DNA of 51,780 nt. Origin: Deltaproteobacteria bacterium CG11_big_fil_rev_8_21_14_0_20_42_23. GTDB taxonomy: Bacteria; UBA10199; 2-02-FULL-44-16. The notes below the pieces were generated by a model. The model did not search any database. It was not told the DNA's origin and was given only the letters and a program-made list of their open reading frames with translations. Positions within the stretch are counted from its first letter, which is position 1. Each line of letters opens with the position of its first letter. The DNA lies in contig PCXC01000017.1 of the NCBI GenBank assembly GCA_002796345.1, positions 1 through 51,780 on the forward strand. Reading direction: 5' to 3'. Made by a program: the position numbers and the translations under genes. Below, in pieces: positions 1 through 51,780 of the stretch.

Positions 1-19
1 TAAATTAATCCCGGAAGAA

Positions 20-1996
20 GTGAGCAAATCTGACATACAGTCCATCATCGGCGAAATCATCCGCATGCGCATTTCAAACCCAAAAACGCTGCAAATGGCT
101 CAAGGTGATTTCAGCACCTATTTCGCTGCGAATGAAAGAGAAGAAGCACAAAAGTTCCAAAGCATTCTCGCCATTCAAACATCTCTTGGAGCTACAGTAG
201 CCAGCATAGCTGGTATGTATTTCTTCATGGTCAAACCACAAATGAAGCTCATGCGTGAAACAATGGAAAGACAGATGAAAATTGCCGAAGAACAAATGCA
301 ACTCATGCGTCAATCAGTAGAAGCACAAAATAAACAGGTGAAAATTACTGATTTTGCAAAAGATCTTGTGGAAGTAATGCGAGAAAAACTGAAAGCTGAT
401 CCCAATTTCGATGTGCTAGGCCGCGATAAAGAAGCTGTTGATCTTTTAAATGCCCTCGCACGAGGTGAAGGACTTGGGCAAAACGCATTGCTTGTTGGTG
501 AAACGGGTGTTGGTAAAAAATTAGTTACCTATAAAGCTGCTCTCTTAATTGCCGCAAACGATCCAAGAGTTCCTCCTGAACTAAAAACCTCTGCCATCTG
601 GGAAGTAAACAACACACAATTTTTAGCTGGCACAATGTATAGAGGTTCATTCACAGATAAACTTGCAGTTGTTGAAGCCGAAATGGAAAAAGGAAACGTT
701 CCTTACATTCCTGAACTTGGGAAAATGATGAACGCAGGCTCAACAAGTGAAGGTGATGCAGAATCACTAAAAACCCAATTACTAGAAATGCTTCAACGAG
801 ATCGCTCGCGTTTTATCGGTGACTTAAAACCAGACACATTAGAAATGATTATTCAAGGAGCAGATGATTATGACAGGCGTTTCCAAGAAGTAAGAATTTT
901 TCACATGATTCCAAGCTCAATTTTAGAATCTTTACAAAAACAAGAAAGTATAAAACTTGAGACAAATAAAAATGTCACCTTCACTCCTGAAACCATAGAA
1001 GCAGCCGCTCGACTTGGGATTTATTACAGAAAACGAAGTGGTTCTGCACTATACGATGCCGCAAAAGGCGCCCTTGCTGATGCTGTTGATCAAGCCAGAC
1101 AAGGCACTGAGCGAAGTACATCTGTAACCGTTACCGTTGAGCACGTTATAGCTGGTATCGCGAACAAGAGGAGTATTGCCGTTGATGTTATCGATCGAGA
1201 GGCTGGCCGTGAGCTCTTTAATACAGATGTCAAAATTGATTTAGAACACTCCCATATCTCACTTCCTTTTTGGGGAGGAAGTGCTGAAGAACAAAAAACA
1301 AGAACTCAAAGCAATTCTCCAAAAGCTAGACTTGAAGGAGTAAGACAACAGGTAAAAGAAATAATGCTTTACTCAGGAGATGAATTAAAACCTGCAGAGC
1401 TTCATGCTTTTAGCAGAACTATTCTGGGCCTTTGGGAAGAGTTACCTGAAAACGAAAAAAACATTTACAGAAAATCAGATGCTCCACTTGCCGAAAAACC
1501 TGGTCTCGTTCCAGAAAACTTTATTCGCCTTCGATTGCAACAAGCTGAAACAATGGCACTTGTACAGGCAAGCATCTCTCCTCTTCACGTAGCACAAGAT
1601 ATTGCTGTTAAAGAAGCTTTTAGAAATAAGAAAGCTCATGGAGATATAACAGGACCAGTCGGAGATGGTGGAATCATAGCTTTACGTAAAAGGATTCAGA
1701 CACAACTTCATGATGAAGGGATCACAAAAGGAATAACAGATAAAAGAACAAGAATACAAATTGAACGTTATGCCCTTTCGATTGCTACTGATCGAACGTA
1801 TTTGAAGAATACTGAGCCGCTTAGCGATGGAAAACTTGGCCCAAAAACCCTCGATCATATCAGAAACATTGCTTCAAGATCTGGTGGGGTTGCAAGTGCA
1901 CTCAAGGCAAGGAAAGCAGAAAAAGCAAAAGCCGCTAAAAGAGAAGTACTTGAACGTGCGAAAAGTAGCAGAAGAGCATCTAGCCCAGTAAGATAA
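20..1996 (+). CDS. Membrane-anchored ClpB/ClpA-type AAA+ protein with degenerate ATPase site (5' end may be incomplete)
   Basis: Residues about 130-360 follow the first nucleotide-binding domain of ClpA/ClpB in order: FDVLGRDKEAV, a Walker A-like GETGVGKK (160-167), the pore-loop region MYRGSF (206-211) with its tyrosine, and DRRFQEV (285-291) at the arginine-finger position. The ATPase residues are damaged. Walker A ends GKK instead of GKT/S. The Walker B region reads YIPEL where ClpB has FIDEI. The sensor-1 region reads IGDLK where ClpB has IGATT. In front lie one hydrophobic segment (about 49-71) and a Met/Gln-rich coiled coil (about 72-108), so the domain is probably membrane-tethered. 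After about 410 comes an unrecognised basic helical region with a Lys/Ala/Arg-rich tail. I infer a pseudo-ATPase scaffold or unfoldase partner. The GTG start lies almost on top of its only purine-rich stretch, and the frame is open to the window edge, so the true start may lie further left. Gene 2020-2967 follows 23 bases later. Confidence 0.7.
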   Translation: MSKSDIQSIIGEIIRMRISNPKTLQMAQGDFSTYFAANEREEAQKFQSILAIQTSLGATVASIAGMYFFMVKPQMKLMRETMERQMKIAEEQMQLMRQSVEAQNKQVKITDFAKDLVEVMREKLKADPNFDVLGRDKEAVDLLNALARGEGLGQNALLVGETGVGKKLVTYKAALLIAANDPRVPPELKTSAIWEVNNTQFLAGTMYRGSFTDKLAVVEAEMEKGNVPYIPELGKMMNAGSTSEGDAESLKTQLLEMLQRDRSRFIGDLKPDTLEMIIQGADDYDRRFQEVRIFHMIPSSILESLQKQESIKLETNKNVTFTPETIEAAARLGIYYRKRSGSALYDAAKGALADAVDQARQGTERSTSVTVTVEHVIAGIANKRSIAVDVIDREAGRELFNTDVKIDLEHSHISLPFWGGSAEEQKTRTQSNSPKARLEGVRQQVKEIMLYSGDELKPAELHAFSRTILGLWEELPENEKNIYRKSDAPLAEKPGLVPENFIRLRLQQAETMALVQASISPLHVAQDIAVKEAFRNKKAHGDITGPVGDGGIIALRKRIQTQLHDEGITKGITDKRTRIQIERYALSIATDRTYLKNTEPLSDGKLGPKTLDHIRNIASRSGGVASALKARKAEKAKAAKREVLERAKSSRRASSPVR

Positions 1997-2019
1997 TCGG
2001 GCTGAAGAAAGAGGTTATT

Positions 2020-2967
2020 ATGCATAGCGCTGGAGAAAGAGGAAAAGTGGCATTAGAAAAACCAATTTACCCAACTCAAGAAATTGATGGCGTCGATGTT
2101 GTCTCTGAAGGTTCTTACAAAGGAGAAGTTACTGGTCTTTGTAACGGCATGAATGGCACGCATCGCATTGCGGGAATAGAATACACACGCGAAGAAGCGG
2201 AAGCAAAACGTGCTGACTGGAATTTAGCAAAAGGTCAATTCCATCTTGACGCTCAAAGCAGAAAACCTGGTGTTTATTGTATGTACTATCAAAACGAAGC
2301 CATCGTCGATGAGGCTTTAGAAAATCAACACTGCACCGATCACTTTGGCTGGCTTGATTATGCTCACTCGTGGATCGATGAACTTCCTTTTGTTCCAGAA
2401 TCAAGCTGTGATTTGGAAGAACGACGACTAAAAACCTTTATTCATGGTGAACCCAGTTTCGCAGAAAAATCTATTGACTCTCTCATTGCAGGTGCTGGAT
2501 TTACAATAGCAGGGATTGGAATAGGTTCTTTAGTAAGCAATAGAGTACGATCTAAAGTTTTCGAAATCGGAGGAAGAATAATCAGCTCTATTACAAATCG
2601 CTTTCCAGGTGGAGGAACCCCTCCAAGTACTGGGGGAGCTGGATCAACATCAAACACATCCGATGATACAAGCAAACCCACAGAAGCCGCGCGTAAAATG
2701 ATCCAACACACCATGCCACTCGAATGGATGCGCCAAGTGTTGAACCAACAAACCATGCTTCAAGTGGGCGGAGCAACTGTTGCAGCTGGTGCCGTTGTTG
2801 CGGCATCAAAAACACCAACGTTTATGCAACTACTTCGTTTTCTTCCACAGTATGTTGGAATGCGTGGAGCTTCTCTTGCCGCAGTGCCAGCAGGAGCACT
2901 TCTGATGACGGTATCTGGCAGACATGCAGAAGAACAATCAAACCCATTCGTTCCCGATGCTATTTAG
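2020..2967 (+). CDS. Unknown membrane protein next to the ClpB-like protein
   Basis: I do not recognise a family for this 315-residue protein. The start ATG follows AGAGG at a good distance. The N-terminal half (1-145) is soluble-looking, with four cysteines (41, 87, 105, 130) and many aromatic and acidic residues, and no signal peptide. Three glycine/alanine-rich hydrophobic stretches follow at about 153-173, 247-263 and 284-299. A low-complexity Gly/Pro/Ser/Thr linker (about 196-222) separates the first two. The gene begins 23 bases after the degenerate AAA+ gene on the same strand, so the two are probably co-transcribed and may form a membrane complex (inference from position only). Translation ends just before a bidirectional terminator shared with maf. 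Confidence 0.6.
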   Translation: MHSAGERGKVALEKPIYPTQEIDGVDVVSEGSYKGEVTGLCNGMNGTHRIAGIEYTREEAEAKRADWNLAKGQFHLDAQSRKPGVYCMYYQNEAIVDEALENQHCTDHFGWLDYAHSWIDELPFVPESSCDLEERRLKTFIHGEPSFAEKSIDSLIAGAGFTIAGIGIGSLVSNRVRSKVFEIGGRIISSITNRFPGGGTPPSTGGAGSTSNTSDDTSKPTEAARKMIQHTMPLEWMRQVLNQQTMLQVGGATVAAGAVVAASKTPTFMQLLRFLPQYVGMRGASLAAVPAGALLMTVSGRHAEEQSNPFVPDAI

Positions 2968-3033
2968 TTTGGCAGACAATGAAGAGGAAATTGTTACCAT
3001 CATCCTATTGTCCTATCCCTCAAAATGAATCGA

Positions 3034-3065
3034 CTAAAAAATAGTTGATATCGACTATTTTTTAG
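3034..3065. terminator. Bidirectional AT-rich terminator between convergent genes
   Basis: A perfect 12-bp inverted repeat (arms 3034-3045 and 3054-3065, 8-base loop) carries a run of six A on one arm and six T on the other, so it can end transcripts from both sides. It lies between the 2020-2967 gene and maf, and the maf stop codon (3055-3057) is inside the right arm. Confidence 0.65.
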
Positions 3066-3630
3066 CTTCAAACTCAGCCAACATCTCTTCAAGCAGCGGA
3101 AGTGAAACGCCGACAACATTACTTTTATTTCCGTGAAGCGTTTTCACAAAATTGTGATCATCTTGAATTCCATAGCCGCCCGCTTTTTCTTTCCACAAGC
3201 CGCTTTGCACATATTCACTTATTTCTTTTTCAGACAATGTTCGAAATTCAACTTCCGATATTTCTGAGCGTGTTATCAAGGTTTGAAATGTTTTATCATC
3301 TGCACGGCGTAGAGAAAGAGCTGTGATCACTTCGTGCATTCTTCCGGAAAGTTTTCTCATCATCAAAAATGCATCATCGGCAGACGCAGGTTTTCCAAGC
3401 ACTTCCTCTTCACACACCACAACAGTATCTGCAGTTAAAATAAAATCGACAGCAAAATCTTGAGTGATTTTTTTTGATTTTTCCTCTGCAAGACGCATGG
3501 CATAAGCTTTTGGGGTCTCATCATTTTTTTTGCTTTCATCAATGCGCGAGGAAATGTGCACTAAATCATAACCCGCATCTTCCAATATTTTTTTCCTTGC
3601 TTGTGATGCACTTGCCAAAAGAACCTTCAT
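3055..3630 (-). CDS. maf: Maf-family nucleoside triphosphate pyrophosphatase
   Basis: Maf/YhdE enzymes hydrolyse dTTP, UTP or modified nucleotides to the monophosphate and pyrophosphate in the cytoplasm (family knowledge). The 191-residue length is typical. The N-terminus MKVLLASASQARKKIL carries the SxSxxR substrate loop, ADTVV (about 67-71) supplies the catalytic Asp, and GKPxS follows. Near the C-terminus AGGYGIQD resembles the family's AGAYGIQG, with a final Asp instead of Gly, and SNVVGVSLPLL matches the usual ending. Substrate choice among Maf subgroups cannot be read with confidence. It is divergent from the HMA-protein gene at 3720 and shares a 90-base gap with that gene's promoter. 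Confidence 0.9.
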   Translation of the reverse strand: MKVLLASASQARKKILEDAGYDLVHISSRIDESKKNDETPKAYAMRLAEEKSKKITQDFAVDFILTADTVVVCEEEVLGKPASADDAFLMMRKLSGRMHEVITALSLRRADDKTFQTLITRSEISEVEFRTLSEKEISEYVQSGLWKEKAGGYGIQDDHNFVKTLHGNKSNVVGVSLPLLEEMLAEFEAKK

Positions 3631-3659
3631 TTCATCTCATTTCTCGTTGTGCTGCTTTC

Positions 3660-3688
3660 TTGACCTTCTTTGCTTTTCACCATAAAGG
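3660..3688 (+). promoter_or_regulatory. Candidate sigma-70-type promoter for the HMA protein gene
   Basis: TTGACC (3660-3665), a 17-base spacer and TAAAGG (3683-3688) lie about 32 bases before the start codon at 3720. The -35 is one base from consensus and the -10 is weak. The same -35/17/TA layout recurs at other gene starts in the window. Confidence 0.4.
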
Positions 3689-3719
3689 AAAAGCACACCT
3701 TTTTTCAAGGAGGAGTTCA

Positions 3720-4025
3720 ATGAAACGTTTGCTTTGTTTTTTTCTCTTTTTTTTGAGCTCACTTTTTGTTTTTTCTCCTTCGCTGCAAGCACAAACAGAA
3801 GCCCATATTAGCATTCCCGTCCACAACATGACCTGCTCCAGCTGTACCGCCACCATAGAAGGAGCTGTTCGTCCACTTGAAGGGGTTAAAACAGTGCAAG
3901 CCTCCAAAAAGGAAAAAGCTGTCCTCATTTCTTACGATCCACAAAAAGTATTGGTAGGCCAGCTTTTGCAAGCCATCATCGGAGCAGGTTATACAGCAGG
4001 CATGCCGGAAGAACAAAAAAAGTAG
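3720..4025 (+). CDS. Secreted heavy-metal-associated (HMA/MerP-like) protein
   Basis: This 101-residue protein has a clear signal peptide (MKRLL then a Phe/Leu-rich core, cleavage near SLQA-Q) and one HMA domain. The metal-binding loop HNMTCSSCTATIEGAV carries the MxCxxC motif, followed by the beta-alpha-beta pattern (VKTVQASKKEKAVLISYD ... AIIGAGYTA) of MerP, CopZ and Atx1-type domains. I infer a periplasmic carrier for Cu(I), Hg(II) or another soft metal. No metal ATPase or metal regulator is adjacent, so the metal is undetermined. The start is fixed by AAGGAGG seven bases upstream; a longer in-frame extension to 3474 would run antisense through maf and lacks this site. Confidence 0.85.
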   Translation: MKRLLCFFLFFLSSLFVFSPSLQAQTEAHISIPVHNMTCSSCTATIEGAVRPLEGVKTVQASKKEKAVLISYDPQKVLVGQLLQAIIGAGYTAGMPEEQKK

Positions 4026-4287
4026 CTAAAAACAAGGCTTTTCTTCTTTTTTCACATCTTCAAAATAAGATCTAAACTCCTGAAATAAATAAATTCTTTT
4101 TAAACTGTATACAGCACAATGATTCCGCTTTCTTTTTTTGTATTGCATCGCGTTATATCTTCTCATAAGTCTCTACTTTGGCTGATGCTTTTCGATTTTG
4201 TACACGGCATACAAAAAGCACGCAACAAAATCACAGTATCGGCGATAAAGGATAGCAAGCTCCACTTGACATTAAGAAGGGATTTTC

Positions 4288-7200
4288 ATGACCTTAGCCC
4301 GAATGCCGGCTTTACCACAAGTTCCTGCCTTTTTCAGGCAACATGGGTGGCTGACTACAGCAACTGGGACGTCTCCTCTTCTACCTTTAATAAAAAGCCC
4401 GCTCGTTGACGCATATGGTATGACAGATGCGCATATTCTCTTCGATCGCCAAAACCCACATCCTACTTTTGCACTCGCTTTTGCAGCCCAAGCTCCACGA
4501 AGAGACTCTGGCCTTTTTGCACATCTAGCTCCACTCATAACACCCCAAGTCGCACCTTCGGGAAACGGCAATTTGCTGCATCTAGCAAGTATTAGAACGC
4601 ATCCGCATCCACAACCAATAAAACTCTTATATTATGCTTTCGATTTAAAGACTGCTGCACTACTTCCACTTCCTTTTCCCGCTCTTTTGGCCCTGCGTCA
4701 CAACGGCATTTTCACTTTGCGACAACTTTGTGACCACACCCTAAACCAAGTGCGTCACATGAGCAGACTCAATAACGAGACTCCACCCCTCAGTCCAGAT
4801 GAATTAGAAGTTCTTGTGAGATATCTTGATTCTCTAGGCCTTGCACTTAGAACTACTTCTTATCCCGAAAATTTTCCCAACGCACCTGAACTAGCCGATG
4901 CCGCACACCAACTTCTCAACTTCGAGCGCGTGTATGATTTTGAAATAATAACTTTTTGTGATTTCGCTGAGAAAGAAGGTATCATTGAAGGTCGAGATCT
5001 TACTCGGTATCTAACTGCAGCAAGAGCTCTTAGAATCACCTTTGCCACTCCACCTGCTGACTCTCTCGAAACTTTTTCATGTGCAGGAAGTCTTGGAAGA
5101 AGGCATTTTTCACCTGAGGTCATTCTAACCCTGAGAAGAAACAAAATTCGCACCCTTAGTGACCTACAACAATTGACTGAACTCGAAGTAAGGGCTCTAT
5201 TAACCTTAAGTCCTACCGAATTGTGCCAACTTACCGAGCATGCCCGCCAAAATGCATTAGGGAATATGATCATCGCAGAAAGAATTTCTATAAGAACGCC
5301 ATTCCAATACCGAGTGCCGGAAGCCGATGAAGTTTCCGACTGGTGTGTAGATCGTCAAAATCCCATCACAGGAAGAACATCACGAGCTTTAAGTGGCGGA
5401 GTAATAACCGGTCTTTTGCAATCTGGTTACAAACTGAAAGCAGAACTTGCATCTCTTTTGCCTCACGAGCTTGCGCTCATTCCCGGAGTGGGCTTCGGAA
5501 GAAATTTGAAACTAGTGCAGAGTGCTCTCGAAAGTGAAGGTCTTTCACTTCGAACACCTACAGATCATGAGACTGCAACGCTTCTAGAAGACCTTATCAC
5601 TGCCGCAGTTAAAACCCGATTGGCTTCAAGCACTTCTTCCTCTCCTATCAATCCTTATGATGTAGCTGAATTTACGCGATTAACATATGCTAATACGGCT
5701 AAAGCCGATACATTTGCTAACACCTTAAGAGAGCAAAACATCACTAATTTGAAAAACATTGATGCAACAGCGCTTGCACTATACATTGCAAGATATCTTT
5801 TAACTACACCTCAATATCAAGAGCTTACTCAAGCTACGATTTTTACCACTGATGGTGAAGCACTTATAAAGCCAACTGATTTTTCAGGCTCTCCACAACA
5901 AAAGGCACTTTACGAGGCCTTTTTCACAGAAACAAGAGCTCCTAGAGAGACTTTTACCCTTTTGTCTAGATATGAGGAAGATGCAACAAGAGATGCGAGT
6001 GTTATTCTTGGAAAAATGTACTCTCTTGGCATGACAGATACCAGTTCCATAGCTGCTGAAAGCCAAGATCACCTTCTCAACCTTGGTGCCGATCTTACTG
6101 CAGGACTAAGAAATGATTACACGCCTCAGCCTTCTTGGACCGGTTTTACTCCTCAAGAAATTAAGCTAATCTCTGAAGCTCTTCAAGCAAAAGGGCTCGC
6201 TCTTTCAACTCGATATCGCTCAACGGTGCTTCCAGAGCATCTTGATCTCCTCAATGAACTGGCACCTTCTGCTCATCCAGTTCTTCAGATTGTTCCTGGA
6301 GATACTGATGATACAAAACCACTCACTCATGTTTTTACCACAGCACGATCAGGTTCTCCTCTCCATATTCTTCCTCCAGAAATAAAAGCTGCATACTATG
6401 GAACGGGAAAGACAACAGGTCTCCACGAACTCACCCTCATGCTTCAAATGCTTCCTAACCACACAAAACTTGCTATCACCACGGATCCCTCAGAAGCTGC
6501 CATTGATGGGCAAATCAGAATTTATCGAGAGACTGCAGAAGAAGAAACAGACCCCAAGCTAAAAACTAAATTAGAAGCCTTGTACAATCACGCTGTAACT
6601 GAACGAAGCAATGTTCTTGCTGCACTCACATCCATCAACTCAAGCGGCTCCATCACCCTTGAACAAGCAAAGTTACTCAGCCTCTTTTTCTACTATGATC
6701 GAGAACAGAAAGTTGTCCTCACAGACCTCGACACTTCACTTTCTGCTACAGCTGAAGTAGAAAAAGGGAAATTTACTGGCGATTTCGACATGCAAACCTT
6801 GCGGAACACACGCGACGTAGAAGCTGCCTACGTCCCAGGTCTTAACAACGTCATTTGGTTTTCAACTAAAGTGCGTCCCGAAGATTCTAAAGGACCAATT
6901 CGTGTCTATATCGCGGGCGCTGGAGGCAAATGGTCGTCCGCTTCTTCAATGGCAAGGCTCATTGAGACAGATGCCGACCGTGGCATTTTCTCAATTACCT
7001 TCGACCCCGCTGCTCATGGTATTGCAGGAAGAAATTATCAGTTTGGCCAAGAGTTTGCTTATGACATGGACAGCTACATGGCTTGGCTTCACCAAATTGT
7101 CACTCAACTCAACACCTATGGTAAGAGAGTGGTTCTTGTTGGGCGGAGCACAGGAGCTAATACCGCTAGACAATACGCTCACACTTATCCTGGTTCAGCT

Positions 7201-8025
7201 CTCGCTGTTGTAGCCATGGGAGGTTACACTCCCGAAGTTCTTGATGGCAACATGCAAAAACTTGCTATCAAAGTAGCGGACGGTGAAACAAACTTAAATC
7301 CTGTAGGGCTATTAGAGATGGCGCTTCTTGAGGATAACCATCCTTGGTCTACGGGCTTTAACTTTTACAATCGTCCTTTTTCTCCAGATGATCTAGGTGG
7401 AACAATCTTAGGTGTTGTGGGTGCGGAAAAAGATGATGAATATCCAGATGGCTTCATCCATGAGCTAGCTGAAGAGGCAAGCCGAAACGGTCAATCATCA
7501 CTCGCCTTTGAAGGTGCAGTGCAACACAACCCTTATCGTCAAGAACTTATGCCACCCATGACTCCAGAGAGAATGGCCGAGGGACTTGCAATGCTTGATG
7601 CTCTTCAGCCTTTTGGAGCTGAAGAAGCGGACCTCCTGACCTTTGCAGCCGCTCTTTTCCAGAATGCCGTTGCTCAAGTAGCTGCGCATGAAATAAACCG
7701 TTTTATACACGATGCCGCATCTGGAGAGAACTACACACCAACACAACAATCACTTAATGCCTATGCAATTGTTTCTGATAACAAAAGGCGAGCACTCCTA
7801 AAAAGGCTATCTGTAGCAGAAAGTACATTGACGAAGCTGGAAAAAAATCAAAAAACACCGGTGGACAAGCTTGAAAAAGCGCAAGCTGAGCTCGAGCTTC
7901 AACAAAGGACACTTGCAAACTTCGATGCGGAATACCAAACAAACTTAAGGCTCATCGCTGGGTGGAGTGCTTATGTCGACCGAAGAGCAGAAGAGAATGA
8001 TGTAGCATTTGGTCGTTCTCACTGA
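4288..8025 (+). CDS. Giant protein: RNA polymerase alpha-CTD-like repeats fused to an alpha/beta hydrolase
   Basis: This 1245-residue protein has no signal peptide and is probably cytoplasmic. The N-terminal half holds several units built like the RpoA C-terminal (helix-hairpin-helix) domain. Repeat 1 (about 131-188) shows NGIFTLRQLCDHTLNQV then LDSLGLALR. Repeat 2 is about 274-325. Repeat 3 (about 367-422) ends GVGFGRNLKLVQSALESEGL. A weaker unit at about 569-640 ends with GLALS. The C-terminal part (about 868-1085) resembles an alpha/beta hydrolase: a beta-strand with AGAGG, then the nucleophile elbow VGRSTGAN with Ser954, and His1080 as a possible catalytic His. A Lys/Glu/Leu-rich coiled coil follows (about 1160-1215). 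The ATG has AAGGG upstream. The preceding 262 bases (4026-4287) hold no recognisable gene. I know no described family with this order; a role linking transcription or DNA contacts with an esterase-like activity is speculation. Confidence 0.75.
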   Translation: MTLARMPALPQVPAFFRQHGWLTTATGTSPLLPLIKSPLVDAYGMTDAHILFDRQNPHPTFALAFAAQAPRRDSGLFAHLAPLITPQVAPSGNGNLLHLASIRTHPHPQPIKLLYYAFDLKTAALLPLPFPALLALRHNGIFTLRQLCDHTLNQVRHMSRLNNETPPLSPDELEVLVRYLDSLGLALRTTSYPENFPNAPELADAAHQLLNFERVYDFEIITFCDFAEKEGIIEGRDLTRYLTAARALRITFATPPADSLETFSCAGSLGRRHFSPEVILTLRRNKIRTLSDLQQLTELEVRALLTLSPTELCQLTEHARQNALGNMIIAERISIRTPFQYRVPEADEVSDWCVDRQNPITGRTSRALSGGVITGLLQSGYKLKAELASLLPHELALIPGVGFGRNLKLVQSALESEGLSLRTPTDHETATLLEDLITAAVKTRLASSTSSSPINPYDVAEFTRLTYANTAKADTFANTLREQNITNLKNIDATALALYIARYLLTTPQYQELTQATIFTTDGEALIKPTDFSGSPQQKALYEAFFTETRAPRETFTLLSRYEEDATRDASVILGKMYSLGMTDTSSIAAESQDHLLNLGADLTAGLRNDYTPQPSWTGFTPQEIKLISEALQAKGLALSTRYRSTVLPEHLDLLNELAPSAHPVLQIVPGDTDDTKPLTHVFTTARSGSPLHILPPEIKAAYYGTGKTTGLHELTLMLQMLPNHTKLAITTDPSEAAIDGQIRIYRETAEEETDPKLKTKLEALYNHAVTERSNVLAALTSINSSGSITLEQAKLLSLFFYYDREQKVVLTDLDTSLSATAEVEKGKFTGDFDMQTLRNTRDVEAAYVPGLNNVIWFSTKVRPEDSKGPIRVYIAGAGGKWSSASSMARLIETDADRGIFSITFDPAAHGIAGRNYQFGQEFAYDMDSYMAWLHQIVTQLNTYGKRVVLVGRSTGANTARQYAHTYPGSALAVVAMGGYTPEVLDGNMQKLAIKVADGETNLNPVGLLEMALLEDNHPWSTGFNFYNRPFSPDDLGGTILGVVGAEKDDEYPDGFIHELAEEASRNGQSSLAFEGAVQHNPYRQELMPPMTPERMAEGLAMLDALQPFGAEEADLLTFAAALFQNAVAQVAAHEINRFIHDAASGENYTPTQQSLNAYAIVSDNKRRALLKRLSVAESTLTKLEKNQKTPVDKLEKAQAELELQQRTLANFDAEYQTNLRLIAGWSAYVDRRAEENDVAFGRSH

Positions 8026-8075
8026 GAAGCAAAATCTCCTTCACCCTCTTTTTATTTTTAGCCTCCCTCTTCCAT

Positions 8076-8104
8076 TTGACTGTTCAAAACAAACGCTGTA
8101 ATGC
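8076..8104 (+). promoter_or_regulatory. Candidate promoter for the DUF4438 gene
   Basis: TTGACT (8076-8081), a 17-base spacer and TAATGC (8099-8104) precede the start codon at 8156 by about 50 bases. The -35 is one base from consensus and the -10 is weak. Confidence 0.4.
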
Positions 8105-8155
8105 TCTGGCCAAGTTTTTTTCTTTTTTACACTCCAAATAGCAAGGACACTTCTC

Positions 8156-9046
8156 ATGCTCAAAACAAATGAACACGATCTCGTTGCGTTATCAGTGCTT
8201 GGCCAAGTTGCGCCGGCCATGGTTTGGCCAAGTGAAGTGGGCCACAACGGCAAAGTGCACAATGTGCCAGCAGTTGGCGGCATTTGCTATAACGTGCTTG
8301 TGGGCGACAAAGCCTGCGGCTGGGCCGCTGATCATATTGAGCCTGCGGTTTCCAGCGTGGCTGATCCCGCAAAGCGAAACGACAAAGAAAACAAGGTCTA
8401 CAACTTTTTAGCCTGCGTTGGAAATGAAGCCACAATTCTAAACGGCGATGCCAAAGGCCAAAAAGGAATTGTCACCGGTCATCATGGCGGCGTTGAACAT
8501 GTGATGATCGATTTTCCTCAAGCCGTGCTGAACAAAATGAACGGCGATGAAAAAATTCGCATCAGCAGCCTTGGCCAAGGTTTGAAATTAATCGGCTACC
8601 CGGAAGTGATGATCAGTTCTACTTCTCCGCAGCTCCTTAAAAAAATGGGCATCGTTGAAAAAAAAGGAAAGCTTGAAGTTCCAGTAGCTCACATCATCCC
8701 CGGAAAACTCATGGGCTCTGGCCTGGGTTCACTCAACACCTTCACTGGCGACTTTGACATCATGACGGCTGACGAAGCTGAAATCAAAAAACTGGGCCTT
8801 GACACGCTCAAGCTTGGCGATATCGTTGCCATCACTGACATGGACGCCAAATATGGTTGGTGTTACAAAACGGGCGCGGTAATGATTGGCGTGATTATTC
8901 ACGGCGACTCAAATGCTTCTGGTCACGGCCCCGGAGTTACTTCACTTATGGCAAGCACTGATGGAACCATTGTTCCCGTGAAAACAAAAGAAGCCAACAT
9001 CGGGAAACTGTTTCAGATTGGGCGTTACAGAAGCAAAAAAAAGTAA
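8156..9046 (+). CDS. DUF4438 domain-containing protein
   Basis: The 296-residue sequence matches my memory of the DUF4438 family across its whole length: an N-terminal VWPSEVGHNGKVHNVPAVGG segment, a central GQKGIVTGHHGGVEHVMIDF segment, and a C-terminal GVIIHGDSNASGHGPGV block rich in Gly and His. The family's biochemical function is unknown to me. The conserved His/Asp/Gly clusters suggest a metal- or ligand-binding enzyme (inference). There is no signal peptide. AAGGA lies upstream of the ATG. The next gene starts 9 bases after the stop with its own AAGGAGG, so this is probably the first gene of an operon running to about 11419. Confidence 0.75.
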   Translation: MLKTNEHDLVALSVLGQVAPAMVWPSEVGHNGKVHNVPAVGGICYNVLVGDKACGWAADHIEPAVSSVADPAKRNDKENKVYNFLACVGNEATILNGDAKGQKGIVTGHHGGVEHVMIDFPQAVLNKMNGDEKIRISSLGQGLKLIGYPEVMISSTSPQLLKKMGIVEKKGKLEVPVAHIIPGKLMGSGLGSLNTFTGDFDIMTADEAEIKKLGLDTLKLGDIVAITDMDAKYGWCYKTGAVMIGVIIHGDSNASGHGPGVTSLMASTDGTIVPVKTKEANIGKLFQIGRYRSKKK

Positions 9047-9055
9047 GGAGGTTTT

Positions 9056-9610
9056 ATGGCACTCATGCATTCAACCGAAATGATGATTGGAGAAAAAGCT
9101 CCATCGTTTTCACTTTTGGGCACAGATGACAAAACACATAGCTTTGCTGGTTTACTCAACGGCAAAAAAGCGGCTGTGATTATGTTCATCTGCAATCATT
9201 GCCCTTATGTAAAAGCGCACTTCAGACGCATTGCACAACTTGCAGAAAAATATCTTCACAAAGAAGTTGCTGTGATTGGCATTAATCCAAATGATGAAAA
9301 TGTTTACTCCGAAGATTCATTCGAAAACATGAAAAAAATTGTAGTGAAACACCATTTTGTTTTTCATTATCTTCGAGATGACCAGCAAACCGTTGCAAAA
9401 GCTTACAATGCTGTCTGCACTCCAGAATTTTTTGTCACTGATGCAAATGGCATCATTCGTTTTCATGGTGCCTTCGATGATAATTGGAAAGATGAAGCCG
9501 AAGTAACAACACGCTATTTGGAAAACGCCATCGAAGATATTCTTGCTGGAAGAGAAGTAAAAGAGGTCACTCCACATTCTATGGGCTGCTCAATCAAATG
9601 GAAAAGTTGA
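9056..9610 (+). CDS. Thioredoxin-fold (peroxiredoxin-like, AhpC/TSA-type) protein
   Basis: The 184 residues form a redoxin domain: GEKAPSFSLLGTDDKTHSF at the N-terminus, a central FICNHCPYVKAH active-site loop with two cysteines spaced CxxC, and TPEFFVTDANGIIRFHGAFDD with the cis-proline preceding the strand. This matches the thioredoxin-family group related to peroxiredoxins whose signature is CNHCPY. There is no signal peptide, so a cytoplasmic thiol reductase or peroxidase role is inferred. A further Cys lies in the SMGCSIKWKS tail that is typical of this group. AAGGAGG sits 5 bases before the ATG; an alternative ATG three codons in is less well placed. The stop is one base from the next start, implying translational coupling. 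Confidence 0.85.
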   Translation: MALMHSTEMMIGEKAPSFSLLGTDDKTHSFAGLLNGKKAAVIMFICNHCPYVKAHFRRIAQLAEKYLHKEVAVIGINPNDENVYSEDSFENMKKIVVKHHFVFHYLRDDQQTVAKAYNAVCTPEFFVTDANGIIRFHGAFDDNWKDEAEVTTRYLENAIEDILAGREVKEVTPHSMGCSIKWKS

Positions 9611-9611
9611 A

Positions 9612-10523
9612 ATGAAAATTTTTCTCACCCTTTTACTTTTTCTTTTTTCTGCACCTCTCTTTGCAAACACTGTTATTCCTTACCATTACCACGGAGATGG
9701 AAAATTTCAGCTTCGCAGCAATCATACAACGCAACATTTTGAAGGAAAGTTTCGAAATGAAGATGGAAGCTACAATGAAGCTGCACTCAAAAAAATAAAT
9801 CTTGTTTTTCAAGCTAACTACAACAACCCGGAAACCCGCATCAGCATTAGACTTCTTGAGTTTATCGATTTTCTTCAAGACCACTTTCACGGTGGAACCA
9901 TCACACTAAGTTCGGGATATAGAAATCCTGTTTACAATCAAAATTTGCGGAACAATGGCAAACTTGCAGCAAAGGCATCGTTGCACCAGTATGGCATGGC
10001 CGCCGATTTAAAAATTCAAGGCGTTTCTTCCAAAAAAATATGGGAATACATGCGAGAGATTTCCTTTGGTGGCGCTGGATATTACGGCGGAGAGTATATT
10101 CACGTTGATACCGGCCCTGCCAGATTTTGGGATCAAAATACGTCAAAAGTAGGAACTGATATTTCAGATGATAACAAACTTTTAATTCTCGTTCCCGAAA
10201 AAGATTTCTACTTGTCCGAAAAAAATATAACGGTAAAAGTTGTGCGCGTTACTTCATGGCCACTTTTTCTTTCTTCACACTTCACACTGATAAACAAAGA
10301 TGGAACAAAGAAAAAAAAGAAGGAAATAAAACTTGTATTGGGAGAAAAAAAAGCAGAAGAGTGTCTTGAATTTCACACTGTAAAAAGTGTAAGCAATCTT
10401 CTTTTTGAACTTCCAAAAAAAGTAAAGGCAGGCTCATACTCGCTTATAGCAAGGGTTTGCAAGCGAGACAACGTTGACACTCCAAGCGAAATTGAAACAA
10501 CTTTATTGAGGATAGCACCTTGA
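9612..10523 (+). CDS. Exported M15-type (DUF882/YcbK-like) zinc peptidase
   Basis: A signal peptide (residues 1-18, ending LFA-N) exports this 303-residue protein to the periplasm. Residues about 75-180 carry the D-Ala-D-Ala peptidase-like fold of DUF882/M15: LSSGYRNPVYNQ, then SLHQYGMAADL with His and Asp ligands (the SxHxxGxAxD motif), then YIHVDTG with the last His. Known members cut or bind cell-wall peptides, so peptidoglycan trimming is likely. The C-terminal 120 residues form a lysine-rich beta-type extension with two cysteines, unlike the short family members. The gene starts right after the redoxin gene and overlaps the next by 4 bases. Confidence 0.8.
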   Translation: MKIFLTLLLFLFSAPLFANTVIPYHYHGDGKFQLRSNHTTQHFEGKFRNEDGSYNEAALKKINLVFQANYNNPETRISIRLLEFIDFLQDHFHGGTITLSSGYRNPVYNQNLRNNGKLAAKASLHQYGMAADLKIQGVSSKKIWEYMREISFGGAGYYGGEYIHVDTGPARFWDQNTSKVGTDISDDNKLLILVPEKDFYLSEKNITVKVVRVTSWPLFLSSHFTLINKDGTKKKKKEIKLVLGEKKAEECLEFHTVKSVSNLLFELPKKVKAGSYSLIARVCKRDNVDTPSEIETTLLRIAP

Positions 10524-11419
10524 TACTCAAAAAAATTCAGAATGATGAATTAAGAGCTATTGTTTATATGCTGTCTTCAGCTTTTCTCTTCAATCTTACA
10601 TGGATGGGAGTGAAAGGTTTGCAAAATGAACTTCCTCTTTTCGAACTCATTTTTTTTCGCTCATTTATTTCTCTTCTTTTCCTTCTTCCTTTCACCATAA
10701 AGCATTCAAAAACCTTGAAGGCAAAACAAGGATGGCTGCTTTTTGCTCGCTCTCTCTTTGGCCTTATTGGAATGGGGCTTAATTTTTTCGCCCTTCCCTT
10801 TCTTTCGCTTGGCGATCTCACTGCCGTCTTCAACACACTTCCCATCATCATGGCTCTCTTAGCGCCATTTCTTTTGAAGGAACGCTTCAATCCAAAGCGT
10901 TTTTGGTTGATTGTCATTTCATTTATTGGAGTGTGTCTTGTGGTGAAACCTGGCCACAGTCATTTCAGCATTGCCTCTCTTATGCCTTTAACAGCTGCGT
11001 TTGCGGTTGCTCTCTCTATGATTTTCATCCGAAAACTGAATAAGCAAAACACAAGCTACATCATCGCCTTCTACTTCACACTTTTTGCCAGTATTTTTTC
11101 GCTCCCCTTTTGCATCGCCAACTTTGTGATGCCCAATGCAGAACAATGGCTGCTTCTTTTAGAAATTGGACTCACCGTCAGCATAGCCCAAGTTTTGCTC
11201 ACCAAAGCCTACATCTGCGCCGAGGCCTCGTTTGTTGCGCCCTTCGGCTACAGCTCTGTACTTTGGGCTTATTTGGGAGGCATGATGTTCTGGAACGAGG
11301 TTCCCGATCTTCTCACGCTTGCTGGGGTTATTTTCATTACGAGCTCCGGCATTCTAATTATGAGGCAAAGTAAACGGGAAAAGCTTGTTCCAGCTGGAAT
11401 ACCAGCTTTAAAGACCTAG
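10520..11419 (+). CDS. EamA-family (drug/metabolite superfamily) permease
   Basis: This 299-residue integral membrane protein has about ten hydrophobic helices arranged as two EamA repeats. The first contains the FFRSFISLLFLLPF segment and a short loop typical of DMT carriers. The second contains FVAPFGYSSVLWAYLGGMMFWNEVP, near the end of which the family has its conserved glycine/glutamate pattern. Substrate cannot be inferred; family members export amino acids, nucleosides or other metabolites. The likely start is TTG at 10520, sharing TTGA with the stop of the M15 gene, which implies translational coupling. A T-tract follows the stop (11432-11439), but I do not see a convincing stem before it. 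Confidence 0.82.
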   Translation: MILKKIQNDELRAIVYMLSSAFLFNLTWMGVKGLQNELPLFELIFFRSFISLLFLLPFTIKHSKTLKAKQGWLLFARSLFGLIGMGLNFFALPFLSLGDLTAVFNTLPIIMALLAPFLLKERFNPKRFWLIVISFIGVCLVVKPGHSHFSIASLMPLTAAFAVALSMIFIRKLNKQNTSYIIAFYFTLFASIFSLPFCIANFVMPNAEQWLLLLEIGLTVSIAQVLLTKAYICAEASFVAPFGYSSVLWAYLGGMMFWNEVPDLLTLAGVIFITSSGILIMRQSKREKLVPAGIPALKT

Positions 11420-11518
11420 AGAGAAGCCTCGTTTTTTTTCTAACCAGCCCGGAAACGCTTGCCTTTCCTAGCTTTCCATGGCATAGCACCTCGGACTTTT
11501 CTTAAAAGGAGTGGCCAT

Positions 11519-12007
11519 ATGAAACGTTTTACCTTTCTCGTTTTGTTCCTTATTTCTAGCTCATTTTTGGCTTGTAATGCCGCCAGATGCCCCGAAACAG
11601 AAACCATCGTAAAAGTAGTGTTGCTTAAAGACATCAACTTTGCCTTCGACCGCGCCGACCTCCTTCCATCGGCGGTTACTCTTTTGGAAGAAAACCTTGA
11701 GTTGCTTCAAAAAGATCCCAATCTTCTCGTTCGCATTGAAGGCCATTGCGATTATCTTGGCAGCGATGCTTACAACCAAAACCTTTCAGAGCGCAGAGCA
11801 GCAAGTGTTCGCAATTATTTTGTAGGACAAGGTTTAGACTTCAGCCGTTTTGCCATTTTTGGTTATGGAAGAACACGCCCCATCGCACCTAACGATACCG
11901 ACGAAGGCCGTGCAAAAAATAGACGCGTTGAATTGAAAATTGTAAGACCAGGAGAAGTGCTCCACTGGCCATTCACCCGTCTCCCACAAAACAATTCCGG
12001 GAATTGA
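11519..12007 (+). CDS. OmpA/Pal-type peptidoglycan-binding lipoprotein
   Basis: The 162-residue protein starts with a lipoprotein signal (lipobox SFLAC, Cys19) and continues directly into an OmpA-like domain: KDINFAFDRADLLPSA, then VRIEGHCDYLGSDAYNQNLSERRA, then RTRPIAPNDTDEGRAKNRRVE. These contain the Asp and Arg residues that hold diaminopimelate in Pal and OmpA proteins. It is therefore expected at the inner face of the outer membrane, tethered to peptidoglycan. It resembles Pal, but there are no tol genes nearby, so I leave the symbol blank. AAAAGGAG lies 7 bases before the ATG at 11519. A MITE-like inverted repeat begins right behind the gene. Confidence 0.85.
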   Translation: MKRFTFLVLFLISSSFLACNAARCPETETIVKVVLLKDINFAFDRADLLPSAVTLLEENLELLQKDPNLLVRIEGHCDYLGSDAYNQNLSERRAASVRNYFVGQGLDFSRFAIFGYGRTRPIAPNDTDEGRAKNRRVELKIVRPGEVLHWPFTRLPQNNSGN

Positions 12008-12010
12008 TTT

Positions 12011-12180
12011 TGAATTGGGGAAAAATATTCTTCCCTTTGCGTCGCTCTGAAATTTCCGCTCAAGCGCCACGGAAATTTCATCCAACATTTCGGCCTTCAT
12101 CATTTTCTTTATGGCTGTTAAAGAGATGAAGGCCTCAAAAGTGCGCTCTCACAAAGGGAAGAATATTTTTCCTGAGTTGG
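12011..12180. repeat. MITE-like nested inverted-repeat element
   Basis: Perfect 21-bp terminal inverted repeats (12019-12039 and 12152-12172) enclose two internal hairpins: 11-bp arms 12048-12058/12070-12080 and 10-bp arms 12092-12101/12125-12134. Immediately outside the termini lie TGAATTGG (12011-12018) and TGAGTTGG (12173-12180), identical at 7 of 8 positions, like an aged target-site duplication. No ORF of note is inside. It sits between two convergent genes, so it could also act as a transcription end. The mobile-element reading is inference. Confidence 0.6.
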
Positions 12181-12232
12181 AAATGAATACCGCTGCATTA
12201 AAGCACAAAACCTACTAAATTTAGACGCCGCT

Positions 12233-13417
12233 TTATCGATCTTTCAAATAAGTCTTAATTCTTTTTGCGGCTTCTTTGCATTCTTCAACACTGGGCACAA
12301 GCGCTAGACGCACAAAGCCTTCGCCAGGGTTCACTCCTCGCACTTCGCTACTCACCCAATTTCCTGGCGTTGTTACCATGGCAATGTTGGGATCAAGCAA
12401 TTTTTGCGCAAACTCTACAGATGTCATCCCTTTTGGAACAGGTTGCCACATGTAAAGCGTTGCTTCTGGTTTACACTCTGGTAAACCCGCATCAACAAAG
12501 GCTTCAACGATAATGTCGCGTTTTGTTCGGTACAAAGCTCGCAACTCTTCCACATGCTTTTCATCCGAAAGTGCTGCAATGGCTGCATCCTGGATGAAGG
12601 TAGCTGCACCTGAATCAACATTGGTTTTTAATTTTTTAAAGGCATCAATAATCCGTGCATCACCTGCACACCAGCCAATGCGATAACACGTCATGCAACT
12701 TCGTTTAGAAAGCGACTGAAAAACAACCACACCTTCTTTTGCAATTTCTAAAATGGAAAGTGGTTTTTCAGTTCCAAAATAATTTTCGGTATAAGGTTCA
12801 TCCGAAGCGATGATGATGTTGTGCTTTTTCCCAAACGCTACAAGTTCTTCATAAAATGCTCGCGATGCCAAAACACCTGTTGGATTGTTAGGATAATTCA
12901 CCCACATAATTTTTGCGCGCTTACAAATATCTTCTGGAATCTCATCAAGTTTTGGCAAAAAATTATTTTCAGGAAGAAGATTCACATAATACACTTCGCC
13001 CTCGGCAAACTGAGTTCCTCTGGTGTATGGCGGGTAGCCGGGGTTTGGAACAATTACTACGTCACCAGGATTTACAAAAGCTTCGGCAAAATTAAACACA
13101 GCTTCTTTCGAACCAACCGAAGATGCAATTTCAGTTTTTGGATTTAGCTCAACGCCAAAACGCGCCTTGGTCCACTTTGCAATGGCTTCACGATATTCAA
13201 GTGAGCCAATATAACTTGGATAGCCCGCACTTTTTCGCACGTCACTTGCTTCTTTCAAGGCTGCTCGAATAATTTCTGGCGTAGGTTCACTAGGGTCACC
13301 AACGCCAAAGTCGATGGGATTAATACCTTGCTCTTTCAACTCAGCAACTTTTTTATCCACCTCGGCAAATGCATATCCAGTAAGAGCTGCAAGTCTTTTT
13401 GAAACTTTAATTTCCAT
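12233..13417 (-). CDS. dapL: Class I/II aminotransferase, probable LL-diaminopimelate aminotransferase
   Basis: A fold-type I PLP enzyme of 394 residues. It shows FGVGDPSEPTPE at the N-terminus, NPGYPPYTRG in the substrate region, NYPNNPTGV with the PLP-stacking Asn, SDEPYTENYFG with the PLP Asp, the Schiff-base lysine in SLSKRSCMTCYRIGW with the phosphate-binding Arg, and a C-terminal GEGFVRLALV with the carboxylate-binding Arg. LL-DAP aminotransferases convert tetrahydrodipicolinate directly to LL-diaminopimelate. The next gene upstream is lysA, which supports this assignment, but DapC-like or general aspartate aminotransferase activity remains possible. The segment after the Lys (RSCMTCY) departs from the usual TYNMTGW. 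The start is the ATG at 13417, 5 bases after AAGGAG; two preceding in-frame GTG codons overlap that site. Confidence 0.8.
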   Translation of the reverse strand: MEIKVSKRLAALTGYAFAEVDKKVAELKEQGINPIDFGVGDPSEPTPEIIRAALKEASDVRKSAGYPSYIGSLEYREAIAKWTKARFGVELNPKTEIASSVGSKEAVFNFAEAFVNPGDVVIVPNPGYPPYTRGTQFAEGEVYYVNLLPENNFLPKLDEIPEDICKRAKIMWVNYPNNPTGVLASRAFYEELVAFGKKHNIIIASDEPYTENYFGTEKPLSILEIAKEGVVVFQSLSKRSCMTCYRIGWCAGDARIIDAFKKLKTNVDSGAATFIQDAAIAALSDEKHVEELRALYRTKRDIIVEAFVDAGLPECKPEATLYMWQPVPKGMTSVEFAQKLLDPNIAMVTTPGNWVSSEVRGVNPGEGFVRLALVPSVEECKEAAKRIKTYLKDR

Positions 13418-13429
13418 CACCACTCCTTG

Positions 13430-14677
13430 TTAAAACCACTTTGGCATGTGAATAAGTGCACATAAATCTTCAACTGTTTGACGTTTGCGAATAAGTGCAT
13501 GCTGCCCGTTATTCACCAAAACTTCAGCTGCCTGCAACCTTCCGTTGTAAGGATAGCTCATGCAAAAACCATAAGCTCCACAATTTTCAACCACGATAAG
13601 ATCGCCACATGCTAACGGCGGCAACATTCTCTCTTTGCACCACACGTCGGTATTTTCGCACAACTGTCCTGTGATATTTGTGGGAACTCGCTTTTGATTT
13701 TCTTTTCCATTCACGCGAATGTGATGGTAGGCATCATACAAAACAGGACGCATTAATAAATTGAAACCGATGTCGGTTCCTACAAAACGTTGATAGCTTT
13801 CTTTAACAGCATGCACGCGACCCAAGAGAAAACCAGCATCGCCCACAAAATATCGGCCGGGTTCCATCATGAGGCGCGGCGGGGTAAGCGAGTATTCATC
13901 ACACTTAGCGAGGAAGGCATTCACCACAAGTTCTGCAGTTTTTTCTATATCAAGTTCAGGTTCTTCGGGAAGATAAGGAATGCCAAGTCCGCCACCAAGA
14001 TTTACGAATGAAAATTGAATGCCCAGTTCTTTTGCAGTTCTGCCCACCACATCCATAAGCTTTAAGGTGATTTCTTCGAAATAAGCTGGATCGGTCACGC
14101 AAGAGCCGGTCATCATGTGCACACCAAATGTCTTGATGCCAGCATCTCTTGCCATTCTGTAAGCTTCAATTGTTTTTTCGTGCGGCACACCAAACTTTGC
14201 TTTGCTGCCAGCAAACACATCTTCTTCACCTACGTTGCTTTTTCCAATGCCCGGATTAATGCGAAAACAAATGGTTTCCGGCGTGCCATATTTTAAAAGT
14301 CTTGGAAGCAAAGAAATGTCATCAAGGTTAATCAGTGTTCCTTCTTCACTTGCCGCTTTCAAATCTTCCTCTGACAAATAATTCCCAGTGAAAAGAATCT
14401 TGTTCCCATTTACGCCCAATTTTTTTGCAAGTTTGATTTCATTAATGGAAGCCGTATCAATACCAACGCCTTCACTGGCAATAATGGAAGCTATAGCCAA
14501 ATTGGAATTGGACTTAATGGCGTAGAAAAGATCGAAATTATCGTAGAGCGAACGAAAGGCCTTAAACACACGCTGAACATTACTGCGAATACGCGCCTCG
14601 TCGTAAACATAGAGTGGAGTGCCATATGTCGTCGCCAGCTCGCTTACAGCAATGCCACCAAGGTGAATCTGTTCCAT
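13430..14677 (-). CDS. lysA: Diaminopimelate decarboxylase
   Basis: This enzyme catalyses the last step of lysine synthesis, meso-diaminopimelate to L-lysine plus CO2, with PLP. The 415 residues match LysA: FYAIKSNSN with the PLP lysine, VHMMTGSCV, the glycine-rich VNLGGGLGIPY, EPGRYFVGDAG, then C-terminal CENTDVWCKERMLPPLACGD and NCGAYGFCMSYPYNGR, which complete the active site across the dimer. GAGGAAAGT precedes the ATG. It is the first gene of a pair with dapL; 12 bases separate its stop from the dapL ATG, so the two pathway enzymes are made together. A candidate promoter lies at 14714-14742. Confidence 0.95.
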   Translation of the reverse strand: MEQIHLGGIAVSELATTYGTPLYVYDEARIRSNVQRVFKAFRSLYDNFDLFYAIKSNSNLAIASIIASEGVGIDTASINEIKLAKKLGVNGNKILFTGNYLSEEDLKAASEEGTLINLDDISLLPRLLKYGTPETICFRINPGIGKSNVGEEDVFAGSKAKFGVPHEKTIEAYRMARDAGIKTFGVHMMTGSCVTDPAYFEEITLKLMDVVGRTAKELGIQFSFVNLGGGLGIPYLPEEPELDIEKTAELVVNAFLAKCDEYSLTPPRLMMEPGRYFVGDAGFLLGRVHAVKESYQRFVGTDIGFNLLMRPVLYDAYHHIRVNGKENQKRVPTNITGQLCENTDVWCKERMLPPLACGDLIVVENCGAYGFCMSYPYNGRLQAAEVLVNNGQHALIRKRQTVEDLCALIHMPKWF

Positions 14678-14713
14678 ACTTTCCTCGTTTCTACCTTAAG
14701 ATTCAAGCGCTTG

Positions 14714-14742
14714 CTACTAGTGAACTCACGCGAAAATGGCAA
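14714..14742 (-). promoter_or_regulatory. Candidate promoter for lysA-dapL
   Basis: On the minus strand TTGCCA (14742-14737), a 17-base spacer and TAGTAG (14719-14714) lie about 37 bases before the lysA start. The -35 is good and the -10 is weak, like others in this window. Confidence 0.35.
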
Positions 14743-14807
14743 GTTTTTCTCCTTTCTCTTCCAGCAGCAAAAAACACTGCAAAAATGAAGGGGCTCGTAA
14801 TTCTTTA

Positions 14808-14836
14808 TTGACACTTTCTTGCACATTCTTTAGGTG
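14808..14836 (+). promoter_or_regulatory. Candidate promoter inside the lysA-ATP-grasp gap
   Basis: A perfect TTGACA (14808-14813), a 17-base spacer and TAGGTG (14831-14836). The same -10 hexamer and spacing occur before nuoA. No protein gene follows before the terminator at 14981-15006. Confidence 0.35.
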
Positions 14837-14842
14837 TCCAAA

Positions 14843-15006
14843 AAATGTTAATTTCTCTTTCCCCCTAGAGGAGGTTGTAAAGGAATTGAATAATTTTTCA
14901 CCGCACCCAGCTACCGATACAAACTTTTTCTCGTCTTCCGCGGAAAATGCGTCTTTGTCACCCTTATCTTCAAGCACCTGAAGCGGTTTTGGGAAAACGC
15001 TTTTTT
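14843..15006 (+). ncRNA. Candidate small transcript in a 439-base gene-free gap
   Basis: The gap 14678-15116 separates divergent genes. Within it, a TTGACA-17-TAGGTG promoter would start a transcript near 14843, and a rho-independent terminator ends it near 15006, giving roughly 165 bases. A seven-codon reading frame (ATG 14845, stop 14866) and an AGGAGG with no good start after it lie inside. It could be an sRNA, a leader-peptide region or nothing. The evidence is only the promoter-terminator pairing. Confidence 0.25.
14981..15006 (+). terminator. Rho-independent terminator
   Basis: Arms AAGCGGTTTT and AAAACGCTT (one bulged G) with a GGG loop are followed by a run of six T (15001-15006) on the plus strand. 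No annotated gene lies upstream on this strand, which is why a short transcript is suspected. Confidence 0.55.
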
Positions 15007-15116
15007 AGACCACTTTTAATCTAGTCTTTTTCTTCACCTTTTGAATGTTCATTGCGCATCCTTGAACTTGGATTCGCATTTAACTTTAGACATGCTCTAA
15101 AGGAAGGAAAAAGAAA

Positions 15117-16409
15117 ATGCACATACCCGTTGCAATAACTTCTGCGGCACCTGCAACTCTTTTTGTAGTTGCGCCTGGTCTTCCAGGCATGCCGCGTTCT
15201 AACTATACTGATAATCTTGTTGCTATGACTCGTGCAGCGAAAAGCTATGGTGCACAGCTTGTTCCTGTTCTTCCCACTAGCTTTAAAGGCTCGCTTCCTC
15301 CAGAAATATCACCGCCCCTTTTACTAGATGCACCACATCGTGGAGACGAGCTTGCTCGAGCAGCAAGAACGCATGTACCCCGGGTAACGCAGATCCTTCC
15401 TCTTCGGGAAGCGATGGTTATTCCTGCAGCGCAGGCTTCTTCTGAACTGACACTTGAAGATCCCGTTCCTGCTCTTGCGGCCTTAAGGGCAAGAGATAAG
15501 CTCACCATGAAAACAGCACTAATGGCTGCAGGCCTTGATGTGGCTGATTTTACGGCCCTTGACACTCTGGACGGCTTAGAAGCTTTTGCACGCAAACATA
15601 ATTATCACGTGGTTGTAAAACCTCGAGAAGATGCTTCTTGCCTTGGAACACACCTCATTCACACTGAAGCAGATGTAAAACAAGTATGGGATGCCATTCA
15701 GTCTTCTGCCGAAACTTATATCGCGGAAGCTTTTGTTGATGTAGCTGCTGAATACCACAGCAATCTCATTGTCCGCGGTGGTAAAGCTGTTTTCCACGGC
15801 CTTGGAAAGTATTCATCTCCTCTTCTTCAAGATCTTTTTGCCTGCGATATCACGCGACACCTCAATCTTACACCGATTGAGGCTTCGATAAAGCAAATGT
15901 CTTTACGCGTGCTTCGAGCACTTGGCATTGAACATGAAATTGCACCTGCTCATATTGAATATTTAGTCACAAGCGATGGACGTTTACTGGTAGGTGAAGC
16001 TGCACTGCGCTTGCCCGGTGGTGCCATTGTAAGTTTATTTGAACACACAACTGGAGTAAACATGGCAGCCGCATGGATACACGCTTTGCTCAACCCCCAT
16101 TACACGGCTGAGCAAACTACGCCCCAACATGATCTTGCCAGTGAGCTGATTGGATTAAACGAAGCTGTGAAATTAGAAGAAATTCCCTCACTTGAAGCAC
16201 TTCAGCAGGAAGCCCCTGAGATTGTAGCACTTCTTCAATGGGCTGATGCAGGCGATACTATTCCAGCAGCTCTTGGGTCATCAGCAAACCGTTTTGCTTC
16301 GGTTTTTTTCAACGTTGATCCAAACAGCAATTTTGCTGACACAAGAAAAAAGGTTAGGGATCTTGTCTATGGAGGATTACGCGTGCTTCCTCTTCGCAAG
16401 GCCGTGTAA
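15117..16409 (+). CDS. ATP-grasp domain ligase of unknown substrate
   Basis: The 430-residue protein follows the ATP-grasp plan of PurK/carbamoyl-phosphate-type carboxylate-amine ligases. There is an N-terminal alpha/beta domain with clustered prolines (about 1-115). The ATP-grasp part begins at DKLTMKTALMAAGL. Next come YHVVVKPREDASCLGTH with the nucleotide-binding Lys, YIAEAFVDVAAEYHSNLIV with the adenine/ribose strand, and LLVGEAALRLPGGAIV, where the metal-binding Glu would lie. Such enzymes join a carboxylate to an amine via acyl phosphate. The substrate is not evident, and no biosynthetic partner gene is adjacent. The ATG follows AAGGAAGG. It stands alone, ahead of the HAD phosphatase gene, with about 107 bases between. 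Confidence 0.75.
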   Translation: MHIPVAITSAAPATLFVVAPGLPGMPRSNYTDNLVAMTRAAKSYGAQLVPVLPTSFKGSLPPEISPPLLLDAPHRGDELARAARTHVPRVTQILPLREAMVIPAAQASSELTLEDPVPALAALRARDKLTMKTALMAAGLDVADFTALDTLDGLEAFARKHNYHVVVKPREDASCLGTHLIHTEADVKQVWDAIQSSAETYIAEAFVDVAAEYHSNLIVRGGKAVFHGLGKYSSPLLQDLFACDITRHLNLTPIEASIKQMSLRVLRALGIEHEIAPAHIEYLVTSDGRLLVGEAALRLPGGAIVSLFEHTTGVNMAAAWIHALLNPHYTAEQTTPQHDLASELIGLNEAVKLEEIPSLEALQQEAPEIVALLQWADAGDTIPAALGSSANRFASVFFNVDPNSNFADTRKKVRDLVYGGLRVLPLRKAV

Positions 16410-16453
16410 AAATATTTGAGACATCCCCTGCTGCTGAAGGCTATGAAGAAAAT

Positions 16454-16482
16454 TTGACAAGCCCAAGTCAACCCATTAGAGC
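16454..16482 (+). promoter_or_regulatory. Candidate promoter for the secreted HAD phosphatase
   Basis: A perfect TTGACA (16454-16459), a 17-base spacer and TAGAGC (16477-16482) lie about 35 bases upstream of the start at 16517. Confidence 0.45.
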
Positions 16483-16516
16483 GAGGCTAAACTCAATTCA
16501 TCAAGGAGATTGAAAT

Positions 16517-17350
16517 ATGAAACGTTTGTTTTTCCTTTTTGTGGTAATGCTTTGCATTCTTGTTGGCAGTTCTTCGTTTGCCGCATGGAACGAAACCACC
16601 GTCCGCAAAGGCCAGCCAGAACTGCTTAAGAGCGTCATTGAAAAAGCAAGCACTACTAAAAATGCGGTAGTTGTTTTTGATTTAGATTCAACGCTACTTG
16701 ATGCGAGACTAAGAAGTCTTCGTATTTACCATGAATACGGATCTCAGTTTAACATTCCTGAACTTTTCAACGTAGAACGTAGAAATGTAGCGGGCTGGAA
16801 CTTCCGTGACCATTTTCTCAGCAGCGGAATGAAAAAAGACTTAGCGCTCAAATTGGACGAAGAGATTAAAACTTTTTGGAAACCACGATTTTTTTCAAAT
16901 GAATACGTGGCAAACTACGATATTCCTCTTCCTGGCGCTTTGGATTATGTAAATACAATTTATAAGACGGGCGCGAACATTGTTTACATTACAGGGAGAA
17001 ATGACGATTTGAAAACAGGAACCATAGCAACATTAAAGCATTTTGGTTTTCCTATCAACGTTGCGAGAACAACCCTTATCATGAAGCCTGCAAAACTAGT
17101 TCAAAAAACTGAAGGCTATACTCATGAAAAACAAAGTCAAATTGATGAAGACTACAAAATTACAGCAACGAAAAAGGCCAAAGCAATAGGAAATGTCATC
17201 GCTGTTTTTGACAATGAGCCAACTCATATCAATCTCTATTCAGATCAATTTCAAGGTGCCACTGTTGTGTTTGTCGACACCGACACAAGCCCTCTCAAAA
17301 CAAAACCTTATTCAACACTTCCGGTGATTAACGGATGGTTGATGAAGTAA
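16517..17350 (+). CDS. Secreted HAD-superfamily phosphatase
   Basis: A signal peptide (about 1-22, ending SSFA-A) precedes a HAD domain. Motif I is VVVFDLDSTLLDAR, with nucleophile Asp and acid/base Asp. Motif II is VYITGRND. A lysine before GNVIAVFDNEPTH gives motifs III and IV, the metal-binding Asp being in FDNEP. The inserted cap between motifs I and II is helical with many aromatic residues. The protein most resembles exported acid-phosphatase-like HAD proteins, so periplasmic dephosphorylation of small molecules is inferred; substrate unknown. AAGGAG lies 8 bases before the ATG. A strong UUCG-capped terminator follows 32 bases after the stop. Confidence 0.8.
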   Translation: MKRLFFLFVVMLCILVGSSSFAAWNETTVRKGQPELLKSVIEKASTTKNAVVVFDLDSTLLDARLRSLRIYHEYGSQFNIPELFNVERRNVAGWNFRDHFLSSGMKKDLALKLDEEIKTFWKPRFFSNEYVANYDIPLPGALDYVNTIYKTGANIVYITGRNDDLKTGTIATLKHFGFPINVARTTLIMKPAKLVQKTEGYTHEKQSQIDEDYKITATKKAKAIGNVIAVFDNEPTHINLYSDQFQGATVVFVDTDTSPLKTKPYSTLPVINGWLMK

Positions 17351-17382
17351 AAAGTGTTTTGAAATTTTTGCTAGAAGAAAAA

Positions 17383-17407
17383 GGCTCACTTCGGTGAGTC
17401 TTTTTTT
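17383..17407 (+). terminator. Rho-independent terminator with UUCG tetraloop
   Basis: The stem GGCTCAC/GTGAGTC (one G-U pair) is closed by a TTCG tetraloop between C and G and followed by eight T. It ends the HAD phosphatase transcript. Confidence 0.85.
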
Positions 17408-17453
17408 ATGGTAAGGTTTTGTGATGACTCCAAAAAAAAAATTCCTGAATTGC

Positions 17454-17532
17454 TGGATCCCCGCGTACGCGAGGATGACAAAGGACAAAATTAGGAGATC
17501 ACTGTCATCCTCTGGCTTGACCAGGGGATCCA
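17454..17532. repeat. Intergenic palindromic repeat of the GGATCCCC...GATGACA type
   Basis: The left arm (17454-17480) and right arm (17503-17532) are inverted copies sharing TGGATCCCC and GAGGATGACA at their ends. The middle of each arm is a small palindrome of its own (GCGTACGC on the left, TGG...CCA on the right). Repeats of this form are widespread between bacterial genes. It lies between the HAD terminator and the minus-strand gene at 17566. A short tandem repeat (ATTGAACT twice) follows. Confidence 0.65.
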
Positions 17533-17565
17533 TTGTCCTATTGAACTATTGAACTATTACCAACA

Positions 17566-18117
17566 TCACTTCTTCCGCTCTTTTTTCGCAAACGTTTTCT
17601 GCATTGCTTGAACGGTGGAGAGATAACGTTGGTAGCTTGTGTATTGTGAATCGAGGCAGGTGAGATAACGCGTAAGTTCAGCAGTGTGGCGGCTTACATT
17701 TCCATCGGCATCTTTTGCCCAGTGTGGGCAAAAATTGTATGCTTTTTTCTCAAGCATATTACCAACTTTTTCACTCTCGCCGCCAGCAATCACTTGTCGC
17801 AGCTGCTTTTCCTGAACTTCCACTTTTGTTTTTAACGCCGAAAGCAAAACTTCAACTTTTTCTATTTTCTGTTTGAGGCAAAAAGGACGATACTGCGCAT
17901 CATCTTGATTGTTGTCATGTGTAAACTCGCAACAATAGGGATCTTGCACAGAAGTTTTAAGATTGGCCTGAATTTTTTCGTTTTCGACAAAACAACTTAA
18001 GTTGGAAGAAGTCACCGGAGGAAATGTTTTTTTCTCTTCAGCAGCAGAAGCAAAACTTTGTGAAGCAAAAAGAAGTGTGCTCAACATCAGACAGACACAA
18101 ACACTTTTCCATCGCAT
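17566..18117 (-). CDS. Exported protein of unknown function
   Basis: I do not recognise this 183-residue protein. A signal peptide (about 1-24, MRWKSVCVCLMLSTLLF..., cleavage near SFASA) is clear. The mature part is charged and helical, with cysteines in LSCFVENEK, DPYCCEFTHD, PFCLKQK, YNFCPHW and YLTCLDS, probably disulfide-bonded in the periplasm. A coiled-coil-like stretch (KIEKVEVLLSALKTKVEVQ) lies in the middle. CGGAGG five bases before the ATG fixes the start. It is the second gene after 18144-18980 on this strand, 26 bases downstream, so the two are likely co-transcribed. Confidence 0.65.
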   Translation of the reverse strand: MRWKSVCVCLMLSTLLFASQSFASAAEEKKTFPPVTSSNLSCFVENEKIQANLKTSVQDPYCCEFTHDNNQDDAQYRPFCLKQKIEKVEVLLSALKTKVEVQEKQLRQVIAGGESEKVGNMLEKKAYNFCPHWAKDADGNVSRHTAELTRYLTCLDSQYTSYQRYLSTVQAMQKTFAKKERKK

Positions 18118-18143
18118 TGTTTCCTCCGTTTTTTGATTTCAGT

Positions 18144-18980
18144 TTATTTGGCTATGATAGCTACCTTTTCATTAACACTTGCATACCTTGCCATAAGAAC
18201 ATCCAAAACAGTAGCACCAACTGTAAGCTGAGTTGCTCTTGTAAGAACTGTGCCCATCATCGCCAAAGCAGCGCGATATGGTTCAGCTGAGAGTGGCGAT
18301 GGGTGTTGCTCGGCAGCTAAATCAGCCCTTTGTTCTAAGGCAAACAATCTGGCACCTTCAAGCTGCGGAACAAAGAGATTCGGATCTTGCGCCAACATTT
18401 GAGGCATCATTCTGTCATACATTTGAAGGGGAAAACCAATGGCTCTGCTAGCAGTAGCAATATCACCAAGGTACCAAAGAAAAACACTCCTTAGAGATTG
18501 TACTAAAAATATTTCTGCCAATAATGCTGCTGTCGCTTCTGATGAAGAGGAACTTTCCAATCTAATTCTTAGAGCACTAACCTGTTCATCCATTTTTTCA
18601 AAAGCTTTGTTTTTAAAATCGCTGGGAGATCCAATGCCTGTAACATCTGCGAGAGAAAATAAAAGTGCAAAAGCTCGTGCTTGCATAAAAGGATTGGGGT
18701 CGGATACATGAACCTTCATTTGCAGCTGATCCCTCATCAAAGTGAACCAGTGCTTTGGTACCACAGCATTTTCTTTTGATAACTTGGGCGCTTTTAATGT
18801 GCTTAAAGCTAACACAAAATCAGGACTTATTGGTGCAGCCATGGGTGGAGTTCTAAGGATGAGCCTTCCTGAATTATTAAAATAAAAAGAATTCGTTGAA
18901 ACAGGGGCGACATCAACCCCTGAAGAAGATCCTAAAAAAAACCTTGAAGTAAAACCAGTAACAGAAGCCATCATCACCAT
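18144..18980 (-). CDS. Protein of unknown function, helical
   Basis: No family is recognised in these 278 residues. The N-terminal 60 residues are rich in Ser, Thr, Phe and Pro. The rest is mostly helical with many Ala and Leu, a Ser/Glu stretch (about 150) and no convincing signal peptide. The last segment (TQLTVGATVLDVLMARYASVNEKVAI) could be an amphipathic helix. AAGGAG lies 7 bases before the ATG. The gene is divergent from the MFS exporter at 19142 and heads a two-gene unit with 17566-18117. Coding is supported by the clean start signal and length. Confidence 0.55.
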   Translation of the reverse strand: MVMMASVTGFTSRFFLGSSSGVDVAPVSTNSFYFNNSGRLILRTPPMAAPISPDFVLALSTLKAPKLSKENAVVPKHWFTLMRDQLQMKVHVSDPNPFMQARAFALLFSLADVTGIGSPSDFKNKAFEKMDEQVSALRIRLESSSSSEATAALLAEIFLVQSLRSVFLWYLGDIATASRAIGFPLQMYDRMMPQMLAQDPNLFVPQLEGARLFALEQRADLAAEQHPSPLSAEPYRAALAMMGTVLTRATQLTVGATVLDVLMARYASVNEKVAIIAK

Positions 18981-19021
18981 TACTCATCTCCTTAGACCCT
19001 TATCCAGAAAGGATTTCGGGG

Positions 19022-19050
19022 TTTCTAGGCAAGATGACTTGAGATAGCAA
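19022..19050 (-). promoter_or_regulatory. Candidate promoter for the 18980 unit
   Basis: Minus-strand TTGCTA (19050-19045), a 17-base spacer and TAGAAA (19027-19022) lie about 42 bases before the start at 18980. The -10 has four of six consensus bases. Confidence 0.35.
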
Positions 19051-19141
19051 GGAGAAAAAACCAGAACGTACCTGACACTTTTTGGTAAACAGCAAGAATC
19101 TCTCTTTCCAAAAACTGAAGAAGAATTTATGAAGGTAAACT

Positions 19142-20353
19142 ATGCAAATAGAACGCATTGTAAAATCGTTTGCCCATTTTAACTTTCGCCTTGTTTTCAG
19201 CGGTTCGATTATTTCTCTCCTTGGTGTCTGGATTCAAGCCACAGCGCTTTCTTGGCTTGTGTGGCGCATCACTGGCTCCAACACCTGGCTCGGGGCCATG
19301 TTCCTTGCTCAACAGCTTCCCATGCTTTTCTTAGGCTTGTTGGGTGGCACCATGGCAGATCGCTTCAACCGCTTACGGCTTTTGAAATGTGCACAAGTCT
19401 TGGGATTTCTTCAAGCTATGCTTCTTGTTTTTCTTTTGCTGCTGGGCACTCCGCAATTGTGGCACATTCTGGCCCTCACCTTTGTGCTGGGTATTGTGTT
19501 TGCGCTGGAGTTTCCTCTTCGCAACACCTTCATCATGGACACCGTGGGCAGAGAAGATTTGCTCAATGCCGTTTCGCTCAACTCGGCTGCAGTTCACATC
19601 TGCAGAACCGTGGGGCCTGTGCTTGCTGGTTTTTTGCTGGCTTGGGGCGGCGAGATGCCGTGTTTTCTGTTGAATGCAATCAGCTTTCTCATGTTTTATT
19701 TTTTCCTCTCGCTGATTCGACAAGAAGAACTTTTTCCTTCAAAGATTTCAAACAATTCGTTTTGGGAAGCTCTTCGAGAAGGATTATCTTTTGCGTGGAA
19801 CAACAAGCATGCTCGAGAATCTTTGCTCTTGCTTGCCGTCACGGCAAGTGCCGGCTGTTTATTCGTAGCGCTCAATCCTAGCCTTGCGGAAAAAACTTTT
19901 TTTGGCGGAGCAAAGGAACTTGGATTTCTGAATGGCGCCGCTGGCCTAGGCGCCTTAATAGGCTCCGCTTTCCTCGCGGCACGTTCACACCATACAAAAC
20001 TGTTAAAGCTTTCTTCTTTTTCGCTCATTGCAACTTCATTTTTTTTGATTCTTTTTTCTCAAAGCTATCAGCTAAAATTTGGAATGCTGTTTTTAGCAGC
20101 GGCCAATACTTTTATTACCATTATTTTTTCTGGTTTGATTACACTCCTTCAACACATTGCACCTGAAGAACTTCGCGGACGCATCATCAGTATTTTTATG
20201 AGTTTATTTATGGGCTTTATGGCATTGGGTGGACTCTTGGGAGGAGTGCTTGCAGACTACATTTCCACGCCACAAACTATTTTGTTGGGCGCACTTTTCT
20301 GCGGGGTATCTGGAATTTTCTTCCTCATTCAACATCAAACTGAAGTGGTGTAA
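19142..20353 (+). CDS. MFS-type exporter (EntS/MFS_3-like)
   Basis: The 403-residue protein has about 12 hydrophobic helices. The N-terminus FAHFNFRLVFSGSIISLLGVWIQATALSWLVWRITGS and the loop-2/3 motif GGTMADRFNRLRLL are those of the MFS_3 group, which contains the enterobactin exporter EntS and many drug or metabolite efflux pumps. The second half repeats the layout, with LRGRIISIFMSLFMGFMALGGLLGGVLAD. The substrate is unknown; there is no siderophore gene nearby. The start ATG has GAAGG upstream. The gene is convergent with the porin gene, and a shared stem-loop lies between them. Confidence 0.85.
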   Translation: MQIERIVKSFAHFNFRLVFSGSIISLLGVWIQATALSWLVWRITGSNTWLGAMFLAQQLPMLFLGLLGGTMADRFNRLRLLKCAQVLGFLQAMLLVFLLLLGTPQLWHILALTFVLGIVFALEFPLRNTFIMDTVGREDLLNAVSLNSAAVHICRTVGPVLAGFLLAWGGEMPCFLLNAISFLMFYFFLSLIRQEELFPSKISNNSFWEALREGLSFAWNNKHARESLLLLAVTASAGCLFVALNPSLAEKTFFGGAKELGFLNGAAGLGALIGSAFLAARSHHTKLLKLSSFSLIATSFFLILFSQSYQLKFGMLFLAAANTFITIIFSGLITLLQHIAPEELRGRIISIFMSLFMGFMALGGLLGGVLADYISTPQTILLGALFCGVSGIFFLIQHQTEVV

Positions 20354-20363
20354 TGAAAAATAA

Positions 20364-20395
20364 AAAGCCGCAATGTTTTTCAACACTGCGGCTTT
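20364..20395 (-). terminator. Terminator of the porin gene, possibly bidirectional
   Basis: Arms AAAGCCGCA (20364-20372) and TGCGGCTTT (20387-20395) enclose a partly pairable loop. Read on the minus strand the stem is followed by a T-rich tract (CTTTTTATTTTT), a good end for the porin mRNA. On the plus strand the T-run is short, so termination of the MFS mRNA would be weaker. Confidence 0.6.
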
Positions 20396-20416
20396 AGATT
20401 GTAAAAGGAGAAACTT

Positions 20417-21616
20417 CTAGAATGCTGCGTGGAGATTAAGCGTTGCTTCATGTTGATTGTTGTTTTTTCCACCCACGATATCGTTGTAAATTTCAGCCCA
20501 AGTGTAAGCAAGTTGAAGCTTTAAGTTGTTATCATGAATATACCAGTTAACGCCTCCGCCAAACTGCACAGAATCGTTATCTGCGCCTTCGCGGAAAATT
20601 TGACCCGCTTGACCAGCCACTTCAAATTTTTTCGGAATGATGTAATATCCTGCAGCACCGTAATATCCGCTGTCAATCAAGCTTGCATCGCGAAGCTCAG
20701 CGGGAAGACTTCCAAAACTTGTAAACTTCGTGCGACGGTAATAGGCTTCACCTTGAAGTGACAAGCCTGCATAGCGATATCCCACACCACCTGAACCCGT
20801 CATGATATTTTTGATCACTGGAGCAACACCAGTGGTCACGCCATTCACATCATCAAATGCAGATTTGAAAGCGGTATCAGATCTTTTTCCTTGAAACATT
20901 CCACCAAAAGACACGGTAAGCTGAGGTTTTTTGCTGCAAGCAAAATCTGTCAACGATCCACCAACGGCATCAAGGATGTTCATTCCAACGCGAGCACCAA
21001 AGGACATGCGGCGATTTCCGTTCAAAGTGTAATTACTTTCAGCCGCATTCACCACTGAAGCAGAGTAGAAAAATTTGCTTATATCTCCCGAAAAGTTCAC
21101 TCCAAGACCATCGGGAACACCAAAGCTAGATCTAGCAGCTGTAAGCGCGGTAGAGGAATCATTTTGCGTATGGGTAATTGCTGGTTCTGGCAAAAGGTAC
21201 GCCGAAGAAGATGTTTCATTCATAAGATCAAGCGGAAGACCAACCATACCAGCGGTTACCGCAAATTTTGGATCGAACGCATAGGTTCCGGTGACTGCTG
21301 TAACATTAAGCCCTGCAAAGTCAGCTGAATTGGTGGCGTGACGAAGCCCAAGCACAAAACTCATTTTGTCGTGAACACTAGCTTTAAATCTCAACTCAGC
21401 TCTGCGAATACGGAAGCTCAGCTGTTTTGTGCCTGTATCATTTTTTTTGTAAAAAAAGCGCTGTTGCAAACGTCCGTAGGTTTTGAGTTTGAAGGTTTCT
21501 TCCTCATTCTTGAACATGAAACCATCTTTGTAGCTCATGCTTCCGTCAGCAAAACTGCTTAAAGGCAGTAATGAAAGTATCCCCACTAAGGCAATGATTT
21601 TGCCAAGCTGTTTCAT
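20417..21616 (-). CDS. Outer-membrane porin (OprO/OprP-like beta barrel)
   Basis: The 399-residue protein has a signal peptide (MKQLGKIIALVGILSLLPLSSFA-D) and then alternating hydrophobic/hydrophilic strands with Gly and aromatic residues. It begins TYGRLQQRFFYKKNDTG and RIRRAELRFKASVHDKMSF, the pattern at the start of phosphate-selective-type porins (Porin_O_P). It ends in phenylalanine (NLHAAF), the usual barrel-assembly signal. It is probably a trimeric channel for anions or small solutes; specificity is not readable. The start at 21616 is chosen because AAGGAG lies 8 bases upstream and the signal peptide begins here. An in-frame upstream ATG at 21697 would add a charged, non-signal extension. 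Confidence 0.8.
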   Translation of the reverse strand: MKQLGKIIALVGILSLLPLSSFADGSMSYKDGFMFKNEEETFKLKTYGRLQQRFFYKKNDTGTKQLSFRIRRAELRFKASVHDKMSFVLGLRHATNSADFAGLNVTAVTGTYAFDPKFAVTAGMVGLPLDLMNETSSSAYLLPEPAITHTQNDSSTALTAARSSFGVPDGLGVNFSGDISKFFYSASVVNAAESNYTLNGNRRMSFGARVGMNILDAVGGSLTDFACSKKPQLTVSFGGMFQGKRSDTAFKSAFDDVNGVTTGVAPVIKNIMTGSGGVGYRYAGLSLQGEAYYRRTKFTSFGSLPAELRDASLIDSGYYGAAGYYIIPKKFEVAGQAGQIFREGADNDSVQFGGGVNWYIHDNNLKLQLAYTWAEIYNDIVGGKNNNQHEATLNLHAAF

Positions 21617-21797
21617 GCTTTGCTCCTTCCGCTCATTTTTGAACTCTAAAAAAACTTTGGACCCTAAGCTCTTCATATATTTGCAGATTTTTTTCAAGGG
21701 AAAAGTGGAAAATATGGCTGTTTAAGGCAATTAAACTTGTGCTTTGAAGCATGACAATGGCAAAACCGCTTAAAATGGGCGTTTCCAGAGCTTTTAC

Positions 21798-23783
21798 CTA
21801 AGCACCAATCACCTGTTTTTCCAGTTCATTGATTTGGTCTCTACATTTTGCGGCGGCTTCAAAATCTAATTTTTTGGCATGCTGAAGCATTTCTTTTTTC
21901 AGCTTTTTAATTTCTTTTTCAGCTTCTTCCACACTGAAGAGTTGCTGAACCTGAGAAAGCGTGGGTTGCAGCGGCACATCTTCGTAAAGAGCATGCAAGG
22001 CATCGCTGATTTTTTTGCGAATGGTTTCTGGAGTGATGCCATGTTTTTTGTTGTACGCTATTTGCTTTTCACGACGGCGATCGGTTTCATCCATGGCTTC
22101 TTTCATCGATTTTGTAATTCTGTCGGCATACATCACTACTCTTCCATCCACATTTCGTGCAGCTCTTCCAAAGGTTTGAATAAGCGAACGCGTTGAACGA
22201 AGAAATCCTTCTTTGTCGGCATCTAAAATTGCAACCAGCGCAACTTCAGGCAGATCAAGTCCTTCCCGAAGGAGGTTGATGCCAATCAACACATCAAATT
22301 CGCCAAGTCGAAGAGAACGCAAAATTTCAGTGCGCTCTAACGAATCAATATCAGAGTGAAGATAACGAACACGAATACCAGCTTCTGAAAAATAATCTGT
22401 TAGTTCTTCGGCAAGACGTTTGGTGAGTGTTGTGACAAACACACGATTTCCTGCGGCAATTACTTTATTCATTTCTTGAAGCAAGTTTTCAATTTGCCCT
22501 TTTGTTTTTCGCACTTCGATCATGGGATCAAGCAGACCGGTTGGACGAATCACTTGCTCAACAATTTCTCCTTCGCCAACGATGAACTCGTAATTTCCTG
22601 GCGTTGCAGAAACATAAATAGTTTGCCCAACTAATTTTTTAAACTCTTCAAACTTCAGCGGCCGATTGTCCAATGCACTTGGCAAACGGAAACCATGTTC
22701 CACCAACGTCATCTTGCGCGCGCGGTCGCCGTTGTACATGCCCCCAATTTGCGGAATGGTAATGTGGCTTTCATCCACAACAAGTAAAAAATCTTTTGGG
22801 AAATATTCCACCAGCGTAGGAGGCGCATCACCAGGGTTTCTGCCGGTGAGGTAACGCGAATAATTTTCGATGCCTTTGCAATATCCCATCTCTTGCATCA
22901 TTTCTAAATCATAAAGTGTTCGCTGTTTGATGCGATGTTTTTCGATGGGTTTGTTTAAAACATGCAATTCTTTTTCGCGTTGCTTTAGTTCTTCTTTAAT
23001 CTGCACCGACGCTTTTTTGATGGCTTCTTCTTCTGTTACAAAATGTGATCCCGGGAAAATAGTGATTTCACTCAACTCGCGAAGCGGCTGCAAGGTAATG
23101 GAATCCACTTCAACAATACGCTCAAGTTCATCACCGAAAAATTCGATGCGAATAGCTTTGGCATCTTCGTACGCTGGAAAAATTTCTACACTTTCACCGC
23201 GCACACGAAAAGTTCCGCGATGGAAATCGTAATCGTTGCGTTCATATTGAATTTCGATGAGACGCGTAAGCAAATCATCGCGGTCTAAGGTTTCACCGCG
23301 CTTGGTGTGAATCATCATGCCGCGGTAAGCATCCGGCGAACCCAAACCGTAGATGCACGAAACGGAAGCCACAATAATCACATCGCGGCGTGTGAGCAGC
23401 GAGTGCGTTGCCGAGTGGCGCAGCTTATCAATACGTTCGTTGATGGAGGAATCTTTTTCGATGAACACATCTTGCGCCGGCAAATAGGCTTCGGGCTGGT
23501 AGTAGTCGTAGTAACTCACGAAATATTCCACGGCATTTTCGGGGAAAAGTTCTTTGAACTCGCCGTACAACTGAGCCGCCAAGGTTTTGTTGGGCGCTAT
23601 CACCAACGTGGGCCGCTCTACATTTTTGATGACGTGGGCAATGGAAAAAGTTTTTCCGGTTCCCGTTGCCCCCAGCAAGACCTGGTGCTCTTTCCCGGCT
23701 TTGAGGCCTTCGGTGAGCTGTTTAATCGCCGTGGGCTGATCGCCTTTGGGTTCAAAATCGGTGTGAAGGGTGAAAAGTGGCAT
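21798..23783 (-). CDS. uvrB: UvrABC system subunit B
   Basis: UvrB is the damage-verification helicase of nucleotide excision repair, loaded by UvrA and recruiting UvrC. The 661 residues are full length: [12 protein letters not shown] near the start, Walker [10 protein letters not shown], the beta-hairpin region [12 protein letters not shown], the helicase motif [52 protein letters not shown], and a C-terminal UVR motif ([19 protein letters not shown]) that binds UvrC. The start ATG at 23783 gives the standard [11 protein letters not shown]-terminus. A 51-residue upstream extension in the same frame is not UvrB-like. A cluster of DnaA boxes lies 70-114 bases upstream. Confidence 0.97.
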
Positions 23784-23852
23784 AAGAAATGGCTTGTTAC
23801 TGCCGAAATGCCTCAAAAACAAGCTTTTTTCCACTTCTGACGGCAAATGAAA

Positions 23853-23897
23853 CTTATCCACATGTCGTCTCTTTTTGGGGATAAGGCTGTGGATAAG
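23853..23897. promoter_or_regulatory. Cluster of DnaA boxes upstream of uvrB
   Basis: CTTATCCACA (23853-23862) and TGTGGATAAG (23888-23897) are exact inverted copies, each holding the consensus DnaA box TTATCCACA. A third box with one mismatch (TTATCCCCA, minus strand) lies between them at about 23876-23884. They sit in the 191-base gap between uvrB and the divergent gene at 23975, so DnaA may control one or both. Confidence 0.6.
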
Positions 23898-23974
23898 TAA
23901 AAAGGGCACAGAGCTGAAAGAAGCAACTTTTTCCAAATTCAGCCGATAATAGCTTTACAGGGAGAAAATACACT

Positions 23975-25093
23975 ATGAGCCTACTTTTATCACCCAGGGT
24001 CTTAAACCTTGCCACTCTTCGTCTAGAAAATGGAATGCTTACTCCACACTTTCCTGTAGCGACTTCAAATGGAGTAAAAGCTGTTCCCATCACAAGATCA
24101 CATTTTTCAGCAGTGAGAAGCAGCGTTTTGGGCATGGACAGAGGGCTTATGTCACTCGCAAAAAATGGCGAGGAAATAATTCACCAACGCCTTGCTGATC
24201 GTTCAGCAGCAAAAAGCATGAGCCCATGGTACATAGATGAAGCTTCTCTTGCCGATCCTGATGGTTTCATGGAAATGGGATCTATCGTGCACTTGGCACA
24301 AAAAAGAAGCGAGGATGTATATCTTGGCACAACCATATCTTATAAACATATGGATGGCTTTGGCCTTTGGATTTCTGTTGGCGTGCGTCATGATCCTGCT
24401 GGAATTCATCTTCTTCACACAACATTTATTCCTGAAGATTTTGACAATACGCTTCACAATCCATTTCCAAGCACTCAAGAATTGAAGCTTCAAATACGAA
24501 AAGATCATCTTCTAGAATTTATACTAAAAAAATATCCTGAGGTGGCACAAAATATAAATATTGCAGACATATTAAGGCTCAATTTCCATCACGTTCTAAA
24601 ACTGGCAAGAAAATTTTTGCTGCATCCTTTTTCTTTTAACGAGGTACGAAGAGTAATCCTTCGGGAAAGAGCCCCCAGCGGATTATTGATGCTTGCCCTT
24701 GCGAGCATCTTCCTTGAAGCTGAAAAGAGCAAAGTACCTTCTTATTTACGTGAATTGTTTATCCAAGACCAACATAATTCAAATACACTGAATGCAAATG
24801 ATGATAATAAATATGAGTTTGATCCCGCACTTCTCGATCCACACCACTTTGATTCCGAGACTGTTTTTCTTGCATCTGCAGCAACTTATCTCAAGCCAAC
24901 AACAGACATGATATTAGGTGATGGTCCACCTGCTGAGAAATATGTCTTAAGCATGGGTAATAGTGATGACGGCGCTGCGCTTAAAATTGTACAACACTCA
25001 CCGCTTGAAAGGGGAGATGAAGATGAAGAATTGTATAACATCAACCCTGCTTTCGTCGAACTTGCAGCAATGGCTTTAGGGTTGGCGGGATAA
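23975..25093 (+). CDS. Protein of unknown function
   Basis: No family is recognised in these 372 residues. The protein looks soluble, without signal peptide or membrane segments. An N-terminal region (1-80) contains NGVKAVPITRSHFSAVRSS. A middle region contains WISVGVRHDPAGIHLLHTTFIPEDF. A helical basic part (about 170-235, with ILKKYPEVAQNINIADILRLNFHHVLKL) and an acidic C-terminal third with DDD/NDDNKYEFDP and GDEDEELYN follow. AGGGAGA lies 8-9 bases before the ATG. The gene precedes the SUMF1-like gene by 89 bases on the same strand; whether they share a transcript is unclear. Confidence 0.55.
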   Translation: MSLLLSPRVLNLATLRLENGMLTPHFPVATSNGVKAVPITRSHFSAVRSSVLGMDRGLMSLAKNGEEIIHQRLADRSAAKSMSPWYIDEASLADPDGFMEMGSIVHLAQKRSEDVYLGTTISYKHMDGFGLWISVGVRHDPAGIHLLHTTFIPEDFDNTLHNPFPSTQELKLQIRKDHLLEFILKKYPEVAQNINIADILRLNFHHVLKLARKFLLHPFSFNEVRRVILRERAPSGLLMLALASIFLEAEKSKVPSYLRELFIQDQHNSNTLNANDDNKYEFDPALLDPHHFDSETVFLASAATYLKPTTDMILGDGPPAEKYVLSMGNSDDGAALKIVQHSPLERGDEDEELYNINPAFVELAAMALGLAG

Positions 25094-25182
25094 GTTATTT
25101 TTTCAAAAAAGACGCAACTTTTTTTGTGAATGCCGATAAGTGTGTGAAACAAGGCTTTAGCCTTTAAAGAAAGAAAATCTTT

Positions 25183-26196
25183 ATGTCCGGATTTACTATA
25201 AAATTAATAGGATTACCAACAAGTGCAGTGCCCCTCACTTTTCAGTCTATTCAGGGAGGAACATTTGCTCCTCGTGAGCGATCGGTTTCGGTTCATGGCT
25301 TCCAAATGGCCAGAACACCACTTACCAATGCGCAGTACAAAGGTATTCTTTCTACTACTACTGCAGGTGACCGCTATATCACACTTAAACGCGACCCTCA
25401 AAGTGGAGTTACAGATATTCAAATGGTTGCAAGCTCTCCTGAAGACAAAGAGGAAGAGATATTTGGGCTGAATGCGCATGATTCTTCGAGTGATTCTCTA
25501 TGGAATAGACTGAACAACGGTGAAGCTCTTGTTTCTCCCGATCAAACCCTTATTTTGCTCAAAATGCTTACAGATCCTTCTGCTCGATTTAATCGAGACG
25601 CAACAAGACGTACAGTTTCTTCAGTTTTGGACGGTGCAGCACGAACCTTCAACCGTCCAAACCAGCCAGTTGTTGGCCTTACTTACTGGCACAGTGTTGC
25701 CGTTGCGTGCTTACTCAACTCAGAACTACAAGGACAAAGAGCAGTGCTTCCAACACATGACCAATTTTTCTTCGTTGCAAGCAACGGTTTGAAAAGAACT
25801 TATGGCACTTCTAAAGGAACGCTTGTAGAAGAGAAAAAAGAAGAGGCTCCGCGCCTACTTGCTCATATAAAACATGATGCTTTTAAACCTACAGAAACAG
25901 CTGATGTAAACGATCCTCGCTACGAGCAAACCTTGTTTCCTTTTGCTCAAACGTGCGGGAACGTATGCCGTTGGATGGCTGAAGATACAAATTGGAGAAT
26001 AAATAACCCAGCACAAGGAGCGTTTAGCGTACGTGGCGGAGCATGGAACCACGAGGCTGCAGATGCGATGGCAGTTTCTTCCCTTGTTTATGATGGTGAT
26101 TATGATCCACTTACGGGAACAGTTGGATTTAACAACTACACAGGCCTTCAATTGGTATTGGAGAGCATTGAAGACTGGAGCGTTTTGGATAAATAA
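25183..26196 (+). CDS. SUMF1/formylglycine-generating-enzyme-like protein, divergent
   Basis: The 337 residues show the landmarks of the FGE-sulfatase/SUMF1 fold in order, all loosened: SIQGGTF, then FQMARTPLTNAQYKGIL (family: eVTnaqY), PVVGLTYWHSVAVACLLN (family: PVvgVsWedAxaFc), RAVLPTHDQFFFVASNG (family: RLPTEAEWEyAA), CGNVCRWMAEDTN (family: GNVwEW), SVRGGAWNH (family: vlRGGSW) and VGFNNYTGLQLV (family: GFRlv). Catalytic FGE needs paired copper-binding cysteines near the C-terminus, and I do not see that pair, so a ligand-binding or regulatory role is more likely. There is no signal peptide. An insertion of about 100 residues (roughly 70-170) separates the first landmarks. Confidence 0.7.
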   Translation: MSGFTIKLIGLPTSAVPLTFQSIQGGTFAPRERSVSVHGFQMARTPLTNAQYKGILSTTTAGDRYITLKRDPQSGVTDIQMVASSPEDKEEEIFGLNAHDSSSDSLWNRLNNGEALVSPDQTLILLKMLTDPSARFNRDATRRTVSSVLDGAARTFNRPNQPVVGLTYWHSVAVACLLNSELQGQRAVLPTHDQFFFVASNGLKRTYGTSKGTLVEEKKEEAPRLLAHIKHDAFKPTETADVNDPRYEQTLFPFAQTCGNVCRWMAEDTNWRINNPAQGAFSVRGGAWNHEAADAMAVSSLVYDGDYDPLTGTVGFNNYTGLQLVLESIEDWSVLDK

Positions 26197-26223
26197 GCAA
26201 TAAGACTAAAATGATACAAAAAC

Positions 26224-26258
26224 AAAAGGTGAAGCCCTAAACGCTTCACCTTTTTTTT
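26224..26258. terminator. Strong bidirectional terminator
   Basis: Perfect 12-bp arms AAAAGGTGAAGC (26224-26235) and GCTTCACCTTTT (26243-26254) have a 7-base loop, then eight T in total on the plus side and an A-rich flank giving T on the other strand. It separates convergent genes. The stop codon of the minus-strand nucleotidyltransferase (26246-26248) lies inside its right arm. Confidence 0.85.
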
Positions 26259-26704
26259 AGTTTCTGCTTCAGGTATTCAACATCAGCGCGATCTTGTTCA
26301 CGATTTACAGTTTTTTTATTTTTCAGCAAATCATCAAAGCTAATATAGAAAATGTTTTCGGTTCCATACCTACTTTCAACTTTAGATTTCCAAGCATGCT
26401 CAAAATTAAGACCGTCAACTTTATTGAGAAGATCAATACGATTTGGAGCTTGTCCCAATTGCACTACTTGACCAAGTTGAGAAAGTTCAGCCACATTCAG
26501 TTCATCAAAATCAAAACCAAATTCCTTCAACGCCGACAATAGGGATTCTATATTCTTTTTTTCAGCTTGATAATAGATATCAATGTCACCCGTAAAACGT
26601 GGGTACCCATGAAAAACGACGGCATATCCACCCACAACAAGATAGTGAACGTTATGCTTGTTTAACAATGCGAAAAACTCTTCGAAATCCTTGCTGTGTT
26701 CCAT
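26246..26704 (-). CDS. Nucleotidyltransferase-fold protein (AbiEii/DUF6036-like), possible toxin
   Basis: The 152-residue protein carries the minimal nucleotidyltransferase signature: LVVGGYAVVFHGYPRFTGDIDIYY, in which the GG motif and the DxD pair (Asp of GDIDI) form the metal site. KNIESLLSALKEFGFDFDE and a C-terminal DRADVEYLKQKL helix follow, as in DUF6036/AbiEii-type proteins. Many relatives act as toxins or as antitoxins that NMPylate a partner (established for AbiEii/MNT groups). Here it overlaps a 62-residue small gene by 53 bases, a layout typical of toxin-antitoxin pairs. The start at 26704 (MEHSKDFEEFF) is chosen because the domain begins there; an upstream in-frame extension overlaps the small gene completely. 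Confidence 0.7.
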   Translation of the reverse strand: MEHSKDFEEFFALLNKHNVHYLVVGGYAVVFHGYPRFTGDIDIYYQAEKKNIESLLSALKEFGFDFDELNVAELSQLGQVVQLGQAPNRIDLLNKVDGLNFEHAWKSKVESRYGTENIFYISFDDLLKNKKTVNREQDRADVEYLKQKLKKR

Positions 26705-26840
26705 AGTGTAATTCCTGATATTGTTTTCGGAGTTGTTCCAAAAGTTCGATGCGCTCTTCCGGAGTAAGCTTGAAGGAATTTTCACGGTTTGCTTTTTCAG
26801 CATCTTGAAAATTTTTAAAAATGGCAAACTTCTTTTCCAT
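26652..26840 (-). CDS. Small charged protein paired with the nucleotidyltransferase
   Basis: This 62-residue protein (MEKKFAIFKNFQDAEKAN... then KLTPEERIELLEQLRKQY) has the form of the short proteins found directly before DUF6036-type nucleotidyltransferases: a phenylalanine-rich start and a TPEER helix. I infer it to be the partner or antitoxin. Its 3' end overlaps the nucleotidyltransferase start by 53 bases in another frame, so the genes are translationally linked. It begins 53 bases after cysS on the same strand, with a weak ribosome-binding site. Confidence 0.55.
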   Translation of the reverse strand: MEKKFAIFKNFQDAEKANRENSFKLTPEERIELLEQLRKQYQELHYGTQQGFRRVFRIVKQA

Positions 26841-26893
26841 ATCGCGCGAGTGTAATCTTATCTTTTCTGTGAATCAAGAAGGATTTAATCCCT

Positions 26894-28333
26894 TTACTTT
26901 ACCTTCCACTCCACTTTTCCGCCGGGAAGGTCTTTCAGTTCCACGCCCAGAGAAAGCAACTCGTCTCTTATTTTATCAGAGGCGGCAAAGTCTTTGTTAT
27001 TACGAGCTTGCTGACGATGCGAAATAAGCTCTTCAATTTTTTTCACATCTACACTTTCATGAACACGACGGCTGGCTTCTTCGAAATACTGTTTCGGATT
27101 GCTGCCAAAAACGCCCAGCACTTTACTCAAAATGTTTTGCATTTCATCAACGCCAGTTTTGAGCCAAGCGTTCACACCCTGCGCTTCGTCTAGAAAACGG
27201 TTGATCATTCTCACCAACTCAAACACTTTTCCAATCACAATGGCGGTGTTGAAGTCATCGTTCATGGCTTCTGCAAAATCTTTTCGAAAATCTGTAAGCT
27301 TTGATTGTAACTCAGCTTCAACCGACGAACTTGCACTTGCTTCAGGTGCAAGATAAACGCGAGCAAGTGTCTCGTAATAGCGATCGAGTGCGGCTTTGCT
27401 GTCACCAATGTTTTGAGCTGTATAATCAAGCGGAGAACGATAATGATTTGAAAACACAAAAAGCCGAATGACTTCTGGATCATATTTTTCTACGAGTTGA
27501 GAAATATTTTCTACATTGCCCAAACTCTTGCTCATCTTTTCACCGTTCATGGTGATCATGCCATTGTGCAACCAATAGTTGGCAAAGGGTTTGCCGCTTG
27601 CGCCTTCACTTTGCGCAATTTCATTCTCGTGATGGGGAAAAGAAATGTCGCGGCCGCCACCGTGAATATCAAAAGTTTCTCCCAAATACTTGCAACTCAT
27701 CGCTGAACATTCAATGTGCCAACCTGGACGCCCATCACCCCAAGGTGAGGCCCAGCTTGGTTCTCCGGGCTTTGCTGGTTTCCACAATACAAAATCGAGT
27801 GGATCTTTTTTGGCTTCGTCTACTTCGATACGCGCACCCACTTCGAGGTCTTCAATTTTTTTTCCAGAAAGTTTTCCATACTCAGGAAAAGCTCTCACTG
27901 AAAAGAAAACGCTGCCATCCACAGCATACGCCACATTGCGGCTGATGAGTTTTTGAATCATCGCAATCATTTCTGCAATGTGTTCTGTAGCTTTTGGAAG
28001 TTCAGTTGGAGCTTCAATGCCAAGTGAAGCCATGTCTTTTTTGTATTCCGCAATATAGCGTTCTGAAATCTCTTCGCTTGAAACATGTTCGGAGTTTGCG
28101 CGCTTGATAATTTTGTCATCCACATCAGTGAAGTTAGTCACATACTTCACGTCGAAACCAGTGAATCGTAAGTAGCGTGAAATCATATCAAACGTAAGTG
28201 CTGCTCGCGCGTGACCCAAATGACAAGAATCATAAACCGTCACCCCGCAAACATACATTCCTACTTTGTTTGCCGCCAGTGGTGTGAACACTTCTTTTTT
28301 TCGTGTGAGGGTGTTGTAGAGTTTAAGGGTCAT
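26894..28333 (-). CDS. cysS: Cysteinyl-tRNA synthetase
   Basis: CysS attaches cysteine to tRNA-Cys. The 479 residues show the zinc site beginning with CGVTVYD, the HIGH motif as [20 protein letters not shown] with zinc Cys, [21 protein letters not shown] with further zinc ligands, and KMSKSLGN for the class I KMSKS loop, followed by the anticodon-binding helical domain. Length is normal for bacterial CysS. Its ATG lies 2 bases from the ispF stop, so it is the third gene of an ispD-ispF-cysS unit. Confidence 0.97.
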
Positions 28334-28335
28334 AA

Positions 28336-28809
28336 TTATTTTTTCTCCACCAACACTACAACCGTTGCTTCTATGGCTTCACCTCGGCCAACGGCATCGC
28401 ATTTTTCGTTGGTGCCGGCTTTTACACTTACTTGATCAAGTTCGAGGTTTAACAAACCTGCAATATTTTTTCGCATTGCAACTAAATGTTCTTTCAACTT
28501 TGGCGCTTCTGCAAACACCATGGCATCTATATTTGCAAGCTTGTAGCCTTTTTGTTGCACCAACTTGTAGGCGTGTTGCACAAAGTGTTTGCTGTTTTTA
28601 TTTTTCCATTGCGGATCATCATTTGGAAAATGTCCGCCAATATCACCAAGCGCTAATGCGCCCAGCAAAGCATCTACCAAAGCGTGATACAAGACATCGC
28701 CATCAGAGTGAGCCACAAAGCCTTTTTCAAACGCAAGCTCAACACCACCGATAATGAGTTTTTTTCCTGCTGCAAGTTGATGGATATCATGTCCAAAACC
28801 GATTCTCAT
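28336..28809 (-). CDS. ispF: 2-C-methyl-D-erythritol 2,4-cyclodiphosphate synthase
   Basis: IspF cyclises CDP-methylerythritol 2-phosphate in the MEP isoprenoid pathway, releasing CMP. The 157-residue protein starts MRIGFGHDIHQL, whose Asp and His bind zinc, and has HSDGDVLYHALVDALLGALALGDIGGHFP with the third zinc His, and the C-terminal GRGEAIEA motif. The usual TTTE near the CDP site reads GTNEKCDAVGRGEAIEA here. The start is set at 28809, after AAAGGAAACGAT; a longer in-frame form to 28911 would overlap ispD. It follows ispD by 13 bases. Confidence 0.95.
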   Translation of the reverse strand: MRIGFGHDIHQLAAGKKLIIGGVELAFEKGFVAHSDGDVLYHALVDALLGALALGDIGGHFPNDDPQWKNKNSKHFVQHAYKLVQQKGYKLANIDAMVFAEAPKLKEHLVAMRKNIAGLLNLELDQVSVKAGTNEKCDAVGRGEAIEATVVVLVEKK

Positions 28810-28822
28810 ATCGTTTCCTTTT

Positions 28823-29509
28823 TTATTTCTGAGAAAAATACTCCACATACAACTCTGCAATGTCCAAATCTTCTGGTGTTGTAATTTTGATATTGAAGTC
28901 ATTGCCCTCAAATAAGCTTACCACGTGGCCTAGCCGTTCCACCAGCATGGCATCGTCTGTTCCATAAACATTGTTGGCGTACGCATCTTCAAATGCTTTT
29001 TTTAACAGTGAAAGCTGAAACACTTGCGGTGTTTGTGCTCGCCATAACGAAGCTCGATCAACGGTAGCCGCAATTTGATTTTCAGCATTCGCTTTTTTCA
29101 GGGTATCTTTCACACGAGCCGCAAAAACAACAGCGCCCGTTTTTTCGGCTACGGAAAAAAGCTCTTCTACTTGCTTTGGTTTTACGAATGGCCTCACTGC
29201 ATCATGGATACAAACGAAATTGCATGATGAATGAAGCGCTTTGATGCCTTCGTAAACTGAGTCCTGACGCTGTTTTCCGCCTGTGATCACTTTCCACGTT
29301 TTGGGGAAATTGAAATATTCTACAATATCTTTTTGCACTTGCGTTTGCATTTCAGCTTCTACTGCAAGCACAAGATGTTCATATGCACGAAAAATTTCCA
29401 AGGTGTAACAAAGCAAAGGCTTGCCGCGCAAAAGCAAATATTGCTTTGGCTTGTTCGCTTCCATTCGCTTTCCAATTCCAGCAGCGGGAATAATAATGGC
29501 TCGTGACAT
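28823..29509 (-). CDS. ispD: 2-C-methyl-D-erythritol 4-phosphate cytidylyltransferase
   Basis: IspD makes CDP-methylerythritol from CTP and methylerythritol 4-phosphate, two steps ahead of IspF. The 228 residues have the nucleotide-binding loop PAAGIGKRMEANKPKQYLLL, HDAVRPFV with the metal-binding Asp, DTLKKA, RAQTPQVFQ and the C-terminal DDAMLVERLGH and KITTPEDLDIAE. The ATG at 29509 gives the usual MSRAIIIPAAG start; a TTG four codons upstream is possible. It lies 50 bases after nuoN and leads ispD-ispF-cysS. Confidence 0.95.
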   Translation of the reverse strand: MSRAIIIPAAGIGKRMEANKPKQYLLLRGKPLLCYTLEIFRAYEHLVLAVEAEMQTQVQKDIVEYFNFPKTWKVITGGKQRQDSVYEGIKALHSSCNFVCIHDAVRPFVKPKQVEELFSVAEKTGAVVFAARVKDTLKKANAENQIAATVDRASLWRAQTPQVFQLSLLKKAFEDAYANNVYGTDDAMLVERLGHVVSLFEGNDFNIKITTPEDLDIAELYVEYFSQK

Positions 29510-29559
29510 AGGCTGACTCAATTAAGAACTAAAGCCCTCGAACTCAAGGGGAAATCATA

Positions 29560-31029
29560 CTAAACCGAAGCGCTTGTGAGTGATAAGAGTGTGTTTGGAA
29601 ACACTCCGCAGACCAACAAGGCAAAAAGGCAAATGGCCAACACCACCAGCACAAAGGGATGAATAGGCACTTTGTCGGCTTCGCTGTCTTTGGCTTCATG
29701 GAAGTACATCACCACAATGGGGCGCAAATAATAGTATGCAGACATGGCAGAATTCAGCAAAGCCACTACGACAAGCCATACAAAACCAGCTGAAAGCGCT
29801 TCGCTAAAGAGATAGTATTTTGCAAAGAAGCCAAGTGTTGGAGGAAAACCGGCAAGGGAAAGGAAAAAGATTACTGCCACCGCAGCAAGAGCTGGTCGCT
29901 TTCTGGCAAAGCCTGCAAGATGATAGATATCAGCAGATTCACTTTTGCCTTGAGCAATACACACCACCGCAAAAGCACCGGCCGTCATAAAAATATAAGA
30001 AATAAGATAGAATAAAAGCGCCGGCGCAATCTGCGCATAATGCGTGCCGAGAAGAGGAAACGCGACCAACAGGTAGCCCACATGCGCGATGGAAGAATAC
30101 GCAAGCAAGCGTTTGAGATTGTCTTGTGCAATGGCGCCAAGGTTTCCCACAAACATTGTTGCTACTGCGATAATCCATATTGCTTGCACGTAAAGGCTTC
30201 CAGCCTGCACCAACACTGTACTTGCCACGCGGATGAACGCAAAAAAAGCCGCCACTTTTACCGCCATGGCCATAAACGCCGTAACAGGAGTGGGCGAGCC
30301 TTCATACACATCCGGCGCCCAAAAGTGAAACGGAACTGCAGAAACTTTGAAGCCAAAACCAATCAAGAGCAAGCCAATGCCCAGCAAAAAGTAGAGTCTA
30401 TGTCCACCCAACAAAATGGGCTGAGCCATATGCGACAAGGTTTGCAGGTCGAGCGTTCCAGCGCTGCCGTAAAGAAAAGCAATGCCCATCACCATAAACG
30501 CCGAGGCAAATGCGCCGTTGATAAAATATTTCAGAGCCGCTTCGTTGCTTTCCACCCGAATGCGAAAATATCCTGCAAGCACGTACACCGCAATGGACAT
30601 GGTTTCTAGGCCAACAAAGAACGTGATGAGATCGGAAGCTGCAATCATGGCTCCCATGCCAATAACCGACATCAGCAAAAGGGCGAAGTATTCGCAGCGA
30701 ATCATTTTGCGTTCAGCCAAATAGGAATAGGAAAGCAAAAGTGAAAAAAGCAGCGCCAACAGTGTCGCCATCCATCCCAAAAAACTAAAGCGGTCGAAGG
30801 AAAGCATGTACATCACTGAGCTTCCGCCTTGCAGCCACAATTTCCATGAAAGGAAAAAAGCAATCGCCATTCCAACAAGGCTCACCAAAAAAGAAAGCAA
30901 GCCTTTCTTTTCTTTGATGCTCGCACCCAACAAAAGAATGAAACTTGTTGCCACAAACAACACAAGCTGTGGAAGCGTTTTTACCAGAAGATCAAGATAT
31001 GAACCTTCAGCTCCAGTTGCCATCATCAT
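29560..31029 (-). CDS. nuoN: NADH-quinone oxidoreductase subunit N
   Basis: NuoN is one of the three antiporter-like proton-pumping subunits in the membrane arm of complex I. The 489-residue protein has about 14 hydrophobic helices. FFVGLETMSIAVYVLAGYF carries the conserved Glu on helix 5. ALKYFINGAFASAFMVMGIAFLYG, FKVSAVPFHFWAPDVYEGSPTPVTAFM and KRLLAYSSIAHVGYLLV hold the helix 7-8 and helix 12 lysines. It is the last nuo gene of the cluster, 39 bases after nuoM. Confidence 0.95.
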   Translation of the reverse strand: MMMATGAEGSYLDLLVKTLPQLVLFVATSFILLLGASIKEKKGLLSFLVSLVGMAIAFFLSWKLWLQGGSSVMYMLSFDRFSFLGWMATLLALLFSLLLSYSYLAERKMIRCEYFALLLMSVIGMGAMIAASDLITFFVGLETMSIAVYVLAGYFRIRVESNEAALKYFINGAFASAFMVMGIAFLYGSAGTLDLQTLSHMAQPILLGGHRLYFLLGIGLLLIGFGFKVSAVPFHFWAPDVYEGSPTPVTAFMAMAVKVAAFFAFIRVASTVLVQAGSLYVQAIWIIAVATMFVGNLGAIAQDNLKRLLAYSSIAHVGYLLVAFPLLGTHYAQIAPALLFYLISYIFMTAGAFAVVCIAQGKSESADIYHLAGFARKRPALAAVAVIFFLSLAGFPPTLGFFAKYYLFSEALSAGFVWLVVVALLNSAMSAYYYLRPIVVMYFHEAKDSEADKVPIHPFVLVVLAICLFALLVCGVFPNTLLSLTSASV

Positions 31030-31068
31030 AAAAACCCCATGCTACGTAATTATATTCTCCCTCTTAAT

Positions 31069-32628
31069 CTAAGGGGAGGAATGAAGACCATCTTCTTCAA
31101 CACCTTGAGCCAAACTTACATCATCATCCGCAACTACAGGTGTGTTCAGGCTTTCCGCGCGGCCAACAAGCGTCATAAATGAACGCGTTGATGGCTCAAG
31201 TTTTTTCAGCCACGGTTTTGGCCACACGCCGATAGCAAAAATGAGAGCAACTAAAGGAAGCAAAACAAGGTACTCGCGGAAAGTCATGTCGCGCAAACTT
31301 TTGTTTTCTTCTTTTTCAAGCGGCCCAAAAAACACACGCTGAATTGCCCACAACATATACGCTGCAGCAAGCACTACTCCGCTCACAGCCACCGCGGCGT
31401 AAGGCATTTTGGTTTGGAAAGTTCCCAGCAAAATAAGAAACTCACCTACGAAACCATTAAGGCCTGGCATTCCCACTGAAGCAAGCGACATAAAAATAAA
31501 CGCTACTGCCAAGTAAGGAACAGAACGAGAAAGCCCACCATACTCAGCAATAAGGCGAGTATGCCGGCGAGAGTACAACATGCCAATGAGCAAAAACAAA
31601 CCACCAGTTGAAAGCCCGTGGTTCACCATTTGCAAAACAGCACCTTGAACTGCAGCGGCATTCAGCGAAAACAAACCCAGCATCACAAAGCCTAAATGCG
31701 AAACAGAAGAATACGCCACCAAACGTTTCAGGTCTGGCTGCACCAAAGCTACAAGTGCGCCGTAGACAATGCCAATCACTGCAAGCGTTAAAAAGAGAGG
31801 CTGAAAGGCAAGAAGCGCATCGGGAAACAAGGGCATGGCAAAACGGTAAAAGCCATACGTACCAAGCTTCAGCAAGACACCGGCCAAAATCACACTACCA
31901 GCAGTTGGCGCTTCGGTGTGCGCATCCGGCAACCAAGTATGCAATGGAAACAAAGGAACCTTAATAGCAAACGCAAGCGCAAACGCTGCAAAGAGCCACA
32001 TTTGCTCTTGATGCGAAAAACTTCCCGCATACCAATCGATGAGGTTGAAAGTTCCACCAAGCTTTGCCGCAACATATAAAATTGCAGCAAGCATCAGCAC
32101 CGAACCCACCATGGTATAAATCACAAACTTCAGTGCAGCCCGGATACGCGCGCCACTTCCCCAAATGCCGATCATGAAGTACATCGGGATGAGCACAATC
32201 TCCCAAAAAACATAAAACAAGAAAACATCAAGCGCCGCAAACACTCCAAGCATGCCACTTGCAAGAATGAGCATAAAGACATGAAAAGTTTTTACGCGCG
32301 ATGAAATATCGTTCCACGCGCCAAGAATGGTGATGGGAACCAAAAACGCAGAAAGCAACATCAGCATGGCCGAAGTACCATCAACGCCAATTCTATAGCT
32401 AATGCCAAGCGATGGAATCCAGGATGCCAGTTCTACAAATTCAAAATCACCCGTCCCCGGCAAAAGCAGGTACATCTTGAGGGCGAGCACGAAAGCGATC
32501 AACGAAATCACCAAGCTTAAAGCTTTGATGAGTTGCTCTAATCGCGCGGGAATGCAGAGCAAGAGCAGTGCTCCACACAACGGAAGGAAGATAACTGTGC
32601 TTAATAAATGTGAAATGATCCAATCCAT
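31069..32628 (-). CDS. nuoM: NADH-quinone oxidoreductase subunit M
   Basis: NuoM is a proton-pumping antiporter-like subunit of complex I. The 519 residues show about 14 membrane helices. YRIGVDGTSAMLMLLSAFL is the usual N-terminal marker. FYVFWEIVLIPMYFMIGIWG carries the key Glu. AFAIKVPLFPLHTWLPDAHTEAPTAGSVILAG carries the key Lys and the broken helix 7. KRLVAYSSVSHLGFVMLG lies before the last helices. The start is taken as the ATG at 32628; a TTG two codons upstream is also in frame. The gene lies 35 bases after nuoL. Confidence 0.95.
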   Translation of the reverse strand: MDWIISHLLSTVIFLPLCGALLLLCIPARLEQLIKALSLVISLIAFVLALKMYLLLPGTGDFEFVELASWIPSLGISYRIGVDGTSAMLMLLSAFLVPITILGAWNDISSRVKTFHVFMLILASGMLGVFAALDVFLFYVFWEIVLIPMYFMIGIWGSGARIRAALKFVIYTMVGSVLMLAAILYVAAKLGGTFNLIDWYAGSFSHQEQMWLFAAFALAFAIKVPLFPLHTWLPDAHTEAPTAGSVILAGVLLKLGTYGFYRFAMPLFPDALLAFQPLFLTLAVIGIVYGALVALVQPDLKRLVAYSSVSHLGFVMLGLFSLNAAAVQGAVLQMVNHGLSTGGLFLLIGMLYSRRHTRLIAEYGGLSRSVPYLAVAFIFMSLASVGMPGLNGFVGEFLILLGTFQTKMPYAAVAVSGVVLAAAYMLWAIQRVFFGPLEKEENKSLRDMTFREYLVLLPLVALIFAIGVWPKPWLKKLEPSTRSFMTLVGRAESLNTPVVADDDVSLAQGVEEDGLHSSP

Positions 32629-32663
32629 AGTCAACTTTCTACAAAAACTACCATCCCTTTAGC

Positions 32664-34643
32664 CTACAATAAAAAGTACGCGAGCAAGACCACAGCTCCG
32701 CTGAAAAAATACAAAAGATATTGCTGCAACGAACCACTTTGCATCGCAGACACCAGTTGCGACCACAGCGAAACGCTGCGAGCCGTGCCATGCACCATCA
32801 TGCCGTCGATGCCGGTGGCATCCACACCCTTCCACAACACCACTCGCGAAATCCACAGAAGTGGTTTCACGATGAGTGCATTGTAGATTTCATCTACATA
32901 ATATGTGTTGAGCAAAAGCGTATACGTGCGCTTCATTCGTCTTGCGATGGCATCGGGCAAGTCACGGCGTTGTACGTAAATAACCCAACCCAAGATAGTA
33001 AAGTGCAATCCCCACACTGTTGTCACCACCATCAACACCATTTCGGTGCCATGATTTTTTATGCCATGATGAACAAGGGGGACAACACCTGATAGCCACG
33101 TACCAAGCATTTCGTGTCCACCCAAAACTTCGGGAATGCCTAGCAAACCACCAAAGACGGAGAGAATCGCAAGCAAGATGAGTGGAATAAGCATGCTCAT
33201 AGGAGATTCATGTGCTTTTTTCCAAGCTTCCGGACTCAAATTTGTTTCGCCAAAAAAGGCAAGGCCAACTAAACGGAAAATATAAAATGCCGTCATGCCA
33301 GCTGCAAGAAATCCAACGAGCCACAACCCAACATGGCCACTGGAATACGCGTGCCACAAAATGGCATCCTTCGAGAAAAATCCTGAAGTTGGCACAAGGC
33401 CGGCAAGTGCAAGTGAACCAATCACAAACGTCCAACACGTCACTGGCATTTTATCTTTCAAGCCACCCATTTTGGTAAGGTCTTGTTCACCATGCAAACC
33501 ATGGATCACACTTCCCGCTCCCAGAAACAAAAGCGCTTTGAAAAAGGCGTGTGTGACCAAGTGGAAAATAGCGCCAGAGAAGGCTCCCACGCCACAGGCT
33601 AAAAACATGTAGCCCAGTTGAGAGACGGTAGAATAAGCCAAAACTTTTTTGATATCTTTTGCCGTAATTCCCATAGTGGCCGCAAACAGTGACGTAGCAG
33701 CACCAACACAGGCCACCACATACAGAGCCGTTGGCGAAAGCACGAACAAAAAGTTCAAGCGAACAATCATGTACACGCCAGCAGTTACCATGGTGGCAGC
33801 GTGGATAAGTGCAGAAACAGGCGTTGGACCAGCCATGGCATCGGGTAACCACACATACAACGGAATTTGAGCTGACTTTCCGCAAGCACCCACAAAAAGC
33901 AAAAGACAAATGGCCGTTGCCATAGGGGCAAACAGTGGAGAATAACGCGACAAGGTATCAAAGTTGAAGAAACCAGTTTCAGCAGCGGCACCACTGGACG
34001 CCATCACTTTAAAAATGAGAAACATGCCCAAGAGGAAACCCGCATCACCAATACGATTTACAATAAAGGCTTTCGCACCAGCTGTTGCCTTGGCAGAATC
34101 TTCAAACCAAAAGCCAATCAAAAGATAAGAACAAAGTCCAACACCTTCCCATCCTACAAACATCAACAACATATTGTCTGCCAAGATAAGGATGAGCATG
34201 AAAAACAAAAAGAGGTTAAGCTCGGCAAAGTAGCGTGCATAGGCGCTGTCGTGGCTCATGTATCCAGTTGAATAGAGGTGAATCAAACTTCCCACCCCAG
34301 TCACCACAAGCGTTAACACAATAGAAAGTTGATCAAGCTTAAGACCAATATCAATCACCACATTGGAAGTTGCCGACCACGTAAACAATGGCCCTGTAAT
34401 AAGAGACGGCGCTGCTCCGCCTTCAAACCCGGTAAGCGTAAAATAACAAATGAGTGTTGCTACAAACGCAAGCACTGGCATAAGCACCGCAACAAATGAG
34501 ACTACCCCGCGGTAGCTTTCAGATTTTCCATGCGACGTAAGAATGGCGATTTTCCCGTTGATGATGGCACCAAGCAAAGGAAAGAGCACAATCAACCAGA
34601 CAAGCGTTTGAGGAGAAATACAGGTATAAATAAAGTCTAACAT
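32664..34643 (-). CDS. nuoL: NADH-quinone oxidoreductase subunit L
   Basis: NuoL is the distal antiporter-like pump of complex I with the long lateral helix. The 659 residues include IDIGLKLDQLSIVLTLVVTG, FVGWEGVGLCSYLLIGFWF with the Glu, GKSAQIPLYVWLPDAMAGPTPVSALIHAATMVTAG with the Lys and helix break, and DIKKVLAYSTVSQLGYMFLA. After the 14 core helices comes a C-terminal extension ending in a hydrophobic segment (LLYFFSGAVVLLAYFLL), matching the lateral helix and anchor. It lies 13 bases after nuoK. Confidence 0.95.
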   Translation of the reverse strand: MLDFIYTCISPQTLVWLIVLFPLLGAIINGKIAILTSHGKSESYRGVVSFVAVLMPVLAFVATLICYFTLTGFEGGAAPSLITGPLFTWSATSNVVIDIGLKLDQLSIVLTLVVTGVGSLIHLYSTGYMSHDSAYARYFAELNLFLFFMLILILADNMLLMFVGWEGVGLCSYLLIGFWFEDSAKATAGAKAFIVNRIGDAGFLLGMFLIFKVMASSGAAAETGFFNFDTLSRYSPLFAPMATAICLLLFVGACGKSAQIPLYVWLPDAMAGPTPVSALIHAATMVTAGVYMIVRLNFLFVLSPTALYVVACVGAATSLFAATMGITAKDIKKVLAYSTVSQLGYMFLACGVGAFSGAIFHLVTHAFFKALLFLGAGSVIHGLHGEQDLTKMGGLKDKMPVTCWTFVIGSLALAGLVPTSGFFSKDAILWHAYSSGHVGLWLVGFLAAGMTAFYIFRLVGLAFFGETNLSPEAWKKAHESPMSMLIPLILLAILSVFGGLLGIPEVLGGHEMLGTWLSGVVPLVHHGIKNHGTEMVLMVVTTVWGLHFTILGWVIYVQRRDLPDAIARRMKRTYTLLLNTYYVDEIYNALIVKPLLWISRVVLWKGVDATGIDGMMVHGTARSVSLWSQLVSAMQSGSLQQYLLYFFSGAVVLLAYFLL

Positions 34644-34656
34644 AGTTGTGTTGAGA

Positions 34657-34959
34657 TTATCCTTTCAGCACTTTCATATCGTCACTATAAACCGTTTGCT
34701 TGTTACGATACATGGCAATCACAATGCCCAAACCAACCGCAGCTTCAGCTGCAGCAATGGCCAGCACGAAGAGCACCATCACATGGCCATCATCTCTGCC
34801 GTTCCATTTTGAAAAAGCGAGCAAGACAATATTGACGGCGTTCAGCATCAGTTCAACCGACATAAACATGATGAGCACATTGCGACGAATCACAACGCCA
34901 ATGGCACCAAGAACAAAAAGCGCCAAACTTAAGATGAGATAGTGATGAAGTGTAATCAT
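34657..34959 (-). CDS. nuoK: NADH-quinone oxidoreductase subunit K
   Basis: NuoK is a three-helix membrane subunit beside NuoA, J and H in complex I. The 100 residues match the family length. The two intramembrane glutamates of the proton path are visible in SVELMLNAVNIVLLAF and IAAAEAAVGLGIVIAMYR. It follows nuoJ by 8 bases and precedes nuoL by 13 bases. Confidence 0.95.
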   Translation of the reverse strand: MITLHHYLILSLALFVLGAIGVVIRRNVLIMFMSVELMLNAVNIVLLAFSKWNGRDDGHVMVLFVLAIAAAEAAVGLGIVIAMYRNKQTVYSDDMKVLKG

Positions 34960-34967
34960 AGTTCGCT

Positions 34968-35462
34968 CTAAAATTTTTTCTTTCCAAGCACTACTGTTCC
35001 CACCACGGCAACAAGCAACATCACCGATATCACTTCGAAGGGAACAAGATATTTTGTCATCAGCAATTCACCAAGCACACCTGGGTCACCAAAAGTTTCA
35101 GATAAAGCAACCGCTGGCATAGTGGTGGAGCTGGTCAGCGAGAAGCCGATCAAAAGCAAAAAATAAATGCCAAGTGCGGCACCAAATATTTTTCCAAAAC
35201 GAATGAACCTTGGTTTTAATTGCTGAGGCCCAAGTTGAATAAGCATGATTACAAAAAGGAAGAGCACCATAATGGCGCCCGCATAGACAAGCACTTGAAT
35301 CACCGCCAAAAACGGTGCCGACAAAAGCGCAAAAATGCCTGCTGTTGCTGCAAGTGCAACTACAAGCCAAAGTGCACTCATAAGCGGGTTTGCGCGAGTG
35401 ATCAGCAAAAGTGAAGAGATGATACTCACACCGGAAAAAATATAAAATAAAATGGATTCCAT
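34968..35462 (-). CDS. nuoJ: NADH-quinone oxidoreductase subunit J
   Basis: NuoJ is a membrane subunit of complex I with five helices. The 164-residue sequence has the typical ANPLMSALWLVVALAATAGIF, then FLAVIQVLVYAGAIMVLFLFVIMLI, the helix 3 segment that forms the pi-bulge, and a fairly short C-terminal tail. It starts 10 bases after the nuoH stop. The expected gene between H and J, nuoI, is absent at this position. Confidence 0.95.
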   Translation of the reverse strand: MESILFYIFSGVSIISSLLLITRANPLMSALWLVVALAATAGIFALLSAPFLAVIQVLVYAGAIMVLFLFVIMLIQLGPQQLKPRFIRFGKIFGAALGIYFLLLIGFSLTSSTTMPAVALSETFGDPGVLGELLMTKYLVPFEVISVMLLVAVVGTVVLGKKKF

Positions 35463-35472
35463 AGTTTTATAG

Positions 35473-36747
35473 TTAGTGCGTTAACAACAACACCACTCCC
35501 GTTACAAAAATATTTAAGATGCCAAGGGGAATCATTACTTTCCATCCAAGTTTCATCAACTGATCGTATCGAAAACGTGGGAGCGTCCATCGCACCCAGA
35601 TAAAGGTCCAAATGAAAAACAGCGTCTTAGTCAAAACCACAATCATCTGCAAGAGAAAGACAGCAATACTGCCAACCCACTCTGGAAGCGTTGCACCCGT
35701 GAGCGCAAACACAGCTGCAGCAAGACCTGCAGCGAGGCCTGCTAAAATGACCGCGAACAGAAAAGATTCGTAATCGCGAAGATCGCCCCAAAATCCACGA
35801 CGTTTCACAAAACGATTAAAAAGCCCAGCTGCACCAAGAGCTGCAAACACAGCTCCACCAATACTTAGCAGACGAAGCACGTGTTCGATATTGTGGTGTA
35901 GGTATTCAGAACTTACGTAAGGAATATTCCATCCACCAAAGAAAAGCATGGTCACCAACAACGAACCCACAATAATGTGCGTGTACTCACCCAAGAAAAA
36001 GAGGGCAAAACGCATCGAGCTATACTCAGTATGAAAACCAGCTGTTAACTCGGCTTCGCCTTCGGGAAGATCGAAGGGTGTGCGGTTTGCTTCGGCAAAA
36101 AGTGCGGTGAAAAAGAGGATGAAGGCAAGCGGTGCTCTGACAATGTTCCAGGAAAGTAGCGACACCCCTTGACTTGCCACGATGTCATTAATGCGAAAAC
36201 TTTCTGAAAGCATAAAAAGAGGAACAACAGAAAGGCCAAGTGCAATTTCGTAGCTCACCATTTGCGATGAAGCACGAACGGCGCCAAGCAGCGAAAACTT
36301 TGAGTTTGAGCCCCAACCTGCAAGCAGGAGTGCATAAATAGACAACGAAGAAAGAGCAAAAATATAAATAAGGCCGGCGTTCAAATCTGAAATCTGCAGC
36401 TGAAAACTTACGCCATTGATAGTAAAAGCTTCTGCAAATGGAATAACCGCTGAAACTGAAATAGCCACAAACACCGCAATAATCGGCGCCAAAATCACCA
36501 AGGCTTTGTTGGCATGTTCGCTTGAAAAATCAGTTTTGGTAATCAGCTTAATGGCATCAGCAATGCTATGAACAATTCCACCAAGTCTAATAATACCAAA
36601 GGCTGTAGCGCGGTTTGGACCACGGCGATCTTGAATAAAAGCAGCGCCTTTTCGCTCGATCCAAATCAGCAACGGCACCAACTTGAGCAGCATCATCATT
36701 ACCACTACAACTTTAAGAACGGAAAGAAGAAGGCCTAACGATGTCAT
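35473..36747 (-). CDS. nuoH: NADH-quinone oxidoreductase subunit H
   Basis: NuoH forms much of the quinone chamber and joins the two arms of complex I. The 424-residue protein shows IERKGAAFIQDRRGPNRATAFGI (family: RxGPNRVG), VRASSQMVSYEIALGLSVVPLF, NRTPFDLPEGEAELTAGFHTEYSS with the conserved acidic loop, and LFFIWTFIWVRWTLPRFRYDQLMKLGWKVMIPL at the C-terminus. It is longer than many NuoH proteins, mainly through a hydrophobic and basic insertion of about 80 residues after TEYSS. Its start shares ATGA with the nuoG stop. Confidence 0.95.
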   Translation of the reverse strand: MTSLGLLLSVLKVVVVMMMLLKLVPLLIWIERKGAAFIQDRRGPNRATAFGIIRLGGIVHSIADAIKLITKTDFSSEHANKALVILAPIIAVFVAISVSAVIPFAEAFTINGVSFQLQISDLNAGLIYIFALSSLSIYALLLAGWGSNSKFSLLGAVRASSQMVSYEIALGLSVVPLFMLSESFRINDIVASQGVSLLSWNIVRAPLAFILFFTALFAEANRTPFDLPEGEAELTAGFHTEYSSMRFALFFLGEYTHIIVGSLLVTMLFFGGWNIPYVSSEYLHHNIEHVLRLLSIGGAVFAALGAAGLFNRFVKRRGFWGDLRDYESFLFAVILAGLAAGLAAAVFALTGATLPEWVGSIAVFLLQMIVVLTKTLFFIWTFIWVRWTLPRFRYDQLMKLGWKVMIPLGILNIFVTGVVLLLTH

Positions 36748-38273
36748 AACTGCACTCCCACTTGAGGAATGGTATAAAAGCTCGCAGCCGCTAGTGGCTT
36801 GTAATGTGTTTTTTCTGTTTCAAACACTTGATCAGCAGATGCAGCCACAGCAAGCTTTCCCCAGCGGTTTGTAAGTCTTGCTGACAAAGTCCACACCGGA
36901 ACTGATTCACCATGAGGCTCAAACGCTTTGTGAATGCGTTGTAAAATTCCCTTTTTGTTGATGAAGGTTCCATCTTGTTCTGCATATGTTGCACGCGGGA
37001 AAACCACATCAGCAAAGCGTCTGTTCATCACTGCACTTTCTGTAACCCAAATTACTTTTGCAGAAAGAGAAGATAAAATTGCTACTTCAGCATCCGAAAG
37101 ATTGCCCAGCACAAACACCACTTTTTCTTTCATGCTTTTTGAAATTCTTTTCGATGCCATCATTTTTACGCCGTACGTATTAGGATTGCGATCGGCATCG
37201 CGGAGAAGCTTATCGGCGAAAGCTTTATCTTCGTCTAAGCCTGTCCAATAAAAATCTGAAACGCCAAGTGATTCTCTGGCAAAGCGTGAGAATGCAATAT
37301 TTTCCTCATTGGTACACTGCGCTGAAAGCACGCATGCGATTTCATCTCCGCTAAGATTTTCTAAAAGATGATGAACTTCGTTAAGTGCTGCATCCCAGGA
37401 AATGCGCTTGTATTCACCTTCAGCGAGAAGCATTGGAAAAAGCGTTCTGTTTTGTGCATTAAGTTGCTTGTATGTCATACGTCCATCATCACACGCCCAA
37501 CACTGATTCACATCTTCGTTTTCACGAGGGCGCATGCGGTAAAAAATCTTATCATGATGATCCAGCAAAACATTGCAGCCCGTAGCACAACCGGTGCACA
37601 CACTTGGTGTGCTGGCCAAAAACCAAACGCGTTTTTTGAAACGAAAATCCGAAGAAGTCAAAGCTCCCACCGGACAAAGATCAACCGTACAAAGAGAATA
37701 CTTGTTATCTAACTCACGGCCGGGAAGCACATCTATAGTTGAATATCCGCCGCGCTCACGCATCATGAGTTCGTGGCTGCCAACCACTTCATCGCAGAAA
37801 CGAATGCAGCGCGTGCACAAAACGCAACGTTCATCATCAAGATGAACATGAGGGCCAATAGGTTTGGCTTTTGGTTTGTGGATTTTTGCTTCCTGCATTC
37901 TAGAATTTTGAAGCGAATGATCGAAGTACTGATCTTGCAATTTACATTCACCCGATTGATCACACACGGGGCAGTCTAGCGGATGGTTCACCAAAATAAA
38001 TTCAAGCACATCTTTACGCACTTGCCTTGCACCATCGCTATTCACTTGCACCACCATGCCTTCGCGCACCACTTCTTTGCACGAGATCACAGGGCCGCGC
38101 GCGCCTTCCACTTCAACCTGGCAAAGCCTGCAGTTTCCAGCGATGGAAAGTTTTGGATGATAGCAAAAATGCGGAATCTCAATGCCCATCTGCTTTGCAG
38201 CGTTGAACACAGTAGTTCCCTTTGCAACCTCTACTACTTTTCCATCGATGGTGAGTTTTACTTTTTCTGACAT
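36744..38273 (-). CDS. nuoG: NADH-quinone oxidoreductase subunit G (short form)
   Basis: NuoG carries several FeS clusters between NuoF and the rest of the peripheral arm. Residues 1-80 form a [2Fe-2S] ferredoxin domain (FCYHPKL, GNCRLCQVEV, VISC). NHPLDCPVCDQSGECKLQD is the His-Cys3 [4Fe-4S] N5 site. CVLCTRCIRFCDEV with CTVDLCPVGAL is the N4 site. CTGCATGCN and QCWACDDGR supply four Cys of the extra N7 cluster seen in some bacteria. The remaining region (about 240-509) is a shortened molybdopterin-like domain, so the protein is shorter than the roughly 680-900 residues of many NuoG. The gene overlaps nuoH by 4 bases. Confidence 0.93.
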   Translation of the reverse strand: MSEKVKLTIDGKVVEVAKGTTVFNAAKQMGIEIPHFCYHPKLSIAGNCRLCQVEVEGARGPVISCKEVVREGMVVQVNSDGARQVRKDVLEFILVNHPLDCPVCDQSGECKLQDQYFDHSLQNSRMQEAKIHKPKAKPIGPHVHLDDERCVLCTRCIRFCDEVVGSHELMMRERGGYSTIDVLPGRELDNKYSLCTVDLCPVGALTSSDFRFKKRVWFLASTPSVCTGCATGCNVLLDHHDKIFYRMRPRENEDVNQCWACDDGRMTYKQLNAQNRTLFPMLLAEGEYKRISWDAALNEVHHLLENLSGDEIACVLSAQCTNEENIAFSRFARESLGVSDFYWTGLDEDKAFADKLLRDADRNPNTYGVKMMASKRISKSMKEKVVFVLGNLSDAEVAILSSLSAKVIWVTESAVMNRRFADVVFPRATYAEQDGTFINKKGILQRIHKAFEPHGESVPVWTLSARLTNRWGKLAVAASADQVFETEKTHYKPLAAASFYTIPQVGVQL

Positions 38274-38288
38274 AATCTTCTCAATCTT

Positions 38289-38666
38289 CTAAAATCTTTT
38301 TGCGATGTTTAATCCAACAACACTTCCTTCTTTTGTTGGAAGATAATACGGTTGAAACGAAACTGCTTCTGGATTGCGTTTAATTGCATAACCAATAAGA
38401 GCACCAATACCTGCTCCTGCTGCTGCACCACCTCCGGTAGTAAGAAAAACAAGTCCTACTTTTTTTCCGGTACCACCTTCAAACGAACTTAGCGCCTTCA
38501 CTGCAATGAGGCCAATGGTAAGACCAGCCGCACCACCTGTAGCGCCACCAATCCATGCACCTCTGCCAGCATAGGTTTTTGGTTGCTCTTTTTCAGCTGC
38601 CGAACAGAGTGAAGAAACTGCAAAAACCTGAAGTACAATCAAGCTAAGTAAAAAAACTTTTTTCAT
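38289..38666 (-). CDS. Exported glycine-zipper protein inside the nuo cluster
   Basis: The 125-residue protein has a signal peptide (MKKVFLLSLIVLQVFAVSSLCSA-A) and then two glycine-rich hydrophobic stretches, GAWIGGATGGAAGLTIGLIAV and GGGAAAGAGIGALIGYAIK, of the glycine-zipper kind found in small envelope proteins. It ends in NIAKRF. It lies between nuoF (1 base from its stop) and nuoG (15 bases) on the same strand, so it is co-transcribed with complex I genes. It is not a standard NuoX subunit; an envelope or assembly function is only a guess. Confidence 0.7.
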   Translation of the reverse strand: MKKVFLLSLIVLQVFAVSSLCSAAEKEQPKTYAGRGAWIGGATGGAAGLTIGLIAVKALSSFEGGTGKKVGLVFLTTGGGAAAGAGIGALIGYAIKRNPEAVSFQPYYLPTKEGSVVGLNIAKRF

Positions 38667-38667
38667 T

Positions 38668-39999
38668 TTAGTTCCCCTTTTCTGGTTGCACTTCTCGAAC
38701 CACTTTTGGTGGCTGCCACGTTGGCGTTTTCATTTTATGAGGGCAATATCCAAGTTTGATATGCTCTTCAAATTCATGTCGAAATTTTGCAATCCATGAT
38801 CTTACCGGCATGGCAAGCGCATCTGCGAACGTGCAAATAGTTCTGCCCGACATATTATTGGCTTGGCTTAAGAGAAGTTCTAAATCACCGTCTCTGCCAT
38901 CACCTTTTTCAATGCGATCGCAGATTTTTTTCACCCAACCCGTTCCTTCGCGGCACGGAGTACACTGACCACACGATTCGTGGTTATAAAAACGCGCAAT
39001 GTCTGTCATCATTTCAACCGCGCAAATGCTATCGTCAAAAATGATCATGCCGCCAGAACCAAGCAGAGTACCTGCTTGCTGCAATGATTCGTAATCGAGT
39101 TTTGCATTCATGGCTTCTTCTGCCGTAACCACAGGAACAGAAGAACCGCCCATCACCACTGCTTTCAAGTTGCGGCCCTTCCACACTCCACCACACATGG
39201 CCAGCAAATCTTTGAACGGTGTGCCAAGCTCTACTTCATACACGCCGGGTTTTTCCACATGACCACACACTGAAAATAATTTTGTGCCGGGGCTTTTTTC
39301 GGTGCCCATCGCGGCATACGCTTTTGCACCGTTATTCAAAATCCACGGAAGAGCTGCGATGGTTTCCACATTATTCACAACTGTAGGTGAAGCCCACAAA
39401 CCTTCAACGGCGGGAAATGGAGGTTTTATGCGAGGTTGCCCACGATAACCTTCAAGCGAAGAAAGCAAAGCCGTTTCTTCACCACAAATATAGGCACCTG
39501 CTCCGCGATGCGCCACCACTTCAAGCTTGAAGCCTGAACCATCAACATCATCGCCAAGCAATTTTGCTTTTTTTGCTTCTTCAATGGCGTTCCAAAATAA
39601 ATCATACTGCGCTGCAAACTCGCCGCGGAAATACACGTATGCTCTGTTGGCGCCAATGGCATAAGCCGCAATGATAATGCCTTCCAGCAACATATGCGGA
39701 TCTTTTTCCAGCAAAGCCCGGTCTTTAAACGTTCCAGGTTCACTTTCATCGGCATTCACCACAAGGTATTTTGGCTTTTTGCTGTCTTTGGGAACAAAAC
39801 TCCATTTCAAGCCAGCCGGGAAACCTGCACCACCTCTGCCTCTAATGCCAGAAGCCTTCACTTCTTCGATCACTTCTTCAGGCTTCATGGAGAAAAGTTT
39901 TTTCAAGCATTCATAACGCCCATGCTTTTTCGCCACTTTCAGCGTATGCATTTCTTTGACTTCGAAATGTTGTGTTAAGACTTTTGGTGTTTTTTTCAT
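38668..39999 (-). CDS. nuoF: NADH-quinone oxidoreductase subunit F
   Basis: NuoF binds NADH and FMN and passes electrons into cluster N3. The 443 residues show GRGGAGFPAGLKWSF (NADH site), NADESEPGTFKDR (FMN site), YICGEETALLSSLEGYRGQPRIKPPFP, and SCGQCTPCREG plus a later Cys (GRTICTFADALAMP) for the [4Fe-4S] cluster. The 210-base gap to nuoE upstream contains a palindromic repeat. It starts with ATG at 39999. Confidence 0.97.
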   Translation of the reverse strand: MKKTPKVLTQHFEVKEMHTLKVAKKHGRYECLKKLFSMKPEEVIEEVKASGIRGRGGAGFPAGLKWSFVPKDSKKPKYLVVNADESEPGTFKDRALLEKDPHMLLEGIIIAAYAIGANRAYVYFRGEFAAQYDLFWNAIEEAKKAKLLGDDVDGSGFKLEVVAHRGAGAYICGEETALLSSLEGYRGQPRIKPPFPAVEGLWASPTVVNNVETIAALPWILNNGAKAYAAMGTEKSPGTKLFSVCGHVEKPGVYEVELGTPFKDLLAMCGGVWKGRNLKAVVMGGSSVPVVTAEEAMNAKLDYESLQQAGTLLGSGGMIIFDDSICAVEMMTDIARFYNHESCGQCTPCREGTGWVKKICDRIEKGDGRDGDLELLLSQANNMSGRTICTFADALAMPVRSWIAKFRHEFEEHIKLGYCPHKMKTPTWQPPKVVREVQPEKGN

Positions 40000-40088
40000 A
40001 ATCTTTTAATAATCCACTTGTTTACAATGTCACTGCGAAATTTTTTGAAGCAATCTTAATTTATTTTTTTATCCACGAATGCTTCAGT

Positions 40089-40198
40089 CGGGGATTAATT
40101 CTCACAATGCCTTGTCATCCTGAGTGTAGCGAAGGATCTCCTCGGCCAATTGAACGAGGAGATTGCTTCACTTCGTTCACAATGACACAGAATCCCCG
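40089..40198. repeat. Palindromic GTCATCC-type repeat between nuoE and nuoF
   Basis: Imperfect inverted arms (40112-40143 and 40156-40187) begin with TTGTCATCC and end with AATGACAC, and can fold into a long hairpin. An outer pair of short arms, CGGGGATT (40089-40096) and AATCCCCG (40191-40198), extends the structure. Repeats with this GTCATCCTGAG...GAAGGATCTC form are common in many bacterial genomes. It lies inside the nuo transcription unit, where the stem could affect mRNA processing (inference). Confidence 0.65.
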
Positions 40199-40209
40199 CT
40201 AACTTAAAT

Positions 40210-40689
40210 TCAATTCTTATTTAACTCCTCTAAAAGTTTATCCACTTTTTCTGCATCTAAATTTTCATGGTAGTCGTCGCCAACCTGCATCATTGGTGCA
40301 GTTCCGCACGATGCCAAACACTCAACGGTAGAAAGATGAAATTTTCCATCGGGTGTTGATTGCCCAGGTTTGATTCCAAGTTTCTCTTGCACATAATCAA
40401 CAAGCCAATCGGCATTACGTAATCGACAACACAAATTGTTACAAATTTGAAGGTGATGTTTGCCAATGGGTTTGCGATTGAACATGGTATAAAAACTCAC
40501 CACTTCACAAACCGCAGTAGCATTAAGCCCAATTTTTTGGCCAACGTATTCCATCGCTTCTGGCGGAATCCAGCCTTCTTGATCGTGAACAAGCCACAAC
40601 AAAGGAAGAACGGCCGCACGCTTTTCTGGAAAGCGTTCCAAAATTTCAGGAATTTTCTCTTCAGCTTTTTTGTTTAATGTGAACGACAT
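40210..40689 (-). CDS. nuoE: NADH-quinone oxidoreductase subunit E
   Basis: NuoE is the thioredoxin-like [2Fe-2S] (N1a) subunit that pairs with NuoF. The 159 residues have the N-terminal helical part (AAVLPLLWLVHDQEGWIP...), VCEVVSFYTMFNRKPIGKHHLQICNNLCCRLRNA with the Cx4C pair, and STVECLASCGTAPMMQVGDDYHENLD with the CxxxC pair. The gene lies 17 bases after nuoCD. Confidence 0.96.
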   Translation of the reverse strand: MSFTLNKKAEEKIPEILERFPEKRAAVLPLLWLVHDQEGWIPPEAMEYVGQKIGLNATAVCEVVSFYTMFNRKPIGKHHLQICNNLCCRLRNADWLVDYVQEKLGIKPGQSTPDGKFHLSTVECLASCGTAPMMQVGDDYHENLDAEKVDKLLEELNKN

Positions 40690-40706
40690 AACTTTAACTT
40701 CACTTT

Positions 40707-42437
40707 CTATCGATCAATCTCACCTGCAATAATATTCAAATTTCCAAGAATGGTAATAGCATCCGCAATCATGCCACCCGTGATCATTTGCGGGTAGGCC
40801 GCATACAAATTGAAACATGGCGGCCGCACTTTTATGCGATAGGGTTTATCACTGCCATCGCTTACAATATAAAAACCAAGTTCACCATTGGCAGCTTCTG
40901 TAAACGAATACACTTCACCAGCAGGAACTTTAATGCCGTGCATAATCAACTTGAAGTGACGCATCATGCCTTCAATAGAACCATACACTTCATGCTTTGG
41001 TGGCAGCGCAACATGCGGCTCGGAACACATAATGGGGCCTTGCGGCATTTTGTCTAAACATTGTTCCACCAAACGAATAGATTGTTTCATTTCTTCAAAA
41101 CGAACAAAAATGCGATCGTAAGAATCGCCATGTTCTCCAACGGGAATATCAAAATTCACATCTGAATAGAAATAATAAGGATGATCTTTTCTAATATCGT
41201 AATCGATTCCACACGCCCGCAAACAGGGGCCAGTAAAGCCAAAGCTGATGGCATCTCTTTTTGAAACCGCACCAACTCCCATGGTTCTGTCCATAAAAAT
41301 ACGGTTGTGCTTAATAAGACCTTCTACATCTTTAATGGCCTTGCTTACTTCTTGAAGACATTTGCGCAAATAGCTATCGGTGTTTGCGGGAAGGTCGCGC
41401 ATGAGGCCACCAATGCGAGTGTAATTAGTAGTGAGCCTTGCTCCGCACAATGCTTCAACCCAATCGGTAAAAAGTTCGCGAGCATTGAAAAAATACCAAA
41501 AGTTTGTCAGCGCACCAATGTCCACCAAGTTGGTTCCAATACAAATAAGGTGATCTAAAATGCGGCTCACTTCGCAAATAAGCATGCGAATCCAAATGGC
41601 GCGCTCTGGAACTTGAACCGCCAGCAACTGCTCTACTGCCATGCAATAGCCGGTGTTGTTCATAAGCGGAGAAAGATAATTTAAACGATCAGTATAAGGA
41701 ATAACTTGTGTGTACGTATGACCTTCGGATTCTTTTTCGAAGCAACGGTGCAAGTAGCCAATCTCGGCAACTGCACGGCTGATGGTTTCGCCGTTTAGGT
41801 CAACCAAAACGCGGAAACATCCATGCATGGCGGGATGCGACGGGCCAATATTAAGAAACATCGCTTCATGCGACAGGTCTTTCATGTTTGCGTAAGCATC
41901 TTCTTCATCTTCATCGTGCTCAGGTTTCCACACTGGAGTTTTTTCAAGTTCGTCCAACAATGTTTCTGAAGTGGGAAGTTTTCCACGTCGATTACACGGA
42001 AAATCTTTTCGAAGTGCATGACCTTCAAATTCATGATGGCACAAAATACGTTTTAAATTGGGATGCCCGGAAAACTTGATGCCCAGCAGATCGTAGGCCT
42101 CTCGTTCGTACCAATCAGCAGATTTATAGAGTGAGCTAATGGAATCGATGAACGGGTCATCTAAGCTGCATCTGGTTTTTAAGCGAATGCGATGTTTGTG
42201 CTTCAACGAATACAGATGCAACACAAGTTCAAAACGTTCTGCTCTGCCAGGATAATCGACACCACACAAATCCATCATGATGTTGAAGGCCATATCTGGC
42301 TCATCGCGAAGAAACGCGCAAACCTGCAACCATGATGAACGTGCAAGAAGCACGGTTTCATTTCCGAGGTGCGATGAACTTTCAAGAACTGCTTCTGGAA
42401 AGTGCTGCTGTATTTTTTCAATCACTTGCTGCGACAC
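40707..42437 (-). CDS. nuoCD: Fused NADH-quinone oxidoreductase subunits C and D
   Basis: One 576-residue polypeptide joins NuoC (about 1-175; SLYKSADWYEREAYDLLGIKFSGHPNLKRIL is the usual C-subunit marker) to NuoD (about 190-576). The D part has FLNIGPSHPAMHGCFR, where NuoD proteins carry the quinone-site His, and GGLMRDLPANTD, GFTGPCLRACGIDYDIRKDHPYYFY and the C-terminal DAITILGNLNIIAGEIDR. Such fusions occur in enterobacteria and other groups. An acidic linker (PEHDEDEEDAYAN) joins the halves. The start is GTG at 42437 after GAGAGG. Confidence 0.95.
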   Translation of the reverse strand: MSQQVIEKIQQHFPEAVLESSSHLGNETVLLARSSWLQVCAFLRDEPDMAFNIMMDLCGVDYPGRAERFELVLHLYSLKHKHRIRLKTRCSLDDPFIDSISSLYKSADWYEREAYDLLGIKFSGHPNLKRILCHHEFEGHALRKDFPCNRRGKLPTSETLLDELEKTPVWKPEHDEDEEDAYANMKDLSHEAMFLNIGPSHPAMHGCFRVLVDLNGETISRAVAEIGYLHRCFEKESEGHTYTQVIPYTDRLNYLSPLMNNTGYCMAVEQLLAVQVPERAIWIRMLICEVSRILDHLICIGTNLVDIGALTNFWYFFNARELFTDWVEALCGARLTTNYTRIGGLMRDLPANTDSYLRKCLQEVSKAIKDVEGLIKHNRIFMDRTMGVGAVSKRDAISFGFTGPCLRACGIDYDIRKDHPYYFYSDVNFDIPVGEHGDSYDRIFVRFEEMKQSIRLVEQCLDKMPQGPIMCSEPHVALPPKHEVYGSIEGMMRHFKLIMHGIKVPAGEVYSFTEAANGELGFYIVSDGSDKPYRIKVRPPCFNLYAAYPQMITGGMIADAITILGNLNIIAGEIDR

Positions 42438-42461
42438 AAAAACCTCTCAAGGGAAAAAATT

Positions 42462-43307
42462 CTACTGCGAAAGAGTTACACCCCATTTACTCCAAGGAGT
42501 TGCTGAAGCATCGTTGGTAATGCTGATCACATTTCCATTATCGCCTGTTGCTTGCAGTTGCTTCAACTCTTCTGCTGCCATGCGCCCTTCCACTGTTGCG
42601 GCGTGCTGCTTCGCAAGTTCAGTGTAGGCAGCTATTGCAGCCCGTTGGTATGGCGCTGAACGAACAATAAGTTCGTCTTCTGTAATTTTTCCGTTAAACA
42701 AAACCCAGGTCCACTTTCTCCAAATGAAGGAGACATCTTCGTTTACCCGTGCCCACAATAATCTCGCTTTTCGATTCCACTCTCCAGAGGGATGCTGCTT
42801 CTGGAATTTTTCAATGCGTGGAAGCACTTTGTCTGGGTGGCCCTCCAGCTTAAGCAGAAGCTGGTAAAACTCAGCTTCATCGACAAATGTGCTTTTCGAA
42901 TGACGCTTCAACACTGTTTTATAATGACTTCCCGTATACGCAATATAAGCAACACTGGTTCCACCAATATAATCGAACGCATTTTTGCCATAGATCTCGT
43001 TCAAGCGTTTTGCTTCATCTCTCATGCAAGCTGGCGTGCTTGGAGCCTTTGAACCCCAATAACATTTCTTTTCTGCACGCTCACTAAACGTATCTTGGAG
43101 CAAATCTAAAATTCTTGCTGTAACCGCTAAGGCTTGTGCTGCGTTACTTTCCCGCGGGTGTTCTTGTGCAAACTGTGAAAGCATTTTTGCACTTTCTTCC
43201 AACTTTTTTTCCTTCAAGAGCTTCATGCCATCATCAAACTGAGAGGCAAAAGCCGACGACGAAACCACAAAAAAACTGAGAAAAAGAAGTGTCACGAAAC
43301 GTTTCAT
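42462..43307 (-). CDS. Exported TPR-like protein inside the nuo cluster
   Basis: This 281-residue protein begins with a signal peptide (MKRFVTLLFLSFFVVSSSAFA-S). The mature part is helical and TPR-like (FDDGMKLLKEKKLEESAKMLSQFAQEHP, AEFYQLLLKLEGHPDKVLPRIEKFQKQHP, AAIAAYTELAKQHAATVEGRMAAEEL), with two cysteines in KKCYWGSK and PACMRDE. It sits between nuoB and nuoCD on the same strand, with gaps of 42 and 24 bases, and so is probably part of the operon. It is not a known complex I subunit. A periplasmic assembly or envelope role is a guess. Confidence 0.7.
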   Translation of the reverse strand: MKRFVTLLFLSFFVVSSSAFASQFDDGMKLLKEKKLEESAKMLSQFAQEHPRESNAAQALAVTARILDLLQDTFSERAEKKCYWGSKAPSTPACMRDEAKRLNEIYGKNAFDYIGGTSVAYIAYTGSHYKTVLKRHSKSTFVDEAEFYQLLLKLEGHPDKVLPRIEKFQKQHPSGEWNRKARLLWARVNEDVSFIWRKWTWVLFNGKITEDELIVRSAPYQRAAIAAYTELAKQHAATVEGRMAAEELKQLQATGDNGNVISITNDASATPWSKWGVTLSQ

Positions 43308-43333
43308 AGATCCTTCTTTCTTTTGTTATTCTC

Positions 43334-43361
43334 TTGTCATCACGCGTGTTCACAATGACAA
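43334..43361. repeat. Short GTCAT-type inverted repeat
   Basis: TTGTCAT (43334-43340) and ATGACAA (43355-43361) flank the palindrome CACGCGTG and a TTCAC segment. Its ends match those of the larger repeat at 40112-40187. It covers the 3' end of nuoB, whose stop codon (43350-43352) lies inside it. Confidence 0.45.
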
Positions 43362-43850
43362 ATCTTCCAACATCACTTTTTCTTTACCTCGTTTTGCGAG
43401 CAACAAGTCTTTGTTGTTTTGCAGTTTCAACAAGGCATCAAACAACTGCTCTGGCCGCGGCGGACATCCGGGGATATAAATATCTACCGGAATCACTTCA
43501 TCAATGCCCTGAAGGGTGTGGTAGTTATCGTAAAAACCACCCGTGCTTGCGCACACACCGAAGGCAACCACCCATTTTGGGTCACACATTTGATCATAAA
43601 TACGTTTGAGAATAGGCGCTTGCTTGTAGGTAACCGTTCCCATCACCATCAGCAAATCCGCTTGGCGCGGGGAAAAGCGGACGAGCTCTGCTCCAAAGCG
43701 AGACACGTCATGCCTAGCTGAAACAGCACCCATAAATTCAATGGCGCAGCACGCCGTTCCAAAAGGAAATGGCCAAAAAGAATTCTTACGGCCCCACGCA
43801 ATGAGGTCTTCAAGCTTAGATGTAAAAAAACCTGGTGATTCGTTTTTCAT
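43350..43850 (-). CDS. nuoB: NADH-quinone oxidoreductase subunit B
   Basis: NuoB carries cluster N2, which hands electrons to quinone. The 166 residues (from ATG 43850) have PFGTACCAIEFMGA with the adjacent Cys pair, DLLMVMGTVTYKQAP, GVCASTGGFYDNYHTLQGIDEVIPVDIYIPGCPPRP with the other two ligands. A TTG at 43871 would add seven residues in the same frame and cannot be excluded. nuoA ends 24 bases upstream of this ATG. Confidence 0.96.
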   Translation of the reverse strand: MKNESPGFFTSKLEDLIAWGRKNSFWPFPFGTACCAIEFMGAVSARHDVSRFGAELVRFSPRQADLLMVMGTVTYKQAPILKRIYDQMCDPKWVVAFGVCASTGGFYDNYHTLQGIDEVIPVDIYIPGCPPRPEQLFDALLKLQNNKDLLLAKRGKEKVMLEDLSL

Positions 43851-43874
43851 ATTCACTTTCTTTTCATCCAAAAA

Positions 43875-44252
43875 CTATTGTTCCCACTCTAGAGCGCCTC
43901 GTTTCCATACGTAGATAAAACCAATCAGGAGCACGCCCAAAAAGATCATCATTTTCACAAACATTACCAAGCCCAAACCTGCCTCAACAAAACGCAAAAA
44001 CACTTTGGCCCAGGGATATAAAAACACCACTTCGATATCAAAAATAATAAACTGCACGGCAATAAGAAAAAAATGAATGGGAATTCTACGGTGCGATTCA
44101 ACTACTGGATCAAGACCACACTCGTATGGCGTGTGGTAGGCTTCGCCTTTGCGAGATTTTTTTCCAATAAACGAAGAAACAAGCACCACAACACTGCCCA
44201 AGGCGATGGAGGCAACAAACAAAATAAGTAAAGCTGCGGCTGATTCTGACAT
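43875..44252 (-). CDS. nuoA: NADH-quinone oxidoreductase subunit A
   Basis: NuoA is a three-helix membrane subunit of complex I beside the quinone site. The 125 residues show AALLILFVASIALGSVVVLVSSFIG (helix 1), YHTPYECGLDPVVESHRRIPIHFFLIAVQFIIFDIEVVFLYPW (the family's YECG loop and conserved Asp/Glu helix) and a third helix before WKRGALEWEQ. AGAGG lies 6 bases before the ATG. It is the first gene of the cluster, preceded by a candidate promoter at 44296-44324. Confidence 0.96.
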   Translation of the reverse strand: MSESAAALLILFVASIALGSVVVLVSSFIGKKSRKGEAYHTPYECGLDPVVESHRRIPIHFFLIAVQFIIFDIEVVFLYPWAKVFLRFVEAGLGLVMFVKMMIFLGVLLIGFIYVWKRGALEWEQ

Positions 44253-44295
44253 AAAAAACCTCTTTGTTTTTCCACGTTCCGGAAAAAGTGCACCT

Positions 44296-44324
44296 CACCT
44301 AACAATCTTTAAAAAGAATGACAA
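44296..44324 (-). promoter_or_regulatory. Candidate promoter of the nuo operon
   Basis: Minus-strand TTGTCA (44324-44319), a 17-base spacer and TAGGTG (44301-44296) predict a start about 35 bases before nuoA. The same -10 hexamer and spacing recur at 14808-14836. No other promoter of this quality is apparent within the cluster. Confidence 0.45.
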
Positions 44325-44543
44325 TAGTATTATCGATAAGGTTTGAGGCAAACCCTGCCACGTTAAAAGTAATGAGGGAAAGCCTTTATTTTCTCCTTTC
44401 CCCATGGCGTCAAATTCTGAACTTTTTTCATTTTTTTCTCATTTTGAGAGCTCAGTGTAAAAAAACGCCTTTCATTTTCAGAGGCTTAGCTCACATTTCA
44501 GTGGCATGCTTGTTGCTCTCTTTAAGAATACTGGGAGGAGAGT

Positions 44544-45872
44544 ATGAAAAAATGTGCAATGTACTTGGGAGGAGTTTTTTTATTTACCCTGCTTACGGCC
44601 TGTCATGGCGGGCAAATTGTCCGTGATTTTGACGTGGGAAAAGTCGCGGAAACTTCAGATGGTATTGAGACTCTTGCCACACAAGATCAAATTGAAACCT
44701 CAATACTCCCAGAACCCGAAGTGAAAGAAACGCTGGAATGCCTTAAGCCAAAAGCTGAAGGCCCCGTTGTGATTACTCCCAGCTGCGGATGCTTGGACGA
44801 CCTTCCAGAAGATGCCGATGTTGTAGCCTGCGTCAATACAGCCGGCCTCAAAGAATCAACACTCCTGGCGCAGTACCTTTCCATGGAAGCAGATGGAGAA
44901 AAAACAGAAACACGAACGTTGCTGGAACAAATGTTCAACTTTTTACCTCCACGCATGGGCATCGCCATTAAATATAAGGACGAATACAAGGCAAATCCAG
45001 ATACCTTCTGCCTTTCACAAACATCAACACCCGCAAGCACAAGTGACGCTTATGTTCCTTCTGGAAATTCCATTGGAAGCGCATACGGCAGAAATGCTTA
45101 CACCACAAATGGAAGCGGGCTAACGCTTGGCCAAAACTACAATTATCCTAGCAATGATACTTATGGTGGTGAATCGCATATTTTATCAGAAGCATCACCT
45201 TCTACCACAAGCGAACCAACTGAAACATGCAGTCTTTCGCAAGCCATTAAAGAAATTGTGGTCGTAGCCTATCCCGATGAAAGTGACAAAAGTTCTATTT
45301 GGGCTTTAGATTCTTGGTTGAGTTCTAAAGAAGGAGACGCAAAACCAGTGCTTACAGCAGAAGAACAGACGGCGTTGGGAACGGTTCCCGAACAAGCAAG
45401 TCTTTTTTCTCGCTACGAGTTAAGCACCGAAAGTGCCACGGCTTCATTTCAAGAATCACTTTTTATTGCACGAAAATCAGCGGGAAAAATTTTGGTGGGA
45501 ACGGCAAAGTATCTGAACGCTTCATTTTCAAAACCAGCTGAAGTATGTGGGTTACATCCTTACCAACAATTACTGAATGGATTTAGACCTTCCAATTTTG
45601 TTCTCATCGGTCAAGTAGCGCAAGGAAGTTTCAATAAGTTTTCTTCTCTCTTTTTGGTGAAGGAAGCCCCAAAAGAATCTCTGCCTTACTTTGCGGGCGC
45701 CATGAATTTTAGCGGCGACATGCTCTATGCCCACATCAAAGGATTGTGGGACAAAGACAAACCCGCCATCGAACTTATGACCGTGCTCAACACTTCGCTG
45801 CTAGACCTCAATAAAGTAGACACAGCACTTGAAGAAGAAACAGCGCAGAGCATTGGCAGCAGTAATCAATAA
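44544..45872 (+). CDS. Lipoprotein of unknown function, first of three
   Basis: The 442-residue protein carries a lipoprotein signal ending LLTAC (Cys20), so it should be lipid-anchored in the envelope. A Cys-containing domain follows (CLKPKAEGPVVITPSCGCLDDLPEDADVVAC). The middle (about 150-230) is a low-complexity Ser/Thr/Asn/Gly/Tyr linker with SYGRN-like and NYPSND segments. The C-terminal half (about 230-430) resembles a soluble alpha/beta domain with SSIWALDSWLSSKEG and LHPYQQLLNGFRPSNFVLIGQV. I recognise no family. GGGAGGAG lies 4 bases before the ATG. The two following lipoproteins start 19 and then 14 bases after the preceding stop, so the three form an operon. Confidence 0.7.
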   Translation: MKKCAMYLGGVFLFTLLTACHGGQIVRDFDVGKVAETSDGIETLATQDQIETSILPEPEVKETLECLKPKAEGPVVITPSCGCLDDLPEDADVVACVNTAGLKESTLLAQYLSMEADGEKTETRTLLEQMFNFLPPRMGIAIKYKDEYKANPDTFCLSQTSTPASTSDAYVPSGNSIGSAYGRNAYTTNGSGLTLGQNYNYPSNDTYGGESHILSEASPSTTSEPTETCSLSQAIKEIVVVAYPDESDKSSIWALDSWLSSKEGDAKPVLTAEEQTALGTVPEQASLFSRYELSTESATASFQESLFIARKSAGKILVGTAKYLNASFSKPAEVCGLHPYQQLLNGFRPSNFVLIGQVAQGSFNKFSSLFLVKEAPKESLPYFAGAMNFSGDMLYAHIKGLWDKDKPAIELMTVLNTSLLDLNKVDTALEEETAQSIGSSNQ

Positions 45873-45891
45873 CGGGAAAAGGGAAACGAAG

Positions 45892-48384
45892 ATGAAAACA
45901 CTTCAACACATTTGCTTTCTTTTTATAGCGCTCGTCATCGCAAGCTGCAGCGGAGGAAATTCTGGCAGCAGCACTCCTGCGGCTGCTACTTCCATTGCTG
46001 GCATTATTGATTCTGAACAAGATTATCTTTTTCAACATGAAGCTTTTAGCCTGAGCATTTCTGCAAAAAGTTTTGATGATGAGGAAAGTGTTGAATACAA
46101 AGGCTTTGAGACAGGTGAAGACAAAGTTGACATCACTTCTCTTGGAAATAATTTTACTTTAGTAGGAACTCCGCTCGTTTTACATTTCAACTCTACTCAT
46201 ATGAGTGATGCTGACAAACCTCTTATCATCACCCTTCCCATTCCTGCTGGCGTTGATATGAGCAAAGGCATCATGCCTTTCATTCGCCTTATGGGTTCAT
46301 CTGTTGAGAATGGAGAAATGCATCAAAAAAAATGGCGGCCGTTCATTGGAAAAGTTGATGCTGAAAAAAGAACAATCACTCTTCATCTTTTCAGAACTGC
46401 AGAAAATGTAGAACTTGTCCTGATGCAGTTTAGAGGAAATGCAACTGATCAAAGTTTACATATTTCAACCAATGTGAAAAGCGCAGCGCAGGCTTTATCT
46501 GCTCAAACAAATGTGGGCAAAAATATTCCTGAAGGAGAAGAGGAATGGTATGAACTTCCGTGGGCTCTTGTGTGTGATGTAAGCAACAACATCAGCGATG
46601 AACATTTAAACACCTGCCAAACAGTTGCTGGTGAATTTCTTGCTCCATTTTTAAATCAAGTGTCTCAATATTTTAAAGAACTTCGCTTTACGCCAATCGC
46701 CTTAAATTTTGCGCTTCTTGAAGAAATACGAGCTGTTGCAGGACAAGATTTCACGACAAGCTTAAGCGCAGAACTTGATGACCGAAGACCGCATCTCCCC
46801 ATCATTCTTACTGCTGCTGGCATGTGCCCAGTGTTTACGCATAGTTGCTACGACGACAGCACGCATACAATATACATTACTTACGACATCTTCAATCCTA
46901 ACGAAGTTCCTTTTGCCAATTTAGAAATCGCGGACACTCTTTTTAAGAGTTTTATTTCACAGAATTACAAAGGCGAAAATAAAACAGACCTTTTCTCATC
47001 AAAAATGTCATGGCTTCGAAACGGAATGGCTATCGCCCTTCAAGATGCGATGGCTCCTGGATTTGCAGACCAGCACTATGGTGAACGAGACTGGAAATTA
47101 GCTTTAAACAAAATAGATGATATCCCAGCTGTAATTTGGGAAGATGCTGATGGAAATCAGAACTTTCCAGCACTTACTTTTCCAGACCGACAAGTGCACC
47201 CTGTCTTTTCAGTTCCGTCTATTGCAAATGCAACAGGAAATCCCATTTCTTATTTCAGTGGATTTTGGAAAAATCTTGATGGCATTAGCTATGAAAAAAT
47301 TGCAGATGCTTTTAGGGGAAGTACTGGAGAAATTTTCCCTAACCATCTTAAAGACTTTTATACTGCACAAAAAGCTGCCGGAAAAATTGAGTGCCCAGTT
47401 GTTGAAGCGAGAGCTGACGGATTTGCAAGTGGCGAAGAAAAATTTGTGTGGCCACGAACTCATCCCATGGCAAGTTCATGTATGACCATAAAAAGTCCCG
47501 ACAGAAAAAAATGTATGAACCTTCGCAGATTGGGTGATGGCATTTTTTCTGCCAATGGTCTTGTTCCCACAAATAATGCAGCTCTTCTTCTGGTAAGTGG
47601 AAATGGAAACACGCTTCCTCTTTCTGCTGCAGATGGTGTTCTCAAAACCGATGCAAGCTCACTTACGCTTCAGTATATTTCAAACACAAATTACGAAGTT
47701 GCAAATAGTGATCAACTGGAAACTACGGTAGGTATTACATTAGAAGACTGTCAGCATGATGCGTTTGAAGGGGTGTGGTTTTTACAATCATCTCAATCTG
47801 AAAAAAGAAGCTACTATCCTTGGAGAAACGGTGATGCAGATGTAGATGTTTCTAGCCGTGATTATTCACAGTGCTTAACGCCAGTTCAAGTTAATGGCGC
47901 ATCATATATGATCATCAAGAAAAAGCCTGACGTAGACAACACCTACCTCATACAAATACGTCCTTCCATTTTATCAAGCGCTGGAAACTCAAATTGGAAA
48001 GAAGTTGTCGTAAGTGGAGTTGAGCAAAACATGCTCGACTTCCGCTTAAGCTATGTTGATTTTCCAGAGATTGGCAATAGTCAAAACATCACTGCTTTTA
48101 GTTCGCGAGAGCATTTGGTGTTAAATGATTCTGGAAACATCAGCAATCACACAAGTGGTGCTTATAAATTGAAAATGGCTCATCATCAGCAATGGGTGAA
48201 TGTTCCTTACGAAGAAACGGCTGATGTAGAATACATAAAACTGTTTAACACCATAAACACGCCATTCAACTTTGCTGCAGATCCACAGCAGGCTGGTGAA
48301 GAACTTAATTGTCACGATGGCAACAACCTCTTCATCGAGGGAGTGCGGTATCAGGACTGGTTGGAACAGCAGCAACAGCCGTAA
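45892..48384 (+). CDS. Large lipoprotein, catalytically degenerate paralogue of the next gene
   Basis: This 830-residue protein starts MKTLQHICFLFIALVIASC-SGG (lipobox IASC, Cys19) and then runs parallel to the next protein: a beta-rich N-terminal domain (VEYKGFETGEDKVD ... LPIPAGVDMSKGIMPFIRL ... AENVELVL), a middle domain, then RTHPMASSCM and a C-terminal beta domain. Where the paralogue has HELFH (348-352), this protein has DTLFK at exactly the same residue numbers, and WLEE has become WLRN. The metal site is therefore lost, and this looks like a pseudo-peptidase, possibly with a binding or regulatory role. The C-terminus ends LFIEGVRYQDWLEQQQQP, a segment also found downstream of the next gene. 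The start at 45892 is set by the lipoprotein signal; a 21-residue upstream extension in frame is basic and not a signal. Confidence 0.75.
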   Translation: MKTLQHICFLFIALVIASCSGGNSGSSTPAAATSIAGIIDSEQDYLFQHEAFSLSISAKSFDDEESVEYKGFETGEDKVDITSLGNNFTLVGTPLVLHFNSTHMSDADKPLIITLPIPAGVDMSKGIMPFIRLMGSSVENGEMHQKKWRPFIGKVDAEKRTITLHLFRTAENVELVLMQFRGNATDQSLHISTNVKSAAQALSAQTNVGKNIPEGEEEWYELPWALVCDVSNNISDEHLNTCQTVAGEFLAPFLNQVSQYFKELRFTPIALNFALLEEIRAVAGQDFTTSLSAELDDRRPHLPIILTAAGMCPVFTHSCYDDSTHTIYITYDIFNPNEVPFANLEIADTLFKSFISQNYKGENKTDLFSSKMSWLRNGMAIALQDAMAPGFADQHYGERDWKLALNKIDDIPAVIWEDADGNQNFPALTFPDRQVHPVFSVPSIANATGNPISYFSGFWKNLDGISYEKIADAFRGSTGEIFPNHLKDFYTAQKAAGKIECPVVEARADGFASGEEKFVWPRTHPMASSCMTIKSPDRKKCMNLRRLGDGIFSANGLVPTNNAALLLVSGNGNTLPLSAADGVLKTDASSLTLQYISNTNYEVANSDQLETTVGITLEDCQHDAFEGVWFLQSSQSEKRSYYPWRNGDADVDVSSRDYSQCLTPVQVNGASYMIIKKKPDVDNTYLIQIRPSILSSAGNSNWKEVVVSGVEQNMLDFRLSYVDFPEIGNSQNITAFSSREHLVLNDSGNISNHTSGAYKLKMAHHQQWVNVPYEETADVEYIKLFNTINTPFNFAADPQQAGEELNCHDGNNLFIEGVRYQDWLEQQQQP

Positions 48385-48398
48385 AAAAGGAAATGTTC

Positions 48399-50624
48399 AT
48401 GCTGAAGACAAATGATAAAATAAGTTTCGCCATTGCACTTTCACTGTTGATGCTTTCCTGCAGCGGAGGAAGCTCTTCTTCCAACACAGCAGCACAAGTG
48501 TCAGATCAAGCGCCCGTTGACACAGCTGGAATCATAAGTTCCACCAACGGCATTGAAGTGAAAGAAGTCAACTTCTCTCTTAAGATTGCTGCAGATAGTT
48601 TTGCGGACGATGAAGTAAAGTACAAAGGTTTCTTCGTGGGCAAAGATCAAGTGGCAGCTGATCAAATTGATGCAAGTTACACCATCGTGGGAGAACCCAT
48701 TGTGCTTGAGTTTGACGATGGACATCTTTCACGCTCTGACAAACCAATTTTAATCACACTTCCCATTCCAAAAGAGATTGATATCAGCAAAGGTATCTTG
48801 CCTTTGTTTCGTTTTGAAGGAAAACAAATTGAATTTGAACATGTTGATGCAAGTGAATGGGATTTACTTTTTGGAAAACTTGACCTTGAAAAAAGAGAAA
48901 TCACACTACAACTTTATGCAACTGCAGAAAATGTTGAGATTATTTTAGTGCAAGATCCAAATGCTATACCTTCCGCTATAAAAAATATTCTCCCACAAAC
49001 AAATGTTTCAGAAGTTTCAAAAAGTATAGGGACAAAGTCAACAGAACCTGAAGACTTGCCTTGGTCAGAGTTGCCTTTAGCCGTTTATTGTTTGCCTAAC
49101 ATCCATACCCTTTCACACACTCCGGATTTCTTTCTGCGATGCAACAATTCTTTTGATCAGGTTGAACCACATTTCAGGCACGCAGCACAATATCTTGCAC
49201 AAATAGGAGTCGATAAAGTCGCAGCGTTAATAACTCCCCTTATCTTTGCACAAATGGTCTACACCTACCCTATTGTAGCAAGGGACCATAATCCTAATAC
49301 ATTTCCTCATTTGATGATTGCTGTAAATGGAGTTATTCGCAGAAGTTCTGTTGGTGGATACAATCCAGCCTCTCGCATAATGCATATTTCATTAAAATAT
49401 GCAGAAGAAGGCGGAGAAAATCTTTCAATCTTATTAATACACGAATTATTCCACGCCTTTCAATATTCAGCATATCAAGGAAAACGCAATAACCCTTATG
49501 CAGGATGGCTTGAAGAATCTACTGCTCAAGCTTCAGAGAATTTTTATGAAAATAGTGATGGCATTACAGGTAGATGGGAAATTCCTTTACGCACCTATAA
49601 AAGCAAGGGGCCTCAATACGACAGGTATCCCCTTTACAGCCATGGAAACTTAGCTTCTCCAAATGCTCTTACTAATTTTTGGAAAAAGCTCATGAGTTAT
49701 GTTGATGGTAAGCTAAACTATAATAATACCGAAATAACTTATAACGAAACGTTTGGGAAAATAGGGAGGTCTTTCACAGATCAGTTTATTGCAGTCAATG
49801 ACTCTGCTCGTCAAAAGAAAAAAATTAAATGTCTTCCAGTAGAATTAGACACTGATGCAAATGGCCAAAACTATTTTGTAATGACCACTCACCCTATGGC
49901 AAGTAGTTGTGTAAACGTCTCTGGAGACACTCGTCAAAACCAATGTGTTGCACGTATAAAAAGGCACGCTTCAAACAATGCTGTTATCGCATTGGCATCA
50001 GACGTTGGGAACAATACTCCATCAGGAGAACTCCCTGCTAATACAGAAGTGGAAATCGATGCTTCAGCCGTTCAAATACACCTCATTTCTTTTCATGATT
50101 TCGATCTTCCTGACAATGCAACAATTGAAAATAGATTCGATGTTTGGTTTGATGAAGAAGGTGTGAACTGTGAGTCTGATCCATTTACAGGAGTATGGTT
50201 TTTAGAATCCTACACTGAAAATGGTGTTCCTCATGATTATCGAACTAGGATTCCACCTTTTGATTTAAACAATTTTTTTATTGTTGTTTCACCAAAGCAA
50301 GTTGGCTTTACTACTCTACAAGCTGATCGGGAAGAATATGGAAAATATTTACTGCGCTTCAAGAACGCCGGTCCTTTACCTCCAACTGGTGAATATGGCT
50401 TTTATACCGAAATAAAAGGAAATGAGAGCAAATACTTTGACAACATCCTTCATGATACTGATTTCAGGGATTTTTATGATATTAATGGTGAGGGCGTGCC
50501 ATATCTCGATCTTCATGAAACTGTTACCCTTGATGAAGAGGGATATCTTATTAGAGCTATTGAAGGTAACTATAAAACTTTAACAGGCAATCCCAAAAAT
50601 TTAATGCGCGCTTTGGCGGGCTAA
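48399..50624 (+). CDS. Large lipoprotein with HExxH metallopeptidase motif, ended by an in-frame TAA
   Basis: The 741-residue protein has a lipoprotein signal (MLKTNDKISFAIALSLLMLSC-SGG, Cys21). Its middle domain contains LLIHELFHAFQYSAYQG (HExxH, H348-H352) followed 20 residues later by WLEEST (Glu372), the arrangement of gluzincin-type zinc peptidases. I infer a surface or periplasmic metallopeptidase; the substrate is unknown. N- and C-terminal beta domains match the preceding paralogue, including THPMASSC. The reading frame ends at TAA 50622-50624 after NLMRALAG, about 70 residues short of the paralogue, although the paralogous C-terminus continues in the same frame downstream. So this copy is either truncated by a nonsense change or read through. 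AAGGA 7 bases before the ATG sets the start at 48399. Confidence 0.78.
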   Translation: MLKTNDKISFAIALSLLMLSCSGGSSSSNTAAQVSDQAPVDTAGIISSTNGIEVKEVNFSLKIAADSFADDEVKYKGFFVGKDQVAADQIDASYTIVGEPIVLEFDDGHLSRSDKPILITLPIPKEIDISKGILPLFRFEGKQIEFEHVDASEWDLLFGKLDLEKREITLQLYATAENVEIILVQDPNAIPSAIKNILPQTNVSEVSKSIGTKSTEPEDLPWSELPLAVYCLPNIHTLSHTPDFFLRCNNSFDQVEPHFRHAAQYLAQIGVDKVAALITPLIFAQMVYTYPIVARDHNPNTFPHLMIAVNGVIRRSSVGGYNPASRIMHISLKYAEEGGENLSILLIHELFHAFQYSAYQGKRNNPYAGWLEESTAQASENFYENSDGITGRWEIPLRTYKSKGPQYDRYPLYSHGNLASPNALTNFWKKLMSYVDGKLNYNNTEITYNETFGKIGRSFTDQFIAVNDSARQKKKIKCLPVELDTDANGQNYFVMTTHPMASSCVNVSGDTRQNQCVARIKRHASNNAVIALASDVGNNTPSGELPANTEVEIDASAVQIHLISFHDFDLPDNATIENRFDVWFDEEGVNCESDPFTGVWFLESYTENGVPHDYRTRIPPFDLNNFFIVVSPKQVGFTTLQADREEYGKYLLRFKNAGPLPPTGEYGFYTEIKGNESKYFDNILHDTDFRDFYDINGEGVPYLDLHETVTLDEEGYLIRAIEGNYKTLTGNPKNLMRALAG

Positions 50625-50655
50625 ACACCTCTTCCACTGGTAGAAGAGGTGTTTA
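50622..50655 (+). other. Perfect stem-loop containing the TAA of the metallopeptidase gene
   Basis: Arms of 13 bp (50622-50634 and 50643-50655) pair perfectly around an 8-base loop, and the left arm begins with the stop codon. No T-run follows on either strand, so it is not a normal intrinsic terminator. It could be an mRNA stabiliser, a recoding signal or the footprint of a small insertion. Confidence 0.6.
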
Positions 50656-50828
50656 GAAGATCAGTAGAATTGAAATACAAAAGGATTTTTAAAAATTATT
50701 TTTCTTCTGATTACCAATTTACTGTGGAACCCGATCCAGAACTTGCACACTCAGATGGAGCAAGACTAAACCTCTTTATTAATGGAGTTCGTTACTTAGA
50801 CTGGTTGGAGCAGCAGAACACAAACTAA
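50625..50828 (+). pseudogene. In-frame continuation of the metallopeptidase gene (paralogous C-terminus after a stop)
   Basis: From the base after TAA 50622-50624, the same reading frame stays open for 67 codons to TAA 50826-50828. Its end reads NLFINGVRYLDWLEQQNTN, matching NLFIEGVRYQDWLEQQQQP at the end of the paralogue, and VELKYKRIF...FTVEPDP corresponds to the paralogue's VEYIKLF...FAADP. One stop codon thus separates the gene from its ancestral C-terminus, with no frameshift. Read through, the product would be about 808 residues, close to the paralogue's 830. Confidence 0.7.
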
Positions 50829-50893
50829 AGCAAAACTTCCAGCATCAACGTCACCGGCCCGTCGTTGGTGAGGGGTGTCAATGGCAAACGAAA
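50825..50893 (-). pseudogene. 3' remnant of D-aminoacyl-tRNA deacylase (dtd)
   Basis: The minus strand encodes ...LTPLTNDGPVTLMLEVLL and then TAG (50825-50827). NDGPVT with a following Leu-rich end is the C-terminal signature (NxPVT motif) of Dtd, which removes D-amino acids from tRNA. An in-frame stop at 50894-50896 closes the frame upstream, and no other part of Dtd is visible, so only about 23 codons remain. It touches the end of the lipoprotein tail, as if two breakpoints meet here. Confidence 0.6.
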
Positions 50894-50928
50894 CTAAACG
50901 GCTAACTAACAAAGGGGGGAAATTTAAT

Positions 50929-51003
50929 CTAAAAAATTAATTTTTCTGGGATCTTGTCAGGAGCACAGACAGCATCTGCAAAAATAAAAGCGATCATTTC
51001 TGA
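50929..51003 (-). pseudogene. Frameshifted 3' end of the twin-receiver gene
   Basis: In the frame ending at TAG 50929-50931 the minus strand reads SEMIAFIFADAVCAPDKIPEKLIF, the expected last strand of a receiver domain with its conserved Lys (PDKIPEKL). The 50957-51724 frame instead runs into RNDRFYFCRCCLCS and stops. Removing one base near 51004 would join the two parts seamlessly. Confidence 0.6.
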
Positions 51004-51724
51004 TATCATCTGAATTTTCACCAGAAGCAATAACAATCTTCCCAACACCCTGCTCTTTCAAGTAACAAAGAGTTTTAGCAAGTGTCCAAGTTGAACCATC
51101 AATATTTTTATCAACATAAGCCTGGCTGTACTTTGTGTAGTCTAGATCTTCCGCCTCACACGCTTCCATGGAAGCAAAAGTATCAAGATGCTCAATACCC
51201 AATCGCTGTTTACTCACCTTCCAACTCAAACGAATGCCTTCATCGTCATCGATGACTAAAATACTCATGCTTCGTTGTTCGTTGTTTATCGTTTGTGAAT
51301 CTGAAGGCTGCACTTCCTGACCCAAGAGCTTCAAAGAAGCTCGCAGCTTGATCGGAACAAATCCAGCTAAACTCTTCGGAATGAGTTTAATACCAAGCTC
51401 TTTGCACTTTTCTCTCACCTCAGGCTCTTCATATCTGCTAGAAACAAGAATTGTTTGTTTGTGAACCCCAAGTTCTTCGACAATTTGAACACCATTTTCG
51501 TTTTCACCTAATAATTCATAGTCGCAAAGAAAAAGAGTTCGTTCACTTCCATTATTTTGATTCTTGTACCATTTTTTTAATTCTAACCCAGATGAAAAAT
51601 GAGAAATCGAAAATTCTTTAGGGTTATCTTTTCTCAATACATCAAACTTACTCTTCCATACTTGGTGAATTGATGTTTCGTCATCGAGAATAACTAGTTC
51701 CCCCTGAAAAACCCATTTTTTCAA
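50957..51724 (-). CDS. Twin receiver-domain protein (response-regulator type), frameshifted at its 3' end
   Basis: The 255-residue frame holds two response-regulator receiver domains in series. The first (about 8-125) has ELVILDDETSIHQVWKSKFD, with the acidic pocket, LFLCDYELLG with the phospho-acceptor Asp, ILVSSRYEEPEVR, and LIPKSLAGFVPI with the conserved Lys. The second (from about 152) has SILVIDDDEGIRLSW, YVDKNIDG with its acceptor Asp, and KIVIASGENSDD, then loses its frame. The first domain's wording (DDETSIHQVW, ILVSSRYEE, PKSLAGFVPI) is what follows the kinase core in certain hybrid histidine kinases (family knowledge). The TTG start at 51724 overlaps the stop of an upstream frame (TTGA), so it may be the tail of a split kinase or a coupled separate gene. 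Confidence 0.65.
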   Translation of the reverse strand: MKKWVFQGELVILDDETSIHQVWKSKFDVLRKDNPKEFSISHFSSGLELKKWYKNQNNGSERTLFLCDYELLGENENGVQIVEELGVHKQTILVSSRYEEPEVREKCKELGIKLIPKSLAGFVPIKLRASLKLLGQEVQPSDSQTINNEQRSMSILVIDDDEGIRLSWKVSKQRLGIEHLDTFASMEACEAEDLDYTKYSQAYVDKNIDGSTWTLAKTLCYLKEQGVGKIVIASGENSDDIRNDRFYFCRCCLCS

Positions 51725-51780
51725 GATAGCGGACCTTGAGCGGTGTGTTTTTTCGGAGGCTCAACAAAAATCAACCTCAA
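51721..51780 (-). CDS. 3' end of an upstream gene, partial at window edge
   Basis: From the window edge the minus strand reads LRLIFVEPPKKHTAQGPLS and stops at TGA (51723-51721), which shares TTGA with the TTG start of the twin-receiver gene. The fragment is too short to identify. A hydrophobic strand followed by PP and a linker would fit the end of a histidine-kinase ATPase domain, in keeping with the receiver domains that follow, but this is inference. Confidence 0.4.
   Translation of the reverse strand: MRLIFVEPPKKHTAQGPLS

Follow-up and report, generated by a model that had tools for sequence, protein, structure and literature searches.

Tandem lipoprotein genes beside the nuo operon

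The 51,780-nt stretch of DNA analysed here (the window) carries two adjoining plus-strand genes, 14 bp apart, whose predicted products we call protein A and protein B (Table 1). The two proteins are homologous almost from end to end (26% identity; BLASTP score 211 bits, E = 4e-62), which bears out the preliminary description of the locus as a tandem of lipoprotein paralogues. All motifs quoted in that description lie at the residues given there, i.e., DTLFK (348-352), WLRN (374-377), YKGF (69), LPIP (115), AENVE (170), and THPMASSC (523) in A, and HELFH (348-352), WLEE (370-373), YKGF (75), LPIP (121), AENVE (176), and THPMASSC (497) in B. Both proteins start with an N-terminal signal and a lipobox cysteine, placed by inspection at Cys19 of A (in LVIASCSGG) and Cys21 of B (in LLMLSCSGG), and this cysteine column is invariant in a six-member alignment; A and B are probably exported and lipidated.

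Table 1. Features of the tandem locus and its immediate surroundings (window coordinates)
Feature	Position	Strand	Basis
Third lipoprotein, 442 aa; neighbour, possibly on the same transcript as A and B	44544..45872	+	Relatives without A and B in G001 and G003
Protein A, 830 aa; predicted lipoprotein, catalytically substituted paralogue	45892..48384	+	ORF, homology to B, profile alignment
N-terminal beta-sandwich of A, about residues 37-179	46000..46428	+	Identity to B; fold by homology from the B model
DTLFK, A 348-352, in register with HELFH (Asp replaces the first His, Thr the Glu, Lys the second His)	46933..46947	+	Profile and six-sequence alignment
Asn377 of A, aligned with Glu373 of B	47020..47022	+	Profile and six-sequence alignment
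Protein B, 741 aa; predicted lipoprotein, HExxH metallopeptidase-like	48399..50624 (ATG 48399)	+	ORF, weak NCBIfam match
N-terminal beta-sandwich of B, about residues 43-185, ZU5/GAIN-like in appearance	48525..48953	+	pLDDT about 80 in most of it; Foldseek
HELFH, B 348-352, within a predicted helix	49440..49454	+	Motif, alignments, AlphaFold model
Glu373 of B, conserved candidate third ligand, next predicted helix	49515..49517	+	Alignments, AlphaFold model
36-bp near-perfect palindrome with the TAA stop of B at its start	50621..50656	.	Arm pair occurs once in the genome
Remnant of the former C-terminus of B, same frame	50657..50827	+	40% identical to A residues 773-827

The third lipoprotein gene lies 19 bp upstream of A on the same strand, and the preliminary description had joined its product with A and B into one envelope protease system. 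Relatives of this protein occur in two sister genera (G001 and G003), both in genomes without A and B; the G001 relative adjoins the nuo genes at the same position as in the window, that of G003 lies on a short contig, and in both genomes the next genes downstream are the same, one exonuclease-like and one oxidoreductase-like. A common system encoded at 44544-50624 would fit the shared strand and the narrow gaps, but it is hardly credible given that the third lipoprotein stands without A and B in these genomes, in G001 even at the same nuo-flanking place. It is a neighbour of the pair, not part of it.

The nuo operon itself contains, between nuoB and a fused nuoCD, a gene for a 281-aa exported protein of repeat-helix-like appearance (window 42462-43307; L034 7572-8543) that has no Pfam match and has also been retained in G001, a sister genus. 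The NuoH-like protein (window 35473-36747; 424 aa, with 422 aa in the G001 copy) spans a Pfam model of 298 positions, and this excess suggests an internal insertion of about 100 residues.

Beyond the stop of B, its frame runs on for 67 codons, and the later part of this extension matches the C-terminus of A (40% identity, E = 6e-10). The simplest reading is that a 12-codon insertion truncated B, apparently recently; the tail after the stop has no clear coding bias any more, though it is short. The palindrome that holds the stop is no dispersed repeat since its pair of arms occurs only once in the genome, and it could have a terminator function or reflect misassembly close to the end of the contig. 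B is the HExxH-bearing copy of the pair, and its shortened end says little about catalysis because the C-termini of more distant family members differ as well. Directly downstream of the pair and near the contig end, a response-regulator-like protein with a sub-threshold Pfam match to Response_reg is encoded on the minus strand (50957-51724).

Catalytic site and predicted fold

The motif typical of gluzincins, an HExxH followed by a downstream Glu, is present in B as HELFH and Glu373 and is conserved in all five HExxH-bearing members of the family, with H348, E349, L350, H352, A353, Q355, and E373 (B numbering) invariant among those aligned. The member from a Planctomycetota MAG also retains HExxH and Glu in the six-sequence alignment. 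Judged by these invariant residues, the putative zinc motif of B exceeds chance. The invariant Glu is the second E of WLEE, so that Glu372, initially singled out in B, gives way to Glu373.

For A, the register was determined with a profile built from the five HExxH-bearing members, with A left out. This profile places ADTLFK of A ungapped over aHELFH, and SWLRN over kWLEE, and a six-sequence MAFFT alignment gives the same A/B register; a first pairwise MAFFT alignment of A and B had a one-residue gap within the motif. The preliminary description had staked its claim beforehand on DTLFK aligning with HELFH, and the claim stands on both the profile and the six-sequence alignment. That the two motifs even share residue number 348 is partly coincidence because gaps cancel. 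In the profile alignment, A is substituted at all four motif positions while B has the complete HExxH...E set, as had been anticipated. By alignment, A is thus without all three predicted zinc ligands and without the putative general base, the catalytic Glu.

Residues 24-530 of B, modelled with AlphaFold from a five-sequence alignment, reached an overall pLDDT of 52; a single-sequence prediction was set aside at pLDDT 31. The N-terminal domain, the part of the model with good confidence, forms a beta-sandwich, and the top Foldseek matches of the model include the GAIN domains of the adhesion GPCRs CD97 and ADGRB2 with a probability of 0.99. However, the E-values of these matches are 0.01-0.06, their TM-scores are low, and the domain of B has no Pfam match, so that we use the ZU5/GAIN-like label for this predicted domain as a lead only.

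Confidence is low in the catalytic part of the model (pLDDT mostly 50-67), where HELFH falls within a helix spanning construct residues 318-335 (B 341-358) and Glu373 within the one that follows. The model weakly supports a helix order as in gluzincins or zincins. Structures of M1 and BT_4244 metallopeptidases were matched only weakly by Foldseek (E about 0.1), no match in the PDB reached E 0.001, and a fold search against viral proteins returned nothing useful. Of the gluzincin fold originally suggested for the pair, the placement of the helices fits, whereas the low-confidence model yielded no significant structural match.

A rare family with one substituted copy

The five HExxH-bearing members come from three genomes in two phyla. 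Apart from B, these are a protein encoded at a second locus of the same genome (C59, motif HELFH), two proteins of a related deltaproteobacterial MAG (G013a and G013b, motif HELTH), and the Planctomycetota protein (motif HELFH), which was found by a genome contig scan. Within the class, members occur only in the A/B genome and G013 among 46 genomes, and a wider set of 385 genomes held none beyond these two. A genome contig scan with B alone as query found no relatives, and no relatives of A or B were found on viral contigs. None of C59, G013a, G013b, or the Planctomycetota member has a tandem twin beside it, and among the members' genomes searched no other active/inactive tandem was found. Two kinds of initial hits were discarded, namely an 804-aa lipoprotein zincin with the motif HEVGHTLGLRH (G013:C5:2254; L033 2254-4668), whose likeness to A is limited to the signal region, and the hits G000:C65 and C19, which are lipoprotein signal matches only.

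No Pfam family scored above its gathering cut-off in A, B, or four relatives, and PDB sequence searches gave no relevant match. Four of the six members match NCBIfam HExxH models, all below cut-off (best E = 6.8e-7), and an NCBIfam scan of A alone found no match. Members of the family are few, and the protein libraries searched contain no description of it.

In the family tree, A and B are sisters with support of 100/100, and the other members keep the site; its loss in A is therefore derived and postdates the duplication. A sits on the longer branch (1.56 vs 1.15). In the catalytic stretch, B is 21-25% identical to the other members, which share 27-36% among themselves. A and B are, on this evidence, a real tandem of pseudo-peptidase and peptidase in one genome, with putative functions.

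Roles of A and B and comparison with known systems

What A has kept is unevenly distributed. In the six-sequence alignment, it is 46% identical to B in the N-terminal domain, 19% in the catalytic stretch, and 19-29% in the other mature parts. Its 830 codons contain no stop despite the high divergence from B, and in codon-position composition and in-frame codon preference it is similar to B and the neighbour gene; A therefore reads as an intact, coding-like, maintained gene. Since the N-terminal domain is the best-conserved part of such a gene, the present role of A, if any, would rest on this domain.

We consider it probable that B functions as a metallopeptidase of the envelope and that its paralogue A, itself non-catalytic, works by binding. 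Tandem duplication in a rare family of lipoprotein metallopeptidases, laid out as lipobox, N-terminal beta-sandwich, and HExxH...Glu catalytic domain, would have produced both. B, which keeps the predicted zinc site, would then most likely bind zinc and act at the cell envelope by cutting a protein or peptide, while A would most likely serve as a membrane-anchored binding or accessory protein through its N-terminal domain, given its intact frame and the strong conservation of this shared part. Against this stand the weakness of the catalytic model, the lower likeness of the catalytic stretch of B to other members, and the origin of the pair from a single genome. A narrower form of the same explanation has A and B act independently, with A as a surface binding protein and the adjacency a trace of duplication; this is possible though somewhat doubtful, and it agrees with the N-terminal domain being the shared constrained part and with the other family members being single genes.

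A closer partnership could take the form of a heterodimeric peptidase in which inactive A is needed for the activity of B, on the pattern of the mitochondrial processing peptidase and of the M16B pairs of bacteria. The 14-bp spacing, the same kind of lipoprotein anchor, and the precedent of two-gene operons for active and inactive M16B peptidases (PMC11266112) would suit such an arrangement, but the HExxH-bearing members that stand without an adjoining partner imply that the family does not need one, and we regard it as unlikely. The proposal that A is a dedicated partner that captures substrates or presents them to B via its GAIN/ZU5-like domain, within an undescribed envelope metallopeptidase family, strikes us as very improbable. 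Alternatively, A might be a duplicate under relaxed constraint that is heading for loss and has no present function. Its strongly diverged catalytic core and longer branch could be taken that way, as could the disruption of the locus, where the stop-carrying palindrome cuts off the C-terminus of B. The long open frame with intact coding composition and the far better conserved N-terminal domain speak against decay, which we find quite unlikely. The clear derived loss of the complete predicted zinc site in one tandem copy of a rare lipoprotein peptidase family allows a natural comparison of which parts a pseudo-peptidase retains, in this case the N-terminal domain.

Among the closest described families is NCBIfam NF045524 (MXAN_6640 family putative metalloprotease, MXAN_6640_HExxH; E = 3.9e-6 for B, 6.8e-7 at best), with which the HExxH regions of B, C59, and others align. 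However, the model is matched only in part and B, at 26.8 bits against a curated cut-off of 140 bits, is not a member; a literature search for MXAN_6640 found nothing. Flagellinolysin (NF033876, HExxH) is weakly matched over the HExxH-to-Glu region in four members, but at 23 bits against a cut-off of 205 bits, and the family consists of lipoproteins in which no flagellin part was seen. The sequence family is absent from Pfam and stays under the NCBIfam thresholds.

The zinc motif of M16 peptidases is the inverted HxxEH, whereas that of B is HELFH, and B has no M16 match in Pfam. With M16B pairs and the mitochondrial processing peptidase (PMC11266112), the tandem shares the adjoining placement of two metallopeptidase homologue genes, one active and one without the ligands; it differs in belonging to another sequence family, in its HExxH motif, and in consisting of lipoproteins, and a heterodimer is hypothetical for A and B. 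The reach of our observations is limited by the single uncultured genome that holds the pair and by the fact that active/inactive metallopeptidase pairs are an already accepted theme, of which A and B are a new example.
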